Source: Ignavibacterium sp. (GTDB lineage Bacteria; Zixibacteria; MSB-5A5; GN15; PGXB01). From it: 64,000 nucleotides of DNA. Within the stretch, counting starts at the first letter, position 1; every line of letters begins with the position of its first letter. The stretch spans positions 1 to 64,000 of the forward strand of contig DYGG01000007.1 in assembly GCA_020724775.1 (NCBI GenBank), written 5' to 3'. The notes under the pieces are model-generated. The model saw nothing but the letters and a program-made list of their open reading frames with translations, did not search any database and had not been told where the DNA came from. A program made the position numbers and the translations under genes. This document shows, one piece after another, positions 1 through 64,000 of this stretch.

Positions 1-39
1 ACACAAAAACAAAGGACAGTCCCGAAAAACTGCCCTTTG
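1..39 (-). terminator. Leftward terminator of the zinc-ribbon gene
   Basis: An 11-bp inverted repeat with one mismatch (10-20 against 29-39, 8-nt loop) is followed on the minus strand by a T-rich tract at 1-9. It lies about 40 bp beyond the stop codon of the small minus-strand gene at 78-311, where an intrinsic terminator would be expected. Confidence 0.5.
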
Positions 40-51
40 TCATCAGTCTGA

Positions 52-78
52 CCCCTGCCACGAGGCAGGGGTTTTTTT
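52..78 (+). terminator. Rightward intrinsic terminator
   Basis: A perfect 8-bp stem (CCCCTGCC at 52-59, GGCAGGGG at 64-71) with a 4-nt loop is followed by seven T residues at 72-78 on the plus strand. It should end a plus-strand transcript arriving from left of the window. It abuts the stop codon of the converging minus-strand gene. Confidence 0.75.
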
Positions 79-311
79 CAATCGGGGTAAAGCCGTCCGA
101 TATCGTCCTGTGCAATTTTCTCAATTATTGTGATATCGGAATGACCATTCCGCTTTTCCCGCTTGTGTTTCATATGGCAATGTTTGCATCTCTTCGGGTT
201 CTCAGTATATCCGCGTCCTGCAAAATATTCCTGAGCATTTACCGTGAAGACAAACTCTTCGCCACATTCAACACAAATGAGGAACTTCGGTTGAAAACCG
301 GAATCCATCAT
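78..311 (-). CDS. Small zinc-ribbon protein
   Basis: The 77-residue protein has two CxxC pairs (C13/C16 and C42/C45) around a short hydrophobic and aromatic core, followed by a basic stretch. This is the layout of the small 'probable zinc-ribbon' proteins found in many bacteria. The pairs should bind one zinc ion; the partner (RNA, DNA or protein) is unknown. Two adjacent ATG codons (311 and 308) follow a purine-rich GAGGGG ribosome-binding site, and the second has the better spacing. The gene is monocistronic, with two candidate promoters upstream (388-443) and a hairpin terminator downstream. Zinc binding is well supported; a cellular role cannot be given. Confidence 0.75.
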   Translation of the reverse strand: MMDSGFQPKFLICVECGEEFVFTVNAQEYFAGRGYTENPKRCKHCHMKHKREKRNGHSDITIIEKIAQDDIGRLYPD

Positions 312-387
312 TTCCCCTCTCTTGAAAGGCTCTAAACTTCCCTGTTATCCTCCGATTCGTCTAACGAAATTGAAGATACTGATGTAA

Positions 388-415
388 ATTATATTAAAGT
401 CTTACTTGAAGTCAG
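388..415 (-). promoter_or_regulatory. Candidate sigma-70 promoter for zinc-ribbon gene (proximal)
   Basis: On the minus strand a perfect TATAAT (388-393) lies 16 bp from CTGACT (410-415, 4 of 6 matches to TTGACA). Initiation near 381 would give a leader of about 70 nt. Confidence 0.45.
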
Positions 416-443
416 GTATATCAGTTTTTTATAACTTTGTCAA
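415..443 (-). promoter_or_regulatory. Candidate sigma-70 promoter for zinc-ribbon gene (distal)
   Basis: TTGACA (438-443) is separated by 17 bp from TATACC (415-420) on the minus strand. Its -10 box abuts the -35 box of the proximal promoter, so this may be a tandem pair. It also lies just past the stop codon of the metallopeptidase gene at 470. Confidence 0.45.
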
Positions 444-469
444 GGGAAAATATTACCTATTTATCTACT

Positions 470-2488
470 TTAAAAGGGGTTACATGGAGACGGCGGCCCA
501 CCTTTATACAGATTGCCGATAATCGATGAGACGTCAAGAATGCTGACAGCGCTGTTACATCCAAAATCACCGGCAACCAGTACCGGTTGCGGGGCCGGCC
601 CCCCCTTGTACAGGTAACTCAGAATGTATGAGACATCAAGAATATTGATGGCTCCGCTGAAATCGGCATCCCCGTGCTGCAATGTAAGCACAAAGGAGAC
701 CCGAACAGTGGCAGTCTTGGCCGGGTTGTTTTGAGATTGAATCTGGGTTAAAATGGTATTGCGCGTCGATAGACTGGTGCCCTGCGGAACCGGAAGATTG
801 AAGGGAAAAGTGGAGTCTGCGCCGCTGGGTAGTGACAGCAATGTGTCAATAGGAAGAGCAATCCATCCCAGGCTGTCTGAAATCTGCAGGCGAATAACAT
901 CATCCAGAGCCCCGTTGTTAGATACCTGCATCGTGAGCCTGTGATTGTATCCGGAGTAACCGATGGTATCGCTTAGAAAGGCCGCTGCCACGGCATAGTC
1001 ATCCTGTACGGTAGCAGAGTAGGCAAATGCCGCCGGAGCGCTGTATTGAGTAAGATTCACCGCTATTAAGGCTACAGAAACATACGACTCAAAATTGCTC
1101 ACAGTGTCTTCCGTAATCCAGGTCGGCGATGCCACCGGAAGTTTCTCAATAATATGAGAGTTCTGAGCCGGGGATTTTATCAGATACAGTGCCCAGTCGC
1201 GCGTATCGGCGCCGTCAAATCGGATAATCAGATTCCCGGTCGCCGCTCCCGGCTGAAGCAGTATATAAGCCGAGCCGTACCCCTGGGGCTGCACCGGACA
1301 GTTATGAAGAGTCACCGGATAACTGCTGCGGTTCTCCGCCAGTGCCACGGCGTCATAATAAATTCCCTCCTCATAATGGAGTCCGTCATCACGGTAGTCG
1401 GTTATATAATTCCAGGAGGTAAATTCCGCCAGAGCGCTGTCAAAGGTATATCCATAATTCGACTGCAGAGAATCATTGGTGGCGTTATAAACTGTGCCAT
1501 AGATACACCCGCCCCAGATTTTTTTCACACTTACCGTGTCCAATCGCTCCTCAAGGAATTTGTTCCAGATAAAGGATGAATAGGCATGATAACTGTCATC
1601 GGTCAGAGCGGTTTGCGGTGAACTGAAAAAGGAACCGAGATAATTGTAATTGTCGTTCACCACGTCAAAGACAACATCCTCCATCCAAGTGGAACTGGCT
1701 TCCATCCACCAGAGCGCTTCATAAACGTCATAAGCAAACTGCACGGCATGAAAATATTCGTGTGCCACGGTGACCTTTGCCGCTCCCCATTGATTTCCCT
1801 CCGGGTCATTATTGGGGGGGAAATTGTAGAAATTCCGATGCAGCGATATCCAGGATACGGCGTCATTCCAGGGATTAGGACCGTTGGACTCAAATGACGT
1901 ATAACCGTAATACTGCATTTCCTCAAAATAGATATCATACTTGCTGTCGCCTCCTATCATACCGTCAGAGGGCGGCTGCATATATCCGAGGTTCTGTACT
2001 ATAGTGCGCCAGGAGGAGTCGCAATAATCGGCAACCTTTTCAATATAATCCGGAACGCCGTTGCTGTTGTCATCGGCGGTCGGAACCGCATTGGGCCCCG
2101 TGACATTGTAATGCAGTTTGAACTGTCCGCCGGGGGAGTCGAACAGGTATGCCCCGCTGGGCCTCGCAAGATACTCGGCTACGGCCGTCTGGGTGGCGGG
2201 CGAAAATTCTCCCCAACTTTTTCTCGCCTCTATGAAAATAGCCGTGGCTGATTTTCCCGGGAAATGAACCGACGTAGACAGGTCACGATATTCGGCTGGA
2301 ACTGCGTTTGGTTCTTTGACCGACGCCAATTGCCAGAGAATCTTATCATCCATGGTAATTTTCCCCGCCCTGAAATCGGCTTCAATCCGCTCGGAGACAG
2401 AGGTGACGACGGTCGAATTGGCGAAACCGGCAGTTCCTAAGATGACGGTTACAACAAGAGCCCAGAAGGTCGCATTTCCGGTTGACAT
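470..2488 (-). CDS. Secreted HEXXH metallopeptidase with C-terminal dockerin-like repeats
   Basis: The 672-residue protein resembles the MXAN_6640-type putative metalloproteases. It has an N-terminal hydrophobic export segment (about 8-25), a calcium-loop-like motif DDNSNGVPDYIE (about 139-150) and a zinc motif HEYFH at 243-247. Acidic residues shortly downstream (WWMEASSTWMED, about 260-271) could give the third ligand. Two dockerin-like repeats of the form 'NILDVSYILSYLYKGG' fill the last 67 residues. It is probably exported and may be attached to a surface partner or calcium-stabilised through this tail. The ATG at 2488 follows a good AGGAG site. It lies 30 bp downstream of a paralogue with the same layout, so the pair is probably a tandem duplication in one transcript. 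The substrate is unknown. Confidence 0.8.
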   Translation of the reverse strand: MSTGNATFWALVVTVILGTAGFANSTVVTSVSERIEADFRAGKITMDDKILWQLASVKEPNAVPAEYRDLSTSVHFPGKSATAIFIEARKSWGEFSPATQTAVAEYLARPSGAYLFDSPGGQFKLHYNVTGPNAVPTADDNSNGVPDYIEKVADYCDSSWRTIVQNLGYMQPPSDGMIGGDSKYDIYFEEMQYYGYTSFESNGPNPWNDAVSWISLHRNFYNFPPNNDPEGNQWGAAKVTVAHEYFHAVQFAYDVYEALWWMEASSTWMEDVVFDVVNDNYNYLGSFFSSPQTALTDDSYHAYSSFIWNKFLEERLDTVSVKKIWGGCIYGTVYNATNDSLQSNYGYTFDSALAEFTSWNYITDYRDDGLHYEEGIYYDAVALAENRSSYPVTLHNCPVQPQGYGSAYILLQPGAATGNLIIRFDGADTRDWALYLIKSPAQNSHIIEKLPVASPTWITEDTVSNFESYVSVALIAVNLTQYSAPAAFAYSATVQDDYAVAAAFLSDTIGYSGYNHRLTMQVSNNGALDDVIRLQISDSLGWIALPIDTLLSLPSGADSTFPFNLPVPQGTSLSTRNTILTQIQSQNNPAKTATVRVSFVLTLQHGDADFSGAINILDVSYILSYLYKGGPAPQPVLVAGDFGCNSAVSILDVSSIIGNLYKGGPPSPCNPF

Positions 2489-2518
2489 TACTTCACTCCT
2501 ATGAAATCCTGTGGCAGT

Positions 2519-4219
2519 TCACGGCCGGTAAAGACAGGGAGGCGCTCCGGTCCGGTATAAATGATTAATTAAATATGATACGTCGAGAATGTTGATTATG
2601 CCATTGCAATTCATATCCCCCATCCTGAGGTCATATTTTGGGGCGGGACTGCCCTTATATATATATCCCAACAGGTAGGTGACATCCAGTATATTCAGTT
2701 CACCCGAGGCATTGACATCTCCGAAAGGACATATTACGGTGGAGAATGAGAACTGGTTGTTATTCTGCCATTGCGATACGACTGCCGGCACAAAAAGCAT
2801 CGAATCATATATGACAAAGTCATAAACGCCGGCTGAGGTCCTTCCAAGATAATCTATCGGGACATTGAAGAATATTTCCCTGCTGTTGTTTTTAAATCGG
2901 GCATAGGAAAACCCCCACTCTACGGTGTTGGCGCCGTCAAAATCAATCCTGAGTAAACCGTTGGAGGCGGTATTGGCATAACTGAAAAGATAACCGGCGC
3001 CAAGCCCATCGGGAGGTTTCATAGGAGTTATGCCGCTAAATGGATATGAAGGGATAACCTGGTCAAGCGGTACCAGCGGATAGCCGGTGCCGCTGTCCAG
3101 AAAGGGGGTATCGTGACGATACCCGGTGAAATAATTCCAGGCGGCAAACTCCGCGAAAGCCGGCTTCATCCGGGAACCAACCTGCGCCAGAGCCGAATCA
3201 ATAGCGGTCAGGGAATTATGGAACCGGCAGTACTCCCAGATTGACTTTTGAACATTAAGTCCAAACTTCTTGGTAAGAAATTGGGGCCAGACAAAACTTC
3301 CGTACATATGAAGCCCCGTCGAAACGGTCAGCGAAGTGTCGGGATAATTGTAAAAATACCCCAGATAATTGTAGTTGTCATTCACTTCCGGGTAGGATAC
3401 TTCTTCAAAAAAAGTCGCCGAGCATTCCATCCACCATATATCTTCGAGTCCGTCATATGCCAGTTGAACGGCATGGTAATATTCGTGGGCGCAGGTTACT
3501 TTCTGCGCTCCGACCACCCGTCCGTCGGGGTCATCATTGTTAGGGAATCCGTCAAAATTGCAGTGAATCTGTATATATGAACTGTAATCGTTCCAGGAGG
3601 AATCTCCCACACCCTCGCGGACGGTCAGACCGTAGGCTCCGATGCGGAGCAGATAGATATCATATAGGCCGTCGCCGTCCGGCGGAACGTGAAGGTACCC
3701 GAGTCCGGAATGGTAATAAGAGCGGCAACTGTCCGCGTATAAGCCTAATCTCTCCACATAATCAGGGATCAGACTGTTGTCGTCATCAGTCAGCGGGACA
3801 GCCTCTGAGCCGGTAACATTGTAGTGAATAATAAACTGACCCGAAGGCGACACATAGGTTGATTCTGTAGAAGGGCGGGCAAAATATGATGCCGCCAGCG
3901 TCTTCTGCTCCGGAGTAAGGGTGCCCCAGCTGGAAATGACTTCCTCGACTATAGATGTGCCGCACCTGAGCAATGCTTGCGGTTCAGACTTGAACTCCGC
4001 CGGAAGATTTTCGGGCGCCATGACCGCCTGAAGCCGATAAATCAACCGTTCTCCTTTTGTGATTGCCCCTGAGCTGGCAGCCTGGTCGATGGCCTCAATG
4101 ACTCCCCCCACCCTATAATTTGCATCACCGGCAAGGCTCCTTATCCCGAAAAACCACAAAAATGCCCAAAACGGTAAGATAACAATGATGGGGTGTTTAG
4201 ATATACGGCGCATATTCAT
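2519..4219 (-). CDS. Secreted HEXXH metallopeptidase with dockerin-like repeats (paralogue)
   Basis: This 566-residue paralogue of the next gene has the same order of parts: a hydrophobic export segment (about 10-30), a calcium-loop-like stretch (TDDDNSLIPDYVE, about 144-156), the zinc motif HEYYH at 245-249 followed by IWWMECSATFFEE, and two dockerin-like repeats in roughly the last 68 residues ('NILDVTYLLGYIYKGSPAP', then 'NILDVSYLINHLYRTGAPP'). It is about 100 residues shorter than its partner between the catalytic and dockerin parts. The ATG at 4219 follows a GGAG site with 8-nt spacing. A strong promoter lies about 80-105 bp upstream, so this gene probably leads a two-gene unit. The peptidase assignment rests on motifs and layout. 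Confidence 0.8.
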   Translation of the reverse strand: MNMRRISKHPIIVILPFWAFLWFFGIRSLAGDANYRVGGVIEAIDQAASSGAITKGERLIYRLQAVMAPENLPAEFKSEPQALLRCGTSIVEEVISSWGTLTPEQKTLAASYFARPSTESTYVSPSGQFIIHYNVTGSEAVPLTDDDNSLIPDYVERLGLYADSCRSYYHSGLGYLHVPPDGDGLYDIYLLRIGAYGLTVREGVGDSSWNDYSSYIQIHCNFDGFPNNDDPDGRVVGAQKVTCAHEYYHAVQLAYDGLEDIWWMECSATFFEEVSYPEVNDNYNYLGYFYNYPDTSLTVSTGLHMYGSFVWPQFLTKKFGLNVQKSIWEYCRFHNSLTAIDSALAQVGSRMKPAFAEFAAWNYFTGYRHDTPFLDSGTGYPLVPLDQVIPSYPFSGITPMKPPDGLGAGYLFSYANTASNGLLRIDFDGANTVEWGFSYARFKNNSREIFFNVPIDYLGRTSAGVYDFVIYDSMLFVPAVVSQWQNNNQFSFSTVICPFGDVNASGELNILDVTYLLGYIYKGSPAPKYDLRMGDMNCNGIINILDVSYLINHLYRTGAPPCLYRP

Positions 4220-4297
4220 TAGTTAGGCTCCAGACAAACCTTTCTTCATATCATCGGCAAGAACAGCAAAAGCAGTTAAGGGTAAGTACCACAAATA

Positions 4298-4325
4298 AAT
4301 ATATGGCGATAACCTCTTTTGTCAA
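4298..4325 (-). promoter_or_regulatory. Sigma-70 promoter of the metallopeptidase pair
   Basis: TTGACA (4320-4325) and TATATT (4298-4303, 5 of 6) are separated by 16 bp on the minus strand, giving a leader of about 70 nt before the ATG at 4219. It is one of the best promoter matches in the window. Confidence 0.65.
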
Positions 4326-4374
4326 GACTTAAACGTCTATAACATATTGAAATGACAAAAGTTACGCCGGGCTA

Positions 4375-5964
4375 CTATTTCACAAATTGGCCAAAACCGA
4401 GGGAAATCTGCCAATTTCTTATCTCCGGCGCATAGGCAAAATCGATTCGCATTAATTCGGCATTCGAAATTTTCTCCATCCCGAAGCGGAGCCCCAGACC
4501 GACTGACCAAAACCAGTCATCAAGCCGGATGCCCTGGTCCTGCAGGCAGATCTGTCCCATATCAACGAATTGAACGGCGCCAATATCTACCGACAAAAGA
4601 TTGACCCCGGTGAAGAAACGATTCTCAAGATTCATGAAGACCGCTTTTTCGCCGCTTTCATAGTTTCGGGGATACCCTCTCAACCCATAGTTCTCACCGA
4701 GATAGTAAGCGTGATTCCGGTCGAGACGCTCGTCCGCTAAAAAACGTCCGGCAAACACCGAGGTCAGCCAGGAGGCAGAATTATTGTAGTATTTCATTGA
4801 GAGTATTAACTGTTTACGATAATCAGTGTTCCCCTTGAACCAGAAGTTTCTTTCGAAACCTATAAATAAGAGACCATATCGCTGCCGCGAAGAATACTGA
4901 TATGAAAAAGAAAGCAGGTCGTAAAGTCGAGAATTCCCGCCGGGGCTGAATGCCCACCCATATTTTATATACGCGCCGTTGGTCAGATTGATATCCTCCA
5001 CGCGCCTAAATCCGTTGATTCGGGAGGTCCGGTAAAATTCAGTCCGCAAAAGCCCGAACTGAGGTATGATTAGATGGTAGAGGCTGTCACTGGGGAAACG
5101 GACGCCTAAACCTCGCTTTTCAGAGGTTTTCAGGGCCGCGTACAAGTGGTTAATTCCAATCTGGACTTTGCTTTCGTAGGTTCCCGACTGCGCCAGGACA
5201 AACGATTCGAGATAATTACCCAGCGTTCGATTGCGAGCGACGATGATGCCGTGACGGTAATAATCATCGGTCCGGTCGACCTCAGTAACGGTCACACCAT
5301 AACTGAGGCGGGCGCTCTGTGAATAGAGCGGCAACTTGAAGGTCAGGCTCTTGCGGCCTATCTCAGGCGCGTCATTATAATATAAAGACAAATAATAGCG
5401 GGAACTGAACAGACGTCTCTCCACAAAGGAAAATTCTGAATAATCCTTGTCAATGCTTCTTAAGTAATGATGAAAAGCCAGATACTGCCCGTAGCCGAAC
5501 AGGTTTAGTTCTTCGATTCCGATTTCATAAATCGTCTGACCGGCGCTTCTGCTGACAGAAGGTCCCCCCACCAGGGTCCAGCGGTCAGAGGTGGTAATTC
5601 GCAGAATATCTGTTTCTCCCACCCTGTCGATGGCGACAGTGGCATCCCAAATAAACGGTAATGCCCGAAGGTTTCTTTCCGTTTCGGCGGCAAGTTCCGA
5701 GTTATAGCGGTCTCCCTTATTAAGCAGAAGTTCTCTTTCCACAACGAATCTGCGCGTCTTTATATGCAGTTTATTGGCCATCTTGAATGGCCATGTGTTG
5801 AACTGAGCGGAATCAGTGTTAAAGACGTTTCGAATCTCGATGACGACCGAATCAATTCTGTCTTCGCCCACGGCAGGTTGGCCATTGGAGCCAAGTCCGG
5901 AAAGCGGTAAGAGCAAGACTATTATTAGATAGACGGGGAAGATATATTCAGAGGCTGGTCTCAT
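4375..5964 (-). CDS. BamA/Omp85-like outer-membrane barrel with a single POTRA-like domain
   Basis: The product is about 529 residues. An N-terminal hydrophobic segment is followed by one POTRA-like module (about 35-110: FVVERELLLNKGDRY, then a 'RNLRALPFIWDATV' helix-strand) and a region rich in alternating aromatic and polar beta strands (about 120-530). The closing GYPRNYESGEKAVFMNLENR part resembles the conserved strand of bacterial surface antigen D15 barrels. With one POTRA it is too small for the main BamA; a TamA-like or accessory Omp85 role fits better. TTG at 5973 and ATG at 5964 are both possible starts without a strong ribosome-binding site; the ATG is used here. It follows the MauE/DoxX gene by about 50 bp and may share its transcript. 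Confidence 0.7.
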   Translation of the reverse strand: MRPASEYIFPVYLIIVLLLPLSGLGSNGQPAVGEDRIDSVVIEIRNVFNTDSAQFNTWPFKMANKLHIKTRRFVVERELLLNKGDRYNSELAAETERNLRALPFIWDATVAIDRVGETDILRITTSDRWTLVGGPSVSRSAGQTIYEIGIEELNLFGYGQYLAFHHYLRSIDKDYSEFSFVERRLFSSRYYLSLYYNDAPEIGRKSLTFKLPLYSQSARLSYGVTVTEVDRTDDYYRHGIIVARNRTLGNYLESFVLAQSGTYESKVQIGINHLYAALKTSEKRGLGVRFPSDSLYHLIIPQFGLLRTEFYRTSRINGFRRVEDINLTNGAYIKYGWAFSPGGNSRLYDLLSFSYQYSSRQRYGLLFIGFERNFWFKGNTDYRKQLILSMKYYNNSASWLTSVFAGRFLADERLDRNHAYYLGENYGLRGYPRNYESGEKAVFMNLENRFFTGVNLLSVDIGAVQFVDMGQICLQDQGIRLDDWFWSVGLGLRFGMEKISNAELMRIDFAYAPEIRNWQISLGFGQFVK

Positions 5965-6015
5965 CCGCTTCAATATAATGAAAACAAATCAATTGCGAAG
6001 GAATGAAAAGCGGTT

Positions 6016-6471
6016 TCATCTATCGGAAGCGGCAACGGCAAACCGCCGAGAGCGACTGATTAAGAGATATAGAGTCAGAGCCAGAAGTCCTATATCGCGA
6101 AGCAGAAAGTCAATAATACTGCTTTTGGCTTTGGAACTGACCGTGAAGCAGCCGCATTCGATATTTACCCCTCGGAATAGATTTATGGTCAGCGCCACGA
6201 TGAAAGTCAGAACCAGGAGGTTTAGAATTAGGATACTCCCTTTCTGCTTAAAACCGACAATCAGAAATATGCCGCAGATCAATTCGACCCAGGGAAGAAC
6301 CAGCGCAAAGATGTTGATAAGAGATGACGGTAATAGATGGTAGTTATAGACTATCCGGGCAAATTGCGCCGGAGTGGCGATTTTATCCAGCGAAGCGTAA
6401 ATGAATATGCCTCCTACTACGAGGCGAACTATCAGCGTCATGTAGTCATTGTCAAGAAACTTGCGATTCAT
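6016..6471 (-). CDS. MauE/DoxX-family membrane protein
   Basis: The 151-residue protein has four predicted membrane helices and the CxC motif (ECGCF, C106/C108) in the loop before the last helix. This is typical of MauE/DoxX-type proteins linked to thiol redox, methylamine utilisation and quinone chemistry. The frame stays open further upstream, but the ATG at 6471 lies 1 bp after the stop of the rhodanese gene and follows a GGAAAG site, so it is taken as the start. Coupling to a rhodanese suggests a membrane sulfur or disulfide role: the pair could pass sulfane sulfur or reducing equivalents. The exact substrate is inference. Confidence 0.75.
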   Translation of the reverse strand: MNRKFLDNDYMTLIVRLVVGGIFIYASLDKIATPAQFARIVYNYHLLPSSLINIFALVLPWVELICGIFLIVGFKQKGSILILNLLVLTFIVALTINLFRGVNIECGCFTVSSKAKSSIIDFLLRDIGLLALTLYLLISRSRRFAVAASDR

Positions 6472-6472
6472 A

Positions 6473-6970
6473 TCAACTTTCCGCCGACACCGGCAACCTG
6501 GCTTTCTCCCACTCGCGCCATCCGCCAAAAAAGACAAAGACCTTGGAAAAACCTTTGGTCATCATATACCTTCCCAGATGAAGAGACAGTTCGCACTCTT
6601 CGCCCGAGCAATAGATTACGAATTCATCAGAAGGTCCGTATTCCGACAACACCGACTCGTAGTACTGGTCAAGGTAGTCGAAAGGGAGGTTAACCGCTCC
6701 TTTAATATGTCCAACAGCAAAGTCTGCCGGCAGACGGGCGTCAATGAAGACCACTCCGCGAGACTGGTATTTGGCGGCGGCATCATCAAGAGATATGAAC
6801 GGGGGGTCTCCCTCCTCGTAGGAAGGGGGAACAATTATTGAATCGGAGCCGGAGATTGAGGGCCAGCTTCCGACCCAGGGAATCCTGTTGGGCGAGAAAG
6901 AATTAGTGGCAACGGCAAGGACCGCTGCCGCAATGATAATGAGTAGTGCCTGTCGTAAACTCGATGCCAT
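6473..6970 (-). CDS. Membrane-anchored rhodanese-domain protein
   Basis: The 165-residue protein has one N-terminal membrane or signal segment (about 7-25) and a single rhodanese fold (about 57-160). The catalytic Cys121 sits in the loop YCSGEECEL, with the usual FIDAR (D77) and GHIKGAVNLP elements. Single-domain rhodaneses carry a persulfide on this cysteine and deliver sulfur or act in thiol stress. The anchor places the domain outside the cytoplasmic membrane. The ATG at 6970 lacks a clear ribosome-binding site. It heads a short unit with the MauE/DoxX protein and perhaps the outer-membrane barrel. Confidence 0.85.
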   Translation of the reverse strand: MASSLRQALLIIIAAAVLAVATNSFSPNRIPWVGSWPSISGSDSIIVPPSYEEGDPPFISLDDAAAKYQSRGVVFIDARLPADFAVGHIKGAVNLPFDYLDQYYESVLSEYGPSDEFVIYCSGEECELSLHLGRYMMTKGFSKVFVFFGGWREWEKARLPVSAES

Positions 6971-7019
6971 TTAACTTTTTACAGCTATTTATCCAAAAGG
7001 TTCGCGGGCTAAAATTAAT

Positions 7020-7048
7020 AATATCAACCTTAGCCGATTGCTTGTCAA
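7020..7048 (-). promoter_or_regulatory. Candidate promoter of rhodanese-MauE unit
   Basis: TTGACA (7043-7048), a 17-bp spacer and GATATT (7020-7025, 4 of 6) on the minus strand, about 50 bp upstream of the rhodanese ATG. Confidence 0.5.
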
Positions 7049-7064
7049 TTAAATATCGGGATTT

Positions 7065-7100
7065 TTGTACAATAAAATAGGGCCGGAAGCCCGACCCTAT
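7065..7100 (-). terminator. Terminator of small gene 7140-7340
   Basis: A 10-bp stem with one mismatch (7077-7086 against 7091-7100, 4-nt loop) is followed on the minus strand by TTTATTGT. It sits 40 bp past the stop of the small gene to its right. Confidence 0.55.
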
Positions 7101-7139
7101 AAAGCTTAAATTGTGCTCCGACCGTACCTTTAACTACTT

Positions 7140-7340
7140 TTAACTGAATCTCAGTTCCTCAAGGTATTCAACTGCCATCGCAACGCCCGGCCTGATTCTC
7201 AGCAAATCATGTTTGCCGCGAAGAATTTCAGTGGCAATCACAGCGAATTTCTCAGGAGCCAATCCTTGCAGTCCGTAAGGATGCCAGCAGTCTTTGGAGC
7301 CTCTTCTGGCAAACCTTTCGTTTTCTTTTCTCACAGGCAT
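7140..7340 (-). CDS. Small protein of unknown function
   Basis: The 66-residue product is not recognised. It has a basic N-terminus (MPVRKENERFARRGSK), a central GLQGLAPEKFAVIATEILRG stretch likely to be helical, and no membrane segment. Support for a real gene comes from context: the ATG at 7340 has a strong ribosome-binding site (GGGGAGAA, 4-nt spacing), a terminator follows, and no better frame overlaps it. No function is proposed. Confidence 0.55.
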   Translation of the reverse strand: MPVRKENERFARRGSKDCWHPYGLQGLAPEKFAVIATEILRGKHDLLRIRPGVAMAVEYLEELRFS

Positions 7341-7536
7341 ACGATTCTCCCCGGATAGCCTGATGGTTGACGATTTCTATGGCGGGCTGACTAAGGGGAC
7401 TCGGTTGTGACCGGCATCACCTCCTCAACAATGATTAAATGTCAAAAAGCGCTTCAAAAAGTGAGGAAAGTGCGGCTGCTTCAACTAAGTAAAATGCGGT
7501 AAAGGGCAGTAAACAAACTTTCCAATATATATGTCC

Positions 7537-7866
7537 TTAACATACAGAGCCGAGGCTCATCTTGCTGCGTAAGCGCTTGATAGCACGCTTCTTATATATA
7601 TTCACAACCTGCTGTTTTACTCCCAGAATCATTCCGATTTCAGCCTCTTTCTTCCCCATTAAATAGAGTTGTAGCACTTCCTTCTGCCTCTTGGACAATG
7701 AGTGCCGGATATGCCAGACTACTTTCTTTCGGAGTTTTTCCTTCCTGGCGGTTTCCGCCGGGTCGCTTTCTTCGTCAAAAAATAAAGACTTTTCTTCGGG
7801 AAAGGATTCGAGCAGAAGACGGTTAACCATGACTTCATAGAAAACTGATTTGTCCCGATCGGTCAT
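7537..7866 (-). CDS. Sigma-region-4-like HTH DNA-binding protein
   Basis: The 109-residue protein has a C-terminal helix-turn-helix (about 56-102; SLSKRQKEVLQLYLMGKKEA then VVNIYKKRAIKRLRSK). This resembles sigma-70 region 4 and the LuxR/GerE DNA-recognition fold. The N-terminal half is acidic and lacks sigma region 2, so it is not a complete sigma factor; a small transcription regulator or anti-sigma target is possible. It lies 27 bp after the coiled-coil membrane protein gene and is probably co-transcribed with it. Confidence 0.7.
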   Translation of the reverse strand: MTDRDKSVFYEVMVNRLLLESFPEEKSLFFDEESDPAETARKEKLRKKVVWHIRHSLSKRQKEVLQLYLMGKKEAEIGMILGVKQQVVNIYKKRAIKRLRSKMSLGSVC

Positions 7867-7893
7867 CTCCGAACCAACCCCTATGTATGGCTG

Positions 7894-8463
7894 TTATTTG
7901 CGCTTCTTGGGCGGGGAAGAGGTGTATTTACCGGTCAAACGGGAGGTAATCTGCGAAATGGCTTTGATTCTTTCACGGGGAGGCGTTTTCTCCGGAATAT
8001 CGGCGACCAGCGAGTCATATTCCGAGATAAGTTTCACCACATCGCTCCCGCTCAGGGTAATATTTCCGAGGGCAATACTCTCATCCCCCCCCATGCGGCT
8101 GGCATAGTAACTATTGATACTGTCAACTAACTCTTGATAGTAATCTTCAGTCCTCTTGAGGGAATCAGTATAGAAGCGAGTCGAATCCTGCAATTGGTTT
8201 ACCAGGAGCAGATTTAACTGGGTTTGCAAAAGAAGGTCTCCGGCAAGTGATGAATCCGTCCCTGCGGAATCGGAATGGCCGACCAACTCCTGCAGACTGT
8301 CGATAGTCGTCCGATATTGCGCTTCCAGCGCTTTCAGGCCTATATCTTCCCGATAAGCGGATACATTCGATTTGATTATAGAGATGGCTATCAGTACTCC
8401 AACCAATACCACAACCACCAGTAGTCGGATGAAGGTACCTTTTCTGTCAGGCATTATACTCAT
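7894..8463 (-). CDS. Membrane-anchored coiled-coil protein, unknown function
   Basis: The product is about 189 residues: one N-terminal membrane helix (LLVVVVLVGVLIAISII), an exported or cytoplasmic region with long helical stretches (about 40-130, coiled-coil-like) and a basic Pro/Lys tail. It is not recognised as a named family. The frame remains open to 8520, but that extension overlaps the terminator of the glycan operon and the -35 box of the likely promoter. ATG 8463 (or 8454) is therefore preferred; neither has a strong ribosome-binding site, and 8463 lies almost at the predicted transcription start. It precedes the HTH gene by 27 bp, so the two may form a membrane-sensor and regulator pair (inference). 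Confidence 0.6.
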   Translation of the reverse strand: MSIMPDRKGTFIRLLVVVVLVGVLIAISIIKSNVSAYREDIGLKALEAQYRTTIDSLQELVGHSDSAGTDSSLAGDLLLQTQLNLLLVNQLQDSTRFYTDSLKRTEDYYQELVDSINSYYASRMGGDESIALGNITLSGSDVVKLISEYDSLVADIPEKTPPRERIKAISQITSRLTGKYTSSPPKKRK

Positions 8464-8470
8464 GTTGCCC

Positions 8471-8499
8471 AAAATAGAACTATACAATAATGATGTCAA
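8471..8499 (-). promoter_or_regulatory. Candidate promoter of coiled-coil/HTH gene pair
   Basis: TTGACA (8494-8499), a 17-bp spacer and TATTTT (8471-8476, 4 of 6) on the minus strand. Initiation near 8464 would give a nearly leaderless transcript starting at ATG 8463. Confidence 0.45.
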
Positions 8500-8502
8500 T
8501 AA

Positions 8503-8534
8503 TGAAAATACCCGGGTCATCCTTGAACCGGGTA
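8503..8534 (-). terminator. Terminator at the end of the glycan operon
   Basis: A 7-bp stem (TACCCGG at 8509-8515, CCGGGTA at 8528-8534) is followed on the minus strand by a TTTTCATT tract. A second perfect hairpin (8534-8541 against 8545-8552) abuts it. It lies about 90 bp past the stop of the last glycosyltransferase gene. Confidence 0.5.
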
Positions 8535-8621
8535 ATTTCAGCCGCTGAAATTCTCATTCAGACGGCATTTCAATCAAGATCAGGTCTACCATTTAATACA
8601 GGTTTTTTGTCGGAATGCTCC

Positions 8622-9338
8622 TTATTTGCGAATTTTCAGGGCAAGGAAAATCCAGGGGCGAAGCATCGACCACCAGCCGATAAAGGGCTTTATCTTGCTG
8701 TAGTTTTTCCCCGATTCGGGATAAACCATCGATACCGGCACTTCCTTGATTTTGTATCCGCCCTTTAGAACGTGGTAATGAATATAATATTCCATCTCAT
8801 AGGCGTTAAGCCACGACTGGTCAAGCCGAAAGCGCGGGTCATCGAATAGACTTAAACGGTACGCCCGGAAGCCACAGGTTATATCGGTCCCCGGAAAACC
8901 GGTCATCAGATTTATTATCTTCGTCAATATTCTAATCATCACCCGTCGGAATAAGGGAAGATTCGGGGAGCGACCGCCGGGAAGATATCGTGACCCTTGG
9001 ACATAGTCGAACCGGTCATTATCAATCGGGTCAAGCAAGCGGCCAATTTCTTCCGGCTGCATTTTGCCGTTAGCCGCCATAATGACAATTATCTGGTACC
9101 TGTTTTCTCTTCCGTATCCAATCGCCTCCCGGATACCGCAGCCAATTCCCTGATTGGTTTCGTGCCGAATTACGGCGAATCCGCTCTGCTGGAGAAATTC
9201 ATAACTTCCATCCTTCGAGCCATCATCGACAAAAAGCAGGTCATAATCTCTCTCTTTTGGAAAACGGGAAACCAATTTTCTGAGTTTCTCCCCTTCATTG
9301 AAAGAGAAGAGGGCAACCAGCGTTTTGGAAGGAGTCAT
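8622..9338 (-). CDS. GT2-family glycosyltransferase (DPM1-like)
   Basis: The 238-residue GT-A-fold protein has the nucleotide-binding FVDDGSKDGS element (D38/D39) and a short hydrophobic C-terminus. It resembles dolichol/polyprenyl-phosphate sugar transferases. The usual metal-binding DxD is replaced by A88-A89-N90 in VIMAANGKMQPEEI. The other GT2 of this cluster keeps acidic residues there (SGDDQHEP), so this one may use a metal-independent or altered donor site, or belong to a subfamily with that substitution. The start is ATG 9338, overlapping the stop of the acyltransferase gene by one base (TAATG), a sign of translational coupling. It is the last gene of the glycan unit. Confidence 0.8.
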   Translation of the reverse strand: MTPSKTLVALFSFNEGEKLRKLVSRFPKERDYDLLFVDDGSKDGSYEFLQQSGFAVIRHETNQGIGCGIREAIGYGRENRYQIIVIMAANGKMQPEEIGRLLDPIDNDRFDYVQGSRYLPGGRSPNLPLFRRVMIRILTKIINLMTGFPGTDITCGFRAYRLSLFDDPRFRLDQSWLNAYEMEYYIHYHVLKGGYKIKEVPVSMVYPESGKNYSKIKPFIGWWSMLRPWIFLALKIRK

Positions 9339-10018
9339 TATTCCGTTTCAGAATCGGTATAGGGGGGCCAGAGATAAGGTCTTTCGTAGGCGTTTATCTT
9401 GCATTTCAGAGCCAGCACCGACTTGATAACTTGGGCAGGGTTGCCGGCGGCAACCATCATTTCAGGAATGTCACCGACTACGACAGCGCCAGCCCCAATC
9501 AGCGCCCCTTTGCCTATTTTCACCGCCGGAAGAAAGGTGCAGTTGGCTCCAATCTTTACAAAATCGCCGACTATCGCTCCCCCGCCGCATTCTTTATATC
9601 TGGGGCAATTCATTGGGTGAGGGTCATCGGTGAAGACCGTGTTCGGTCCCACAAAGACATATTTTCCCAGAGTCACCATCTCCAGAAAACAGCCGGAGTG
9701 CACACGACAGAAATCGCCTAATCTGTTCTCGAATTCCAGCACGGCATTGGTGCCGATAGATACATTATTGCCGATAATATTATCTTCACGAATGGATGCC
9801 CCCTGTCCGCATTGGAAACTGTCGCCGATAGTCGTGCCGGCATAGATGGTGCTGAAGGGACGGATAATGGCGTTATCGCCGACAACAAGCGGCAACTCGC
9901 CGACCGCTTTGCGTCGAGGAGGTTGCCCTAAAACGGCGGGCCCATATATAATCGATCCTTTTCCGATTGTCACCCCCGGATAGATTTTGACATCACCGAC
10001 CGTTCTATAATCGCTCAT
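9338..10018 (-). CDS. Left-handed beta-helix sugar acyltransferase (WlbB/WbpD-like)
   Basis: The 226-residue hexapeptide-repeat protein has many [LIV]-G-x4 turns from about 10 to 195 (YPGVTIGKGSIIYGP, IGAGAVVVGDIPEMMVAAGNP). This is typical of nucleotide-sugar N-acetyltransferases such as those acting with WbpB/WlbA oxidoreductases. The likely catalytic His and the C-terminal GNPAQVIK turn are present. It directly follows the Gfo/Idh gene with an ATGA overlap, which supports successive steps of one sugar pathway. The aminotransferase normally acting between the two is not in this window. The acyl donor and sugar cannot be fixed from sequence. Confidence 0.85.
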   Translation of the reverse strand: MSDYRTVGDVKIYPGVTIGKGSIIYGPAVLGQPPRRKAVGELPLVVGDNAIIRPFSTIYAGTTIGDSFQCGQGASIREDNIIGNNVSIGTNAVLEFENRLGDFCRVHSGCFLEMVTLGKYVFVGPNTVFTDDPHPMNCPRYKECGGGAIVGDFVKIGANCTFLPAVKIGKGALIGAGAVVVGDIPEMMVAAGNPAQVIKSVLALKCKINAYERPYLWPPYTDSETE

Positions 10019-11025
10019 ACTTTAACCACCTTTCCCCCCGACCGCAGGGACAGGTTTGCCCCTTCCAGAACCTTTACCACTCGCAACCCGGCTTGGCCGT
10101 CGGTCAGGGGCTTCCGTTGTTCTCTAATGGCATCCACAAATTCTTTTGCCACCAGACTGAGAGCCTCGGTCAGTTCAATCCGGGGAGCCATCATATCGCC
10201 GGTGCGATATTGAACCAGAATATTATAGACTTCCTCCCGGTTCCTGATATAATCAATTCCCTTATTATATATTTTTACTTTTTCGGACGGTTCCACATCG
10301 TCGTAAACAATCATCTTCCGGGAGCCGCAAATGAGAGTTTTACGCACTTTCACCGGCGCCAGCCAGTTGACATGAATATGACCCAACAGGTTGGCGTCAA
10401 AACCGACCGAAATATAAGCGATATTCTCAATCTGATTGTCGAAATGCGCCATACCGGTGGCGGAGACGGTTTTCACTGGACGGTCAATCAGATAATCCAT
10501 AATAGAAACATCGTGTGGCGCCAGGTCCCAGATGACATTTATATCATGCTGAAAAAGACCAAGATTCACCCGCACCGAATCGAAATAATAGATTTCCCCC
10601 AGTTCTCCTGAGGTTATTATCTCTTTAATCTTGGTGACGGCGCCGGTATATACAAAAGTGTGGTCAACCATCAAAATCAACCCGTTGCGTTGTGCTGTTT
10701 CGATAAGGACTTCCGCCTGTTCCGTGGTCGCCGTCATCGGTTTTTCCATCAGGAGATGTTTTCCGTGTGAAAGCGCCTCCATCCCCAGCGGAAAATGTGA
10801 TGATACCGGGGTGGCAATAACCACCGCATCGATATCGCGGGAATGAAGAATTTCATCACTATTTCCGGTTACCAGTTTCAAGCCCGGGTAAAGACGAGAC
10901 ATCAGTTTGAGACGCTCCTCTCTCAAATCCGCCAGGGCGACAACCCTAACGTTATCTAAAAGAGAGAAGTTTCTAATGAGATTGGGTCCCCAGTATCCGG
11001 CTCCTATTATGCCAATTCTAATCAT
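10015..11025 (-). CDS. Gfo/Idh/MocA-family NAD(P)-dependent sugar oxidoreductase
   Basis: The 336-residue protein has an N-terminal Rossmann motif (IGIIGAGYWGPNLIRNFS), the EKP motif with its conserved Lys (LMEKPMTATT) and a catalytic-type His in DLAPHDVSIMDYL. This matches WlbA/WbpB-type dehydrogenases that oxidise C3 of UDP-N-acetyl-hexosaminuronic acid or similar nucleotide sugars. The frame can begin at a TTG at 11040, but the ATG at 11025 follows a GAGG site and begins exactly at the Rossmann strand, so it is preferred. It overlaps the acyltransferase gene by 4 bp. Confidence 0.85.
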   Translation of the reverse strand: MIRIGIIGAGYWGPNLIRNFSLLDNVRVVALADLREERLKLMSRLYPGLKLVTGNSDEILHSRDIDAVVIATPVSSHFPLGMEALSHGKHLLMEKPMTATTEQAEVLIETAQRNGLILMVDHTFVYTGAVTKIKEIITSGELGEIYYFDSVRVNLGLFQHDINVIWDLAPHDVSIMDYLIDRPVKTVSATGMAHFDNQIENIAYISVGFDANLLGHIHVNWLAPVKVRKTLICGSRKMIVYDDVEPSEKVKIYNKGIDYIRNREEVYNILVQYRTGDMMAPRIELTEALSLVAKEFVDAIREQRKPLTDGQAGLRVVKVLEGANLSLRSGGKVVKV

Positions 11026-11036
11026 TCTTATCTGCC

Positions 11037-13277
11037 TCAAAAATAAAGATAACTCTGGTCTGCGCGGCGCGCCTCAATGTAAATACGATAGCGCCCGTTC
11101 TGGCGACCGGCCTGCGACGACAAATCGTCACTCAAAAGCCGGACATCTCTCATATCGGCAATATAATATGATTTTGCAGAATCGGAAGAAAGAGGATATT
11201 TGACCCAGACGCGCGGGTCGCCCTTCTCAACATATCGCTCTATTGACGACCGCTCCAAGTCCGGAATGAGAGCCTCGTCGTTATCGGCGCAGGGGAAATT
11301 GCCGAAAAGTTCAATTTGATTGGGAAAGTCGCTGATTGAATCTGAGGGAGAAAGCAAGACCCGGATATATCCCCTTTTCTCTGCCAGGTAATTGAATGCC
11401 TCAGCCGCGAACGGCACATATGACCAGTAGCGCATGTCGTCCTTTGTCAGGGCGCCCAGCCCCTCGAAAATCCGGTAAGTCGATTTATTGTAGTAAAAAC
11501 GGCTAAGCGGTGGTTTACCATGACTGAATTCAAAAGTCTGGTCATCAATAGTGATACTCAGATTTTTCCCGGCGTCAGGGAGACTTCTCATATCCAACCA
11601 GAGCCGGACCGACTCGTTTGGCAACAGTCGTATCTCCTCGGGGATATAAATATCGACAAGAGCCGCTTCGGTTGGTTTGGTCAAGCGGCAAACCCATTCT
11701 GCCCAGCGGTCAGGAGCGGCGCCCCAAACTAATTGCACCATCCCTAAAAACAGGTATGGAGGGAGCAGAAAGAGTTTTAACCTGCTGGCCGGATATGACG
11801 TGCGAAGGAAGTAATAGAGGCCGGCTATAAACGACGTTATGATAGCCAATCCAATCGCAATATTGATGGCAACCCCGGCTTGCCCCACGACAGCCACCAT
11901 ATACGGCAGTTTGACTAAAAGGAAATATAGGGTAGCAAAAAGCAGCAGTCCGACTGCCGGAAGAAACCATTTCCGACTAACAAAATTCTTCTGTCCGACA
12001 AATCCTATTATTGTCGAAAGCACAAAAGAGGAAGCGATTATTACTATCGGCATAGCATTGAGATTGTACCGAGCCAGAGAATGAAAAACGATATGAACTC
12101 CCGTGTAGTAAAGGGGAATCAGCGCCAATAGAATCAGTCCTCTCCCCTTGTATATTATAAACGACCAGATGCCGAAAACCCCGGTCAGTATAATCAAGAG
12201 ATGAATTACTGTCGTGCCCCCCTGTCTCATAAAAAAACTCTGCTTGAAATCATTATAGGGCTGCCCCCAGAGGCGCACCAATTTCTTGACCAGTAATTTT
12301 GCGTACCCGACCGGGTCTTTCCGAATTGTATAACTCACGGGATAAAGCCAGAAATCTTTCTCCGCGAAATCCAGGTCATATCCCTCATACTTGATTGATG
12401 AACTTGACCTGAAATTGGCTTCCGAATATCGCGGGTCGCGAATTGCGACGGTTCCAAAATAAAGGGAGGCGCCAACAAGCCAGGGGAGCACCACGGCAAT
12501 GAATGGCAGCGACGCTTTACCCAGGATTCCCAATCGCTCCCTTAATGATATACTTCTGTCATACAGCAAAACCAAGCCAAATAACAGAAAAAGAAAAGTT
12601 GCTGTCGGCTTGGTCAATACCAAGAGCCCGGTAGTCAGACCGAGAAAGTTGATATATTTGTTCTTCTTCCTTTCATACCAACGGAGGGTCAGATAAAACG
12701 ATAGCAGCAGCAGAAAGATGGTCAACTGGTCGGGCGAAATCATACCGGTCAGAAGCACGAATGGAAAATAGAGTATGTATAGGAGTCCGGCTATGATTGA
12801 CGTTCTCTGTCCGAACAAGGAGTAAGCGATAACCAGCATCAGGATAAGACTGATGGTATCAAGAAATACATTTAGAAGGCGCACCACGGTAAAGTCCCCG
12901 CTTGGACTGACCCAAAAAAGCGCCGCCAGCCAGAGAGGATATATTGGACCTGAAATGAAAATATATTCCTGCGCTTGTTTTATGCTCGGGACCGAATAGT
13001 ATAGCCACTGAATCTGCTCTCCCGATATATAATTGCTCATCAGGCTTCTGAATTCCAGAACCGATTTGGCGGAATCTTCCATCGTCAGTTTTTCCGGGTG
13101 TCCGAATGTTCCCCCGCCAGAGACGGCATGAATAACTCCCAGCGCTGCCGACGCATAAATGCGAGCGTCCCACATTACCGGAAGTTGTTTTTGGCCAAAA
13201 ATGAACCCCAGTCGCGTAATCAGGCAGATTGACGCCAGAAGCCAGAGGGTGTGTCGAAAGGTCAGATTTGCTCGCAT
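11037..13277 (-). CDS. GT39/ArnT-like polytopic membrane glycosyltransferase
   Basis: The protein is about 746 residues. It has roughly 11-13 membrane helices over the first 500 residues and a C-terminal soluble domain (about 515-746) that looks beta-rich. The first outer loop carries WDARIYASAALG, in the place of the catalytic acidic residue of PMT/ArnT-family lipid-phosphate-sugar-dependent transferases. Such enzymes transfer a sugar from polyprenyl phosphate on the outer face of the inner membrane. TTG 13280 precedes ATG 13277; the ATG is taken, without a strong ribosome-binding site. The DPM1-like GT2 enzymes of the same unit could supply the polyprenyl-phosphate sugar. Confidence 0.75.
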   Translation of the reverse strand: MRANLTFRHTLWLLASICLITRLGFIFGQKQLPVMWDARIYASAALGVIHAVSGGGTFGHPEKLTMEDSAKSVLEFRSLMSNYISGEQIQWLYYSVPSIKQAQEYIFISGPIYPLWLAALFWVSPSGDFTVVRLLNVFLDTISLILMLVIAYSLFGQRTSIIAGLLYILYFPFVLLTGMISPDQLTIFLLLLSFYLTLRWYERKKNKYINFLGLTTGLLVLTKPTATFLFLLFGLVLLYDRSISLRERLGILGKASLPFIAVVLPWLVGASLYFGTVAIRDPRYSEANFRSSSSIKYEGYDLDFAEKDFWLYPVSYTIRKDPVGYAKLLVKKLVRLWGQPYNDFKQSFFMRQGGTTVIHLLIILTGVFGIWSFIIYKGRGLILLALIPLYYTGVHIVFHSLARYNLNAMPIVIIASSFVLSTIIGFVGQKNFVSRKWFLPAVGLLLFATLYFLLVKLPYMVAVVGQAGVAINIAIGLAIITSFIAGLYYFLRTSYPASRLKLFLLPPYLFLGMVQLVWGAAPDRWAEWVCRLTKPTEAALVDIYIPEEIRLLPNESVRLWLDMRSLPDAGKNLSITIDDQTFEFSHGKPPLSRFYYNKSTYRIFEGLGALTKDDMRYWSYVPFAAEAFNYLAEKRGYIRVLLSPSDSISDFPNQIELFGNFPCADNDEALIPDLERSSIERYVEKGDPRVWVKYPLSSDSAKSYYIADMRDVRLLSDDLSSQAGRQNGRYRIYIEARRADQSYLYF

Positions 13278-13295
13278 CAAATATATGAAGTCGAT

Positions 13296-14252
13296 CTATT
13301 GCGGCTTGCTATGGTACCACTCAAGGGTTCGCCTTAGCCCCTCTTTTAGATTGACCTGAGGATGCCAACGTAACCTGGTTCTGATACGCTCGATATTAAG
13401 GACACGGCGGCGAATATTGTCAATATCGCGCCGGTCAATATGGGTCGGGACAACCTCCCTGCCGGACAATTCTGCGAGCAGCCGAATAAGGTCCATTATG
13501 CTGGTTTCCACCCCACTTCCCAGATTGAAAACGAGGCCATCGGCCCGAGGCGATAAAAGAGCCGATAAGGTTCCGGTAACGGCATCTTCGATATAGGTAA
13601 AATCTCTGGTTTGAAGGCCGTCTCCATGCACCTGGGGTGGTTGCCCTTGCTCGATGGCATCTATGAATTTCGAAATAACCCCGCAATAAGGATTCGAGGG
13701 GTTCTGCTTGGGTCCATAAATATTGGAATACCTCACTACCGTTACAGGTATGTAATATGTTTCATAAAAGGCATAGCAGTAGTTTTCACCGGCAAGTTTG
13801 GAAACCGAATAGGGAGAAAAAGTAAGCGGGGTCTCATCTTCGGTGATCGGCAGTATTCTGGGGTTGCCGTAAATGGAGGCGGAGGAGGAATAGACAATCC
13901 GTTTGGGTTTAGTTTCTTTAGCCGCCATCAAAATATTCAGGGTACCGCCGATATTGGTTTCATAATCTTCTCGGGGATTTTTTGTCGAGACTATAATATT
14001 GCGTGCCGCCAGGTGGGCGACATAATCGACTTGTGGCATCAACTTTAGCACGGTCTGAAAATCTGCGACTGACCCTTTCACGAATTCATATTTGACATCC
14101 GGGTCGATATTTTTCAAGTCGCCGGTGAAAAGGTCGTCCAGCACAATGACCTGTCCGCCGGCTCGCACAATCGCCTCCACGACGTTGGCCCCGATAAATC
14201 CGGCTCCTCCGGTCACTAGCGTTTTAGTTCCGGTAAAATCAATCTTAATCAC
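13296..14252 (-). CDS. NAD-dependent nucleotide-sugar epimerase/dehydratase (extended SDR)
   Basis: The 318-residue protein has the Rossmann motif TGGAGFIG near the N-terminus, a catalytic SSSASIYG serine and YSVSK (Tyr-x3-Lys), and the RYSNIYGPKQ substrate element. It is of UDP-glucose/GlcNAc 4-epimerase type. The frame is open to 14309 inside the upstream gene, but GTG 14252 has a GAGGAAAT ribosome-binding site and sits 2 bp after the upstream stop, so it is the likely start. It probably converts the sugar nucleotide used by the transferases of this unit; the exact sugar is not determined. Confidence 0.85.
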   Translation of the reverse strand: MIKIDFTGTKTLVTGGAGFIGANVVEAIVRAGGQVIVLDDLFTGDLKNIDPDVKYEFVKGSVADFQTVLKLMPQVDYVAHLAARNIIVSTKNPREDYETNIGGTLNILMAAKETKPKRIVYSSSASIYGNPRILPITEDETPLTFSPYSVSKLAGENYCYAFYETYYIPVTVVRYSNIYGPKQNPSNPYCGVISKFIDAIEQGQPPQVHGDGLQTRDFTYIEDAVTGTLSALLSPRADGLVFNLGSGVETSIMDLIRLLAELSGREVVPTHIDRRDIDNIRRRVLNIERIRTRLRWHPQVNLKEGLRRTLEWYHSKPQ

Positions 14253-14254
14253 AA

Positions 14255-14992
14255 TTATTTCCTCAACCTGAGTCCGAGATAGACCATCGGCTTTGCCAGC
14301 CGCCACCAATCCCGAAACGGTTTCATTTTGGTGAATTGCTTTCTACTTGCATGATAATATATGGTAATCGGCACTTCTTTGAAGCGGATTTTTTTGGAAG
14401 TTACTGCCTTAAACAAAAGATAAGGCTCCAATTCATATCGGTCCAGCCACTCCTGACTCAGGTCGATGCCCGGCTCTTTCAGTATAGAGAGACGAAAAGC
14501 GCGAAAGCCGTTGGTGGCATCAGTAATGCGGCGCAGGGTCAAAAACGAAAAGAGCAGCGAATAGATACGGGTGGTGACTTTTCTGAAAGGGCGGTCATTA
14601 ACCACCTTCCCCCCTTTCATCCGGCGCGAACCCTGCACAAAATCAACTTCATCATTCAAAAGGGGCTTCAATACCGACGCCAACTCCTGCGGTTCATGCT
14701 GGTCGTCCCCGGACATTACCACAAAAATATCTTGCCCGCTTTCCAGCGCATAGAATATTCCGGTGCGGATGGCGGCGCCCACCCCGCGATTGATTTCATG
14801 GCGAATGACTTTGGCTCCGGCCGCTTTGGCTTCACCCGAGGTATCATCACTGGAGCAGTCATCCACCACAAGAATAGAACACGGAATTGAGGTATGCCTT
14901 ATCTTCTCCACTACCTTTCCGACCTTTCCCGCTTCGTTGAAAGCCGGAAGCGCAACAACTATTCTATTATCGAGTTTGATTGGGCTTTTCAT
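14255..14992 (-). CDS. GT2-family polyprenyl-phosphate glycosyltransferase
   Basis: The 245-residue GT-A enzyme of dolichyl-phosphate-mannose-synthase type has VVDDCSSDDTSGEA and VVMSGDDQHEPQEL acidic motifs and a C-terminal amphipathic region without clear membrane helices. It should charge polyprenyl phosphate with a sugar for the GT39/DUF2723-type transferases nearby. The ATG at 14992 follows AGAGG and overlaps the upstream membrane-protein gene by 26 bp. Unlike the other GT2 in the cluster it keeps the acidic donor-site residues. Confidence 0.85.
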   Translation of the reverse strand: MKSPIKLDNRIVVALPAFNEAGKVGKVVEKIRHTSIPCSILVVDDCSSDDTSGEAKAAGAKVIRHEINRGVGAAIRTGIFYALESGQDIFVVMSGDDQHEPQELASVLKPLLNDEVDFVQGSRRMKGGKVVNDRPFRKVTTRIYSLLFSFLTLRRITDATNGFRAFRLSILKEPGIDLSQEWLDRYELEPYLLFKAVTSKKIRFKEVPITIYYHASRKQFTKMKPFRDWWRLAKPMVYLGLRLRK

Positions 14993-15986
14993 CCAAAGCC
15001 TCTCGTTCCAGTTGTTTCAGTGAGAGATGTTCTTTTCGCAGGTAATAGAAGCCCATCAGGGTAATCGGAATGAACTGCGCGGCATGCAATACAATGGCGC
15101 AGGAGACGGCATTGTTGTGGCTGATATTGAAGAAGTTGAGGGTCCAGACAACCCCGCCATGATAAACTCCAATAAAGCCGGGCGAGGAGGGAATCAATAT
15201 TGATATCGATACCACCGCCAGAAGGACATAGGAGGCGTAAATCGGCAGGTCAAACCCAAATGCCATAAAGACGAAAATATTCGAAATGCCCATGCAGAGC
15301 CAGAGAAAGAGCGTGTGTGCCGAAACGGCAAAAGTCTGGCGCCAGTTTTTCAGAAACAGCAGACCTCTTGAAAATTTGAGAACGATCTGATTGACCTTTT
15401 CCCGGGAGCCTGAGGGGAGAAAGAAGAAATAGTTTGAGATAATCCTCCCGGCCCTTTCCGGACAAAAAACTACCGCTGTCGCGAAGAGAAGTCCCAGTAC
15501 GGCGATTCCCAATGAGAGAAGCGCTCCCAGTTTAAAACTGCTGTCAACCGGAAGCGGAGTTACGGAAAGAATCACCGCCAGTATAAGCAGCAGAGCCAAA
15601 AGGTCGAATACCATCCTCTCGGCAAATATGGTTGCCAGCGATGCCGACTTGGTAATTTTCGGCTCCTGCTTTGACAGAGAATATGCCCGAACAAACTCGC
15701 CCAGTCGGAGAGGTAAGACATTATTGGCCATGAAACCGACACAGGTTGCCGCCAGCAGTTTGCGATAAGGGACCTCGGCAATCGGACGCAGCATATATTT
15801 CCAGCGCTCCGCTCTCTGAAACATGGCAAAAACCACGAAAAAGATGTTGGGCAGCAGCCACCAGTAATTGGCCGCCTTCAGAGCATGTTTCAACTCCGCA
15901 AAGTTGACATTGCGCAGAATCAGAAATAAGAACAGAGCGGATATGCCTATACCGAATAACAGGGAAAGCAACCGGCGCTTATTCAT
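14967..15986 (-). CDS. LPG-synthase-type TM / YbhN-AglD-like membrane protein
   Basis: The 339-residue protein has about 8-9 membrane helices and the conserved SSPGFIGVYHGG motif near the last third, typical of the lysylphosphatidylglycerol-synthase transmembrane family (UPF0104). Members include AglD-like proteins in glycan assembly and flippase-like proteins. It lacks the soluble aminoacyltransferase domain of MprF. In this cluster it may help handle lipid-linked sugars across the membrane (inference). ATG 15986 overlaps the stop of the GT4 gene (ATGA). Confidence 0.8.
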   Translation of the reverse strand: MNKRRLLSLLFGIGISALFLFLILRNVNFAELKHALKAANYWWLLPNIFFVVFAMFQRAERWKYMLRPIAEVPYRKLLAATCVGFMANNVLPLRLGEFVRAYSLSKQEPKITKSASLATIFAERMVFDLLALLLILAVILSVTPLPVDSSFKLGALLSLGIAVLGLLFATAVVFCPERAGRIISNYFFFLPSGSREKVNQIVLKFSRGLLFLKNWRQTFAVSAHTLFLWLCMGISNIFVFMAFGFDLPIYASYVLLAVVSISILIPSSPGFIGVYHGGVVWTLNFFNISHNNAVSCAIVLHAAQFIPITLMGFYYLRKEHLSLKQLEREALDEKPNQTR

Positions 15987-17104
15987 GAAATTCTTTCCTG
16001 TCCGACAACATTGTTGATGACCTCCAGGAATCGTTCCGCGGCATCATCCCAATTGAATTTTCTCGCCCACTCTCTCCCGCCGCTCTCCAAACTAAGCCGA
16101 ATAGACTCGTCGCTTAAGACCTGCTTCATCTTGCTCGCCATCTCCGCTATATTTCCATATTCATACAGAAATCCCGTCTTACCGTCCACCACAGAATCGC
16201 GCAGTCCGGGGGAATTCGCCGCCAGCACTGCCGTACCGCAGGCATTGGCTTCAATATTAGTCAATCCCCAGCCTTCTTTCATTGAGGGATAGACCGAGAG
16301 ATGACTGCGTCTGAGAAAATCGACTTTTACTGTACTACTGACATATCCGGTGAATTCAACTTTTCGCGAGATACCCAGGGCCGATGCCCTCTTTCTTAAC
16401 TGTGGCAGATAATCACCGCTGCCAACAATCTTCAGTTCCGCATCCGGCATCTCCTTTGAAAGCGTACTAAAGGCTTCAAGGAGATGGTCTATCGATTTGT
16501 ACTTCTTTATCCGTCCCAGGTAAAGGACTGTCGGTTTTTTGAATTTGCCGACGGAGGGGTCATAGGAATATCTCTTTTCATCTATGCCGCAATGCACCAC
16601 GAAAATATTCTCTCGGGCAATTCCGCGCCTGGCAATGTCATCCGCCGTTGATTTCGAGATGACATTGAATTTGAATTTCTTATAGACAGTCACGAGAGGG
16701 CGCTCCGCTAGATAGATATAAAGCCCCAAAACAAAGTTGATTTCTTTAAACACCGAGGTTGAAAACAGATGCGGCACGACGACCAGGGTTGGCAGATTCA
16801 GATAAAGGGGCGTATAAAAAGGAATCTTATTGATATCTTCAATTAGAACGTCAAAACTGTTCTTCTTAACAAGCCGTCGAAGTTCCAGGGGAGCAATCAG
16901 ATTGAAGTTATACCTGCTTCCCTTCCTGATTATTTTAACTCCTTCAATGGTCTCACACTCTTTAGCTCCATCATAAGCAGAGCAAAAGAGCGTCACCTCA
17001 TGTCCTTTGCAAACCAGCCGTCGCAGGAGTTCTTCCAGATGAACTTCCGCTCCTCCTGCCTGCGGATTCGTTAAGTCCTGCCAGTTGAGCGCCAGAATTC
17101 GCAT
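15983..17104 (-). CDS. GT4-family glycosyltransferase
   Basis: The 373-residue GT-B enzyme has an N-terminal domain containing GGAEVHLEEL and a C-terminal donor domain with VLYLGRIKKYKSIDHLLEAF and the EX7E motif (KEGWGLTNIEANACG). It should retain anomeric configuration and add a sugar to a lipid-linked or other acceptor at the cytoplasmic face. The start ATG 17104 shares a base with the upstream stop (TAATG). Donor and acceptor cannot be assigned. Confidence 0.88.
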   Translation of the reverse strand: MRILALNWQDLTNPQAGGAEVHLEELLRRLVCKGHEVTLFCSAYDGAKECETIEGVKIIRKGSRYNFNLIAPLELRRLVKKNSFDVLIEDINKIPFYTPLYLNLPTLVVVPHLFSTSVFKEINFVLGLYIYLAERPLVTVYKKFKFNVISKSTADDIARRGIARENIFVVHCGIDEKRYSYDPSVGKFKKPTVLYLGRIKKYKSIDHLLEAFSTLSKEMPDAELKIVGSGDYLPQLRKRASALGISRKVEFTGYVSSTVKVDFLRRSHLSVYPSMKEGWGLTNIEANACGTAVLAANSPGLRDSVVDGKTGFLYEYGNIAEMASKMKQVLSDESIRLSLESGGREWARKFNWDDAAERFLEVINNVVGQERIS

Positions 17105-20100
17105 TATCTGACACCCTCAATAGTATCGAACGCCGGGTCGAGTCTTTGAATCTCGCCAAGAAGACGTTGCGACTCGACATCTTCAGGGTGTCTTGAAACC
17201 CAGGCTTTAACCGTCTCCCGCAGGCGGCTGAAATACCTGTATTGATAGTAATGACTTACCAGCGCCCGGTATCCATCGACATAATCCGGATAAAGCGTGT
17301 GCATCTTTTCCAGAATACTTATTGCATCCGCCACCCGTCCGGCATTCTTCAACGTTATTGCCCACACATGATACATTCTCCCCTTCTCCAAATAGGGCGA
17401 GTCCTCGATATACTTCTCCACCGAATCATCACGACCGATTTCCACAAGGAGACGCACCCCATTGATATGCAACTCCGGGGAGAAAGGTATTGCGGCCTGT
17501 CCCGCTCTCAGGTATTCGAGCGCGGCCGCCAGGTCTCCCTTATTTCTCATTTCATTGGCAAGAGCCAGGAATCCCTGGGCATAGTTGCCGAAGAGACGAA
17601 TTGTATTTTCATCTTTGTAGATTTTCTGGTCGTTGATGCCACGATATTGATATACCTCCAGAAGGAGGCGCCGTGTCCGCTCCAGGTCAACCCGGTCCTT
17701 GCCCTTTGTCGGAACCACCCGGTACACCATTCCTTCCAGTATCAAATGCTCATCGAGCGCTTGCCCCCCTAATCTTCGGGAATCCTGAGGCACGGTGGTT
17801 GTCATAAAGAGGGGATGGCGCCAATTATTCGTTGCGATAATATGTTCCATCACCTGGTCCTGAATCCGCATGGGATAACCGTCAGAAGCCAGATAGGGGC
17901 GCAGTTTTTCAATGGTCTCACTGCTCCACGATATCGGCACATTCATCCGGTCGCGAAGCTGTCTGACATACCATGCCGTATTTGCGAGCGACAAATTTAC
18001 AATGCGGACATCTTTTCGGATGCCGTACACTTCCTGAAGGCACCAGAGAGGGAAAGTGTCATTGTCGCCGTTGGTGAACAGAATGGCATCAGGGTCGCAT
18101 GATTCCAGATAATTCCTGGCGTAGTCATACGGTATATAATTCCGGGAGCGGTCATTAATATAGTAATTCGCCCTAAGCGGAATAATGGGCGTTACAATCA
18201 GAATCGCCGTAAACGCCACTGTGGCAACTCTCGCAGATTTTCCGCCATCTCTGAGACTATCCCGGAACAAACTCACAACTCCGGCCATCCCCAAACCTAT
18301 AGCCAGCCCAAAAAACACAAACGCCGGCGTGAAAAAATAATCCCGGTTCCGCACTTCCAGGTAATCCAGTTGGGTAACCGGATTCTGACGCGTCCCATCG
18401 GCGAAATTCATATATAAAACAATCCCGATTGAACTAATCAGAAAGAGGAGAAGAAAGGGTAGTCCGATTTGCGGTCTGCGACGAATCATCTCCCAGAAGC
18501 CAAATAAGCCTAATACGAGAATGATAAAGAAAGATTTTTGTCCAAAACCGTACTGCTCCTTGAAAAACCGCCAGAAACCCATTCTCTGATAATCGCCGAA
18601 TTGATTTTCCCAAGTTCCGCGGCGGACAAACATCCGCTCTACCATGCTTTCCGAGCCGTACTGTTTTCGCTCCAGAAAACCAATAGTTGCCGCCAGAGAG
18701 CGCGACGGTTTATTCATATCCAGTGACGGATTCTGAGAGGAGCGGACAGGAATATAGGCATGGATGGAGAATCCCAGCAGCGCCATAAGAATAACCGCCG
18801 TCCCGATTTTCCAGAATTTCTCTTTAAGAGAAATACCGACGGCTATCAGAATTAAAATTCCGAGTATAACACCCCAGAGCAGTTGCCAGATTCCGAGAAT
18901 GACCAGGGAAATGGCGGCAATGGCAATCAGAAAAGTCCAGTTGAGCATATGGCGAAGAAGCAACCCGAGCGCCAGCAACAGAAGTGCCGTCAGAAGTAGA
19001 AAGGAATGGTAACCACTGAAGACCAAGCCCAATAAGGTAAGAATACCGGGGGCAAGTGAATAAATCGCGATAACAAGCCAATCCCGGTAAATCTCTTTAC
19101 TCTTGTCGGCTCTTTTCACATTTATCAACCCCCAGATTCCCCATATTGAAAGTAGTATTAGTCCGACAGAAGAAATTAGATTTTCGGCCGAACCGTTTCT
19201 GCCCGCTGACCCGGGACCGTTGAAAATGTGGGCAATAATACTGAGAACGAAGGGAATCAGTGTCACGGCAAAAAGAACGATGGTGATCACGGCATTTCTG
19301 GTGACCTTATGGGCAAGAGCCAAATGGAACAGGAAAACTATTAAGAAAATTAGCGCGGCGAAATAGAGAGGGATTTCTCCTGGGCGAGACGAAAGCATGA
19401 ATATCAAATAAAGTTCCGCCAGAAAGAAAAGAGAAATTATTCCCCACTCCTTTGGCCCGGCATCTTTCTTAAGAACGAAAAAGAGGGCTACAATCGGCAT
19501 CACTATATAGATAGTAAGATGGACGCCTATGCTCAGCATGGCGATGAACGCGATCAGAATCGTGAGGCGAAACCCTTGAGCGGTTTCCCGCGTCTCGAAA
19601 TATCTCAAACCCAACCAGAATATTAACATCATCAACATGATTGCCAGCGCGTAAACCTCCGCTTCGACGGAGTTACCCCAATGGGTATTGGAGAATGCCA
19701 GAAATAACGCGCCAACGGCTCCTCCGAAGTACGGCAGAAAGCGCGCAGCCATGTCGGCGCTGTCGAAAATCCAGTATCGCAGCATCCGCACCAGTATGAG
19801 ATATCCGAACAGTGCCGCTGTTGCCGATGAAATTACGGAAAGAAGATTCACCCGGACCGCGATATCGGCCGCAATAGGCAGCATCGAAAAGAGCCACCCA
19901 AGGATAATATAGAGAGGCGTTCCCGGCGGATGCGGAATCCCCAGAGTATAGGCGCTGGCGATAAATTCCCCACAGTCCCAGAAAGAGAGGGTTGGCGCTT
20001 TGGTGAAAAAATAAACCGAAAAGGTGAAGAGAAAGATTACCGCTGCCACCAGGGCATTGACCTTATCAAAATCTGTATCTAAAGAACTCTTGCGGGATGG

Positions 20101-20109
20101 CAGATTCAA
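17104..20109 (-). CDS. DUF2723 giant membrane protein with C-terminal TPR-like region
   Basis: The protein is 1001 residues. The N-terminal DUF2723 signature is clear (SFWDCGEFIASAYTLGIPHP, then PGTPLYIILGWLFSMLPI), followed by many membrane helices (about 12-15 to residue 620), a soluble region and C-terminal helical repeats (about 830-1000) resembling TPRs. DUF2723 proteins are GT-C-like; the WDCGE motif sits where PMT/GT39 enzymes have catalytic acids, so transfer of a lipid-linked sugar is the best guess. The start is TTG 20109 with an AGAAGG site. It leads the glycan operon, and a good promoter lies about 55 bp upstream. Confidence 0.8.
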   Translation of the reverse strand: MNLPSRKSSLDTDFDKVNALVAAVIFLFTFSVYFFTKAPTLSFWDCGEFIASAYTLGIPHPPGTPLYIILGWLFSMLPIAADIAVRVNLLSVISSATAALFGYLILVRMLRYWIFDSADMAARFLPYFGGAVGALFLAFSNTHWGNSVEAEVYALAIMLMMLIFWLGLRYFETRETAQGFRLTILIAFIAMLSIGVHLTIYIVMPIVALFFVLKKDAGPKEWGIISLFFLAELYLIFMLSSRPGEIPLYFAALIFLIVFLFHLALAHKVTRNAVITIVLFAVTLIPFVLSIIAHIFNGPGSAGRNGSAENLISSVGLILLSIWGIWGLINVKRADKSKEIYRDWLVIAIYSLAPGILTLLGLVFSGYHSFLLLTALLLLALGLLLRHMLNWTFLIAIAAISLVILGIWQLLWGVILGILILIAVGISLKEKFWKIGTAVILMALLGFSIHAYIPVRSSQNPSLDMNKPSRSLAATIGFLERKQYGSESMVERMFVRRGTWENQFGDYQRMGFWRFFKEQYGFGQKSFFIILVLGLFGFWEMIRRRPQIGLPFLLLFLISSIGIVLYMNFADGTRQNPVTQLDYLEVRNRDYFFTPAFVFFGLAIGLGMAGVVSLFRDSLRDGGKSARVATVAFTAILIVTPIIPLRANYYINDRSRNYIPYDYARNYLESCDPDAILFTNGDNDTFPLWCLQEVYGIRKDVRIVNLSLANTAWYVRQLRDRMNVPISWSSETIEKLRPYLASDGYPMRIQDQVMEHIIATNNWRHPLFMTTTVPQDSRRLGGQALDEHLILEGMVYRVVPTKGKDRVDLERTRRLLLEVYQYRGINDQKIYKDENTIRLFGNYAQGFLALANEMRNKGDLAAALEYLRAGQAAIPFSPELHINGVRLLVEIGRDDSVEKYIEDSPYLEKGRMYHVWAITLKNAGRVADAISILEKMHTLYPDYVDGYRALVSHYYQYRYFSRLRETVKAWVSRHPEDVESQRLLGEIQRLDPAFDTIEGVR

Positions 20110-20161
20110 ACTTAAAACCTTCTGGAATGCTATTTAACTCTTTATATAAAACAGACTTGTA

Positions 20162-20189
20162 AATATACTGCTTTTCTCCGTTCTGTCCA
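20162..20189 (-). promoter_or_regulatory. Promoter of the glycan operon
   Basis: TGGACA (20184-20189, 5 of 6), a 16-bp spacer and TATATT (20162-20167, 5 of 6) on the minus strand. Initiation near 20154 gives a leader of about 45 nt. The divergent promoter of the phosphoesterase starts 20 bp away. Confidence 0.6.
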
Positions 20190-20209
20190 GAACTAATTAA
20201 ATTAAAGTA

Positions 20210-20239
20210 TTGTCAACTCCCTCCAGAGTTTCTTATGAT
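20210..20239 (+). promoter_or_regulatory. Promoter of the metallophosphoesterase
   Basis: TTGTCA (20210-20215, 5 of 6), an 18-bp spacer and TATGAT (20234-20239, 5 of 6) on the plus strand. Initiation near 20246 would give a leader of about 18 nt before ATG 20264. Confidence 0.55.
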
Positions 20240-20263
20240 AGAAGCGCCGGAATTAACAAGTCT

Positions 20264-21127
20264 ATGCCTTTTTTCTATTTTGTCAGCGACCTGCATGGTA
20301 GTATTGAGCGCTACCGGAAACTGTTCCATCTCATTTTGAAAGAGAAACCGGAGGCAGTCTTCCTTGGAGGCGACCTTCTACCTGCGGGACTTATCCCGGA
20401 GTCAATTCAGGGTGATTCCTCTTACGACTTTGTTCGCAATTTTCTGGGTGCCGGCTTCAGAGAACTGAAAGTCCAATTGGGCGACAAATACCCCGGCGTT
20501 TTTGTCATCATGGGAAATGATGACCCCCGTATTCAGGAAGTCGTCATCAAAGAATTGGAATATCAAGGGCTCTTGGTGTATCTGCAGTTCCGAAGCGCTC
20601 AATTCCAGACTTATACCTTGTCTGGTTATTGTTATGTCCCTCCTACCCCATTTCTTCTGAAAGACTGGGAACGATATGATGTCTCCCGATATCTTGAACC
20701 GGGGGATATCTCGCCTGAGGAGGGTTTTCGTTCAGTTGCGGTCAGCGCTTCCGAAATAAGACACTCAACAATTAAAAATGATTTGCAAATACTGGTTGGA
20801 GATGATGACCTTTCGCGCGCTATTTTTCTTTTTCACACTCCGCCTTATGGGACGTCGCTGGATATCATTAACTCCCCCATCAGGCTATTTGAAGGAGTGG
20901 CGCGCGACAGACATCAAGGAAGCATCGCTGTTCGAGACTTCATTCGGGAAAAACAACCGCTGATTACATTGCACGGACATATCCATGAATCACATAGGCA
21001 TTCCGGCAGGTGGCTTGAGATGTCAGGCAGAACTGTTATGATGTCGGCGGCGTATGACGGTCCGAAACTTGCTTTGGTCAGGTTCGACCCGGAATCGCCG
21101 GAGAAAGCGACAAGGGATATTATTTAA
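20264..21127 (+). CDS. Calcineurin-like metallophosphoesterase
   Basis: The 287-residue protein has the family motifs in order: SDLHG (D-x-H), FLGGDLLP (GGD), MGNDDP (GN-D/H), a later HTPP and C-terminal LHGHIHES (GHxH). These bind two metal ions. The substrate is unknown; single-domain members range from phosphodiesterases to nucleotide hydrolases. It is the only plus-strand gene in the window. The TTG at 20210 is unlikely as a start because it is the -35 box of the best promoter. The stop codon overlaps that of the convergent PEP-binding gene (21124-21127), so the two 3' ends interlock. Confidence 0.85.
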   Translation: MPFFYFVSDLHGSIERYRKLFHLILKEKPEAVFLGGDLLPAGLIPESIQGDSSYDFVRNFLGAGFRELKVQLGDKYPGVFVIMGNDDPRIQEVVIKELEYQGLLVYLQFRSAQFQTYTLSGYCYVPPTPFLLKDWERYDVSRYLEPGDISPEEGFRSVAVSASEIRHSTIKNDLQILVGDDDLSRAIFLFHTPPYGTSLDIINSPIRLFEGVARDRHQGSIAVRDFIREKQPLITLHGHIHESHRHSGRWLEMSGRTVMMSAAYDGPKLALVRFDPESPEKATRDII

Positions 21128-24100
21128 TCCCCATTTTTCTTTCGGTTTGGAATCGGCAAAGCACGGGCGGCATCGGTTATTGCCCCAATCTTCGCGGCGT
21201 AACTGGTTTTCCGGGCAATATCATCGTCGGTTATGATATGGACATCAAGAAGTCCTCCCGTGCGGTACCCGGTGCGCTGGTAGTTCATCTCATCAAGACA
21301 GAGGCTCCATCCGTTCAGCCAGTATTCCAGGCGGCATCTTTTTTCGTCAGGTCCCTGGAAATGAATCAAGATATCGATGTCACTTGCGGGACCGGCGGTG
21401 GCGTTTTTGGTACTGCCGAAGACGTAAAACCCTTTCACGCCGAACTTCTCGGGGTCAATAAGTGAGGCAATGTAACTTGCCATCCTCATTCGCCAGCGCC
21501 AGGCTTCGCTGGTACCGGAATCCGAGACGGCCGCTTTTGTCTCACCGGAATCAAGAACCGACTTGGGTGGCACCAACAGTCCAATTGCTTCATCAAGGTC
21601 GGCATTCATAAGAACCTGAAGCACCATGCCGTTGGTTATTCGGGGAATATCCATCAATCTTAGAGTATCGGAGAGATACTCAAACTCCGGCAGAATTTCC
21701 GGAAGAAGGCTGGGGGAGCCTTTGAGGAACCGCTCATTGAAAATGACGCCAGGGTCATCGGGATAAAGCGGCAGATAACGGATGTGCGATTCGACCAGGT
21801 CCTGAAAGAAATGTGTCCCGAAAGAGAGGTCGGGAAGGTAGTTTCCCTTCTGACGCGCCACCTCGATAAGCATGGCGGTATTGTTTATGTCGGAGTAAGT
21901 TACATTTACACCCAATTTGATGTCTCCCCGGCTGCCCCAACGTCCCGGACCCATCAGGATAAATTGACGTTTGGGCAAAAGTTGGTTGAGACGACTGACG
22001 GCGCGACCGACTGCCAGGAGGTCGGCGCGGTCGGGCAATTCCCCGTAGTGCCCGGGGTCAACATAAACAATATGTGTTATATCCGGTACTCTGCCGTTGG
22101 AAACAAATCTCTTCGCCGAAAATATGACTCTTTCGGGTGAGACATCTTTCGGAATCGGAACCGCCGCTGCATTATCGGCGGAACTTTGCGGACGGCACTG
22201 CAGAAGATAAAAATCATGTCCGTCGGAGGCAAATTCGATATCGACGGGGAAATTGAGTTTGCTTTCGAGCAGTTTGAGTATGGTATTGATTTGTCCCACA
22301 AAAGGGGTGCGTGAAATAAGCCCTTCGAAAGCCACCACCAACTCATCACTCTCGAAATCGATATTCGGTCCGACTTGCTGATGAATATGGTCACGGTCGC
22401 AAATCGATATCATCTGGCTGACGCGCGGAATCAAGGGACCGCATTCTTTCAAAAACCGCTTAATTTCAACCGTCTCAAAAGAATTATCCTTCAGGTCAAT
22501 GACATCGATTTTCTTCGGGGAATAGCGGATGATCTCATCGCATGTAATATTCACCCGCAAGCCCGGCTGTCCCGGCGCCACCAGAATCGGATAATCGTCG
22601 CTCAACCGGTCAACCGCTCTCGTTCCCAGCCCGGGAACGAATCGAATCAGTCCATCTTCTCTCTTTATCCGCGGCGACCAGCGGAATTCATTTCTGCTGA
22701 AAGCGACCCCGGCGAAAGCCGGCATGAAATACTGCCCGATTTTTACCCCCACCACCTCTTGAATCATAATTCCCATCTCTTCGTGGAAGTCAAGAAGCCC
22801 GCGCTCTGCGCGGTATTCAATCGGGTCGGGTCCGAAGACGGAGGCATATACTTCCGCTATGGCATCGGTCAGCGCCTCCAGCCTCTTTTCTTTGGGACCC
22901 TGATTTGCAAGGAAGAGGCTCTTATACTTGCCGGAGAAGGCCGCTCCCATCCGGTCTTCGAGGAGCGAAGAACTGCGTACTATCAGAGGGCTATCTTTGA
23001 AATCATCCAGCGCTACCGATAGCCCCTGGATAATGTCAGGTGGGAAATGAGCGTTCTTGAACGATTGGATTACATGGGGGTACTCAATCCGAACCTGATT
23101 GATATCTTTATATTTCTGCTCGGCGACATCTTGAAGGTTATTGTAATTCATAAAATATAGAATTACATCGGAGGTGATATACCAGGTCTTCGGCGCTTTC
23201 AAATTGCTCAGCAACCCCGATGCCACCTCCGCATTTTTCAGAATCTGATATGCTAGAAACATTCCGGCCGCCTTCCCCCCCAGTTTGCCGTGAGATTCGG
23301 GACCGTAAATGACATTCTGCATCAGAAGGTAGAAGTCGACAATCTCAATATGATTTTTGGCAATATTTATATAGTCCAGTTGGTCGGAAAAGAACCGGCG
23401 CACCAGAGAGACACGGGCGCCCCTCTGCGAGAGTGTCGGCAGGTCGACTCCTCCGGGGGACATACGGTAATACTTCCGAAGCGCCTCCGAGACTTCCGCC
23501 AGGGAGGAATTGCGGTTCAAGGTTTCCAGAAGAAAACTCATCCGGTCTTCATGAATCCACTTCTGGATTACCGTGAATATTTCATTATCGCTCAGATGGT
23601 CGGCGGCGATTTTGAAAGTTTCATCGCTCAGAAAATCGCTTGAGAATGATAGAGTCCGTTTCTGATACGGGCGATTGGTATCGGCAAAAACCTGGTCTTC
23701 CTCCGAGCGCTGGTCCGGGTTGTAATACTGCTGCAGGCGCTTGGCTTCCTCTACACCGCTCCAACAGAGATAATTGAGCATCTTGTGCGATATATTAAGA
23801 AAGAGATTCCGGTCGGTCTGGCGCAAAAGGTTTAGCGCTACCTGCCAGGACTGACTGTTCTCCTCATCTTTTTCGGTTCCAGTTTTCTTGAGGCTATGAA
23901 ACAACTGTTTCATCCGATGATACATCACGAAATGCCCCAGACGGTCGGCGATGGTATTTATCAGTTTGGCTTCTTCTTTGAGGAATGGTCCGACATCAGA
24001 TGCCGGCAGTTCCTTGGTGTAATAGACTTTGAGCGACCCGACCACTTTGTCCTGCACGACGATACTCGAACTGAGCACCCAGCGGGTTTCCGCGAAATTC

Positions 24101-24321
24101 TGCGGCTGATATATGGTGTCTTCAAATTCAATGCGTGGCTGACAGGAATCGGGATACTGCAGTCCCTGAGGGATGGCCTGAATGACCCCCCCGAAGGCGT
24201 CATCAAGCGTAATATTGACATTACTCAGGACTTCTTCCACTTCATAAAGGCAATTAAGTTCCTTTGCCCGTTCCTGAAGCGAGTCCAAGAGGCGTCCCTT
24301 TATTTTGTCGGCGTCACTCAT
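21124..24321 (-). CDS. GAF-like sensor + PEP/pyruvate-binding domain + nucleotidyltransferase fusion
   Basis: The protein is 1065 residues. Residues 10-140 form a GAF-like region of the type seen in histidine-kinase sensors (ELNCLYEVEEVLSN, GPFLKEEAKLINTIADRLG). A long helical linker follows. Residues about 340-720 match the ATP-grasp-like N-terminal domain of PEP synthase/PPDK (GGKAAG 348-353, VRSSSLLED 448-456, ending in a YLLQCRPQ strand). A further region contains GPGRWGS and FGTHFFQDLV. Residues 960-1060 form a minimal nucleotidyltransferase: GS 969-970, D981-x-D983 (SDIDI) and a third acid D1026. It lacks the His swivel and PEP-enolpyruvate TIM barrel of full enzymes. It overlaps the next gene by 8 bp, so the pair is coupled. 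The function is unknown; the layout suggests a phosphotransfer or nucleotide-modifying sensor. Confidence 0.75.
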   Translation of the reverse strand: MSDADKIKGRLLDSLQERAKELNCLYEVEEVLSNVNITLDDAFGGVIQAIPQGLQYPDSCQPRIEFEDTIYQPQNFAETRWVLSSSIVVQDKVVGSLKVYYTKELPASDVGPFLKEEAKLINTIADRLGHFVMYHRMKQLFHSLKKTGTEKDEENSQSWQVALNLLRQTDRNLFLNISHKMLNYLCWSGVEEAKRLQQYYNPDQRSEEDQVFADTNRPYQKRTLSFSSDFLSDETFKIAADHLSDNEIFTVIQKWIHEDRMSFLLETLNRNSSLAEVSEALRKYYRMSPGGVDLPTLSQRGARVSLVRRFFSDQLDYINIAKNHIEIVDFYLLMQNVIYGPESHGKLGGKAAGMFLAYQILKNAEVASGLLSNLKAPKTWYITSDVILYFMNYNNLQDVAEQKYKDINQVRIEYPHVIQSFKNAHFPPDIIQGLSVALDDFKDSPLIVRSSSLLEDRMGAAFSGKYKSLFLANQGPKEKRLEALTDAIAEVYASVFGPDPIEYRAERGLLDFHEEMGIMIQEVVGVKIGQYFMPAFAGVAFSRNEFRWSPRIKREDGLIRFVPGLGTRAVDRLSDDYPILVAPGQPGLRVNITCDEIIRYSPKKIDVIDLKDNSFETVEIKRFLKECGPLIPRVSQMISICDRDHIHQQVGPNIDFESDELVVAFEGLISRTPFVGQINTILKLLESKLNFPVDIEFASDGHDFYLLQCRPQSSADNAAAVPIPKDVSPERVIFSAKRFVSNGRVPDITHIVYVDPGHYGELPDRADLLAVGRAVSRLNQLLPKRQFILMGPGRWGSRGDIKLGVNVTYSDINNTAMLIEVARQKGNYLPDLSFGTHFFQDLVESHIRYLPLYPDDPGVIFNERFLKGSPSLLPEILPEFEYLSDTLRLMDIPRITNGMVLQVLMNADLDEAIGLLVPPKSVLDSGETKAAVSDSGTSEAWRWRMRMASYIASLIDPEKFGVKGFYVFGSTKNATAGPASDIDILIHFQGPDEKRCRLEYWLNGWSLCLDEMNYQRTGYRTGGLLDVHIITDDDIARKTSYAAKIGAITDAARALPIPNRKKNGD

Positions 24322-26083
24322 TTCTGTATACTATTCCTCGTCCTCTTCTGCCGTCAACTTTAATTGTAAGAGGCTTCCGTAATCTAATATGCCGTATAAA
24401 GGTCATCTCTGTCAATGCCTCTTGTCGATTCAAAAAACCAAAATCAATCCGGTCCTCGGCATTATTCAGAATCGTCAGGTAGCAGACCTGAAAACTAACC
24501 AGGTTGTGGAAGAAGTGCGATCCCTGGCTCGGTTCGATATCCTGGTCTGGCAAGATAACCTCAACGACCGCTCTTGCTCCGGAAATCTGGCTCCAATCCA
24601 CCGGTACGCCAAGCCAGGGCTCGCTGCTTCCCCAGCGGCCAAACCCTATTAACAGATACGGCCGCTCCACCTCTGTCAATTTCCGGTTAAGGACTTCAAC
24701 TTCTTCCGCTATACGAGCTGTCTCCGATAATTTGAATGTTTCCGGTTTAACAAAAACGATATCGGCGATTCCTTCAATTATGCCGTTTCCCATGACCTGG
24801 CTGGAACGAACGATTACCTTCTCTGTTTGCATTTCAACACTGCTCAAGGAAACCTCTTTATCCCTTGATGCCATCGGTCGCAGTTGAAGATACCCCAGGC
24901 GGCATTTCACCGTATCTGCATCGCGGGAAAAGGTCATGGCAAATTCCATCTCAATATCGGAACCAACTTCCTCGGTGCTTATCTGAATCAGATGATTAAG
25001 CAGGTCATTCAGGGGGAATAAACGGGCGCTCAAAAGCGGTGCAAACGTGACCACTCTGATTCCCTCCTGGCCGATACCGGTCACGAGACGGTCGTTTTGA
25101 GGCTGATAAGTTGATGCCGTCAGAATCAGAGTCCCATCCCATTCGGCATCCTTAAGGTCCAACCTGATCAGGTATTCTGCTTCCTTAATCGGGTCATGCG
25201 CCGGCGGCTTTCCCATATTGACGGCCCAGAAAGTGGTCTGACTCATCTTGGCAAGAATTGCCATCGACTTGAATGGTGGCATAGCGCGCGGATAAGATGG
25301 GGCATAACTCCAGACCTGGCCGCCATCAACAATGGTCTTCCCCAGACCTAACGCCAGACTTACCACTCCCTGCTCGGGAGTGGCGTGCCCGGTGGGATAA
25401 TGATTGACTGAGCGAGCGACTCCGGAAATATCGGGATAGAAGCGGCCGTTGTGTCGTTTGCCCACAACCTCCTGTATAATCACAGCCATCTTCTCGGCCG
25501 AGGGTGGTTTCCGAGTCGATTTCAGATAACTGCGGGCTTTTTGAAAATGTGCCGAGGCATAAACAAACTTAATCGCCTCAACCAGCCGTTGAAAGCGAAT
25601 ATCGGTCTCCGGCTGATTGTTCGGAATCATTTTTGTCCCATATACCCCAGCAAACGGCTCCTGCATGGCATCTTCCAGGAGACTGGACGACCGGATTGCC
25701 AGAGGAGTATGAACATGAGAAATGAGCGCCCGGAGATCGCCCACCAGTTCCGGAGCCAGTTCCCCCCGTTGAAATATCAGGGCTATCTGGTCGTCACGAT
25801 ACTCCCGAAGGACCTCTCCGTAAAGATTATTCTCTTGCATGAATCTGTCATAGAATTCAGTGGTTATGACAGTAAGGGTCGGGATGTTCAATTCCAGTGA
25901 CGGGAATCGCTCGCGCTGGAATCGGCGGGCAAGAATATTCCTTACATGTACTAGACCGGAGGCCTTCCCACCGACCGCGCTGTTGCCGATTTTGGTAAAG
26001 GTATCGGCTCCATCCCAGAATCTGCGGTCAAATGGTTTAATCTCGACGGCCGGGTCAATTCCGGAATCATCCGAATTAGTCAT
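24314..26083 (-). CDS. PEP/pyruvate-binding-domain protein (stand-alone, PPDK-N-like)
   Basis: The 589-residue protein is a single PPDK-N-like ATP-grasp domain plus a C-terminal extension. It has GGKASG at 38-43 and IRSSSLLED at 130-138. The C-terminal part contains GFGRWGSSEPWLG and SQGSHFFHNLV, closely matching a region of the next, larger paralogue. It has no phosphohistidine or TIM-barrel domain, so it cannot be a complete PEP synthase. The tandem order and 8-bp overlap with the fusion gene suggest a two-component ATP-dependent system of unknown substrate. The ATG at 26083 is the start. The gdhA terminator lies just upstream, so the promoter must be in the 60 bp between. Confidence 0.75.
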   Translation of the reverse strand: MTNSDDSGIDPAVEIKPFDRRFWDGADTFTKIGNSAVGGKASGLVHVRNILARRFQRERFPSLELNIPTLTVITTEFYDRFMQENNLYGEVLREYRDDQIALIFQRGELAPELVGDLRALISHVHTPLAIRSSSLLEDAMQEPFAGVYGTKMIPNNQPETDIRFQRLVEAIKFVYASAHFQKARSYLKSTRKPPSAEKMAVIIQEVVGKRHNGRFYPDISGVARSVNHYPTGHATPEQGVVSLALGLGKTIVDGGQVWSYAPSYPRAMPPFKSMAILAKMSQTTFWAVNMGKPPAHDPIKEAEYLIRLDLKDAEWDGTLILTASTYQPQNDRLVTGIGQEGIRVVTFAPLLSARLFPLNDLLNHLIQISTEEVGSDIEMEFAMTFSRDADTVKCRLGYLQLRPMASRDKEVSLSSVEMQTEKVIVRSSQVMGNGIIEGIADIVFVKPETFKLSETARIAEEVEVLNRKLTEVERPYLLIGFGRWGSSEPWLGVPVDWSQISGARAVVEVILPDQDIEPSQGSHFFHNLVSFQVCYLTILNNAEDRIDFGFLNRQEALTEMTFIRHIRLRKPLTIKVDGRRGRGIVYRNE

Positions 26084-26147
26084 AGGGTTAAATTAGGCTA
26101 TGCAAACGGTCGAGGCAAGTTTAGAATCGCCGTTCTCACACCGGCAT

Positions 26148-26185
26148 CAAAAATAAAAACCCGGCCAGGATTCTACCTAACCGGG
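26148..26185 (-). terminator. gdhA terminator
   Basis: On the minus strand a 10-bp stem (CCCGGTTAGG with CCTGGCCGGG; two G-T wobbles, 6-nt loop) at 26160-26185 is followed by TTTTTATTTTTG. It sits about 28 bp past the gdhA stop. Confidence 0.7.
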
Positions 26186-26212
26186 CTTAAGTCGCAATTC
26201 AAGAATAGACTA

Positions 26213-27499
26213 TTACACCCAGCCTCTATCGCGGCAAGCCTGGGCAACGCGGTTCACCGCTATAAAATAAGCGGCATCCCGCATATATATGTTTCGTTTC
26301 CTCGCCAGTTCACTTACCGAATGAAAAGCAGAGGTCATTTTCAGATCCAGTTTGCCGAGCACTTCATCTTTTTCCCAGAAATAGTTCATATTGCTCTGGA
26401 CTTGCTCAAAATAACTGCAGGTCACACCGCCGGCATTAGCGAGAAAATCAGGTATCATGAAAATCTTCCGCTGGGCGATTATCTGGTCGGCATCGGGTGT
26501 GGTAGGACCATTGGCCCCTTCGGCAATTAGTTTTACACGGGGAGCAATCCGGCCAACATTATCCGCGGTAATCTGATTCTCCAGCGCAGCCGGAATCAGA
26601 ATATCGACATCCTGCTCAATCCAGGCATCGCCATGAAGTATCTCATATCCCATTGCCTTGGCTTGATTCTTATCTATCCCGCCGAAACGGTCAGTTATCT
26701 TCAACAGCGCCTGCAAATCAATTCCGGACATTTTTCTGAAGGTATATGACGTCTGGTCGGTCTGGTCCCAGCAGGAAACACAAATCACTTTGCCGCCAAT
26801 CTGCTGATATAACTGAATCGCGTACTGAGCGACATTCCCGAAACCCTGAACACTGGCCATGGTATTCTCAACCTTTATATTTAACTCTTTGAGCGCCTCT
26901 CTGAGAGTAAATATGACGCCGTAACCGGTTGCTTCAGTTCTGCCAAGCGAACCGCCCATACCGACAGGTTTGCCGGTGATCAAACCGGGATAGTGACCCC
27001 TATTAATTGTTTCAAACTCGTCAAGCATCCAGAGCATATGCTGGGCGGAAGTCATGACATCCGGCGCCGGAACATCAATAAGAGGCCCGATATCCTTCGA
27101 TAACTGCCGTACCCAGCCGCGGCAGAGATTCTCCTGCTCTCGCATGCTCAAATTGTGCGGGTCACAGACAACCCCTCCCTTGCTTCCTCCAAGAGGAATG
27201 TCGACCACCGAGCATTTCCAGGTCATCCACATGGAAAGCGCTCGAACCGTGTCAATCGTCTCGTGCGGATGAAAACGAATGCCGCCCTTGCCCGGTCCTC
27301 GGGCGTCATTATGCTGTACACGAAAGCCGCGAAATATTTTTACGGTACCGTCATCCATCCGAACCGGAATATTGAACTGATATTCCCGCATCGGAAATCT
27401 CAGCAGGTCCCGCATCGCCGCATCCAGACTCAGAAAATCTGCCGCCCGGTCGAACTGCGCCTGCGCCATGGCAAACGGATTAAACGGCTTGCTATTCAT
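26213..27499 (-). CDS. gdhA: Glu/Leu/Phe/Val-type glutamate dehydrogenase
   Basis: The 428-residue protein is of the usual length for a hexameric GDH. It shows KGGIRFHP, the catalytic-lysine region with PLGGSKGG, PAPDVMTSAQHMLWMLDEF, and the coenzyme-binding GFGNVAQYA glycine loop. It should interconvert L-glutamate and 2-oxoglutarate with NAD(P)H in the cytoplasm. The ATG at 27499 has an AGGAGG site with optimal spacing. It stands alone, with a promoter upstream (27589-27617) and a terminator downstream. Its neighbour pathway (dipeptide epimerase, peptidases) can produce L-glutamate, so it may feed murein-derived glutamate into the TCA cycle (inference). Confidence 0.93.
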   Translation of the reverse strand: MNSKPFNPFAMAQAQFDRAADFLSLDAAMRDLLRFPMREYQFNIPVRMDDGTVKIFRGFRVQHNDARGPGKGGIRFHPHETIDTVRALSMWMTWKCSVVDIPLGGSKGGVVCDPHNLSMREQENLCRGWVRQLSKDIGPLIDVPAPDVMTSAQHMLWMLDEFETINRGHYPGLITGKPVGMGGSLGRTEATGYGVIFTLREALKELNIKVENTMASVQGFGNVAQYAIQLYQQIGGKVICVSCWDQTDQTSYTFRKMSGIDLQALLKITDRFGGIDKNQAKAMGYEILHGDAWIEQDVDILIPAALENQITADNVGRIAPRVKLIAEGANGPTTPDADQIIAQRKIFMIPDFLANAGGVTCSYFEQVQSNMNYFWEKDEVLGKLDLKMTSAFHSVSELARKRNIYMRDAAYFIAVNRVAQACRDRGWV

Positions 27500-27540
27500 T
27501 AAGATTAACCTCCTGGTTCTTACAACGACGGACTATCAAT

Positions 27541-27562
27541 CACAATCAACCTGAAGATTGTG
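27541..27562 (-). promoter_or_regulatory. Hairpin in the gdhA leader
   Basis: A perfect 7-bp inverted repeat (CACAATC 27541-27547, GATTGTG 27556-27562, 8-nt loop) lies inside the predicted gdhA 5' leader, about 40-60 nt before the ATG. It could be a binding site or a weak leader hairpin. Confidence 0.3.
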
Positions 27563-27588
27563 GTCGATTTCGTCCTCTTATAAAGATT

Positions 27589-27617
27589 CGTATACCGCTT
27601 TTTGCCTGAAAAGTCAA
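27589..27617 (-). promoter_or_regulatory. gdhA sigma-70 promoter
   Basis: TTGACT (27612-27617), a 17-bp spacer and TATACG (27589-27594) on the minus strand give a leader of about 80 nt. This falls in the 435-bp gene-free stretch 27500-27934, which also holds a candidate small RNA and a CRP/FNR-like palindrome. Confidence 0.55.
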
Positions 27618-27687
27618 GTCCTTTAGTGGGCAAATTTGCGCCACTTTGAGAAATATTTCACCTATTCTAAACAATTATAATTATATC

Positions 27688-27715
27688 TTGACATCGCAAA
27701 TACTAATGTTATACT
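27688..27715 (+). promoter_or_regulatory. Orphan plus-strand promoter
   Basis: A perfect TTGACA (27688-27693), a 16-bp spacer and TATACT (27710-27715, 5 of 6). No plus-strand protein gene follows. The expected start near 27722 coincides with the first base of an inverted-repeat structure (see next entry). Confidence 0.45.
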
Positions 27716-27721
27716 TTATAT

Positions 27722-27840
27722 GATAATGCTAATACACTGTATCATATTTTATTACAATGCGCCATGGGCAATATTTCCCATAATGCAATCAAACCTGATG
27801 CCGAATCTGTCGGCCAGATAATTAGCATATTTATCTTAGA
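27722..27840 (+). ncRNA. Candidate structured small RNA upstream of gdhA
   Basis: Three nested pairings are visible: a long-range ATGCTAAT (27726-27733) with ATTAGCAT (27821-27828), extended by GATA/TATC, and two hairpins inside it, ATGGG...CCCAT (near 27764-27781) and GCCGA...TCGGC (near 27801-27815). Together they form a three-way junction. A near-consensus plus-strand promoter ends just before it. There is no clear U-tract terminator and no match to a riboswitch consensus I know, and on the minus strand the same pairings could form as well. The region has no reading frame of note. Confidence 0.3.
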
Positions 27841-27866
27841 GACATCCCCCCCAAATTATACATCTT

Positions 27867-27892
27867 TGTGATTTTTTTCACAGAATTCTGTG
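27867..27892. promoter_or_regulatory. CRP/FNR-like palindrome and overlapping operator
   Basis: TGTGA-TTTTTT-TCACA (27867-27882) matches the E. coli CRP half-site pattern, with 6-bp spacing. It overlaps a perfect 14-bp palindrome CACAGAATTCTGTG (27879-27892). It sits about 370 bp upstream of the gdhA ATG and 43 bp past the LarA stop. A CRP/FNR-family regulator is the natural guess, but the organism's regulator is not in the window. Confidence 0.4.
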
Positions 27893-27934
27893 GCTCGGCA
27901 TCAGTTGATAGTCGCCTTGATTCATCGAATGATC

Positions 27935-29221
27935 CTAAGTATCAATCATCGGCAATGTTAAGGGACCATCGGGAATGACTGCCACTGACTGACGACAACC
28001 GTATTCATTTACCCGTTCTTTTATGACTTCAATGATACTACTTGCCTTCTTCATCTTGCATAAAGCAGTCTTCTCCATAGAAAGTTCGGAAAGGAGGTAA
28101 ACGCGCGCTTTCATGATAATCTGCAATAGTTTCTGTACCTGCCAGCGGTCGGATACTCGATAAGAGGGATCAGAAATTAAATCAAGAATAGCGGCAGGAT
28201 TATTTGCCACATTCAAAATCTGAGCAAAGTTGCCGTCATCAGGTATTCCCCGTGAGCATTCGGAAACCGCAAGTATAATTCCTCCATCAGCAACAATTCT
28301 GGAGGCGGTGGTAATCCCTTTTACCGTCTGATAAAGATTTTGGTCCAGCGGATAGCCGGAATTGGAGACTATTACCAGGGGATATCGTTTTTTCACTCTT
28401 GCATTGGCGACTCGCAAAGAGTCATTGGCGCCGACCCGATGCGCTTCGATATAGTCTCCGGCGTAAATACCGGTCACCTGTTTGGCGGAATTGAGGGTGA
28501 CATTGACCAGAAAGTCAGGCGGCGCCAGGGAGGCAATTTCTCTTGCCAGCAGTTGCTGGGGATTGTCTTCCAGTACACCATAGTCTGAGCGGGGATGAGC
28601 GATTACATCGAAAGAGTGAAAACTGTTGATAGTCTCCATACCGCAGATTGCCGGACAGATTCCTTTTGCTCCGCCGGAAAACCCGGCAAAAAAATGCGGC
28701 TCAATAAACCCTATCACTATTTTCTTGGACGCCTTCAAATATTCCCTATTAACGATGACCGGAACTCCGCTTCCACTGCGCCCCAGAAATTCCAGTTGGC
28801 CAGCAGCAGCGACATTATGGCAAACTACTCGGTATCTGTTTACAATTGAGGTCCCCAGCAGGTCAGTTAAATCCTCTGTTGAGGGAGGACGATGAGTCCC
28901 GGCGCCAATCAGGATTGTCACGTTTTCAGGTCGAAGTCTGCAGTGCTGCACTATCGCGGGTATCAGAAGTCTGTTAGGGACGGGACGGGTGCCATCTGAC
29001 GTTACTATGACGACCGAATCGTCAGGACTTATGATTTCGCGCAGCGGCGCTGATTTTATGGGAGATTCGACCGCTTTTTTGAAACTGGCTTCAAAGTCCG
29101 AAATTACCTCGGCATCTCCCCCCTGGATGATATCCCAATCGGCAAGAGCGGGGTCAAGTGGCAGATCGATTTTGCCGCGGCCGTAAGCGATTGCTACTGA
29201 TGTTTGCCTCGTCGGGGGCAT
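27935..29221 (-). CDS. larA: LarA-family nickel-dependent lactate racemase homologue
   Basis: The 428-residue protein keeps every residue known to bind the nickel-pincer cofactor in the L. plantarum enzyme, offset by two: H110 (GAGTHRP), H176 (EPHFFAGFSGGAK), K186 (SGGAK) and H202 (NSFHSF). Racemisation of lactate or another 2-hydroxyacid is therefore plausible. LarA-type enzymes need LarB, LarC and LarE to build the cofactor; none is in the window. It is the last gene of the unit with the amidase, epimerase and NlpC/P60 genes; D-lactate is a product of muramic-acid ether cleavage, so a link to murein salvage is possible. Some LarA homologues act on other hydroxyacids. Confidence 0.85.
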   Translation of the reverse strand: MPPTRQTSVAIAYGRGKIDLPLDPALADWDIIQGGDAEVISDFEASFKKAVESPIKSAPLREIISPDDSVVIVTSDGTRPVPNRLLIPAIVQHCRLRPENVTILIGAGTHRPPSTEDLTDLLGTSIVNRYRVVCHNVAAAGQLEFLGRSGSGVPVIVNREYLKASKKIVIGFIEPHFFAGFSGGAKGICPAICGMETINSFHSFDVIAHPRSDYGVLEDNPQQLLAREIASLAPPDFLVNVTLNSAKQVTGIYAGDYIEAHRVGANDSLRVANARVKKRYPLVIVSNSGYPLDQNLYQTVKGITTASRIVADGGIILAVSECSRGIPDDGNFAQILNVANNPAAILDLISDPSYRVSDRWQVQKLLQIIMKARVYLLSELSMEKTALCKMKKASSIIEVIKERVNEYGCRQSVAVIPDGPLTLPMIDT

Positions 29222-29232
29222 CTGCTAATTTA

Positions 29233-29481
29233 TCAGTTGAAGAGCGTGATTAGCACCGCAATCCAGACAATGGCAATAGCCACAATTCCGGCCGGTTTAT
29301 CTTTCCCAGCCATCAAGGCGATAGCGGAAAAGAGAAGCGCCGCGCCGAGCCGAACCGTAAGACGGTTCAATGCCCTCACCCCGAGGGCGTCAGCCAGAAG
29401 CATTCCGCCGGCAATAAATAACGATATATAAACCAGCCACAAGAGATTCCCTTTTCCGTTCGCACCGGTATCGTTACTCAT
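29233..29481 (-). CDS. Small membrane protein (two or three helices)
   Basis: The 82-residue protein has two or three hydrophobic segments (LLWLVYISLFIAGGMLLADA, LGAALLFSAIALMAG, GIVAIAIVWIAVLITLF). The family is not recognised. It overlaps the stop of the amidase gene by 8 bp and precedes larA by 11 bp, so it is part of the same transcript. A role at the membrane near the amidase is guesswork. Confidence 0.6.
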   Translation of the reverse strand: MSNDTGANGKGNLLWLVYISLFIAGGMLLADALGVRALNRLTVRLGAALLFSAIALMAGKDKPAGIVAIAIVWIAVLITLFN

Positions 29482-31345
29482 ATTCTTTCAAAAACCTTTC
29501 TATCCCTCTCTGGATTGCCGTGGCGACCTTCCTATGAAATTCCGGCCTCTTCAATAAGGCTTCCTGTTCCGGCAATATAATGAAAGCGGTCTCCACCAGC
29601 ACGGCCGGATATTGCGTGGGACGCGCTACGGCCAGATTGCCATGGTAGGTTCCGAAATCTTTCAGCCCTGTTGCGGCGCGGAGTTCCCGTTGAATATTCC
29701 GCGCCAGGCCTATGGAGTGCGGATGATAATAATATGTCGAAACGCCATTATTGACAAAAGGATTTAGTCCATCCGGCAAGGCATTATTGTGGATGGAAAT
29801 AAACAGGTCGGCGCTGTGCTGCTTTGCTATAGAAGGACGGTCATAAAGAGAAACATGCGACATATCATCGCGAGTCATCACCACTCTTGCCCCTTTGCGA
29901 GATAGGTTGTTTCGTAAAGCCAGGGCAATCGCCAGATTGGCTTCGGATTCTTTCAGGCCGGTAGGACCGACCGCACCCGGGTCGGCCGAGTGTCCCGGAT
30001 CGATGACTATAACCAGGTCTTTTACTTTCTTTACGTTTTTGGGAGGCTTGCGAATCTTCAGTTGAAAGATATTCCCGTCATAATCGGCATCATATCCCCA
30101 TATAGAGCGATTCGTTTTTACCACCAGGCGAAAGAGTTCCGGTTCAATCTGCTGCCAGGTGATGATTCTTATAAGGTCATCCTGGGAATCGTACCGAATC
30201 CAGTCGGTATTGGTATTGACTCCGAACAGGTCAACGATGAGCGCCTTATCATCCTCTTCTATAATTCGAAAAGGATGCCGTACCGCCAGAGGCACGGTGA
30301 CAGTGATATCGGAATCGGAAGCGAATGTGCGCACCGTTCTGGGATAAGAAAACACCGGAGGGCGGCCCTTTTCCAGAAATTTTATCGACCCATTATTGAC
30401 CCATCCGATTTCGGAAGGCGACAATCTCAGTTTCACCCATTCGCCCTCATATCCGACCGCCTGCGCCAGGACACCGCGCGGTTGGAATATTGTAATGTAC
30501 CCTTTTCCGGGACCTATTCTTATGGTTTGCACCGAGTCTCTAAATTCAACCATCGATGGATATTCGGAGGGATTGAATCGGACAAGTATGCCGGAACTGT
30601 CGGATTTAGTGGCCTCTTCAAGACGCAAAAGATTGAGCATTTCGAAGTTAATATTATCGAGCGGGCGCTTTTTCAATGTCTCAATCAGTTCGGCCAGAGT
30701 GGGCGCCCTAAGATGGAACATAAGCGGCAGAGAATCATCCATCACCGTTTCGGGCACTTCCATATACCCCTGATAAATGCCGCCAAAACGTCTCGGTGAG
30801 GAAACAGCCATAGTCCCAAAAGCGGAATTAATTGGATTTGAACTGGTCGAAGGGAGCAATTCTACCATCGGCACAGAATCGGCGATGCCGGGCAGGGAAA
30901 AACTGGCGATGCAGCCCGGAGTCCCCAGGAATTCCACCGAAAGTATTTCTCCCTTTCTAAATCCCAGACCGCGCCCTGGCTGACTTTTTATAATCACCAA
31001 TGAATCAAAATCGAATTCTACTTGTTGCCGAAGATTTATAGGCCAGACCAGCACCGACGTATCGGCCCCGCTTACCGCTGTCAGTTCAAAGTTGAAAACG
31101 CCGGGGGAAACGGGAAGAAAAGCGATGTATCCGCCTTCCTCATGCACAGGAATCAAACTGCCGTTTATCCAAAGAGTCGCTCCCGGAGTAACCGAACCTA
31201 AAATGAAAGTTGAGTCAACGCTCGCCAGAGTGTCTCCGGAGTGAGGGTAAACGACTTTGATTTCCGGCGCAGCGGCTCCGCAAGGGGATATTAGCACCGC
31301 CAGCGCTGCAATCAGAAAGAGAATTTCTTTAATCGATTTTGTCAT
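29474..31345 (-). CDS. N-acetylmuramoyl-L-alanine amidase (Amidase_3) with SH3-like region
   Basis: The 623-residue protein has a signal segment (about 5-25), a long N-terminal beta-rich region including an SH3-like part (about 280-330), and a C-terminal Amidase_3 domain (about 440-620). The domain keeps the zinc ligands H452 (VIDPGHSADPG), E466 or E468 (GLKESEANL) and H519 (SIHNNA) and the catalytic Glu585 (VETAF). It cleaves the bond between MurNAc and L-alanine, outside the cytoplasmic membrane. The ATG at 31345 overlaps the epimerase stop by 17 bp. The residue pattern suggests full activity. Confidence 0.88.
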   Translation of the reverse strand: MTKSIKEILFLIAALAVLISPCGAAAPEIKVVYPHSGDTLASVDSTFILGSVTPGATLWINGSLIPVHEEGGYIAFLPVSPGVFNFELTAVSGADTSVLVWPINLRQQVEFDFDSLVIIKSQPGRGLGFRKGEILSVEFLGTPGCIASFSLPGIADSVPMVELLPSTSSNPINSAFGTMAVSSPRRFGGIYQGYMEVPETVMDDSLPLMFHLRAPTLAELIETLKKRPLDNINFEMLNLLRLEEATKSDSSGILVRFNPSEYPSMVEFRDSVQTIRIGPGKGYITIFQPRGVLAQAVGYEGEWVKLRLSPSEIGWVNNGSIKFLEKGRPPVFSYPRTVRTFASDSDITVTVPLAVRHPFRIIEEDDKALIVDLFGVNTNTDWIRYDSQDDLIRIITWQQIEPELFRLVVKTNRSIWGYDADYDGNIFQLKIRKPPKNVKKVKDLVIVIDPGHSADPGAVGPTGLKESEANLAIALALRNNLSRKGARVVMTRDDMSHVSLYDRPSIAKQHSADLFISIHNNALPDGLNPFVNNGVSTYYYHPHSIGLARNIQRELRAATGLKDFGTYHGNLAVARPTQYPAVLVETAFIILPEQEALLKRPEFHRKVATAIQRGIERFLKEYE

Positions 31346-32324
31346 ACCGGAAACGTGCCTTCAATTTTGGTCCGCCGATAATATCTTCACAAAGATTAAT
31401 CTTATCAATATTAAACATGATACCAGTGGCGCAGTCCTGCTCAAGCAACAGGGGGCCATCGAGGTCAAAATAGTCGGCAAGAGACGCCATGTAAAGCGCC
31501 GGCGCTATCGCTACAGAGGATTCTACCATACATCCCAGCATAACCTTTCGACTGTCCTTTGCGGCTTGTTTGGCTATCGCTGCCGCCTCCAGAATGCCGC
31601 CGGCTTTTGCCTGCTTGATGTTTATCCCATCAACATAATCGGCAAATTTGAGATAATCTTCGAGAACATTCACTCCTTCATCAATGAAGAGTGCAACGTT
31701 GAAGCGCCCCTTCAAATACTGCCATTCGGCCGCCAGTTCCGGTTTGGTCGGCTGCTCTATCAATTCAACCCCAGTTTGAGCAAGTTCGAAAAGCATCCGT
31801 TCCGCCTTTTCCAACGACCAACCGCCATTGGCGTCAATGCGAAAATTCCTGCCGGTAATTTTCTTCAATTCAGGGAGAAGTTCTTCGTCACCGTCAAATC
31901 CCATCTTGAGTTTGATAGTCGGATAAGGCGATTCCTTTATCTCAGAGATCATTTCGCTTATGGAGGAGATGCTGACGGTAAATGATGTCTTAATTTCATC
32001 CGGCGCCTCGAGGTCAACTATCTCCCAGGGATACTGCCCCAGTTTTCCCGATAAATAATGCAGATATGCAGTAGACAAAGCAAATCTGGCGGAATGGTTT
32101 AATTCAAATCTATTGATTTCTTCCAGAACACCTACTGATGGCTTCTCGGTTCCTCTCAAAATCTCAATTCCAATTTCCAAATCACGCTCGATTTCTTCCT
32201 TTGAGGGACCGTAATAGACGGAGCCGGAGGCCTCTCCCCAATTGCAGCCGTCTATCTCAACAAAAAGGCTGGTTTTGGAGGCGGCTTCCCCGTACGCCAC
32301 CCGAAAAGGTCGACGTAGCCTCAT
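31329..32324 (-). CDS. L-Ala-D/L-Glu-type dipeptide epimerase (enolase superfamily)
   Basis: From ATG 32324 the protein is 331 residues. It has the superfamily catalytic set: TIKLKM (KxK), RIDANGGWSL (metal D), ELIEQP (metal E), LFIDEG (metal D) and INIKQAKAGG (catalytic K). The context, between an NlpC/P60 peptidase and a murein amidase, fits L-Ala-D-Glu epimerisation as with YkfB/YcjG. ATG 32324 would delete the first strand of the fold: nine further residues (KIDIRFFPIE-like) are encoded upstream in frame, with no canonical start codon. AUA at 32349-32351 lies 7 nt after a GGAGGG site, so translation probably begins there (about 340 residues). Overlaps the amidase gene at its 3' end. Confidence 0.8.
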   Translation of the reverse strand: MRLRRPFRVAYGEAASKTSLFVEIDGCNWGEASGSVYYGPSKEEIERDLEIGIEILRGTEKPSVGVLEEINRFELNHSARFALSTAYLHYLSGKLGQYPWEIVDLEAPDEIKTSFTVSISSISEMISEIKESPYPTIKLKMGFDGDEELLPELKKITGRNFRIDANGGWSLEKAERMLFELAQTGVELIEQPTKPELAAEWQYLKGRFNVALFIDEGVNVLEDYLKFADYVDGINIKQAKAGGILEAAAIAKQAAKDSRKVMLGCMVESSVAIAPALYMASLADYFDLDGPLLLEQDCATGIMFNIDKINLCEDIIGGPKLKARFRYDKID

Positions 32325-32347
32325 CTCTATCGGAAAAAATCGAATAT

Positions 32348-33142
32348 CTATTTTATGACCCTCCGTGCTTCCAGGAATATTTTCACCAAATCCGGCCGGT
32401 AATTTTTCCGCCCCGGGGCCATCGTCTCAATGGCAACGCCGCCGGCTCGCAATGACGAATGAATGAACTGCCCGTGATCCATGGCTACCGCCACATGACC
32501 TGTGAAAAAAAGCAGGTCACCCGGCAGAACTGATTCGCTTTCCAGTTTCATCCCCTGCTGCCGCTGGTCTTTACTGTCGCGCGGCAAACGGATACCAAAG
32601 CGCGTAAAGACCATTCTTACCAGAGCGGAACAATCAAACCCAAAGGGAGTTGTCCCTCCCCATAAATAAGGGGTGCCGAGAAATTGACGAGCCTCTTTGA
32701 TTACTTTTGCCCTCAAGTCATCTTTTCCAACATATTCAGCATATGCCAGACCTTTCGGCGGAAGATTCAGACAGTTTCCAGTAAGACTCTCAACTTCTAC
32801 TTCCCCTTTGGCTTCCTTTTTCAGTCTCAGCGGGGTGCCATAGAAAAGAAATCGCGGAAGGAGGGTATCGTCACTCCAACCGGGGAGGTGCAGAGTAGCA
32901 GCCGTAACCAGATATTGCGGGGTAGCAAGGGCTGATTTGTACCGCTTTCCGGATATAATTTCAACGGCCGCTTCACTTACCCAGCCGGTATATCCATCGG
33001 CTTGCTCCACATGAAAATACCCGGTGCGGCGGGAGTAGATTTTTAGCGGCTCATTGAACAGAATCTGACTGCGTCGCTCCGACTGGAATTTCGGTTCCGC
33101 GCGCAAGTCCGTTACGTTTTTTATGACCGTTCCGTAATACAT
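32348..33142 (-). CDS. NlpC/P60 (C40) gamma-D-Glu-diamino-acid endopeptidase, YkfC-like
   Basis: The 264-residue protein has N-terminal SH3-like parts (about 5-65 and 75-125) and a C-terminal NlpC/P60 domain with C171 (FGFDCSALV), H216 (FTGHVAVA) and H228 (FIHSS). No signal peptide is present, so it is likely cytoplasmic, as in murein-peptide recycling by YkfC enzymes, which cut between gamma-D-Glu and the diamino acid. The ATG at 33142 has only a distant AGGAG. The TAG stop at 32348-32350 overlaps the probable AUA start of the epimerase. It follows the terminator of the PorV gene, so the salvage unit starts here; the promoter is weakly defined. Confidence 0.85.
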   Translation of the reverse strand: MYYGTVIKNVTDLRAEPKFQSERRSQILFNEPLKIYSRRTGYFHVEQADGYTGWVSEAAVEIISGKRYKSALATPQYLVTAATLHLPGWSDDTLLPRFLFYGTPLRLKKEAKGEVEVESLTGNCLNLPPKGLAYAEYVGKDDLRAKVIKEARQFLGTPYLWGGTTPFGFDCSALVRMVFTRFGIRLPRDSKDQRQQGMKLESESVLPGDLLFFTGHVAVAMDHGQFIHSSLRAGGVAIETMAPGRKNYRPDLVKIFLEARRVIK

Positions 33143-33179
33143 CGCTTAATCAATTAACTCCTGGACGCCCGCTTGACAA

Positions 33180-33214
33180 CAAAAAAATAGCCCCGCCGTG
33201 TAAGACGGGGCTAT
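33180..33214 (-). terminator. Terminator of TonB/PorV operon
   Basis: On the minus strand an 11-bp stem with one G-T wobble (33187-33197 against 33204-33214, 6-nt loop) is followed by seven T residues. It lies about 20 bp past the PorV-like stop. Confidence 0.85.
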
Positions 33215-33231
33215 CATCTGCGAACAATTTC

Positions 33232-34221
33232 TTAGAAATTGATGCGACCGGTAAAGTACTGATTATTGTCGAAAGTCTCCGTCTCCGTCCAGGAGTATTC
33301 GAAAGTAACATCAGTATTACCGAAGTTCAGCGTCAATCCGGCGCCAAAGGAGAGGCCATACACATATGACTCCTGCTGCGAGTAATTGTACCCGGCGCGC
33401 AGGAAATACTTGCCGTCATACCCGTATTCCAATCCCCCCTGCCAGAGGTCTTCAGAATAGTTATTGGAACAGAAATTACCGCTGACCGTGGCGAGATTCG
33501 GGCCATTGCTCAGAAAATCAAAAGACATTCCCAGATTAAATGAACTGGGCAGGTCGAAAGTCGCCGCGACCGGGCGCGCCGGACGCAGGTCAAGAACGCG
33601 GTCAAAACCGCGGCCAGTGAATTTCATCTCCGGCCCGTAGTTCTTAATCACCATTCCCAGCGAAACGCCGTGCCAGTTGGGACGATAAATGAAACCGACA
33701 TCAAAAGCCACGCCGGAAGCGGAAACTTCAAATATCCTCTCATTTATATACATCCCGGTGGCGCCGAAGGTGACATTATAAGTCAATGTTCTGGCGTACG
33801 ACAACGACAGCACCGAAAGAGAGGGGTTGAATACTCTTCCCGTCCCGTCCGGAAACTCTTCGGTTGTCTCCTCCAAATCACCGATAGAGACAATCTTAGC
33901 GCCAACGCCAAGAATGCCGAAATCGGACATATTAGTGGCAACGCCAACAAAGTTGACATCAATATCGGCAATGTACGGCTGATGGCTGAAGAACGCCTCG
34001 GTTCCTTCAAGAGTTGCCAGACCAGCCGGATTCCAATAAATCGATTCTACCCCGGAGGCGTTGGCAGTTACCGCACCACCCATCGCCGTGCCGCGCGCAC
34101 CGATCGGGATACGCAGCTCCTGGGCGCCGGCAGTACCTAACCGCCTATCGCTCCCCGCGTAAGCCGTGCTAAGGCTTGCCGCAAGGAGAATCAGCATCAG
34201 AAATACTATTTTATTCTTCAT
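33232..34221 (-). CDS. PorV/PorQ-family outer-membrane barrel
   Basis: The 329-residue protein has a signal peptide (about 1-22) and a FadL/PorV-like sequence (IGARGTAMGGAV, IYWNPAGLA near the N-terminus), with alternating strands ending in a terminal Phe (TGRINF). These are hallmarks of the PorV/PorQ (UPF0164) group found beside TonB receptors and type-IX-like exporters in FCB bacteria. It is the last gene of the three-gene unit with the receptor and a giant secreted protein. A role in sorting or export of the neighbour is inference; no other type IX genes are in the window. Confidence 0.85.
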   Translation of the reverse strand: MKNKIVFLMLILLAASLSTAYAGSDRRLGTAGAQELRIPIGARGTAMGGAVTANASGVESIYWNPAGLATLEGTEAFFSHQPYIADIDVNFVGVATNMSDFGILGVGAKIVSIGDLEETTEEFPDGTGRVFNPSLSVLSLSYARTLTYNVTFGATGMYINERIFEVSASGVAFDVGFIYRPNWHGVSLGMVIKNYGPEMKFTGRGFDRVLDLRPARPVAATFDLPSSFNLGMSFDFLSNGPNLATVSGNFCSNNYSEDLWQGGLEYGYDGKYFLRAGYNYSQQESYVYGLSFGAGLTLNFGNTDVTFEYSWTETETFDNNQYFTGRINF

Positions 34222-34239
34222 CGCTTTTATCCTCCTTGC

Positions 34240-37200
34240 TTAGTAAATCTTCAAGACTTCGGCTTCAGTGAACACCGCTATTTTGCCAATCTTCTGGCCG
34301 AATCCCGGAGCATCAACGACATAAATATATATGCCTGATGCCACCGGCAATCCTCTCTCGGACAGAAGATCCCAACTGGTGATAGCTGAAGGGTCGTCTT
34401 TCTTGATAGTCCGCACCTTATCCCCGGCAATGTTATAAATCGAAATATCGCACTTGCGCGGCAAATGATGGAACTTCAAGGTGTTAAAGCCCGGAGACGG
34501 GTCATAAGAACTGTATAGATAGAACGGATTCGGCACCGCCTTTATCTTGTCCAGTTCGTTCTGTGATGCAGCATATGTTAGCGCTTTAGGCGTAAACAGG
34601 AATGTATCAGCAGGTGTGTTGATCTTTGCCGGAATGATCAAGAATTGATCCTCACCTGTGCCCCCGGGCGAGAATACAGCATTCCCTCTCCTGTTCACCG
34701 TCAGAAAGTACATTACGGGAATAGGGTCGTTCAGCATGTCACCCTGATAAACAGGATTTGGCGTTTCGCTATAATCAGCGTCAAGAACCCAGAGCCACTC
34801 ACGCGGACCATTACCTGATGTATTACTGACTCCATTCGCAACAAATTCAGAATCTGCAAAGTCGGTATGAGCACGAGGCCAGTATTTTCCGTCAAGAACA
34901 GCGTATGGTTGATTATTCTCAAGATAAGCCAAAGCCAGCCTTCTTGGGGGGTTCGCGTCAACATTCCACGCCGAAATCGGTACGCTCTTTGCAAAGTCCT
35001 GGAAGCGATAACCCCCGTCAATCGTATTAATCATAAATGGGGCGAATTCGGGACGTGCCGGCGGCGAAGTAAATCCGCGACCATAGCGGTAGGCGTAAGA
35101 TACATTGGTATCACTTACATCAAAGTTACCTGTCGCATCCGCTTGAGCAAGCACCAATAAAACGTTAGCGAGCCTTTCCGGCCCCACTCTCACGTTTGCG
35201 CTACCGAATACGTCTCCAGGTCCTGCCCACCCCAAAGAACCCTCTAACGACTCAAAGTGAAAACCATCTGCACTCACCCAAGTAAACCGTCTTGTTCCTG
35301 ACGGAATTCGCCAACCTTCATCAGAGTCACCTTCAAAACCAGGCTTTACACCTGGCTGGGGCGGACCCATCACTTTCGGCATGAAACCGTCAATTATCGG
35401 ATACTCATTATCTCCAGATTGGTTTACCAGATACTCGAATAACCTCACACCTGTCGTTACGTCGTCCAGATGCCAGGCGATATCTGTAGATACATAAGAC
35501 GTTTCAGGTTCCTCACCAGATAGATCAACAACTGTGTCAATCACTATACCAATGGTATCTTCAAAGACCACTCTGTAAGTGTGCCCTGTCAGCTGTGTTG
35601 GGTCAACTATGACGACTTCAACAACCCCGTCAGACAGCCCAGAGGTCTTCTGGACCGTAGTATCCAGTTGGCCTGCAACACCATGATAATTATATCCGGC
35701 TGGAGGAGCCTGCGGCGTCACGCTGATTGGGATTCGGTTTGCCGACGTAAGGGTCTTAGGAGTAGCAAAAGGATCATAAGAATAGGCTTCAACTCTAAAG
35801 TAATATTGAGTGGCGTTTCTTAACTGGCCACCCAATAGGTAGTCCTGTTCTACTATGAAAAACCTCTTCAATCCATTATCAGAACCAAACTTCACACCGC
35901 GTGTTTCCAAAACGCCAGTAAGCGGGTCAAGCACTTCATCCAGAATCTGAGCAAAGCCATTTACCACGTCGTAATTGGCAATCCTCTTCCAGGGACCGCT
36001 GGGAGATTCACCCTGATATATAGTATATCCTTCAAAGGCATAATCGCCCGGGTCAACTTCCGAAGTGTCTGTCCACCTGAGGCTTATTTTGCCGTCGAGT
36101 TCCTTGGTGGTTACTACTGGCGGGGCTGGTGTTTTCGGCAAATTGAAATCAAGGTCATAAGCCGACTGGGCGAATCGGTCATAGTACTTCATCACGGCAA
36201 TTGAAGACAGGCGGTCACCGCCGCGACCAACGACTATGGCAGCCAGGATTTCAGTACTGTCACCGGGACGGAACTCAATCGGTCCCGTGCTCTGCATAAA
36301 CCGGCGGTCAGCCGGGGCTACATCCAAGTCACCAGTACCGGCAATCGGGTCGCCACTCAAAAAATACTTGGTGACTAATCCGGTCGTTGGGTCAGTGTAA
36401 GGTGACCCATCCCGGTTCAAGCCACGCATGTAATTGTAGGTTTCCTGGAAGTTATCCGGGTCAGTTCCATTAATATATTTATTAAATGAAACCATCCCCA
36501 TATTGGTATAACCGGGCCAGAGAGTATCCCACATTTTTGCGGTATCGGCCATGTCGCCGGTGAAAATCAGAGGACCCTGGAAGAAGTCGTATCCCAGACA
36601 TGGCGGAGTGGAGTGGTAATACTGGTCGTCGTTGTCAGAATTGTAACAGAAACCGAGCGACAGCGTAGTATCGCAACCTACAAAGTCATCGCCGGCGCCG
36701 CCCAGGTCTGGGTCGGCCCAGAGAGACATGTAGACGTCCTTAAGAACATTCGAACCGCGGTTATAAACCTGCAGTCTGATGAAGACGATACTGCCCAGCG
36801 CATCCTCTCTGGTGAAGGCAAAAGTAGTCTGCTTGACTTCAATTCCGAGAGGATCGGTTTCACCGGAGTTGTTAGTATGCTGACCCGGATCGGCGTCATT
36901 ATAAACCGCCCAGAGCATCTGGTCGCCTATCATCTTCGGTATGGTATCGCCGGTGATAGTGGTCTCGATAGGAGCCCCCTGGGCGACGGCATACTGAAGA
37001 TACTCCAGATAATCCTGGTTGGGATTACTGGCGAGGCTTTCTGCATACAGTTTATAGACGCGGAATTCCGGCCGGTCAGGGAGGAAAGTTCCACCCTGCA
37101 TCGGACCCGGCACATACTCATCGCTGTATTCAGCGATAATCACGCGCACTTCACCCGAAACCGAATCGACTCCACCGATCCAGAGCCCCGACGCATATAG

Positions 37201-37485
37201 CGGCGAGGAGATATTGGAACCGTTCTCGATAGAACCGATATCAGTGTACGGGTAATAGGTACCGTAATCATGGCCAAATACCCCGGCCAGATCTCGGCCG
37301 AAGTTACCGTGATTGGTGACAAACATGAAAATTAAGTTGGCGTCAATGTACGACTCATTGTCAATCTGGGTCGATTTCATTGCCCTCATCCAACTGGCGT
37401 TTTCTTTCCCCGCCGGGGGCGCCGCCGTCAGAGGCAAAGCCAACAAAATGAATATTAATAGTGTTCCTAAAAATCTTATTTTCAT
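34240..37485 (-). CDS. Giant secreted protein with FlgD-like C-terminal domain
   Basis: The protein is about 1081 residues with a signal peptide (MKIRFLGTLLIFILLALPL...). The body is a mainly beta protein rich in Asp, Gly and Tyr, with a probable fibronectin-III module near 480-610 (KTPAPPVVTTKELDGKISLR, then a WKRIANYDV strand). The last ~80 residues (ISIYNIAGDKVRTI...GIYIYVVDAPG) resemble the FlgD-like Ig domain often used as a surface or type IX sorting tail in FCB bacteria. The start ATG 37485 has an AGGAAA site; ATG 37500 lacks one. It sits between the TonB receptor and the PorV-like barrel, so a surface substrate-binding partner of the receptor is likely. The ligand is unknown. Confidence 0.7.
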   Translation of the reverse strand: MKIRFLGTLLIFILLALPLTAAPPAGKENASWMRAMKSTQIDNESYIDANLIFMFVTNHGNFGRDLAGVFGHDYGTYYPYTDIGSIENGSNISSPLYASGLWIGGVDSVSGEVRVIIAEYSDEYVPGPMQGGTFLPDRPEFRVYKLYAESLASNPNQDYLEYLQYAVAQGAPIETTITGDTIPKMIGDQMLWAVYNDADPGQHTNNSGETDPLGIEVKQTTFAFTREDALGSIVFIRLQVYNRGSNVLKDVYMSLWADPDLGGAGDDFVGCDTTLSLGFCYNSDNDDQYYHSTPPCLGYDFFQGPLIFTGDMADTAKMWDTLWPGYTNMGMVSFNKYINGTDPDNFQETYNYMRGLNRDGSPYTDPTTGLVTKYFLSGDPIAGTGDLDVAPADRRFMQSTGPIEFRPGDSTEILAAIVVGRGGDRLSSIAVMKYYDRFAQSAYDLDFNLPKTPAPPVVTTKELDGKISLRWTDTSEVDPGDYAFEGYTIYQGESPSGPWKRIANYDVVNGFAQILDEVLDPLTGVLETRGVKFGSDNGLKRFFIVEQDYLLGGQLRNATQYYFRVEAYSYDPFATPKTLTSANRIPISVTPQAPPAGYNYHGVAGQLDTTVQKTSGLSDGVVEVVIVDPTQLTGHTYRVVFEDTIGIVIDTVVDLSGEEPETSYVSTDIAWHLDDVTTGVRLFEYLVNQSGDNEYPIIDGFMPKVMGPPQPGVKPGFEGDSDEGWRIPSGTRRFTWVSADGFHFESLEGSLGWAGPGDVFGSANVRVGPERLANVLLVLAQADATGNFDVSDTNVSYAYRYGRGFTSPPARPEFAPFMINTIDGGYRFQDFAKSVPISAWNVDANPPRRLALAYLENNQPYAVLDGKYWPRAHTDFADSEFVANGVSNTSGNGPREWLWVLDADYSETPNPVYQGDMLNDPIPVMYFLTVNRRGNAVFSPGGTGEDQFLIIPAKINTPADTFLFTPKALTYAASQNELDKIKAVPNPFYLYSSYDPSPGFNTLKFHHLPRKCDISIYNIAGDKVRTIKKDDPSAITSWDLLSERGLPVASGIYIYVVDAPGFGQKIGKIAVFTEAEVLKIY

Positions 37486-37503
37486 TTTCCTATCCCTCAT
37501 TCT

Positions 37504-40485
37504 TTAGAACGACATCCGCAGCCCAAAATAAATCATTCTGGGATTAGAGTAGTTCTTAGGGTTATTCTGGCCAAGATTATATCTGTATGCAAACTCCTCG
37601 CCGGTCCCGGCGGTGCTGGCGCGCACCTGGCCTTCGGGAGTCTCCAGATAACCTGAGGTATATGCCTTGCCGGTGCCTTCATAGACCGACAGAACATTTT
37701 CTTTATTGAGCAGATTCTTTATCCAGATATATGGCACCAGATTGAAACTGCCCACGCGGACAGTCCTTTCCGCCTTGACATCCACCGTGAACTGCCAGGG
37801 TAGATTGGCGGAGTTGATAGGACCGGTCGGTATCTGCTGGACGGAAGCATTGGGACTGACGCCGTCGTAAATCTGCATCGGCGTATAAGGCGTGCCGCTG
37901 GCAATCTGAATAACTGCGCTCGCTCCAAAATTCTCCAGAGGACGGAAATTGCCCAGAACCGGACCTTCACCTTTGACGGTACGGAAGTCAATTACGCCTA
38001 TAATACTATGCCGCTGGTCGTAATCGAGCGGGTTCGTCCTCTTGGGAGTACCGGTCGGATTCTTCCAGGCAATATTGAAGGTGGACTGAGCATAAGAGCC
38101 GGTCCCCGTCGCATAACTGAGCGAGTACTTCAGGTCAAGAGCCAGATTTCTGGTCCGACGCATGGTCAGATTGAAATCGAATCCTTTGATGGTGCCATAG
38201 TCGGCGTTGGCGAAGAAATCATACGCCTTCGGGAATACGCCGTCAAGATGAAAAATCTGCGTCAGGTCCGAGACATCCTTGTAATAAGCCGTCAACTCAA
38301 CCGCGGTATTATCGCCCAACTGATGTGTCATACCGAACTCATACTGGGTCGTCATTTCCGGCTCCAGATTCGGGCTGGGGAACGGATAATACGATCCGGC
38401 CGTCACACGGGCTTCGAGGAAATCGTAACCGGTGTAAAGACGAACCAAATCCGGTCTCTGATAGAACTTGCCGAAGTTGAAGTAAAGTTGTGTCTTGTCA
38501 CTGACAGGGAAAGAAACACCCAACCGGGGTGACAGACGCGAAAATGCTTTGCTGTCTTCCAGGTCAGTGCTGTCCAGACGGCTGTCACCGACATTGCCGG
38601 CGTCAAACGGACGATAGATATTCTTCAGGCGAAGCGCCTTGTAATCAAAGTAATCATAGCGCAATCCGCCGTTCAGAATCAATCCGCGCCATTCGAAACG
38701 GTCCTGAACATAGATTCCAAGATTAATCGGATGCTTCGTGTTATTCATGAAGTCTTCATCATCTGATTCATCTCCGGCGAGGTCATAACCGTAACGGTTC
38801 AGACGCTCTGTGGTCTTGGTCGGGTCATGGTCCTGAGTCGCGTTCAAGTTCTCGAAATACCGAAGCGTATGACGCTGGAAGTCAAATCCGAACTTGATGG
38901 TATTGCTTGGTGTCACCTGGCTGGTAATATCACCCTTGATACCATAGTAGGATGACTTTCTCTGCAGATAGTTGGGCCAAAATGACTCCACAAAGGTTAC
39001 AAATGAATCTGCTTCTGTTCCCCTTAAATCTTCAGGAAAACCGAAGTAGATATCACTGTAAAAGAGACTGTCTCCCTCGCGGAAGAGGTTGTGTACGTCA
39101 TATTCCGGATTCGCAAGGACGTCGATTCGAATCACCGAATCGCGATTGTTGTAGTCGCGAATTTCGATTTTTCGCTCATAAGCGTTATAATCTTCGAAAA
39201 CCTTTCCATCCCCGCGCGTGCGCTCCGTCAGGAACGACGATATGGAGAAGTTGTAAAAGGTGTTCGGATTGAGCTGATGAGTGATTTTGGCATTCAAACC
39301 GAGATTCTTATCGACATAATAAGGCGAATGTTCAACCTGGCTTACAAAAGCCGGATTCAGGTAGTAATGACGATACTCCTGCCATCTGTCGTAGGAGCCG
39401 TTGCCATTGACAGAGAGTTTCATATTCTGCGACAGTTGAAAATCGAGTTTTCCCTGGTAAGACCAGCCGCGCAGGGAATTGGCCGGAAGGCGCTGAGGCT
39501 CCTCAAAGTGCGAATCCAGCCCAGAATTCTTGTAAACATCCTCTGTTACAGCCGACGGTGTGCGGTCGGCAAGGAAGCGGCGCTCCCCTGAGAAGAAGAA
39601 AAAGGCATTGTCCAAGCCCGGAATGGGACCGCTCAGGTCAGCCGAGTACCAGTTCTGGTCATAACTGTCGTATCCGAAAATGCTGGCGACGTTATCGCTG
39701 ACCAGTTCCAGATTACCATGATAGATTTCTCCGCCGGAGCGAGTCGTGACATTGACAATACCGGAAGCGACATGACCGTACTCCGCCGAGAAGGCGCCCG
39801 ACGTTACCGCTACTTCCTGAATAGCGTTATTGGCAATGTTTGCGGTAGAAATGCCGGAAAGAGGGTCCTGCTGTGAGAAGCCGTCAACATAGTAGGCAAC
39901 TTCTGACGGACGCCCGCCGCGCAGGTTAATTTCCGGAGCCATCGCCAGCGACTCTCTGCCACCGCGCTGACGGATATCAACGTTGGCATTCATCCGCACC
40001 ACGCTATTCTGAATACCAACAACCTGCTCAAAGCCGCGTACCGGCATAGCCTGCAGTCTCTCACTGGTGGTTATGGCGACCGAGGTGGTCTTGTCTTTCA
40101 GAATCAATGGTCTTTCGGCACGAACCACAATGGTCTTGCCGAGTTCCAGCGCTTTGCGGGAAAGAGTAAAGTCGATATAAGTGGCTAAATCAACGGATAC
40201 CATCGCATTGGTTACTTCAACCGGTGCAAATCCGATGATTGACGCCCTAAGCGTATATGTGCCGACCGGCACATTGATAATGGTGTACTCCCCGTCTTCA
40301 TTAGTCAGGGCACCCATTTTGGTCCCGACTACCGACACCGCTACGCCCGGAATAGGTTCTCCTGTTTCTTCGTTGACAACCTTTCCGGTTAGTCGGCCGG
40401 TGGTTCCAGCTAAGACAAAATGCGGGAGCACTATGACAAACGCCAGAACCAGTAATGTTACCGAATGTAAGAATTTTTTATTCAA
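37504..40485 (-). CDS. TonB-dependent receptor with carboxypeptidase-regulatory-like domain
   Basis: The 993-residue protein has a signal peptide, an N-terminal CarboxypepD_reg-like beta sandwich (about 28-115, GKVVNEETGEPIPGVAVSVV), a plug domain (about 125-260, with the INLRGGRPSEVAYYVDGFS signature) and a large barrel ending in Phe (IYFGLRMSF). It has the SusC-like arrangement common in the FCB group. It should import a ligand using TonB energy. The start is TTG 40485 with a good GGAGGG site. It leads the transcript with the giant secreted protein and PorV-like barrel; a SusD-like lipoprotein is not present. The ligand is not predictable. Confidence 0.9.
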   Translation of the reverse strand: MNKKFLHSVTLLVLAFVIVLPHFVLAGTTGRLTGKVVNEETGEPIPGVAVSVVGTKMGALTNEDGEYTIINVPVGTYTLRASIIGFAPVEVTNAMVSVDLATYIDFTLSRKALELGKTIVVRAERPLILKDKTTSVAITTSERLQAMPVRGFEQVVGIQNSVVRMNANVDIRQRGGRESLAMAPEINLRGGRPSEVAYYVDGFSQQDPLSGISTANIANNAIQEVAVTSGAFSAEYGHVASGIVNVTTRSGGEIYHGNLELVSDNVASIFGYDSYDQNWYSADLSGPIPGLDNAFFFFSGERRFLADRTPSAVTEDVYKNSGLDSHFEEPQRLPANSLRGWSYQGKLDFQLSQNMKLSVNGNGSYDRWQEYRHYYLNPAFVSQVEHSPYYVDKNLGLNAKITHQLNPNTFYNFSISSFLTERTRGDGKVFEDYNAYERKIEIRDYNNRDSVIRIDVLANPEYDVHNLFREGDSLFYSDIYFGFPEDLRGTEADSFVTFVESFWPNYLQRKSSYYGIKGDITSQVTPSNTIKFGFDFQRHTLRYFENLNATQDHDPTKTTERLNRYGYDLAGDESDDEDFMNNTKHPINLGIYVQDRFEWRGLILNGGLRYDYFDYKALRLKNIYRPFDAGNVGDSRLDSTDLEDSKAFSRLSPRLGVSFPVSDKTQLYFNFGKFYQRPDLVRLYTGYDFLEARVTAGSYYPFPSPNLEPEMTTQYEFGMTHQLGDNTAVELTAYYKDVSDLTQIFHLDGVFPKAYDFFANADYGTIKGFDFNLTMRRTRNLALDLKYSLSYATGTGSYAQSTFNIAWKNPTGTPKRTNPLDYDQRHSIIGVIDFRTVKGEGPVLGNFRPLENFGASAVIQIASGTPYTPMQIYDGVSPNASVQQIPTGPINSANLPWQFTVDVKAERTVRVGSFNLVPYIWIKNLLNKENVLSVYEGTGKAYTSGYLETPEGQVRASTAGTGEEFAYRYNLGQNNPKNYSNPRMIYFGLRMSF

Positions 40486-40688
40486 CTTTAATACCCTCCA
40501 ATAGGTTTAAAGGTTTTAACAGTGGAATCAATCGTGCCCTCCTTTCACCTCCTTGTGTCCTTAAAGATTTACATTTCCGTACAGTTATGTTTAGTTCCTT
40601 CTATTCAAGCAGAAACACAAGCAGAACTTAAAGCTGTTCAAAAGTACCAACGCTTGAACAGATATCTATTAATTTCTACTGCGAGATG

Positions 40689-40717
40689 AAGTTAGATGTT
40701 GGTATAATTCCTGTCAA
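40689..40717 (-). promoter_or_regulatory. Candidate promoter of TonB/PorV operon
   Basis: TTGACA (40712-40717), a 17-bp spacer and a weak -10 TAACTT (40689-40694) on the minus strand. It gives a leader of about 200 nt in the 304-bp gene-free stretch 40486-40789. Nothing else in that stretch is recognised except the terminator below. Confidence 0.4.
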
Positions 40718-40764
40718 CAAAAAATAATCCGACCTTTACATCACAAATTCTGCGTTCTATGTGT

Positions 40765-40784
40765 AAAAATCGGACAGTTTCCGA
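40765..40784 (-). terminator. Candidate terminator of aminotransferase/transketolase unit
   Basis: A short TCGGA/TCCGA stem (40770-40784, 5-nt loop) is followed by five T residues on the minus strand, 6 bp past the aminotransferase stop. The stem is only 5 bp, so strength is uncertain. Confidence 0.4.
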
Positions 40785-40789
40785 AAAAC

Positions 40790-41965
40790 TTAAGCGTTCT
40801 GCTTAATTTTTGCTACAGCTGATTCGATCTGGGATAGGGCAATTTTGATATTTTCTATAGAATTGGCGTAAGAGAACCGTAAGTACCCCTCGCCAAAGTG
40901 GCCAAAAGCGGTCCCGGAGAGAGCCGCGACCCCGAATTCATCCAGGAGATATTCGGCAAATGGTTTTGACTTCCAGCCGGTGGCGGTAATATTGGGAAAC
41001 GCATAGAATGCGCCAAGAGGTTTCTTGCAGGAAAATCCGTCAATCTTATTTAGACCATCAACAATTACATCGCGCCTTTTTTTGAACTCCGCCACCATCT
41101 TGTGCGACTCTTCCTGTGGTCCGGTTATAGCAGCGGAGAGGGCTATCTGGGCGAAGGAAGCGGTGCAAGAATGGGCGTTGGTGCCTAACTGCGCGACATA
41201 CTTAGCCAGTTTTTCTTCCATCACCCCGTAACCGAGGCGCCAGCCGGTCATCGCATAGGTCTTGGACATCCCGTCCAATATAATGGTTCTATCAAGCATT
41301 CCCGGAAACTGGGAAATCGACTCGAATTTGGTCTCATATATAATGCGCGAGTAAATCTCATCTGAAAGAATCCAGATATCCCGCTCGATAGCCAGACGGG
41401 CTATTTCCTCGAGGTCTTCCCGGGTAAGAACGCCGCCGGTTGGGTTCTGAGGAGAGTTGATTATGATCAGTTTGGTCTTGGGTGTAACCAGAGACTTCAG
41501 TTCTTTGACATCAAGCCGAAAATCATTCTCTTCCCTCAGTTTCATCGGAACCGCTTTGGCGTTGACGAACTCAATTACCGATTCATAAATGGGGAATCCG
41601 GGATTGGGATATATTACTTCGTCGCCTTCATCTACAAGAGCCAGTATGCAAAAGAAAATTATCGGCTTCCCGCCAGGGGTAATTACTACGTTTTCAGCCG
41701 ATGTCTTTATCCCGCGGCTGCTGTTGATGTACTGCGATATTACTTCCCTTACTTCAGGGTACCCTGCAGACGGATTGTAATGGGTGTAACCATCGCGAAT
41801 AGCCTTTATGGCTGCTTCGGAAATGTACTTGGGAGTATCGAAATCCGGATCGCCTATTTCCAGATGAATGACCTTTTTCCCTTTCTTTTCAAGAGCACGG
41901 GCGCGCGCCAGCACTTCAAATGCCGTTTCGGTACCAAGTCTCTTCATCCTTTCAGCGTATCGCAT
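40790..41965 (-). CDS. Class I/II PLP aminotransferase, aspartate-type
   Basis: The 391-residue fold-type-I PLP enzyme has a catalytic lysine in ILDGMSKTYAMTGWRLGYG (about 235), NSPQNPTGG in the cofactor loop, and YPNPGFPIYES and ILSDEIYS elements. The sequence matches the subgroup of aspartate/aromatic aminotransferases. It should move amino groups between aspartate (or an aromatic/other amino acid) and 2-oxoglutarate. The ATG at 41965 follows a GGAG site. It lies 24 bp after the transketolase and is probably in the same transcript. The substrate is inferred only from class. Confidence 0.85.
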   Translation of the reverse strand: MRYAERMKRLGTETAFEVLARARALEKKGKKVIHLEIGDPDFDTPKYISEAAIKAIRDGYTHYNPSAGYPEVREVISQYINSSRGIKTSAENVVITPGGKPIIFFCILALVDEGDEVIYPNPGFPIYESVIEFVNAKAVPMKLREENDFRLDVKELKSLVTPKTKLIIINSPQNPTGGVLTREDLEEIARLAIERDIWILSDEIYSRIIYETKFESISQFPGMLDRTIILDGMSKTYAMTGWRLGYGVMEEKLAKYVAQLGTNAHSCTASFAQIALSAAITGPQEESHKMVAEFKKRRDVIVDGLNKIDGFSCKKPLGAFYAFPNITATGWKSKPFAEYLLDEFGVAALSGTAFGHFGEGYLRFSYANSIENIKIALSQIESAVAKIKQNA

Positions 41966-41989
41966 ATTACTTCTCCAAATAGATACTTT

Positions 41990-43999
41990 CTACTTCAGGT
42001 TCAGAAGCCTCTTAGCCTTATCGGCAATAAACTCTGCCGCAAGTTCGAATTCTTTAATCAGTTGCCACGGCAGACCCGATTCTCCGAAGCGGTCGTTAAC
42101 GCCTATCATCAAGAACGGAATCGCCCGGCCTATTGATGCCATCTCTTTGGCAACAGCCGCCGCCACATAGTTTCCCAGACCGCCAACCTGATGCTCCTCC
42201 GCCGTAATAATGGCACCGGTCTCACGAGCCGCTCCAATAATTGCTTCCAAGTCAAACGGCTTGACGGTGTGCATATTGATTACTCTGGTTTCTATTCCAT
42301 ACTCCATCTTGAGTATCCAGGCTGCCCTCATCGCTTCCGGGGTCTCTGGGCCGCACGAGACTATTGTCAAATTCTCCTTTTCACTCTTATATTCGGTCGA
42401 AAGATTGACGTCAAAAGCCTCCCGGAAACTGCCCTTCTCGCCGCGAAAACGGTAAATATTGGCGACTCCGAATTGGAAGGGAGTATTGCCGTCCGAGATG
42501 ACCGGCGTCGCCTCACGAGCAAAACGGATATACTTTGGACCGGGAATATCGAAGAGCATTGCCCTGGTCATTTTCTTGGTCTCAACGGAATCTGCCGGCA
42601 CGCCCACTTTCATATTGGGCAAACCGCACATCTGAAAGAGCGCTTCCAGTTCCTGATGGGTAGCGCCGTCCGGTCCGACAGAAATCCCACCATGGGCGCC
42701 CACTATCAGAACATTGAAATCTCCGTAACTGACCGAAACTCTAAGCTGGTCCAGATTCCGGGCAGATGAAAATACTCCATAGGTTCCAAAGACAGGCAGT
42801 TTTCCCTCTTTCGCCAGTCCGGCGGCAACCGTGGTTCCCCCCTGCTCGGCGACTCCGACCGATATCCATCTTTTCTTTCTCTCGGGATGATTTTTATAAA
42901 AGTCGGAAATTGTAATGGAATCTGAGATATCTGCTCCAATGCATACCACCCGCTCATCACCGCCATATTCATCCAGCGCCCGCCCCAACCCTTTACGGGT
43001 TGGGTCCATCTCCACTTTCATAATCTCTTGTTTATTCCACCAGTAATCTTTGGAGAATTTAGGCATGTTGGATTCAAGTTTTCTCTCTATCATCGCCTGA
43101 TGGTCTTTTCCCACCTTCATAAAGGCTTCCACATCAAAGCGCTTCGACAAACCCAGTTCCTCCAGCGCCTTGACCATCTCCTCTCTGTTGGGCGGTTTTC
43201 CATGCCAGCCGACAACATTCTCCATGAAACTGACCCCTTTGCCTTTAATCGTGCGGGCGAGAATCAAAGTCGGTTTTTCTGTCGCTTGGCATCCCTTTTC
43301 AAGCGCCGGTACAATCTGCTCGATGCTGTGACCGTCAATATCAATAACATCCCATTTGAAAGCCTTATACTTATCTACCAGCGGTTCGATATCCTGGACT
43401 TCCTTGACCAACCCGTCGATTTGAAGACGGTTGAAGTCAATGATATTGATCAGGTTATTTAATTTGAAATTTCCTGCTTCCATCACCGCTTCCCAGATCG
43501 AACCTTCCTGGTGCTCGCCATCGGATGTTATCGCAAAGACTTTGTGCTTTTTATTGTCGAGTTTAGCCGCCAGTGCCATCCCGACTGCTACGGACAAGCC
43601 CTGACCGAGGGAACCGGATGAAATCTCCACTCCGGCAAGGTCTTTACGATGGGGATGCCCTTGAAAGGGGGCGCCCAGCATCCGCAATTTTGCCAGTTCT
43701 TGCTCAGGGAAATAACCTGACACCGCCAGGACAATATAGAGGGCCGGGGCTTTGTGTCCTGCCGACCAGACAATGCGGTCTCTTTCATCCCAAACCGGAT
43801 TTTTCGGGTCATGCTTGGCAACTTTGAGATAAAGGCTAGATAAGATATCCATCATCGACAGGGTGCCGCCGGAATGACCCGACTGGCCCGAGCAGAGAGA
43901 GAGCATATCCAGCCCGCGCATATAATTGGCGCGCTCTTTAAGTTCCTCTATGGTGTAATCTTTCAATATCTTTCCGGTCTTGGAATCAAGGAGTGGCAT
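41990..43999 (-). CDS. tkt: Transketolase (full length)
   Basis: The 669-residue protein is the length of a complete transketolase. It carries a thiamine-diphosphate-binding ITSDGEHQEGSIWEAVMEAGN motif (about 157-176; first half), the catalytic-type glutamate region VGVAEQGGTTVAAGLA in the second half, and a transketolase C-terminal domain (about 530-669). It transfers two-carbon units in the pentose-phosphate or Calvin-type pathway. ATG 43999 has a GGAGGT site. A promoter (44050-44077) lies just upstream, and the aminotransferase follows. A divided form as in archaea and some bacteria is excluded: both halves lie in one frame. Confidence 0.92.
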   Translation of the reverse strand: MPLLDSKTGKILKDYTIEELKERANYMRGLDMLSLCSGQSGHSGGTLSMMDILSSLYLKVAKHDPKNPVWDERDRIVWSAGHKAPALYIVLAVSGYFPEQELAKLRMLGAPFQGHPHRKDLAGVEISSGSLGQGLSVAVGMALAAKLDNKKHKVFAITSDGEHQEGSIWEAVMEAGNFKLNNLINIIDFNRLQIDGLVKEVQDIEPLVDKYKAFKWDVIDIDGHSIEQIVPALEKGCQATEKPTLILARTIKGKGVSFMENVVGWHGKPPNREEMVKALEELGLSKRFDVEAFMKVGKDHQAMIERKLESNMPKFSKDYWWNKQEIMKVEMDPTRKGLGRALDEYGGDERVVCIGADISDSITISDFYKNHPERKKRWISVGVAEQGGTTVAAGLAKEGKLPVFGTYGVFSSARNLDQLRVSVSYGDFNVLIVGAHGGISVGPDGATHQELEALFQMCGLPNMKVGVPADSVETKKMTRAMLFDIPGPKYIRFAREATPVISDGNTPFQFGVANIYRFRGEKGSFREAFDVNLSTEYKSEKENLTIVSCGPETPEAMRAAWILKMEYGIETRVINMHTVKPFDLEAIIGAARETGAIITAEEHQVGGLGNYVAAAVAKEMASIGRAIPFLMIGVNDRFGESGLPWQLIKEFELAAEFIADKAKRLLNLK

Positions 44000-44049
44000 C
44001 GTACCTCCGCATCCTCAAGATTGTGAATTTTTTAACATAATGTACGGAG

Positions 44050-44077
44050 AATATATCACTTTCGAAGTTAAAGTCAA
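44050..44077 (-). promoter_or_regulatory. Promoter of tkt-aminotransferase unit
   Basis: TTGACT (44072-44077, 5 of 6), a 16-bp spacer and TATATT (44050-44055, 5 of 6) on the minus strand. The leader is about 43 nt. It lies directly past the coaE stop codon (44085), which marks the end of the core operon. Confidence 0.6.
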
Positions 44078-44084
44078 CCCTTTT

Positions 44085-44666
44085 TCAGAGGAGACGCCGC
44101 AACGCCTGCTTGACCTTAACCTGCAGAATTTCAAGGGATTTGCCATTCGATATGACAATGTCAGCATGTTCTTTCAAAACAGAATTGGGTAATTGCGAAC
44201 TCAATCGCGCTTTCGCTTCAGCAACCGAATATCCCTTCTTAACGAGACGAACAATGCAGGCTCTGACGGGAGCCTCTATCAGAATCACTTTATCAACTTT
44301 CTTCTGCCAGCCCCAGTCGATTAACAAAGCGGCATCTATAACCACTAATCTGCTGCGCTTTAAGGAGATATTGACCTGACGCGCGAGTTCACGCAGTAGA
44401 AAGGGATGAACTATCTCATTTAGTCGCCGTCGGCTTTCCTCATTTGCGAGAGCCAGACGTCCTAATTTGCGGCGGTTCAAACTCCCTCTTTTGTCGACAA
44501 TCCCCTCACCAAATCCGCGAATCAGTTTCTTGAGAACCGCCGGCCTCTTATCGACAACCGATTTCCCGATAGCGTCGGCGGATACCACCAGGGCGCCATA
44601 CTGCTTGAGAATTCTGGCTACTTCACTTTTCCCGGTTCCGATTCTTCCGGTCAATCCCAGCAACAT
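44085..44666 (-). CDS. coaE: Dephospho-CoA kinase
   Basis: The 193-residue P-loop kinase has GLTGRIGTGKSEVA near residue 4-17 (a T replaces the more usual S before K), followed by SADAIGKSVVDKRP. It phosphorylates the 3' hydroxyl of dephospho-CoA, the last CoA-biosynthetic step. ATG 44666 lies 12 bp after the polA stop, so it is the last gene of the core operon. The assignment is by motif and standard length. Confidence 0.9.
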   Translation of the reverse strand: MLLGLTGRIGTGKSEVARILKQYGALVVSADAIGKSVVDKRPAVLKKLIRGFGEGIVDKRGSLNRRKLGRLALANEESRRRLNEIVHPFLLRELARQVNISLKRSRLVVIDAALLIDWGWQKKVDKVILIEAPVRACIVRLVKKGYSVAEAKARLSSQLPNSVLKEHADIVISNGKSLEILQVKVKQALRRLL

Positions 44667-44678
44667 CTTAGATTCGCC

Positions 44679-47405
44679 TCATTTCGTCTCCAACCAGTTC
44701 TTGCCAACTCCGATATCGACCACTATCGGCACCCGCAATTTCAGCGCCCCCTCCATTTCACTCTTAACGACTTCTTCGAGCCGGAGGATCTCTTCTTCCC
44801 GAGCGTCAAAAACCAATTCATCATGAACCTGCAGAATCAGTCGCGATTTCCAGTCTTTAATTTTGTCATAGACCCGTATCATCGCAATCTTTATCATATC
44901 GGCGGCGGTCCCCTGAATGGGGGTATTTATTGCCGTTCTCTCGGCAAATTGACGAACCTGGAAATTCTTGGCATTTATTTCCGGAAGATATCTGATTCGG
45001 TTCAGAAGAGTTGTAACATATCCCTGTTTTCGAGCCGTTTCAATAGTACCATCCATATATTTTTTGATACCGGGATAGCGGGCAAAATATGTATCAATAA
45101 AATCTTTTGATTGCGTAACATCGAGTTCCGTTTGCTGAGATAATCCATAGGCGGTCACACCGTAGATGACGGCGAAATTGGCGGTTTTCGCCTGGCGCCG
45201 CATCTCGGGCGTCACCTTATCTATTGACACGCCAAAAACTTCCGCTGCCGTTCGGGCATGAATATCTTCATTATTCTTAAACGCCTCAACAAGTTTAGGG
45301 TCTTCTGAGTAATGGGCAAGAATTCGCAATTCTATCTGCGAATAGTCGGCCGAGAGAATGAAGCTGTCGTGATCGCCCGGGATAAAAGCCCTGCGGATTT
45401 TCCGTCCAATCTCCGTCCGAATCGGAATATTTTGCAGATTGGGGTCGGTTGATGACAATCGTCCGGTCGCTGCGATCGTCTGGTTAAAGGAGGTATGCAC
45501 GCGACCGGTTCGGGCATTTATGAGTTTCGGTATGGCGTCAATATAGGTGCTTTTCAGTTTGGTCAATTGGCGATAATCGAGAATCAGCCGCGGCAAGTCA
45601 TGCACCGCGGCAAGTTCTTCCAGAACCCGGACATCCGTTGACAGATTGGTTTTCTTGGCGGTTTTCCCCTTGGAGGGAAGTCGCAATTCTTCAAAAAGAA
45701 TTTTGGAGAGTTGCTGTGTTGAATTAATATTGAACTCATGCCCGGCTTCGACATAGATGTCTGCAGTCAATTTTTCAAGTTGGGCATCAATCTCTTTCGA
45801 CATTGCTGCCAGGTAGTCGGCATCGACCCGCACCCCCGCTTCTTCCATCGCCGCCAGCACTTTCACAAGAGGCAACTCGACATTGTAATACAGATTCTGA
45901 AGTCTCAATTCTTCGATTTTCGGCGATAGGACGCCCCTCAAGCGGAAAGTGTAGTCGGCATCTTCAGCCGAATAAAATGTCGCCTCATCAACATCAACTT
46001 CCGCAAAAGACAACTGCTTTTTTCCGGAACCAATCAGGTCGCTAATAGGCTGCATCCGATAGTTGAAATATTCGAAAGCCAGATGGTCCAGGTTATGCTG
46101 GCGACCGGAGGGGTTAATTACATATGAGGCCAGCATGGTGTCGAACCCAATCGGCTCGATTTCAAGTCCCGAGCGGTGCAGCACCTCCAGGTCGTATTTT
46201 ATATTCTGCCCGAATTTTTGAATTTTTTTGTCATTCAAAAAGGAGGACAACAGACTCTTGCTTTCATCCGGCGGAAGATTCCGCTCCCGCTGTTTATGCC
46301 CCAGTGGCAGATAGTACGCCTTTCCCGCTTCGCCGCAGAGCGAGACACCTACCAGTTCGGAAAGCGGGTCAAGCGAGGTTGTCTCGGTGTCGACAGCCAC
46401 TTCCTCTTTCCGGGATAATTCCTGCAGGATCTCGCGTAGATTATCAACCGTATCTACCGTCATATATCTGACTTTAGCCTTCGTCTCCGGCGGGGATATT
46501 TCAGTCCCCGGAGAAAAGAGGTCTCCCCCCTTTTCTTTAGCCAGTAGATTCAAAAGGGAGCCAAACTCCATCTCCAAAAAGAGTCTCTTAGCCTTTTCAA
46601 AATTAATCTCTCCCCGTTTCAAATTCTCCAGAGAGAATTTGATCGGTACCGATGTATTTAAAGTAACCAGTGTCTTTGACAGTTCCGCTTTATCGACATT
46701 TTCCTCTATCTTGGTCCGCACGCCTTTGGCTTTAATCTGTGCGCGGTCTCGCAGCACTGCTTCCAAACTGCCAAATTCTTCAATCAGCGCGACAGCGGTT
46801 TTGGGACCGATTCCCGGCACACCCGGCACATTATCCGATGAGTCCCCCATCAGCGCCAGAGTATCAATGACCTTCTCCGGCGGCACGCCAAATTTGGCAA
46901 TCACTCCCTCACGGTCCAGTTTTTCAGGAGGAAGAGCCCCTTTCTGAGGATTATAAATCTTAACCCGGTCTGATACCAGTTGAAATAGGTCTTTATCTCC
47001 CGAAACAATCCAGACATTCATCCCAGCGGATTCCGCTTCCCTTGCCAGAGTCCCGATAATGTCGTCCGCTTCATATCCTTCCATTTCCAGCGCCGGCAGA
47101 TTGAGCGCCTCCACCGCTTCTCTGATTCGAGGCAGTTGCTCTACCAACTCGTCGGGCATTTTAGCGCGGGTCGATTTATATTCGCCGTACATCTGATGAC
47201 GGAAAGTGGGCGCTTTGGTGTCGAAAACCACCGCCATATAATCGGGACTCTCTTCCTTGATGACTTTAAGAACCGAATTGAGAAATCCGAAAGTCGCTGA
47301 GGTATCCTCTCCCCTGGAATTGATGAGAGGATTTCTGATGAAGGCAAAATAAGCGCGGTAAAAAATCGCGGAACCATCAACCAGAAATAGCGTCCGGTCC
47401 TTCAT
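44679..47405 (-). CDS. polA: DNA polymerase I
   Basis: The 908-residue protein is a complete Pol I: 5'-3' exonuclease (about 1-295), a 3'-5' proofreading domain and a polymerase domain. Proofreading looks active: VAVDTETTS keeps the ExoI D-x-E, FGQNIKYDLEVL and YSAEDADYTF keep ExoII and ExoIII. Polymerase motifs A (ADYSQIELRILAHYS), B (RRQAKTANFAVIYG) and C (VHDELVFD) are all present. It repairs and completes Okazaki fragments. ATG 47405 overlaps the nadD stop by 4 bp (ATGA), a sign of coupled translation. It lies after nadD and before coaE in the core operon. Confidence 0.97.
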   Translation of the reverse strand: MKDRTLFLVDGSAIFYRAYFAFIRNPLINSRGEDTSATFGFLNSVLKVIKEESPDYMAVVFDTKAPTFRHQMYGEYKSTRAKMPDELVEQLPRIREAVEALNLPALEMEGYEADDIIGTLAREAESAGMNVWIVSGDKDLFQLVSDRVKIYNPQKGALPPEKLDREGVIAKFGVPPEKVIDTLALMGDSSDNVPGVPGIGPKTAVALIEEFGSLEAVLRDRAQIKAKGVRTKIEENVDKAELSKTLVTLNTSVPIKFSLENLKRGEINFEKAKRLFLEMEFGSLLNLLAKEKGGDLFSPGTEISPPETKAKVRYMTVDTVDNLREILQELSRKEEVAVDTETTSLDPLSELVGVSLCGEAGKAYYLPLGHKQRERNLPPDESKSLLSSFLNDKKIQKFGQNIKYDLEVLHRSGLEIEPIGFDTMLASYVINPSGRQHNLDHLAFEYFNYRMQPISDLIGSGKKQLSFAEVDVDEATFYSAEDADYTFRLRGVLSPKIEELRLQNLYYNVELPLVKVLAAMEEAGVRVDADYLAAMSKEIDAQLEKLTADIYVEAGHEFNINSTQQLSKILFEELRLPSKGKTAKKTNLSTDVRVLEELAAVHDLPRLILDYRQLTKLKSTYIDAIPKLINARTGRVHTSFNQTIAATGRLSSTDPNLQNIPIRTEIGRKIRRAFIPGDHDSFILSADYSQIELRILAHYSEDPKLVEAFKNNEDIHARTAAEVFGVSIDKVTPEMRRQAKTANFAVIYGVTAYGLSQQTELDVTQSKDFIDTYFARYPGIKKYMDGTIETARKQGYVTTLLNRIRYLPEINAKNFQVRQFAERTAINTPIQGTAADMIKIAMIRVYDKIKDWKSRLILQVHDELVFDAREEEILRLEEVVKSEMEGALKLRVPIVVDIGVGKNWLETK

Positions 47406-48007
47406 TGATAAAGACCCCGACTTTGAATCAAACGGCGGACTTCTTCCGGAAGCAGATACTGAATCGACCTTTTCTCCTTGATCATTTGGCGAATCACAGT
47501 CGAGGAGATCTCTACCTGCGGCATAGGGAACTTTTCAAAGTACTGTACCCAGGGTGAAGCCTCGAATTGGGCGTCATACCCGGGACGTCCGCCAACCACA
47601 ATTTTCACCCTTTTTACAAGTTCTTCCGGTTTATGCCAGCGGTCAAACTGGGCGATATTGTCCGCTCCCAGAATCAGATGCCACTGCACTCCCGGATATT
47701 TGAGATTCAGAAAGTCAATTATGGCGAGGGTATATCCGGGGCTTTTAAGTTCCTTTTCAAAATCGGAGGACTCCAATACCTCATGCCCCTCGAGAGCAAG
47801 ACGAGTCATGAGGCATCGGTCTTCAAACGAAGCCACCGGCGGCTGAGGGCGATGCGGCGGATTGAAACTGGGATGCAATATTAAGCCGTCAAACTGAAAA
47901 TGATTGTACGCCGCCTGTGCCAGGAGCAGATGACCGTAATGAATCGGGTCGAAAAGTCCCCCCAAAAGTCCCCAGCGCGAGCCGCTATTTGGTGCCGTCC
48001 GCAACAT
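47402..48007 (-). CDS. nadD: Nicotinate-nucleotide adenylyltransferase
   Basis: The ~201-residue protein has the nucleotidyltransferase motif GGLFDPIHYGHLLLA (T/HxGH type; the usual Thr before FDP is Leu), SFNPPHRP and the C-terminal ISSTVIRQMI (SSTxxR). It makes nicotinate adenine dinucleotide in NAD synthesis. GTG 48013 and ATG 48007 are both possible starts; the ATG is used. It overlaps the bamD 3' end by about 23 bp, and polA follows with an ATGA overlap. Confidence 0.92.
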   Translation of the reverse strand: MLRTAPNSGSRWGLLGGLFDPIHYGHLLLAQAAYNHFQFDGLILHPSFNPPHRPQPPVASFEDRCLMTRLALEGHEVLESSDFEKELKSPGYTLAIIDFLNLKYPGVQWHLILGADNIAQFDRWHKPEELVKRVKIVVGGRPGYDAQFEASPWVQYFEKFPMPQVEISSTVIRQMIKEKRSIQYLLPEEVRRLIQSRGLYQ

Positions 48008-48770
48008 TTGCACTATCCAATTGCGGAGTTATCCTGGCAATATATTCTTTCGCCGCCGGGACTAATTCATGCGTGGGATAAATGGAAAGGAAATTGTTGA
48101 ACTTCTCCAGCGCGGTCGCAAATCGCCCCAGGCGATAGTTTACTTCACCCAGTTTGAACAGTGCCAGACTGCCGTACCTGGTAGAGATATATTCGTCCAC
48201 CACCAACTGAAAATAGATTTCGGCGGCAATCAAATCCGACATTTTCCAGTAAAGCATGCCGTTCTCATACTCCTTGTGGGCAAGCCTGGTTTGCGCCTCC
48301 AGAATCACTTCGCGGGCTGACTCCAGAAGCGGCGAATCGGGATTATCGACTATAAAATCCTCCATGGCGGCAATCGCTTTTTTCAAGTCCTCCTGGTCCA
48401 GGGCATAATGACCGGGGGTGCTTTTGAAATAGCAGACACCGGCCATATACTGGGCGTCATCAACAAAATCCGATATGGGGTAATTGCTTATCAAACGGTT
48501 AAATTCCACCGCCGCCAGAGCAAAATCTTCATTCTGAAAATACGCCTGCGCCAGGTAATATTGAGCCGTATCGACCACGGTGGCGCCGGGGAAATTGAAT
48601 ATTACCTTCTGGAACCCTTCAATCGCTTTCAAATAATGCTTCTTGTCAAATTCGCGCTTGGCTATTTGGAATTGCTCCTGAGCATTATCGGCTGTTTTTA
48701 TCCCGGGACTGCCGCATCCGATAATCATGCCTATCAACAGAATAAGCCCGGCTAATTTTATAATTCTCAA
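47985..48770 (-). CDS. bamD: Outer-membrane assembly lipoprotein BamD/YfiO
   Basis: The 261-residue protein has a lipoprotein signal with lipobox IIGC (about 16-19) and five TPR-type repeats (for example AREFDKKHYLKAIEGFQKVI..., AQYYLAQAYFQNEDFALAAVEF), matching BamD. It should sit at the inner face of the outer membrane as part of the BAM complex; the BamA-like gene at 4375 is far away. The start is TTG 48770, overlapping the transglycosylase stop (TTGA), with no clear ribosome-binding site, which suggests translation depends on the upstream gene. The standard length fits. Confidence 0.9.
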   Translation of the reverse strand: MRIIKLAGLILLIGMIIGCGSPGIKTADNAQEQFQIAKREFDKKHYLKAIEGFQKVIFNFPGATVVDTAQYYLAQAYFQNEDFALAAVEFNRLISNYPISDFVDDAQYMAGVCYFKSTPGHYALDQEDLKKAIAAMEDFIVDNPDSPLLESAREVILEAQTRLAHKEYENGMLYWKMSDLIAAEIYFQLVVDEYISTRYGSLALFKLGEVNYRLGRFATALEKFNNFLSIYPTHELVPAAKEYIARITPQLDSANVADGTK

Positions 48771-49411
48771 GTCTTGTAACGCTCCTTCAGCATCTCGTAA
48801 TTCTTCATCACTTTGTTCAGATACGATTTAGGAAGCGGCTGGTTCAGGCGCATTCGGTCGCGCAGGGCCGTCTCTCCCAGATTATATGATATCAACGCCT
48901 TTCGCACATCTTTGAACTTTAATATCATCTCAAAAAGGTGCAGTGAACCCATGCGAATATTCAATTCGGGATGGTGCAGGGTTCGGTCACCCTCCCAGTC
49001 GATGCCGATTTTTTCGGCAAGACTCTGCCCTGTCAGAGGACGAATCTGCATTAATCCCCGCGCCCCTTTTTCAGAGACCTGGTTCCTTCGAAAGGACGAC
49101 TCCGTCAGTATCAAGGCAACGAGAAACATCGGGTCGTAATCATATTTATTGCACTCCGATGATATCACTTCGACCAGTTCCTTCTTTTCGTCGTCGGTAA
49201 ATCCAATCTGGAAATCCTCGATGACCTGCAGGATGCGAAGTTTCTCCTCCAGTTCTGAAATGCGCTTCTGCTGAAAGTCTATCTGCCGCTGCAGTTCGAA
49301 TTTATCCTGCACCAGATAGATGATAAACGCCGACTGGAAAAGATAGACCAGCACAAACAGCAAGGCTATCGGCTTCGACAGAAAGATACCGAGTTTCTCG
49401 TACTTGATCAT
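48767..49411 (-). CDS. Membrane-anchored lytic transglycosylase (SLT family)
   Basis: The 214-residue protein has an N-terminal membrane helix (PIALLFVLVYLFQSAFIIYLV), a short coiled coil (about 37-60) and an SLT domain (about 80-205): catalytic E104 in LILTESSFR, then GLMQIRPLTGQSL and ALISYNLGE. It cleaves the MurNAc-GlcNAc bond in the periplasm. It precedes bamD with overlapping codons and follows rimO by 3 bp. Confidence 0.9.
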   Translation of the reverse strand: MIKYEKLGIFLSKPIALLFVLVYLFQSAFIIYLVQDKFELQRQIDFQQKRISELEEKLRILQVIEDFQIGFTDDEKKELVEVISSECNKYDYDPMFLVALILTESSFRRNQVSEKGARGLMQIRPLTGQSLAEKIGIDWEGDRTLHHPELNIRMGSLHLFEMILKFKDVRKALISYNLGETALRDRMRLNQPLPKSYLNKVMKNYEMLKERYKT

Positions 49412-49414
49412 AAA

Positions 49415-50737
49415 TTACCGCACGACGGAGCCAACCAGGTCATAACCGTCCGCCATATTGACCTTCACCTTCAGGATATCGCCGACTTTTAAGTTTTCGC
49501 CGGAAACATGTACCTGCTGGTCGATATCGGGGCAGTCGCCGCGAGTACGCCCCACGGCCGGCGAATTATCATTCACGCTATCTATGATAACTTCTTGAAT
49601 GCCGCCAATCAAGGCAATATTTTTCCTGAAGGCAATCTCCTGCTGCAGGATCATCAGTTCATCAACGCGCTCTTCCTTTAACTCCTCCGACACCTGCCCT
49701 TCCATACGCGCCGCCCGCGTTCCCTCCTCGACCGAATACTTGAAGACACCCAGCCGGTCGAACTCAAAATCGACGATGAAATTTTTCAACTCTTCATATT
49801 CCGTCTTGGACTCGCCCGGTAGCCCAACGATAAAAGTAGTGCGAATTATGTTCTTTTCCGAATGCGAACGTATCTTGGAGAGGATAGTCTCAATCTGCTT
49901 TCTTGTCACCCGGCGGTTCATGTTCTTGAGGATGGAATCGCTTATATGCTGTAAGGGCATATCAAAGTAGCCAAGAGTTTTTTCCGAATGCGATAGACGG
50001 GCAATCAGGTCGTCGGTGACCGCTTCCGGGTGGAGATACATCAGGCGAGTCCAGGCGAGACCTTCGATTTTTTCGAGTTTGTCCAGGAGAGTTAAAACAC
50101 TTGTACCATCCGTAGAATCCCGACCGTATGCATTCCCCTCCTGTGAGACCAGGATTATCTCCTTCTTCCCGGATTCTACCAGGAAGCGCGCCTCTTCTAC
50201 TATCTCCTGAATCGGTCGACTCCGGTGTCTTCCGCGAATCAACGGTATGGCGCAAAAACTGCAGAAGCGGTCACAACCGTCTGAGATTTTGACGTACTCA
50301 TAAGGGAAGACTTCATCGGTGAATCTTTCTTTGCCCGCTACATAACGAAGGGACATGGAGGGAGGGCTGACCTGAACTCTGTCTCCGTTCGCGCCGTTGG
50401 CGAAAGCCTCCGCCAGTTTATCCAGTTGTCCCAGACCGAAGATGCCGTCAACTGAAGTTAACTCCTTTTGCAACTCGTCGCCGTACCGCTGAGAAAGACA
50501 GCCCGTTATGTAAAGGCGGGATATTCGGCGGCTCTTTTTCAAATTTTCATAACCCAGAATGGCGGCTATGGATTCTTCTTTCGCGGGTAGGATAAAACCG
50601 CAAGTATTGACAATAACCGCTTCGGCCTGCTCTTCCGAGACAACCTTTTCGTGTCCCTGTTGAATCAGTTTCCCGGAAATATAATCTCCGTCGACATCGT
50701 GTTTCGGACACCCCAGTTTCTTGATGTAAAACTTCAT
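49415..50737 (-). CDS. rimO: Ribosomal protein S12 methylthiotransferase
   Basis: The 440-residue radical-SAM protein has the N-terminal UPF0004 cysteines C10 (KLGCPKHDVD), C46 (NTCGF) and C80 (ITGCLSQRY), the radical-SAM triad C155/C159/C162 (CDRFCSFCAIPLIRG) and a C-terminal TRAM domain (about 370-440). The LGCPK-x-VD start distinguishes RimO from MiaB. It adds a methylthio group to an aspartate of S12. ATG 50737 is the likely start, 7 bp after the lolA stop. The full motif set is present. Confidence 0.93.
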   Translation of the reverse strand: MKFYIKKLGCPKHDVDGDYISGKLIQQGHEKVVSEEQAEAVIVNTCGFILPAKEESIAAILGYENLKKSRRISRLYITGCLSQRYGDELQKELTSVDGIFGLGQLDKLAEAFANGANGDRVQVSPPSMSLRYVAGKERFTDEVFPYEYVKISDGCDRFCSFCAIPLIRGRHRSRPIQEIVEEARFLVESGKKEIILVSQEGNAYGRDSTDGTSVLTLLDKLEKIEGLAWTRLMYLHPEAVTDDLIARLSHSEKTLGYFDMPLQHISDSILKNMNRRVTRKQIETILSKIRSHSEKNIIRTTFIVGLPGESKTEYEELKNFIVDFEFDRLGVFKYSVEEGTRAARMEGQVSEELKEERVDELMILQQEIAFRKNIALIGGIQEVIIDSVNDNSPAVGRTRGDCPDIDQQVHVSGENLKVGDILKVKVNMADGYDLVGSVVR

Positions 50738-50744
50738 TCGTCTC

Positions 50745-51365
50745 TCAGGGCAGGGTTATCACTTCTATTGAATCGGAGGGGAGATATTTGAAAACTTCAT
50801 CCCCAATTTCTGACTGCAATTTGACATCGTGTAGAAATACGCGGTTTTTTTCCGAATTCAAGTCATAATATTCAAGAAGTGAAATTCGGCCCGCCTTCCG
50901 GTCGAGATAGAGATTGATACTGTCGGGCAGCGCTTCTCCTGTCCCTTTGTTCTTGACCAGAAGGTAGCCATCCCCCTTTACAGATGAAGCGGTCCTGTAA
51001 TAAGAATCAATATCCTTTAAGAAGACAAGTCGGTTCTCAAAGCGCTCGCCTTCCTTGAGACACTGGCAGGTTGCCTGCAGATTGGCAAAGGAGACCTCCC
51101 AGATACATTGGCCGTCAAAGAGGAACAGGTCATCGCCGATACTGGCGCGGTAGCGGCCATCTTCGGCGATTACGACATTCCCCGGTGCGGAGTCAACGCT
51201 ATTGAAGACCTCCGATTCAACGGCAATGGTAACGTCAAAACTAATCAATTTCGCAGCGCTCCACTCCCGCTTAATCTTATCGAGCAGTTCCTCGGCTCCG
51301 GTCAGTGCCGGTAAGCCTAACATCAGGAAAAGGCTTAGCGTCACCTGAAACTGTTTACATTTCAT
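50745..51365 (-). CDS. lolA: LolA-like outer-membrane lipoprotein carrier
   Basis: The 206-residue protein has a signal peptide (about 5-24, ending in TGAEE) and a LolA-like fold with the family's alternating strands (for example NVVIAEDGRYRAS, GQCIWEVSFANLQATCQC, GDGYLLVKNKGTGEALP). LolA carries lipoproteins across the periplasm to the outer membrane. LolB and the LolCDE transporter are not in the window. It lies between ftsK and rimO, all on the same strand with small gaps. Confidence 0.82.
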   Translation of the reverse strand: MKCKQFQVTLSLFLMLGLPALTGAEELLDKIKREWSAAKLISFDVTIAVESEVFNSVDSAPGNVVIAEDGRYRASIGDDLFLFDGQCIWEVSFANLQATCQCLKEGERFENRLVFLKDIDSYYRTASSVKGDGYLLVKNKGTGEALPDSINLYLDRKAGRISLLEYYDLNSEKNRVFLHDVKLQSEIGDEVFKYLPSDSIEVITLP

Positions 51366-51391
51366 ATCTGATTATACGCCGGACAGTTATA

Positions 51392-53686
51392 TTAGTTTTT
51401 ATCGGTCAACGAACGGGAGGCGGTAAGTTTTTCCAGATAGGTGCGGTCAACCAGCACTTCCCGGGCTTTGCTGCCGTCATAAGTCGAGACAACCCCAGCC
51501 TCTTCCAGTTTATCTATGAGCCGGGCCGCCCGCTGATACCCGATGCCCAGTTTCCTCTGCAGAAGGGAAACTGATCCCTGCTTATGACGGATTACCGTTT
51601 CGGCTGCCTCCAAAAAGAGCGGATCATCGAGGTCAACATCATCCTCGTCATTGTCAGCGGCTGTCTCTTCCGGCTTTTCCCCTTCAACTTTTTCTGCCGT
51701 CGGGAACTGGACATTAATAAATTTGACTAACCGGTCGGTCTCTTCGCTCGAAATAAATCCGCCATGAACTCGTACCGGCTCCGGCTGTCCCGGTTGAAGG
51801 AAGAGCATATCGCCGTTTCCCAGAAGTTTTTCAGCTCCGTTGCCGTCAAGAATTGTCCGCGAATCGATCTTTGATGCCACCTGAAAGGCAATTCGGGCGG
51901 AGAAATTGGCTTTTATCAAGCCGGTGATTACATCCACCGACGGCCTCTGAGTGGCTAACACCAGATGAATTCCGACCGCTCGCGCCATCTGCGCTAGACG
52001 GGTGATGAGCATTTCAATCCGGGATGAAGCCGAGGCAATCATCATATCTGCCAGTTCATCGACTATAATCACGATGTACGGCATCTTTTCTTCGGGGTCT
52101 TTCTGCCTGGCGTTATAGTCCTCTATGTTTCGGACAGATTGCCCCGCCAGTTTCTTATAGCGACCCTCCATCTCCGCCACCGCATCTGCCAGGACTTTCT
52201 CGGCCCGCTTGGGATTTGTCACCACCGGACGCGCCAGGAAAGGAAGACCGGAATAGACCGACAATTCCAGCATCTTGGGGTCGATGAATATAAATTTCAA
52301 CTGCTTAGGATGCAACCGATACAGAAGGGATGTAATCAAAGCGTTGATGCAAACTGACTTGCCGGAACCGGTGGCGCCCGCTATCAAAAGATGGGGCATT
52401 CGTGCTAAGTCAGCCACAAACGGTCTGCCGGCAATAGTCTTGCCGAGCGCCAGCGGCAACCGTACACGGCTGTCGGCATAAACCTCTGAATTAATGATTT
52501 CTTTGAGGAAGACCGTCCGCGCCTTATGGTTCGGAATCTCTACACCGACCGCCGCCTTCCCCGGAATCGGGGCAATAATCCTGATTCGTTTCGCCCGAAG
52601 CGCCAGAGCCAGGTCATCGGAGAGATTGGTTATCTGATGGACTTTCACTCCCGCAGCCGGCTTGAATTCAAAGCGTGTAATTACCGGACCGGGGTACTTG
52701 TCGATATTGCCATCTATCGTAACGCCAAAAGTCTCCAGCGTCTCTTTCAACGCCCGCGCCGTCATGGCCAGTTCTTCCGGGTCAACAGAAACCCCCTCAT
52801 CCGGATTGTCATTCAGCAGGTCCAGCCCGGGGAATTTGTAATCTCCGACCTCCTGCCCAAATTTCGCCGGTTTCTGCATTAAGGTAATCTTTTGCCGCGC
52901 TTTTTTCCCTTCCGAAACTGTCTCCTCGCGGTCTATGTCAGGGATATAATCGACGGTCGCCACCCCGTCATCGGGTTGCGCCAGTTCCTGTCCCGTATCC
53001 TTCTCTGCTTTAACTCTCTTCTTCCTCTCTCTTTTCTTAGGTTTTAGCGCTCGAAACGCGACAATCAGCAAATCAAGAATCTTGCCTGCTGTCCATTTAA
53101 TAAGACGAAAAGGGTTCAGCGCTTTTAGAAATCCCATTCGGGAAGACTCGCTCAGGTAGGAGTATGCTAAAACCACGGCCGTGATAAGTATGCCGGCGCT
53201 CAACAAAATAAACGAGCCGACTCCCCCTGTCGCCTGCATCAGAAAGCGGGTGAGATAGTGGAAAACATAACCGCCTCCGGTCTCGGTGAAATCGTATTGG
53301 ACTGTGGTGTCGCTGAGCATGGTGACATTGGCAATCATGGTCGCCAGGAATGATATAATTACGCTGCACCAGAGAGCCGGCAGGGCTTTGCGGCGCCAGT
53401 TAAATGAAAACAGTATCAAGGAAACATAAATCAGAATCAAAGGAAGAAAAAAAGCCAGCCAGCCAAAGAAAAAGAAAAGGAGGTAGGATGAATAGGCTCC
53501 CGCCGTTCCCACACTATTCTGAAAACTAATCTTAAAGGGATTCTCTCCGGAAAGGAGGATATCATCATCTGAAACGGAATGAGTTGCCAGCGACGCCAGT
53601 ATCAAAAAAGACAGCAAAACCAGCAGAATCCCGAGAATGCTTCTCTTCCGCCCGTCCGTTCTGTTCTTGTTCTTTGCCGATGCCAT
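51392..53686 (-). CDS. ftsK: DNA translocase FtsK/SpoIIIE
   Basis: The 764-residue protein has four or so N-terminal membrane helices (about 17-190), a short basic linker, an alpha domain (near 290-350), a RecA-like motor with Walker A GATGSGKSV and Walker B IVIIVDELADMM, and a C-terminal gamma winged helix (about 700-764, QRKLGIGYQRAARLIDKLEE) that reads the polar KOPS-like sequences. It pumps DNA at division. ATG 53686 opens the core operon (ftsK to coaE). A 61-bp stretch separates it from the 185-nt self-complementary element upstream. Confidence 0.96.
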   Translation of the reverse strand: MASAKNKNRTDGRKRSILGILLVLLSFLILASLATHSVSDDDILLSGENPFKISFQNSVGTAGAYSSYLLFFFFGWLAFFLPLILIYVSLILFSFNWRRKALPALWCSVIISFLATMIANVTMLSDTTVQYDFTETGGGYVFHYLTRFLMQATGGVGSFILLSAGILITAVVLAYSYLSESSRMGFLKALNPFRLIKWTAGKILDLLIVAFRALKPKKRERKKRVKAEKDTGQELAQPDDGVATVDYIPDIDREETVSEGKKARQKITLMQKPAKFGQEVGDYKFPGLDLLNDNPDEGVSVDPEELAMTARALKETLETFGVTIDGNIDKYPGPVITRFEFKPAAGVKVHQITNLSDDLALALRAKRIRIIAPIPGKAAVGVEIPNHKARTVFLKEIINSEVYADSRVRLPLALGKTIAGRPFVADLARMPHLLIAGATGSGKSVCINALITSLLYRLHPKQLKFIFIDPKMLELSVYSGLPFLARPVVTNPKRAEKVLADAVAEMEGRYKKLAGQSVRNIEDYNARQKDPEEKMPYIVIIVDELADMMIASASSRIEMLITRLAQMARAVGIHLVLATQRPSVDVITGLIKANFSARIAFQVASKIDSRTILDGNGAEKLLGNGDMLFLQPGQPEPVRVHGGFISSEETDRLVKFINVQFPTAEKVEGEKPEETAADNDEDDVDLDDPLFLEAAETVIRHKQGSVSLLQRKLGIGYQRAARLIDKLEEAGVVSTYDGSKAREVLVDRTYLEKLTASRSLTDKN

Positions 53687-53746
53687 AGATTTCTATTCTA
53701 AACAAATAACTTATGCCTTTTGCCTCCCCTAATCAACAAAAATAAA

Positions 53747-53931
53747 ACAGGGCAGGCGCAATGAGGGTGTCTCACAAGTATCAATTGACGCGGTCATAGA
53801 GAGCGGCAGGTCACAATTTCGCGCTGTAAGGATTGTAGAATCAAGTACTTCGCATTTGACCGCGCGAAATCAAGACCTGCCGCAACTGTCGAGTCGGTAC
53901 CTATGGGACAGCCTCCAATGCCCTGCCCTGT
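53747..53931 (-). ncRNA. 185-nt self-complementary element between hup and ftsK; candidate structured RNA or MITE
   Basis: The ends form a perfect 10-bp inverted repeat (ACAGGGCAGG 53747-53756, CCTGCCCTGT 53922-53931). Inside lies a second strong stem: GCGGCAGGTC (53803-53812) with GACCTGCCGC (53874-53883) and ATTTCGCGC (53816-53824) with GCGCGAAAT (53862-53870), with a 3x3 internal loop. Between them the arms (about 53758-53785 and 53896-53921) pair imperfectly. On the minus strand the closing stem is followed by TTTATTTTTG (53737-53746), as in an intrinsic terminator. Length and layout (closing stem, loose middle, apical stem) resemble 6S RNA, but I cannot confirm that. A non-autonomous mobile repeat (MITE) would look similar; no target-site duplication is obvious. 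No protein gene is here. Confidence 0.4.
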
Positions 53932-53951
53932 ATGATTAAGAAAAGCCGCTG

Positions 53952-54227
53952 CTATTTTCTTACGGCCTCTTTTAAGGCTTTCCCGGCGCGGAAATGGGGA
54001 ACTTTCATTGCCGGAATATTAATCTTGGCGCCGGTCTGCGGATTCCTTCCGACACGGGCTTTGCGGCGCGCCACCGTAAAAGTCCCAAAACCCACAAAAC
54101 TGACTCGTTTCCCCTTCTTGAGGTCTCCCGCAACATTCTCAAAGAAACTGCTGAGGGCACTAGCTGCCTGACGCTTGCTGATTCTGGCGTCTCTGGCAAT
54201 CTTGGCAATCATTTCCTCTTTGGTCAT
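53952..54227 (-). CDS. hup: HU-family DNA-binding protein
   Basis: The 91-residue protein is the classic HU/IHF length with the beta-arm signature GFGTFTVARRKARVGRNPQT and the KIPAMKVPHFRAGKALK C-terminal strands. It bends and compacts DNA. The ATG at 54227 has an AAGGAAT site with 8-nt spacing. The candidate structured element lies 20 bp beyond its stop, in the same direction as ftsK. A promoter could not be placed with confidence in the 130 bp upstream, which contains a TTGACA but no matching -10 box. Confidence 0.95.
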   Translation of the reverse strand: MTKEEMIAKIARDARISKRQAASALSSFFENVAGDLKKGKRVSFVGFGTFTVARRKARVGRNPQTGAKINIPAMKVPHFRAGKALKEAVRK

Positions 54228-54357
54228 GAGGCATTCCTTTGTGTTTTAGAGTTGATGTGACTTTTTCCCTATAAAAAAAAATCACCTCAAGCGGCAGTTT
54301 TGTCAATAAAAAAATCTGTTTTGCCCCAAAATAATTGACCGACATCGCTTCGCCCCG

Positions 54358-57300
54358 TTACAAAAAGGCGCTTCGGATGCCCGATTCCGACTTCTCAAAT
54401 TTGATATCAGGAATAGAGATAACATTTATCCGAAAATAATATCCCTGATTGGAGCCGTCCGGAATCCAGTAAAAATACCCCTGCCAGCAATGCAAATTGC
54501 GCTCAATCTCGACCCGTCGGGAGATAGTCCGGTCGCGGACAATATCATACCCCTGGTAGTAACTGATTTTCCACTTCGAAGTGAGATTTATCCGCAAATT
54601 AAAACTGATGTTATGGATTTTGCTGAAGGCAGAGGCTCTTCCCCGTTCTGCATAGTAGTGAGACAGCGAGAGACTCCAACTCTGTTTTGTATCGGACGAC
54701 TTGGCTGTCCCGGGTACGCCGGAAACCTGGCTGAGCGGGTCATATGCCTCCAGAACACCTCCGGTACTGAAGGAAGAGGAGATGCTAAATGAGGTTAGGT
54801 ACGGCGACCACCACCGGAGAACCTCGCTGTCTGGCCGGTAAAGGTTATGGGTCAAAGAAGCCGACATCCGCAAATTCTTCAGAAGCGAAATTTGCCCGGT
54901 CGTGCTGAGTTCGGAAAATTTGCGGCCGGTCGCCTCAAAGTTGTAGGTCAGGGAACTGTTAACGGTTAACAGGTCGTAGTTGCGGGTGGTCTCGCCCGAT
55001 TTCACCTTCGCCTGAAACAGTTGGCGAAGTGAAAAAGATAATGCCTCCTGCTTGGCGCCGCCCCCGCCGGTACCGGTGAAACTCCGCACCTCCTCGTGCC
55101 GTTTTATTTCCGGCGACCAGGAATAGGTTACTGACGGCGTCAAAACATGACGCAACCCTTCCAGACCGAATAACCGGGGGTAAACAGTCCCGTAAATGTC
55201 GGTCGAACCGGTTAGTGACGCCCCGTAAGAGTACCGCCGATAGAACTGGTCAGTGTTTATACCCTCTTCCTCACTCTGGTCAGTTTCGAATATTTTGTAC
55301 CAGGTCTCCTGATAGCGAAAGGATGGCCCAAATTTGAAATATTTTAATATGGCAACCGGGGCAATGGAAAGGCTGGGGGAGTGATTAACTGTCAGAAACT
55401 CCCTTCGGCTCCGGAAACCGGTGGTGTCGGTGCTGCGGGTGCTGTAATTGCGTAGATTTACTCCGTAACCGAAATAGATATTCTGGTACCATTTGCGCCC
55501 ATCTTCGGCCGCGCTCGGACGCCCCTTGCCGCCGAAAAGCGACCGCGATGGTATCGAGAGGGTGGCGCTGGGAAGTTCATCGGTACGAACTTCCCGGTCG
55601 AGCGCCACGGAATGCAAGAATTGAGCGCTTAGCGACGCCCCCGTAAACTGTTTGGATAGCGAAATTTGGCTGCGCAAGTCACGGTTTAGTCGCTCGCTCA
55701 AGTCGGTCGAAAAGTCTGTATAATATCGTTTATCCGAAAGAAAGGTACCATTTGCCCTTAAATTGAAAGTCGGCGAGAATGTTTGCGCATGATTATAGAA
55801 GACTGACCAGCGTTTATTTTTGACTTCCCGCAATTGTGACCAGTAAGAATCGGTCGCATAGGAACCGGACAGTTGTCCATCGAATTTGTAGCGAACATTA
55901 TAACGGAGCGCCGCCTGATATTTGAATCCAAAATCCTCGTAGTAATCCAGCGATGCCTGGGCATCCCAGTATTCCGACGCCGCCCAGTAATAGCCGACAT
56001 TGGTTATCGAGCCGGCCCCCCGCTCAAAGTTGCCAATCCGAAACGGCAAGAATCCCGAATGCCGTCCCGGTTTGATGGAAAACACGTAATACGGCACTAT
56101 CAGCAGCGGCATCTGTTCGATATAGAATACGACCGGGCGGGCGATTATCCGGTCATCCTGTATCATTTTCATATTATGCGACTGAAAATGAAAGTGCGGC
56201 ACCTCTTGGTCACAACTGGTGTATGTCCCATTCTCGACATAATAGACATCTTTCTTCTCTCGAAAGAGTTCCTTGCCCCGGTAGTATGCCTCCTGATATT
56301 CCGAACGGGATTGCCAGATCATTCCCCGGTCTGACTTAAGCGAATACTCCAGGTACGACCCCAGCAATTCTTCTTTGCCGTCATTAAGTATGACCGGGAT
56401 ATAAGTCATCCCGGAATCGTTTGCGGTCGAATCATCATAGGCGGTGACCACGTCCCGAGAGACATTGTACCAAATCCGCTGCGCCGTCAAAGACATATTT
56501 TTGCTGCCGACCTGGGCCGCCTCGGTCAGTTTTATGGTAGAGTCGAGTATGGAGTAATCAATGAAACTGGAAAGGTAGTGAATTGTATCCTCAACGAAGA
56601 CCTTTCCGGAATCGGAAGATTTGAAACGACCGCTGTAGTAGTCTCCTTCGGCACCGCCGACTACCTGGACCGTCGTAAGCCGCCGTTGGTCGATGAGCAA
56701 TGTAATGGTATCGCCGGAAACAGCATTCTTAACCACTTCCGCGCTGTCAATATTGGCCGGCGCGTAGAAGGAATAAGCCTGTCCGGCAGCGATTATGCTA
56801 TCAATCTCGCCCTCACGAAAGTAAAAATCGATCTCCTTTGCTTTCAACTCCGAATTGTCTTTCAGGGTAGTATCGGCGCCCGAAGGCTCATTGAAATTGC
56901 CGAAGGCGTTCCCTTCCACATGAATTCTGCTGAGCGCATCTCTGCTGGAGAAGATTACCAAGGTATCGCCTTTTATTTCCGAATCCCTCCGCGTTGCCGT
57001 TGGATTATCCAAAAGCAGTAGAAGGTTGTCCTCGCCATACATGATTGCCCGCCCTGACCGCGATTCGGTCTCGGCCTGATTGATTACCACATCGCCGTCG
57101 GCATAAGCAATCCGGGAGTTTCCGTCAAATGCCACCCGGTCGGCATCGACCTGAACCATCCGGGCCGAATCAGGATAATTGAGAAACACGGTAGGCCTTT
57201 GCAGCATACGAAACAGCGCCGAATCGCGGCTGTAGTAGGCATTAGTCCCTATCGCCTGAATTGAATCTACAAAGGAGGTTATGGTTACTTTCTTGCCGGA

Positions 57301-57606
57301 GGCATACGCCAGGTTTTCCCGAACATAATACCGCACCCGGTCGGCCTGCAGTTCGTAAACGGTATCCTGAATGGTCACATTCCCGTTGAGTATTATTATA
57401 TCCCCTTTTACCCAGATCGCCGAATCGGCTTCCAGTCTTCCTTCCTTTTGACGAAAGCGGACATTGCCGGAGATATAAATGGTATCTTTGTCAGCGCCGC
57501 GAATGATTTCAAATATATCGGAATGCTCCAGAATCAGCGGCTGTTCTTGCTGACTCAGCGCCGCGACCGGCAGGATTAGGAGAACAAGTATCAGGAAGCG
57601 GGCCAA
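54358..57606 (-). CDS. lptD: LPS-assembly protein LptD (OstA family)
   Basis: The 1082-residue protein has a signal segment (about 1-18), a long N-terminal LptA/OstA-like beta-jellyroll region (about 30-330: DTIYISGNVRFRQKEGRLEAD, IILNGNVTIQDTVYELQADR) and a large C-terminal barrel (about 440-1080). It places lipopolysaccharide in the outer leaflet; its presence suggests the organism makes LPS-like lipids. It is longer than the E. coli protein (about 780), due mainly to the N-terminal region. The start is TTG 57606 with a GGAAGG site, 1 bp after the AlaX gene stop. No LptE or LptA gene is nearby. Confidence 0.85.
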   Translation of the reverse strand: MARFLILVLLILPVAALSQQEQPLILEHSDIFEIIRGADKDTIYISGNVRFRQKEGRLEADSAIWVKGDIIILNGNVTIQDTVYELQADRVRYYVRENLAYASGKKVTITSFVDSIQAIGTNAYYSRDSALFRMLQRPTVFLNYPDSARMVQVDADRVAFDGNSRIAYADGDVVINQAETESRSGRAIMYGEDNLLLLLDNPTATRRDSEIKGDTLVIFSSRDALSRIHVEGNAFGNFNEPSGADTTLKDNSELKAKEIDFYFREGEIDSIIAAGQAYSFYAPANIDSAEVVKNAVSGDTITLLIDQRRLTTVQVVGGAEGDYYSGRFKSSDSGKVFVEDTIHYLSSFIDYSILDSTIKLTEAAQVGSKNMSLTAQRIWYNVSRDVVTAYDDSTANDSGMTYIPVILNDGKEELLGSYLEYSLKSDRGMIWQSRSEYQEAYYRGKELFREKKDVYYVENGTYTSCDQEVPHFHFQSHNMKMIQDDRIIARPVVFYIEQMPLLIVPYYVFSIKPGRHSGFLPFRIGNFERGAGSITNVGYYWAASEYWDAQASLDYYEDFGFKYQAALRYNVRYKFDGQLSGSYATDSYWSQLREVKNKRWSVFYNHAQTFSPTFNLRANGTFLSDKRYYTDFSTDLSERLNRDLRSQISLSKQFTGASLSAQFLHSVALDREVRTDELPSATLSIPSRSLFGGKGRPSAAEDGRKWYQNIYFGYGVNLRNYSTRSTDTTGFRSRREFLTVNHSPSLSIAPVAILKYFKFGPSFRYQETWYKIFETDQSEEEGINTDQFYRRYSYGASLTGSTDIYGTVYPRLFGLEGLRHVLTPSVTYSWSPEIKRHEEVRSFTGTGGGGAKQEALSFSLRQLFQAKVKSGETTRNYDLLTVNSSLTYNFEATGRKFSELSTTGQISLLKNLRMSASLTHNLYRPDSEVLRWWSPYLTSFSISSSFSTGGVLEAYDPLSQVSGVPGTAKSSDTKQSWSLSLSHYYAERGRASAFSKIHNISFNLRINLTSKWKISYYQGYDIVRDRTISRRVEIERNLHCWQGYFYWIPDGSNQGYYFRINVISIPDIKFEKSESGIRSAFL

Positions 57607-57607
57607 A

Positions 57608-58810
57608 TTACCTTCCCCCTGCTTTCATCGCAATAAACGAGGCAATGTTTTGACGCACTTCTTCTCTTTTATCTTCAGGGAGTCCTCCAATCTGCGCTGA
57701 AATGGCATTTCCTCCGCCTTTTCCAAGACCGCTGGAGACTATTGCCCCGGCTATCTCCGAGGCCGATGGCGACAACCCGAACGCGACATTGACTATTAAC
57801 TTGTCATTATTGAAAAGAAGAAGAAACCCTCCATATTCCTGGACAAACTTGCCTCCGGCTTCCTTTAATATCTTTATGTCATATCCGTCAAAATCAGAGA
57901 AAAGCACTTTCTCCTTGCCAATACTTGCGGCTGAGTCGGCAAGAACTATTAGTTGGTTTGCCAGCAATCGTTCGGACAGGACCGCTGTTTCACGGCGATA
58001 AACCTGACACTGCTCGTTCAATTTTTCAATCGACCGCTCCAGGTCATTGAAATGGCACGTCAATTTGCTCGATAATCGCGTCAGCACCTGACTCTTGACT
58101 CGATAATCAATCAGCGCCTGACGTCCTGTTAGAAATATAACTCGCAGATGCCCGCGGAGTTTTTCGGCTCCAATTATCTTGAGAAGCCCGACCTCTCCGG
58201 TGCTGCGGCAATGAGTCCCTCCGCAGGCAGAATAATCAAACTCTCCTATCTGAATAATTCGAAATCGCCCTTCCCTGTCCGGTATTTTGCGTACCGGTAT
58301 CCGGCTCAGTTCTTCTCTGCCGTAATAGTTGATGAGTACAGGCAGATTACTCATTACCTTATCATTTGCCAGAGCTTCAACTTCTTCCAAAATCGTGTCG
58401 CTTAAGTCAGGACAGGAGAGTTCGATGGTTGATTCCACCTCTCCCAGACGCGAACTGACTGTTTCCGCATCGGCCACCTCTATGAATGCTCGAGACAGAA
58501 TATGCTGACCGGTATGTTTGCGCATATTATCAAATCGCCGCTCCGGGTCGATTTTCCCTCGCACCGCCACCCCGGCAGGCAGTCTCCGCTCTTTAAGGTA
58601 ATGCCAGATTTCGCCTGAATCTTCTTCACCCACCTTGAAGACCGTTAATCCTTCCAATTCTCCAAAGTCATACAATTGTCCGCCGGTTTCAGGGTAAAAG
58701 GCAGTCTTGTCCAACAATACCGCTATACCCTCAGTGGTTTCCCTGACTGCAACCACCGTGGCGTCAAATTCAAGAAGATAACTGTTATTTAGATATAGTC
58801 TTTCGGTCAT
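57608..58810 (-). CDS. Alanyl-tRNA editing protein AlaX-type with DHHA1 domain
   Basis: The 400-residue protein holds the second half of AlaRS without the synthetase domain: an N-terminal beta barrel (about 8-90, DKTAFYPETGGQLYDFG), an editing domain with the zinc motifs RKHTGQHILS (about 96-105) and SACGGTHC (about 193-200), a short coiled coil and a C-terminal DHHA1 domain (LSPSASEIAGAIVSSGLG, GKGGGNAISAQIGG). It is the long (type III-like) AlaX form and should hydrolyse Ser- or Gly-tRNA(Ala). ATG 58810 leads a unit with lptD. The link between the two genes is probably positional only. Confidence 0.9.
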   Translation of the reverse strand: MTERLYLNNSYLLEFDATVVAVRETTEGIAVLLDKTAFYPETGGQLYDFGELEGLTVFKVGEEDSGEIWHYLKERRLPAGVAVRGKIDPERRFDNMRKHTGQHILSRAFIEVADAETVSSRLGEVESTIELSCPDLSDTILEEVEALANDKVMSNLPVLINYYGREELSRIPVRKIPDREGRFRIIQIGEFDYSACGGTHCRSTGEVGLLKIIGAEKLRGHLRVIFLTGRQALIDYRVKSQVLTRLSSKLTCHFNDLERSIEKLNEQCQVYRRETAVLSERLLANQLIVLADSAASIGKEKVLFSDFDGYDIKILKEAGGKFVQEYGGFLLLFNNDKLIVNVAFGLSPSASEIAGAIVSSGLGKGGGNAISAQIGGLPEDKREEVRQNIASFIAMKAGGR

Positions 58811-58925
58811 GCAAGTGTACCGTTATACAATTTCTGAACCTGTCGGTCTCAGCAGAATAATATCGCAACAATGAGATGATAATGCAACAGTTGAATCCCC
58901 TCACCGCGCGCCAGGAAAAATCGCT

Positions 58926-59825
58926 TTAAATCCCCAATTCAGCCTGTTGCGGAAGAAACCTTCCCGGCACGGCCTCGCGGAAACGCCCGCCGATAAAGAA
59001 GAGATACCAGAGTTTCTGCCCGGTTCGGGAGAATGAACATATCTGAAAAAGAATGAATTCCAAAAAAATTCCGACCACGTTTCCCAGGAATCCGACCGTC
59101 CAGAGAGCGAGAATTTCAACCAGTATCCAGGTAGCCAAAAATGGCAGGTAGGTCAAAAAGTAGAATCCGGCGAGACGCAGGACACGGGGACGGAAAAAAT
59201 CCGAGCCGGTCCGCAGAGACTCCCGAAAAGAGACCCCGGGTCTGGCCGTAATCGCCGCTCTTACAGCATCGGAAAAAGTTGATGCCGTCGTCATGATAAC
59301 CATGAGTATAAGCGCCTTGGCGCCAGCCATGTACATGGCGCTTTTCCCAGTCAATTTACCTCCCGCCATACCGACCATATTGACAAAAATAAGGCCGGCA
59401 ATCAGCAAGACGAGATAAACGACTATCATCATTGCCGTGATTTTCAGATGCGCCTTAAAATTAGTTCCGCATTCACTCCAGAAATCCGACCACTGCACCG
59501 GACTGATTTTTCCCGAAACTGCCAGATAATAAATACCCCCGTTGAGGAACTGCATTATTAGCAGAAAAATTATTGCCGCTGCCAATCCAAAAAGTAGAAA
59601 AACCGGAACCAAATCGATACGACCGCCAAAGAGTTCGATCAAAACCGAAATATCCCAGTCGCCAAGCAATCTTCGGGAATAAAGTGACGATGAAAGGTAA
59701 CTGTCCGTTACAAGGTATAAAGGGAGAATGAAGGCCGTCGCCGTCAGCGCTTTCACCAGATATAAATTCAGCCAGAGTCCTCTGACTGCAATCAGTTTTC
59801 CAAATGCTTTGCGCAGGTCGTTCAT
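58926..59825 (-). CDS. Polytopic membrane protein, unknown
   Basis: The 299-residue protein has about six membrane helices (for example FILPLYLVTDSYL, VPVFLLFGLAAAIIFLLIM, ITAMMIVVYLVLLIAGLIFV, ALILMVIMTTASTF, TYLPFLATWILVEILALWTV). The family is not recognised. The ATG at 59825 directly abuts the stop of the M1-like peptidase gene (TAGATG), so the pair is translationally linked. The peptidase may act close to this membrane protein (inference). Confidence 0.7.
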   Translation of the reverse strand: MNDLRKAFGKLIAVRGLWLNLYLVKALTATAFILPLYLVTDSYLSSSLYSRRLLGDWDISVLIELFGGRIDLVPVFLLFGLAAAIIFLLIMQFLNGGIYYLAVSGKISPVQWSDFWSECGTNFKAHLKITAMMIVVYLVLLIAGLIFVNMVGMAGGKLTGKSAMYMAGAKALILMVIMTTASTFSDAVRAAITARPGVSFRESLRTGSDFFRPRVLRLAGFYFLTYLPFLATWILVEILALWTVGFLGNVVGIFLEFILFQICSFSRTGQKLWYLFFIGGRFREAVPGRFLPQQAELGI

Positions 59826-61622
59826 CTAAAGCCCCGCCACTGCCGACAAAACCGATTCCAGGAGAAAGAGCAAGCCCGACGCCAGCCTCATCGCCGGCCG
59901 ACTGCTACCTGATAAAAGCAAGGAGTTATTTAACCAGTCCCGGTCTACAGCAAATTTCTGCTCCGGGTCTAAGACCGCTCCGGTAGCAAAACTGTCGGAT
60001 ATGATTTCAATCGCTTCGGCGCCAATTGTGCCGTCCCAAATTCCTCTCAGAGTGTCTCCGTTGGAGAGAAATACCCAGTAGTCGATCGGAAAGGCGAGCC
60101 CTCCGGTTTTGCGGCAAATCAATTCAATCCGAACCGTCAAGGAGTCAAGACGTTCATTCCGCAGGTTTGTTAACGAAATATCATAATTATAGTCACCATG
60201 CAGGATTTCTCTCAGCAGTTCAGTCAAGCGAGCGCCTGCAATTTCCCCGATGAGATTCAGAAAATCTTTTTCGGAAGGATGCTGGAACAGATATCGGCGA
60301 TAATATTCTCTCCAAAATTTGCCCGACAAACTATCTCCCATAAGATTATCGACAGTCTCAATCGCCAATCCTCCCCGTGAATAATTGCCCGAAAAATAAT
60401 CCAGGTCGTTTAGAAATTGATATGACGGTTGAGCAATCTTGATTCCGTCCCCGCCAAAATGCGCCGCAAATCTCCTCAGGTTCCGGTCCGACAGTTTAAA
60501 CCCGGCAAAGTCAAGCATGTTGCTCTCTCCGCCCCAGTATTCCTCGAGCACCTCCGATGTGAAGAATTCGCTTACCGCCTCATCCATCCAGGGGCTCTCC
60601 ACCTGGTCACTCCCAATCATTCCATAGAACCATTGATGAACTATTTCGTGAACAATCACGGCTCGAAACATCCGACCGAAGACAAGGTTTGCCGTCCCGG
60701 AATGAAGGATGACCAGCCCCGGCAGTTCAATGCCGCCCGCCATCGAAAAGTCAATCAAAGCAACGTTGAGATATTCGTACTGATATGGACCTACTTTATT
60801 ATTCATGTACTCCAGTGTTTTCAGCGCGACATCTCTAATCTCTCCCAGCGCGGCAACTTCATTACTGTGATAAAAAAGCCGCAATCTGGTCTTTCCGCAA
60901 TCGAGTGAATCGGTTTTAAGGAAAGGCGAGACAACCAACGGAAAATCGTGCGCCGGTCCAAAGAAGAATTTCACAATCTGTCCTGATTCAGCCAGGGAAT
61001 CCAGAGCCGGTGGCGCCGCCGCTGCCACTACATACCCGGTCGGGAGTTTTAGACTCACGTCGAAATGGAAGTAATCGCCGACCAGTTCGCTAAATCCTCC
61101 ATAATAAGGATTGTACCAACTTTTGTCCGGCAGTAACCTGGCCGGTGAAGGATACCAGCCGTCAAGCAAATACTCTTTACCTCGATAAGTCAGTCTATCC
61201 CCCTGTGACGGTATTGCAGTCTTAAAGAATATTTTAAGATCCCCCCCGGCCACCTTTAGGCCTTGTGGCAGCGCCACAGTCCCTCTGGTATATTCTACCT
61301 TAAAATTCGCGGACACATTCAGTCCGTTGAAAAATACGGAATCGATGGTCATCTTCCCATATTGACTGTCGCCCATCTTATTCTGCAAAGCGAAGGGGCT
61401 TCGCCTCATATAGGGGGTCGAATCGGATGAATACACATTGGGGAACAACTGGAATTCAATTGTCCCGGCGGCAGGTTCTACCGGAATCTTATAGGCGACC
61501 GACCCTGTGACTTGATGGAAAACTGTATCAAGAGTCGCGTCAATGCGGAGAGTGTCCAATGGAAAGAGAGCGGGGGCGGTTATCCCCCATAGGAGAAGTG
61601 TGGCGAGGATTATTCTACGCAA
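59826..61622 (-). CDS. M1-like zinc aminopeptidase (gluzincin), exported
   Basis: The 598-residue protein has an N-terminal signal segment (about 3-20), an aminopeptidase-type beta-rich region, the zinc motif H325-E326-IV-H329 with E348 19 residues further on (HEXXH-x18-E), and an N-terminal-amine-recognising GGIEL (about 297-301) in the position of the usual GxMEN. A C-terminal hydrophobic segment could anchor it to the membrane. The start is TTG 61622, overlapping the FAH gene stop by 8 bp, with a weak ribosome-binding site. The altered GxMEN (GGIEL) could change exopeptidase specificity. Confidence 0.82.
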   Translation of the reverse strand: MRRIILATLLLWGITAPALFPLDTLRIDATLDTVFHQVTGSVAYKIPVEPAAGTIEFQLFPNVYSSDSTPYMRRSPFALQNKMGDSQYGKMTIDSVFFNGLNVSANFKVEYTRGTVALPQGLKVAGGDLKIFFKTAIPSQGDRLTYRGKEYLLDGWYPSPARLLPDKSWYNPYYGGFSELVGDYFHFDVSLKLPTGYVVAAAAPPALDSLAESGQIVKFFFGPAHDFPLVVSPFLKTDSLDCGKTRLRLFYHSNEVAALGEIRDVALKTLEYMNNKVGPYQYEYLNVALIDFSMAGGIELPGLVILHSGTANLVFGRMFRAVIVHEIVHQWFYGMIGSDQVESPWMDEAVSEFFTSEVLEEYWGGESNMLDFAGFKLSDRNLRRFAAHFGGDGIKIAQPSYQFLNDLDYFSGNYSRGGLAIETVDNLMGDSLSGKFWREYYRRYLFQHPSEKDFLNLIGEIAGARLTELLREILHGDYNYDISLTNLRNERLDSLTVRIELICRKTGGLAFPIDYWVFLSNGDTLRGIWDGTIGAEAIEIISDSFATGAVLDPEQKFAVDRDWLNNSLLLSGSSRPAMRLASGLLFLLESVLSAVAGL

Positions 61623-62376
61623 CGTCGTTTACCAGCGAGCCGATTCCCTCGATTCTGATTTCGATACGGTCACCAACTTTCATTGGGCCAATGCCGGCCG
61701 GGGTGCCGGTCGATATCAGGTCGCCCGGATAAAGGGTCATTACCTTCGATATAAAACTGACCAGGACCGGTACCGGGAAGATCATCATTGAGGTCCGCGA
61801 GGATTGCCGCAAATCTCCGTTAAGGTAAGATTCCACCAGCAGATCCTCGTATTTGAGTCCATCAACTACCCAGGGACCGACCGGACAAAAAGTGTCGAAT
61901 CCCTTGGCTCGTGTCCACTGCACATCTTTTTTCTGCAGGTCTCTGGCAGTAACATCATTGACACAGGTAAAGCCGAAAATAAAATCTTCCGCCTCTATCG
62001 CCGCGATATTGTGACACTCTTTGCCGATTATCACGCCGAGTTCCGCTTCGTAATCGACCCGCTCTGCCATATCCGGATAAATGATCCGCCCTCCCGGCCC
62101 AAGCAGGGATGAAGATGGCTTAATGAAAAGCACCGGCTCATCCGGCTCCTTAGTCGCCGACTGCGATTCCTTAACGTGCTCGCGATAATTTAGCCCGACA
62201 CAAACAATCTTGGTCGGCTCCGCCGGCGCCAGCAGTTTGACTTCTGCTGGCTGATAATATGCGCCCGAGCGGTCAGTTCCCATGGCCGGATTTCCGTTCA
62301 AGCTGGCTATTCTCCCCTCCTCGAATATCCCCCATTTTATCCCCTCGGTTGTTTCGAATCTGATATATCGTTCCAT
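61615..62376 (-). CDS. Fumarylacetoacetate-hydrolase-family protein
   Basis: The 253-residue FAH-fold protein has GLNYREHVKES, the metal-binding E-x-E (DYEAELGVIIGK) and the downstream CVNDVTARDLQ (metal Asp). Members hydrolyse or decarboxylate 2-oxo-dicarboxylates, acylpyruvates or similar C-C bonds. The substrate cannot be fixed. The ATG at 62376 directly abuts the HDAC gene stop (TAGATG). With the HDAC-like and peptidase genes it may form a catabolic unit, but their joint pathway is unclear. Confidence 0.85.
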   Translation of the reverse strand: MERYIRFETTEGIKWGIFEEGRIASLNGNPAMGTDRSGAYYQPAEVKLLAPAEPTKIVCVGLNYREHVKESQSATKEPDEPVLFIKPSSSLLGPGGRIIYPDMAERVDYEAELGVIIGKECHNIAAIEAEDFIFGFTCVNDVTARDLQKKDVQWTRAKGFDTFCPVGPWVVDGLKYEDLLVESYLNGDLRQSSRTSMMIFPVPVLVSFISKVMTLYPGDLISTGTPAGIGPMKVGDRIEIRIEGIGSLVNDVA

Positions 62377-63318
62377 CTAATTTTTCTGTAACTCCTTAAT
62401 ATGCTGATAAAGTGAAACAGTATTCCCCTGAGGGCTGTAACCGCCTTCAAACAGAGATAGAATTCTCCCCTCACAATACTCGTTCGCCAGCGATACCAGA
62501 CGTCTTGTCATCAAAGCAAATCCCTCTTCAGTTGCGCGCATTCCTCCCAACGGATCTTCTTTATGAGCATCAAATCCTGAGGTTATTATAATAAATTCCG
62601 GACGGTACTCAATCAATCTGGGGATTACTCTCTTGACGAATTCCCCCAGATAGATTTCATCATCTGAACCGGCCGGAAGCGGAATATTCAATGTGTAATT
62701 CAGTCCTTTCCCCTCCCCTCGTTCAGCCGAGGCTCCGGAACCGGGATAAAACGGGAAGCGGTGAAGCGACACGAATAGAACATCGTCCCTTTCATAGAAG
62801 GTATGCTGCGTGCCGTTGCCGTGATGTACATCCCAGTCAATAATGGCAACCCGTTTTAGACCGAACTCGACCACCGCGGTTTCGGCCGCCACGGCGGTGT
62901 TATTGATAATACAAAATCCCATACCAAAATTCTGCTCGGCGTGGTGTCCTGGCGGACGACCGGCAAGAAATATCCGCTTCTGTCGTTGCGACAATATCTC
63001 TCGGACCGCCCAGACTGATGCCTCCGCCGTCTGCCATGCCGCTTGGTAAGTCCCGGGAGTTACAAAAGTATCGCCATCAAGGAATCCGCCTCCTGATTCC
63101 GCCACGGTCTTCACCTGGCCAAGATAATGCGGATTGTGAATTCGGTAGATTATATCCGAGGCTTCAACCGGCTCCGGCTCAAGAATCTTCAGTTCCGCTT
63201 TCAGATCTGACGATAGGAGGAAGTCCAATGGAATCTTTATACGAATAGAATTTTCCGGATGGCCGTACTCCGGGTCATGAAGGTCTTCCTGAATTAACGG
63301 TATCAGCCCAATCATCAT
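62377..63318 (-). CDS. Histone-deacetylase-family amidohydrolase (acetoin/acetylpolyamine type)
   Basis: The 313-residue protein has the HDAC fold with the active-site pair H125-H126 (RPPGHHAEQN), zinc ligands D163 and H165 (IDWDVHHGNGT) and D250 (SGFDAHKEDP), and the catalytic Tyr294 (FEGGYSPQG). In bacteria these are acetoin-utilisation or acetylpolyamine amidohydrolases that remove acetyl groups from small amines. Two ATGs (63318 and 63315) are adjacent; the first is used. It lies about 50 bp downstream of the MATE gene and abuts the FAH gene. Confidence 0.9.
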   Translation of the reverse strand: MMIGLIPLIQEDLHDPEYGHPENSIRIKIPLDFLLSSDLKAELKILEPEPVEASDIIYRIHNPHYLGQVKTVAESGGGFLDGDTFVTPGTYQAAWQTAEASVWAVREILSQRQKRIFLAGRPPGHHAEQNFGMGFCIINNTAVAAETAVVEFGLKRVAIIDWDVHHGNGTQHTFYERDDVLFVSLHRFPFYPGSGASAERGEGKGLNYTLNIPLPAGSDDEIYLGEFVKRVIPRLIEYRPEFIIITSGFDAHKEDPLGGMRATEEGFALMTRRLVSLANEYCEGRILSLFEGGYSPQGNTVSLYQHIKELQKN

Positions 63319-63367
63319 ACGCTTCTATTTAAGTTCAGGCGACGGCAAAGTCAAGACTTAAACGCTC

Positions 63368-64000
63368 TCAGAGACGTTTCCTCTTCCAGTTTCCTTTGCG
63401 GAACCAGAAGAACAGTATGACAGCCTTGAAAAAGGACGTTATGGTAAGTGTCCACCAGACCCCATTGATGCCGATATCGAGAGTGAAGCAAAGCAGGTAA
63501 GCCAGCGGCAATCGGGCTATCGACCAGGGAATTGACACTGACATGGGCGGTATAGTATTTCCCGCGCCAGAAAAGGCGCCTTCCAGAACGATTTCAATTC
63601 CCATAAAAACTTGCGACAGTCCCAGAATGAAAAGATAGTCGGAAGCAATCCTCTGCACCGCCGGGTCGGAAGTAAATAGACCGGCAATTTGCCCGGGCAT
63701 GGTGATGAAGAAGACCGAGACAATAAATGTCTCCAGTACAATCAGTCGAATCGACCCCCAGGCGCATTTCTCGGCTCGTTCCGGCTGCCCGGCTCCAAGA
63801 TTCTGCCCGACCATGGTCGCAGTCGCCACCGAAAATCCGAAAGCAATCAAATACGACAGCGCCTCCAGACGGATGCCGATTCCCATTGCGGCTCCGGCGG
63901 CATCTCCAAATTTGTGCACTATCTGAATGATAAACCAGTAAACAAATACAAAAGTGATATTCTGAAGCGATATCGGGATACCAATCTTAAACATACGATA
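63368..64000 (-). CDS. MATE-family efflux transporter, C-terminal part (cut by window edge)
   Basis: The frame is open to the window edge: codons TAT CGT precede the apparent Met at 63994, so the gene continues beyond 64000. The visible ~210 residues cover the last six or so membrane helices of a MATE transporter, with repeat-type residues such as GFSVATATMVGQNLGAGQPERAEKCAWGS. It should export drugs or metabolites using H+ or Na+. The stop at 63368 is about 50 bp before the HDAC gene. Confidence 0.85.
   Translation of the reverse strand, partial: YRMFKIGIPISLQNITFVFVYWFIIQIVHKFGDAAGAAMGIGIRLEALSYLIAFGFSVATATMVGQNLGAGQPERAEKCAWGSIRLIVLETFIVSVFFITMPGQIAGLFTSDPAVQRIASDYLFILGLSQVFMGIEIVLEGAFSGAGNTIPPMSVSIPWSIARLPLAYLLCFTLDIGINGVWWTLTITSFFKAVILFFWFRKGNWKRKRL

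Follow-up and report, generated by a model that had tools for sequence, protein, structure and literature searches.

Two adjacent genes in a bacterium of the Zixibacteria encode large proteins, here called A and B, that carry the ATP-binding domain of PEP synthase and PPDK (PPDK_N), which raises the question of what they do and on which partner they act. An earlier note on this DNA had described them as tandem PEP-binding proteins of a signalling or modification system built around a fused nucleotidyltransferase (NTase). We re-examined the window, i.e. the whole analysed stretch of 64,000 nucleotides of contig DYGG01000007.1, together with related loci, and find that the neighbouring gene for glutamate dehydrogenase (GDH) is central to the answer. 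GDH is a key enzyme of nitrogen assimilation, placed where carbon and nitrogen metabolism meet, and for most uncultured phyla we know of no description of its control. In at least 17 bacterial phyla, the gene of one GDH subfamily precedes one or two genes for large ATP-binding proteins that have a sensor, a domain whose fold is not recognised and, in many cases, an NTase. Based on our data, this arrangement appears to be a control system specific to that enzyme and not described so far.

Organisation of the gene cluster

In the window, GDH lies directly upstream of B on the same strand, giving the gene order GDH-B-A (Table 1). The genes of B and A overlap by exactly 8 bp according to the ORF positions, and a gene for a metallophosphoesterase (MPE) is convergent with A and overlaps its end by 4 bp. 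ORFs and Pfam confirm the earlier description of two overlapping genes that both carry PPDK_N and lack the phosphohistidine and TIM-barrel domains. The GDH has both the ELFV dimerisation and the dehydrogenase domain in Pfam, and because its score against the NCBIfam equivalog GdhA_Arch (467.7) stays below the cut-off of 750, we treat it as a distinct subfamily (GDH1).

Further outward, a LarA-like gene (lactate racemase family) is located upstream of GDH at 27935-29221, and the related genome G007 has a gene of like size and position upstream of its GDH (L115 4349-5629). Downstream of MPE, positions 17104-20109 encode a 1001-aa TMEM260-like protein of the O-mannosyltransferase type with TPR repeats, whose association with the cluster is not generally conserved.

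Table 1. Features of the GDH-B-A locus in window coordinates, and the related histidine kinase of the same genome.
Feature	Position	Strand	Evidence
GDH (glutamate dehydrogenase, GDH1 subfamily), first gene of the cluster	26213..27499	-	Pfam ELFV_dehydrog 1.5e-71, ELFV_dehydrog_N 2.3e-53
Protein B, 589 aa: PPDK_N (36-421) and mid domain (421-589)	24314..26083	-	PPDK_N 3.7e-33 (Pfam)
Protein A, 1065 aa: GAF-like domain, helical linker, PPDK_N, mid domain, NTase	21124..24321	-	ORF, Pfam, AF2/Foldseek
A residues 1-150, GAF-like sensor domain	23872..24321	-	Foldseek NifA GAF; histidine-kinase sensor homology; conservation
A residues 346-727, PPDK_N ATP-grasp domain	22141..23286	-	Pfam 1.2e-59; Foldseek; invariant residues
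A residues 728-920, mid domain, motifs GPGRWGS and SFGTHFF	21562..22140	-	AF2 model; conservation
His837 codon of A (mid domain, invariant)	21811-21813	-	
A residues 940-1060, MNT-type nucleotidyltransferase, GSX10DXD and D1026	21142..21504	-	Pfam, Foldseek, conservation
MPE, calcineurin-like metallophosphoesterase	20210..21127	+	Pfam Metallophos 3.7e-11
Histidine kinase sharing the GAF-like region of A	L003 778-2541		

Glutamate dehydrogenase as the constant partner

Relatives of A were examined in the best 80 of 584 candidate stretches of the public genome set. Among these 80, GDH is found at most 2.6 kb upstream of A on the same strand in 58 of the 64 loci with sufficient room, and three of the six remaining loci have it 5-7 kb upstream. 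In most cases, the GDH at the matching position in other phyla is 67-83% identical to that of the window. Going by the record titles, a subset of 52 rows, composed of the window and 51 loci, spans 18 NCBI phyla, one of which is doubtful (a 'Puniceispirillum' bin), so that we count at least 17. This survey shows that the pair, which the earlier note had seen in one genome, is conserved across many phyla.

Besides the neighbourhood, we also compared gene content. Among 83 near-complete genomes of the window's phylum, GDH1 (identity of at least 56%) is present in 40 and A in 41; A is found in every one of the 40 GDH1 genomes, and GDH1 in 40 of the 41 A genomes (Fisher 5e-23, a value that ignores shared ancestry). 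Acidobacteriota (n = 99 genomes) show a similar picture with A in 24, GDH1 (identity of at least 52%) in 25 and both in 24, and in the sole genome with GDH1 but without A the GDH sits near a contig edge. More distant GDHs (43-49% identity) are freely present without A in both genome sets. The correlation between the A and GDH distances is modest (r = 0.34; Mantel 0 of 999), and the A tree mixes some phyla. Neighbourhood and co-occurrence are evidence of dedication, not of mechanism. A dedication of A and B to GDH is well supported by these data, and we consider it likely that both proteins are dedicated regulators of this enzyme. The constant partner, GDH, had been overlooked as a target in the earlier note.

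Paralogue C and variant architectures

In several genomes, the gene of paralogue C (about 990 aa), composed of a receiver, DUF5752, PPDK_N and the mid domain, immediately follows that of another GDH, which is NADP-specific. NTase-less A-type proteins measure about 790-955 aa, and the GAF-like part is missing from some of them too. A number of them adjoin GDH1, and many keep PPDK_N and the mid domain. Other NTase-less A-types, some of which also lack the mid domain, adjoin an operon with NuoE-like, NuoF-GltD-like fusion, HoxU-like and glutamate-synthase-domain genes (L120 1089-7474; also L119, L121, L123, L124 and L127), which resembles an unusual glutamate synthase linked to NAD or ferredoxin. 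One acidobacterial locus (L198 3605-13284) combines two GDH families and two PPDK_N regulators in a single cluster with the five-gene order GDH1-C-A'-GDH2-GDH1, in which A' is an NTase-less A.

Since the pattern recurs in C, in the NTase-less A-types and in L198, what stays constant is the combination of PPDK_N and mid domain beside a glutamate-forming enzyme, usually accompanied by a signal-input domain; NTase, B and MPE are add-ons to this combination. The earlier placing of the NTase at the core of the system therefore does not hold, as many A homologues without it retain PPDK_N, the mid domain and the GDH neighbour. A divergent split version was also seen beside a B-like gene (L185 5376-8561, L186 2534-5665), where a 481-aa protein resembling the N-terminus of C adjoins a 559-577-aa protein with PPDK_N and a partial mid domain.

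Domain architecture of A and B

For the N-terminus of A, Pfam gives a GAF match of only 0.23. Using Foldseek on the AF2 model of full-length A (pLDDT 80.9, pTM 0.65), the same region matches the GAF domain of NifA with a probability of 1.00, and a histidine kinase from the same genome has a homologous sensor part (31% identity, 6.7e-15). Both results uphold the GAF-like region proposed earlier. Within this domain C24 is invariant and C60 is found in at least 90% of the A homologues; redox sensing by these two cysteines is possible.

In the same model, PPDK_N is structurally nearest to the ATP domain of rifampin phosphotransferase (Foldseek, TMt 0.71). Residues K350, R449, E696 and Q708 are invariant among the homologues of A, and the ATP-site motifs are intact in A, B and C. 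Neither A nor B has a Pfam match to the PEP-utilizer domain (phosphohistidine swivel, PF00391), and the C-terminal PEP/pyruvate TIM barrel is likewise absent from both in Pfam. The label 'PEP-binding' is therefore misleading, since PPDK_N is a domain for ATP binding and A and B have no PEP barrel.

PPDK_N is followed in A, B and C by a common domain of about 170 aa, the mid domain, which had also escaped the earlier note. In 99 A, B and C sequences N779, G793, R794, G796, G804, E820, S833, H837 and F838 (A numbering) are invariant. The AF2 model of the domain (pLDDT 90.1, pTM 0.88) has no match among PDB or viral structures (best E-values 0.15 and 0.043; TM on the query at most 0.32), and a sequence search of the PDB gave no credible homologue, the best hit (0.059) being a longin domain. 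Across 60 genomes of the window's phylum, the domain occurs in A, B and C only, apart from a few partial matches. We suggest treating it as a new domain. Derivation from a degenerate PPDK swivel domain was rejected on the basis of a probability of 0.8% against 24 swivel domains from related genomes (hhalign) and the missing fold match. To regard H837 as a catalytic or phospho-acceptor residue is reasonable but unproven, and the phospho-acceptor role is a guess because the mid domain resembles no known fold.

Nucleotidyltransferase and phosphoesterase

The C-terminus of A belongs to NTP_transf_2 (Pfam, 4.9e-7) and structurally matches 2rff, archaeal NTases and MNT antitoxins (Foldseek, probability 0.96-1.00), in agreement with the NTase fold predicted in the earlier note from GS, DxD and a third Asp. 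These residues correspond to G969, S970, D981, D983 (GSX10DXD) and D1026. Of 90 full-length A homologues, 82 show the pattern GSX10[DE]X[DE], and all 90 have G969 and D1026. The adjoining phosphoesterase has turned out to be a real associate as well: in the window, as at many other loci, MPE and A are convergent, 53 of 55 MPE homologues have the GHxH motif, and the 27 genomes of the window's phylum that encode MPE all encode A (no MPE genome without A).

Two further observations concern the relation between these enzymes. In two genomes (L114 and L116), a free-standing NTase (62-65% identical, GSX10DXD intact) is convergent with MPE and located near C. L184 belongs to the lone genome of the phylum that has MPE and lacks the NTase; its MPE is truncated and the GHxH motif is missing. 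Because the split-off NTase stays convergent with MPE and MPE has decayed in L184, the pattern points to a putative pair of writer and eraser; for strict co-loss of NTase and MPE, the data are no more than suggestive.

The presence of MPE follows that of B more closely than that of the NTase: of 43 loci with B, 34 have MPE, compared with 2 of 14 loci that lack B (p 2.5e-5). B may therefore be the modified protein, and the substrate of MPE is uncertain. In such a scheme, the NTase of A would AMPylate B as a switch and MPE would de-AMPylate it, so that neither enzyme acts on GDH. MNT enzymes modify a partner encoded beside them (PMC7641770), and the free NTase and MPE of L114 and L116 are found near C, a B-like protein. 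We consider this variant possible but rather doubtful, since many A proteins that have no B or MPE beside them retain intact NTase motifs, which argues that the NTase is useful without B. It affects a single layer and can be reconciled with a GDH control module, and our confidences in the two are not exclusive. As for GDH itself, an AMPylation residue specific to GDH1 was sought and dismissed: none of the 13 subfamily-specific positions is Tyr, Ser or Thr, so that no candidate site is visible there.

A reading of the locus as a defence system was dropped, because PADLOC matched its genes to no known anti-phage defence system and gave only weak matches of NTase and MPE to the generic PDC-S09/S10 models.

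Proposed mechanism and comparison with known systems

We favour the reading that GDH-B-A with the convergent MPE would form a dedicated GDH control module, and assign a probability of about 0.6 to this mechanism as a whole. The dedication is better supported than the chemistry of A, B, NTase and MPE, which we infer. Computation places input domains on A (GAF-like) and C (receiver). Such a domain would sense a signal, whereupon PPDK_N would spend ATP on loading or driving the mid domain, probably by phosphorylation of H837. The mid domain would then act on GDH via phosphotransfer or regulated binding, with the outcome that glutamate synthesis or breakdown would be tuned to the energy, carbon or redox state. 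Where present, the NTase of A may add a second covalent layer, probably by AMPylation of GDH or B as MntA does with HepT, and MPE would take off this modification. Judged from sequence and models, we propose more tentatively that this could be a new class of protein-modifying enzyme, in which a PPDK_N catalyst and a His-bearing new fold covalently switch (e.g. phosphorylate) GDH, with AMPylator and phosphoesterase as a second, reversible switch, in a nitrogen-control circuit distinct from GlnE/GlnD/PII.

A published precedent that a PPDK-derived kinase can regulate metabolic enzymes is VadK (Rv1127c), a PPDK-derived regulatory histidine kinase; it phosphorylates itself and interacts with enzymes of the methylcitrate cycle (PMC13400623). 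VadK resembles A and B in having the PPDK N-terminal ATP domain without the PEP barrel, and it acts on metabolic enzymes of its own cell. In contrast, it keeps the classical phosphohistidine domain (His422), whereas A and B carry the unrelated mid domain; a phospho-acceptor His domain of the VadK/PPDK type is absent from them according to Pfam and to hhalign of the mid domain. The input domain and NTase on A and the linkage of A and B to GDH are further differences. With PEP synthase and PPDK themselves, A and B have the PPDK_N ATP-grasp and its intact ATP-site residues in common but not the PF00391 swivel and the TIM barrel.

The NTase of A is of the same kind as that of the HEPN/MNT pair HepT/MntA (NTP_transf_2, GSX10DXD), in which MntA AMPylates its partner HepT through GSX10DXD (PMC7641770). 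Unlike MntA, it forms the tail of a large ATP-grasp protein, and no HEPN partner was identified among the annotated adjacent genes (GDH, B, MPE and neighbours). 

GlnE (GS-ATase) controls glutamine synthetase by nucleotidylation, with reversal. A would be similar in a possible reversible nucleotidylation of a nitrogen-assimilation enzyme and differs from GlnE in NTase arrangement and target, and a separate phosphoesterase is found here.

GarA is a small binding protein that is switched by PknG and is unrelated to A and B in sequence and mechanism. GarA/OdhI of the Actinobacteria are likewise dedicated proteins controlling glutamate metabolism (PMC12321487). By analogy, A and B could be a catalytically idle, ATP-gated sensor whose titration of GDH depends on the ATP/AMP ratio. 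Control of GDH by a binding protein has thus been described, and the absence of a recognisable phosphohistidine domain in A and B would fit; we nevertheless regard binding without catalysis as unlikely, since the ATP-grasp motifs and the mid-domain His are (near-)invariant across phyla, which suggests catalysis.

Somewhat less probable still is a metabolic role, in which A and B, as small-molecule dikinases or ligases, would use glutamate or 2-oxoglutarate from GDH as substrate, and NTase and MPE would process a nucleotide-activated product. Known PPDK_N enzymes are mostly small-molecule dikinases, such as rifampin phosphotransferase, to which the domain of A is structurally nearest, and HpeHI, in which HpeI is a separate ATP-domain protein (PMC4844700, PMC12167813). 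Both share the ATP-grasp fold with A and B. However, they have a swivel His and small-molecule binding domains, neither of which was found in A or B; moreover, A and C carry signal-input domains, and several paralogues pair with different glutamate enzymes instead of following one pathway. The regulatory rather than metabolic character suggested in the earlier note is thus supported. Mere co-inheritance in an operon without functional tie to GDH is very improbable: the gene set is spread over phyla that the A tree partly mixes, but the linkage holds in two independent paralogue/GDH pairs and in the genome-wide co-occurrence.

Significance

We found no description of a system of GDH with PPDK_N/PEP synthase, phosphoesterase or nucleotidyltransferase in the open-licence PMC papers searched. 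PPDK-derived regulators and MNT AMPylators are already known kinds of proteins; to our knowledge, no combination of these with an unrecognised fold and a dedicated GDH has been reported. With a widespread dedicated regulator, a clear partner enzyme and pinpointed candidate catalytic residues, the question of GDH control becomes directly testable. The GDH control module would also assign a function to large proteins that are usually named just 'PEP/pyruvate-binding domain protein'.
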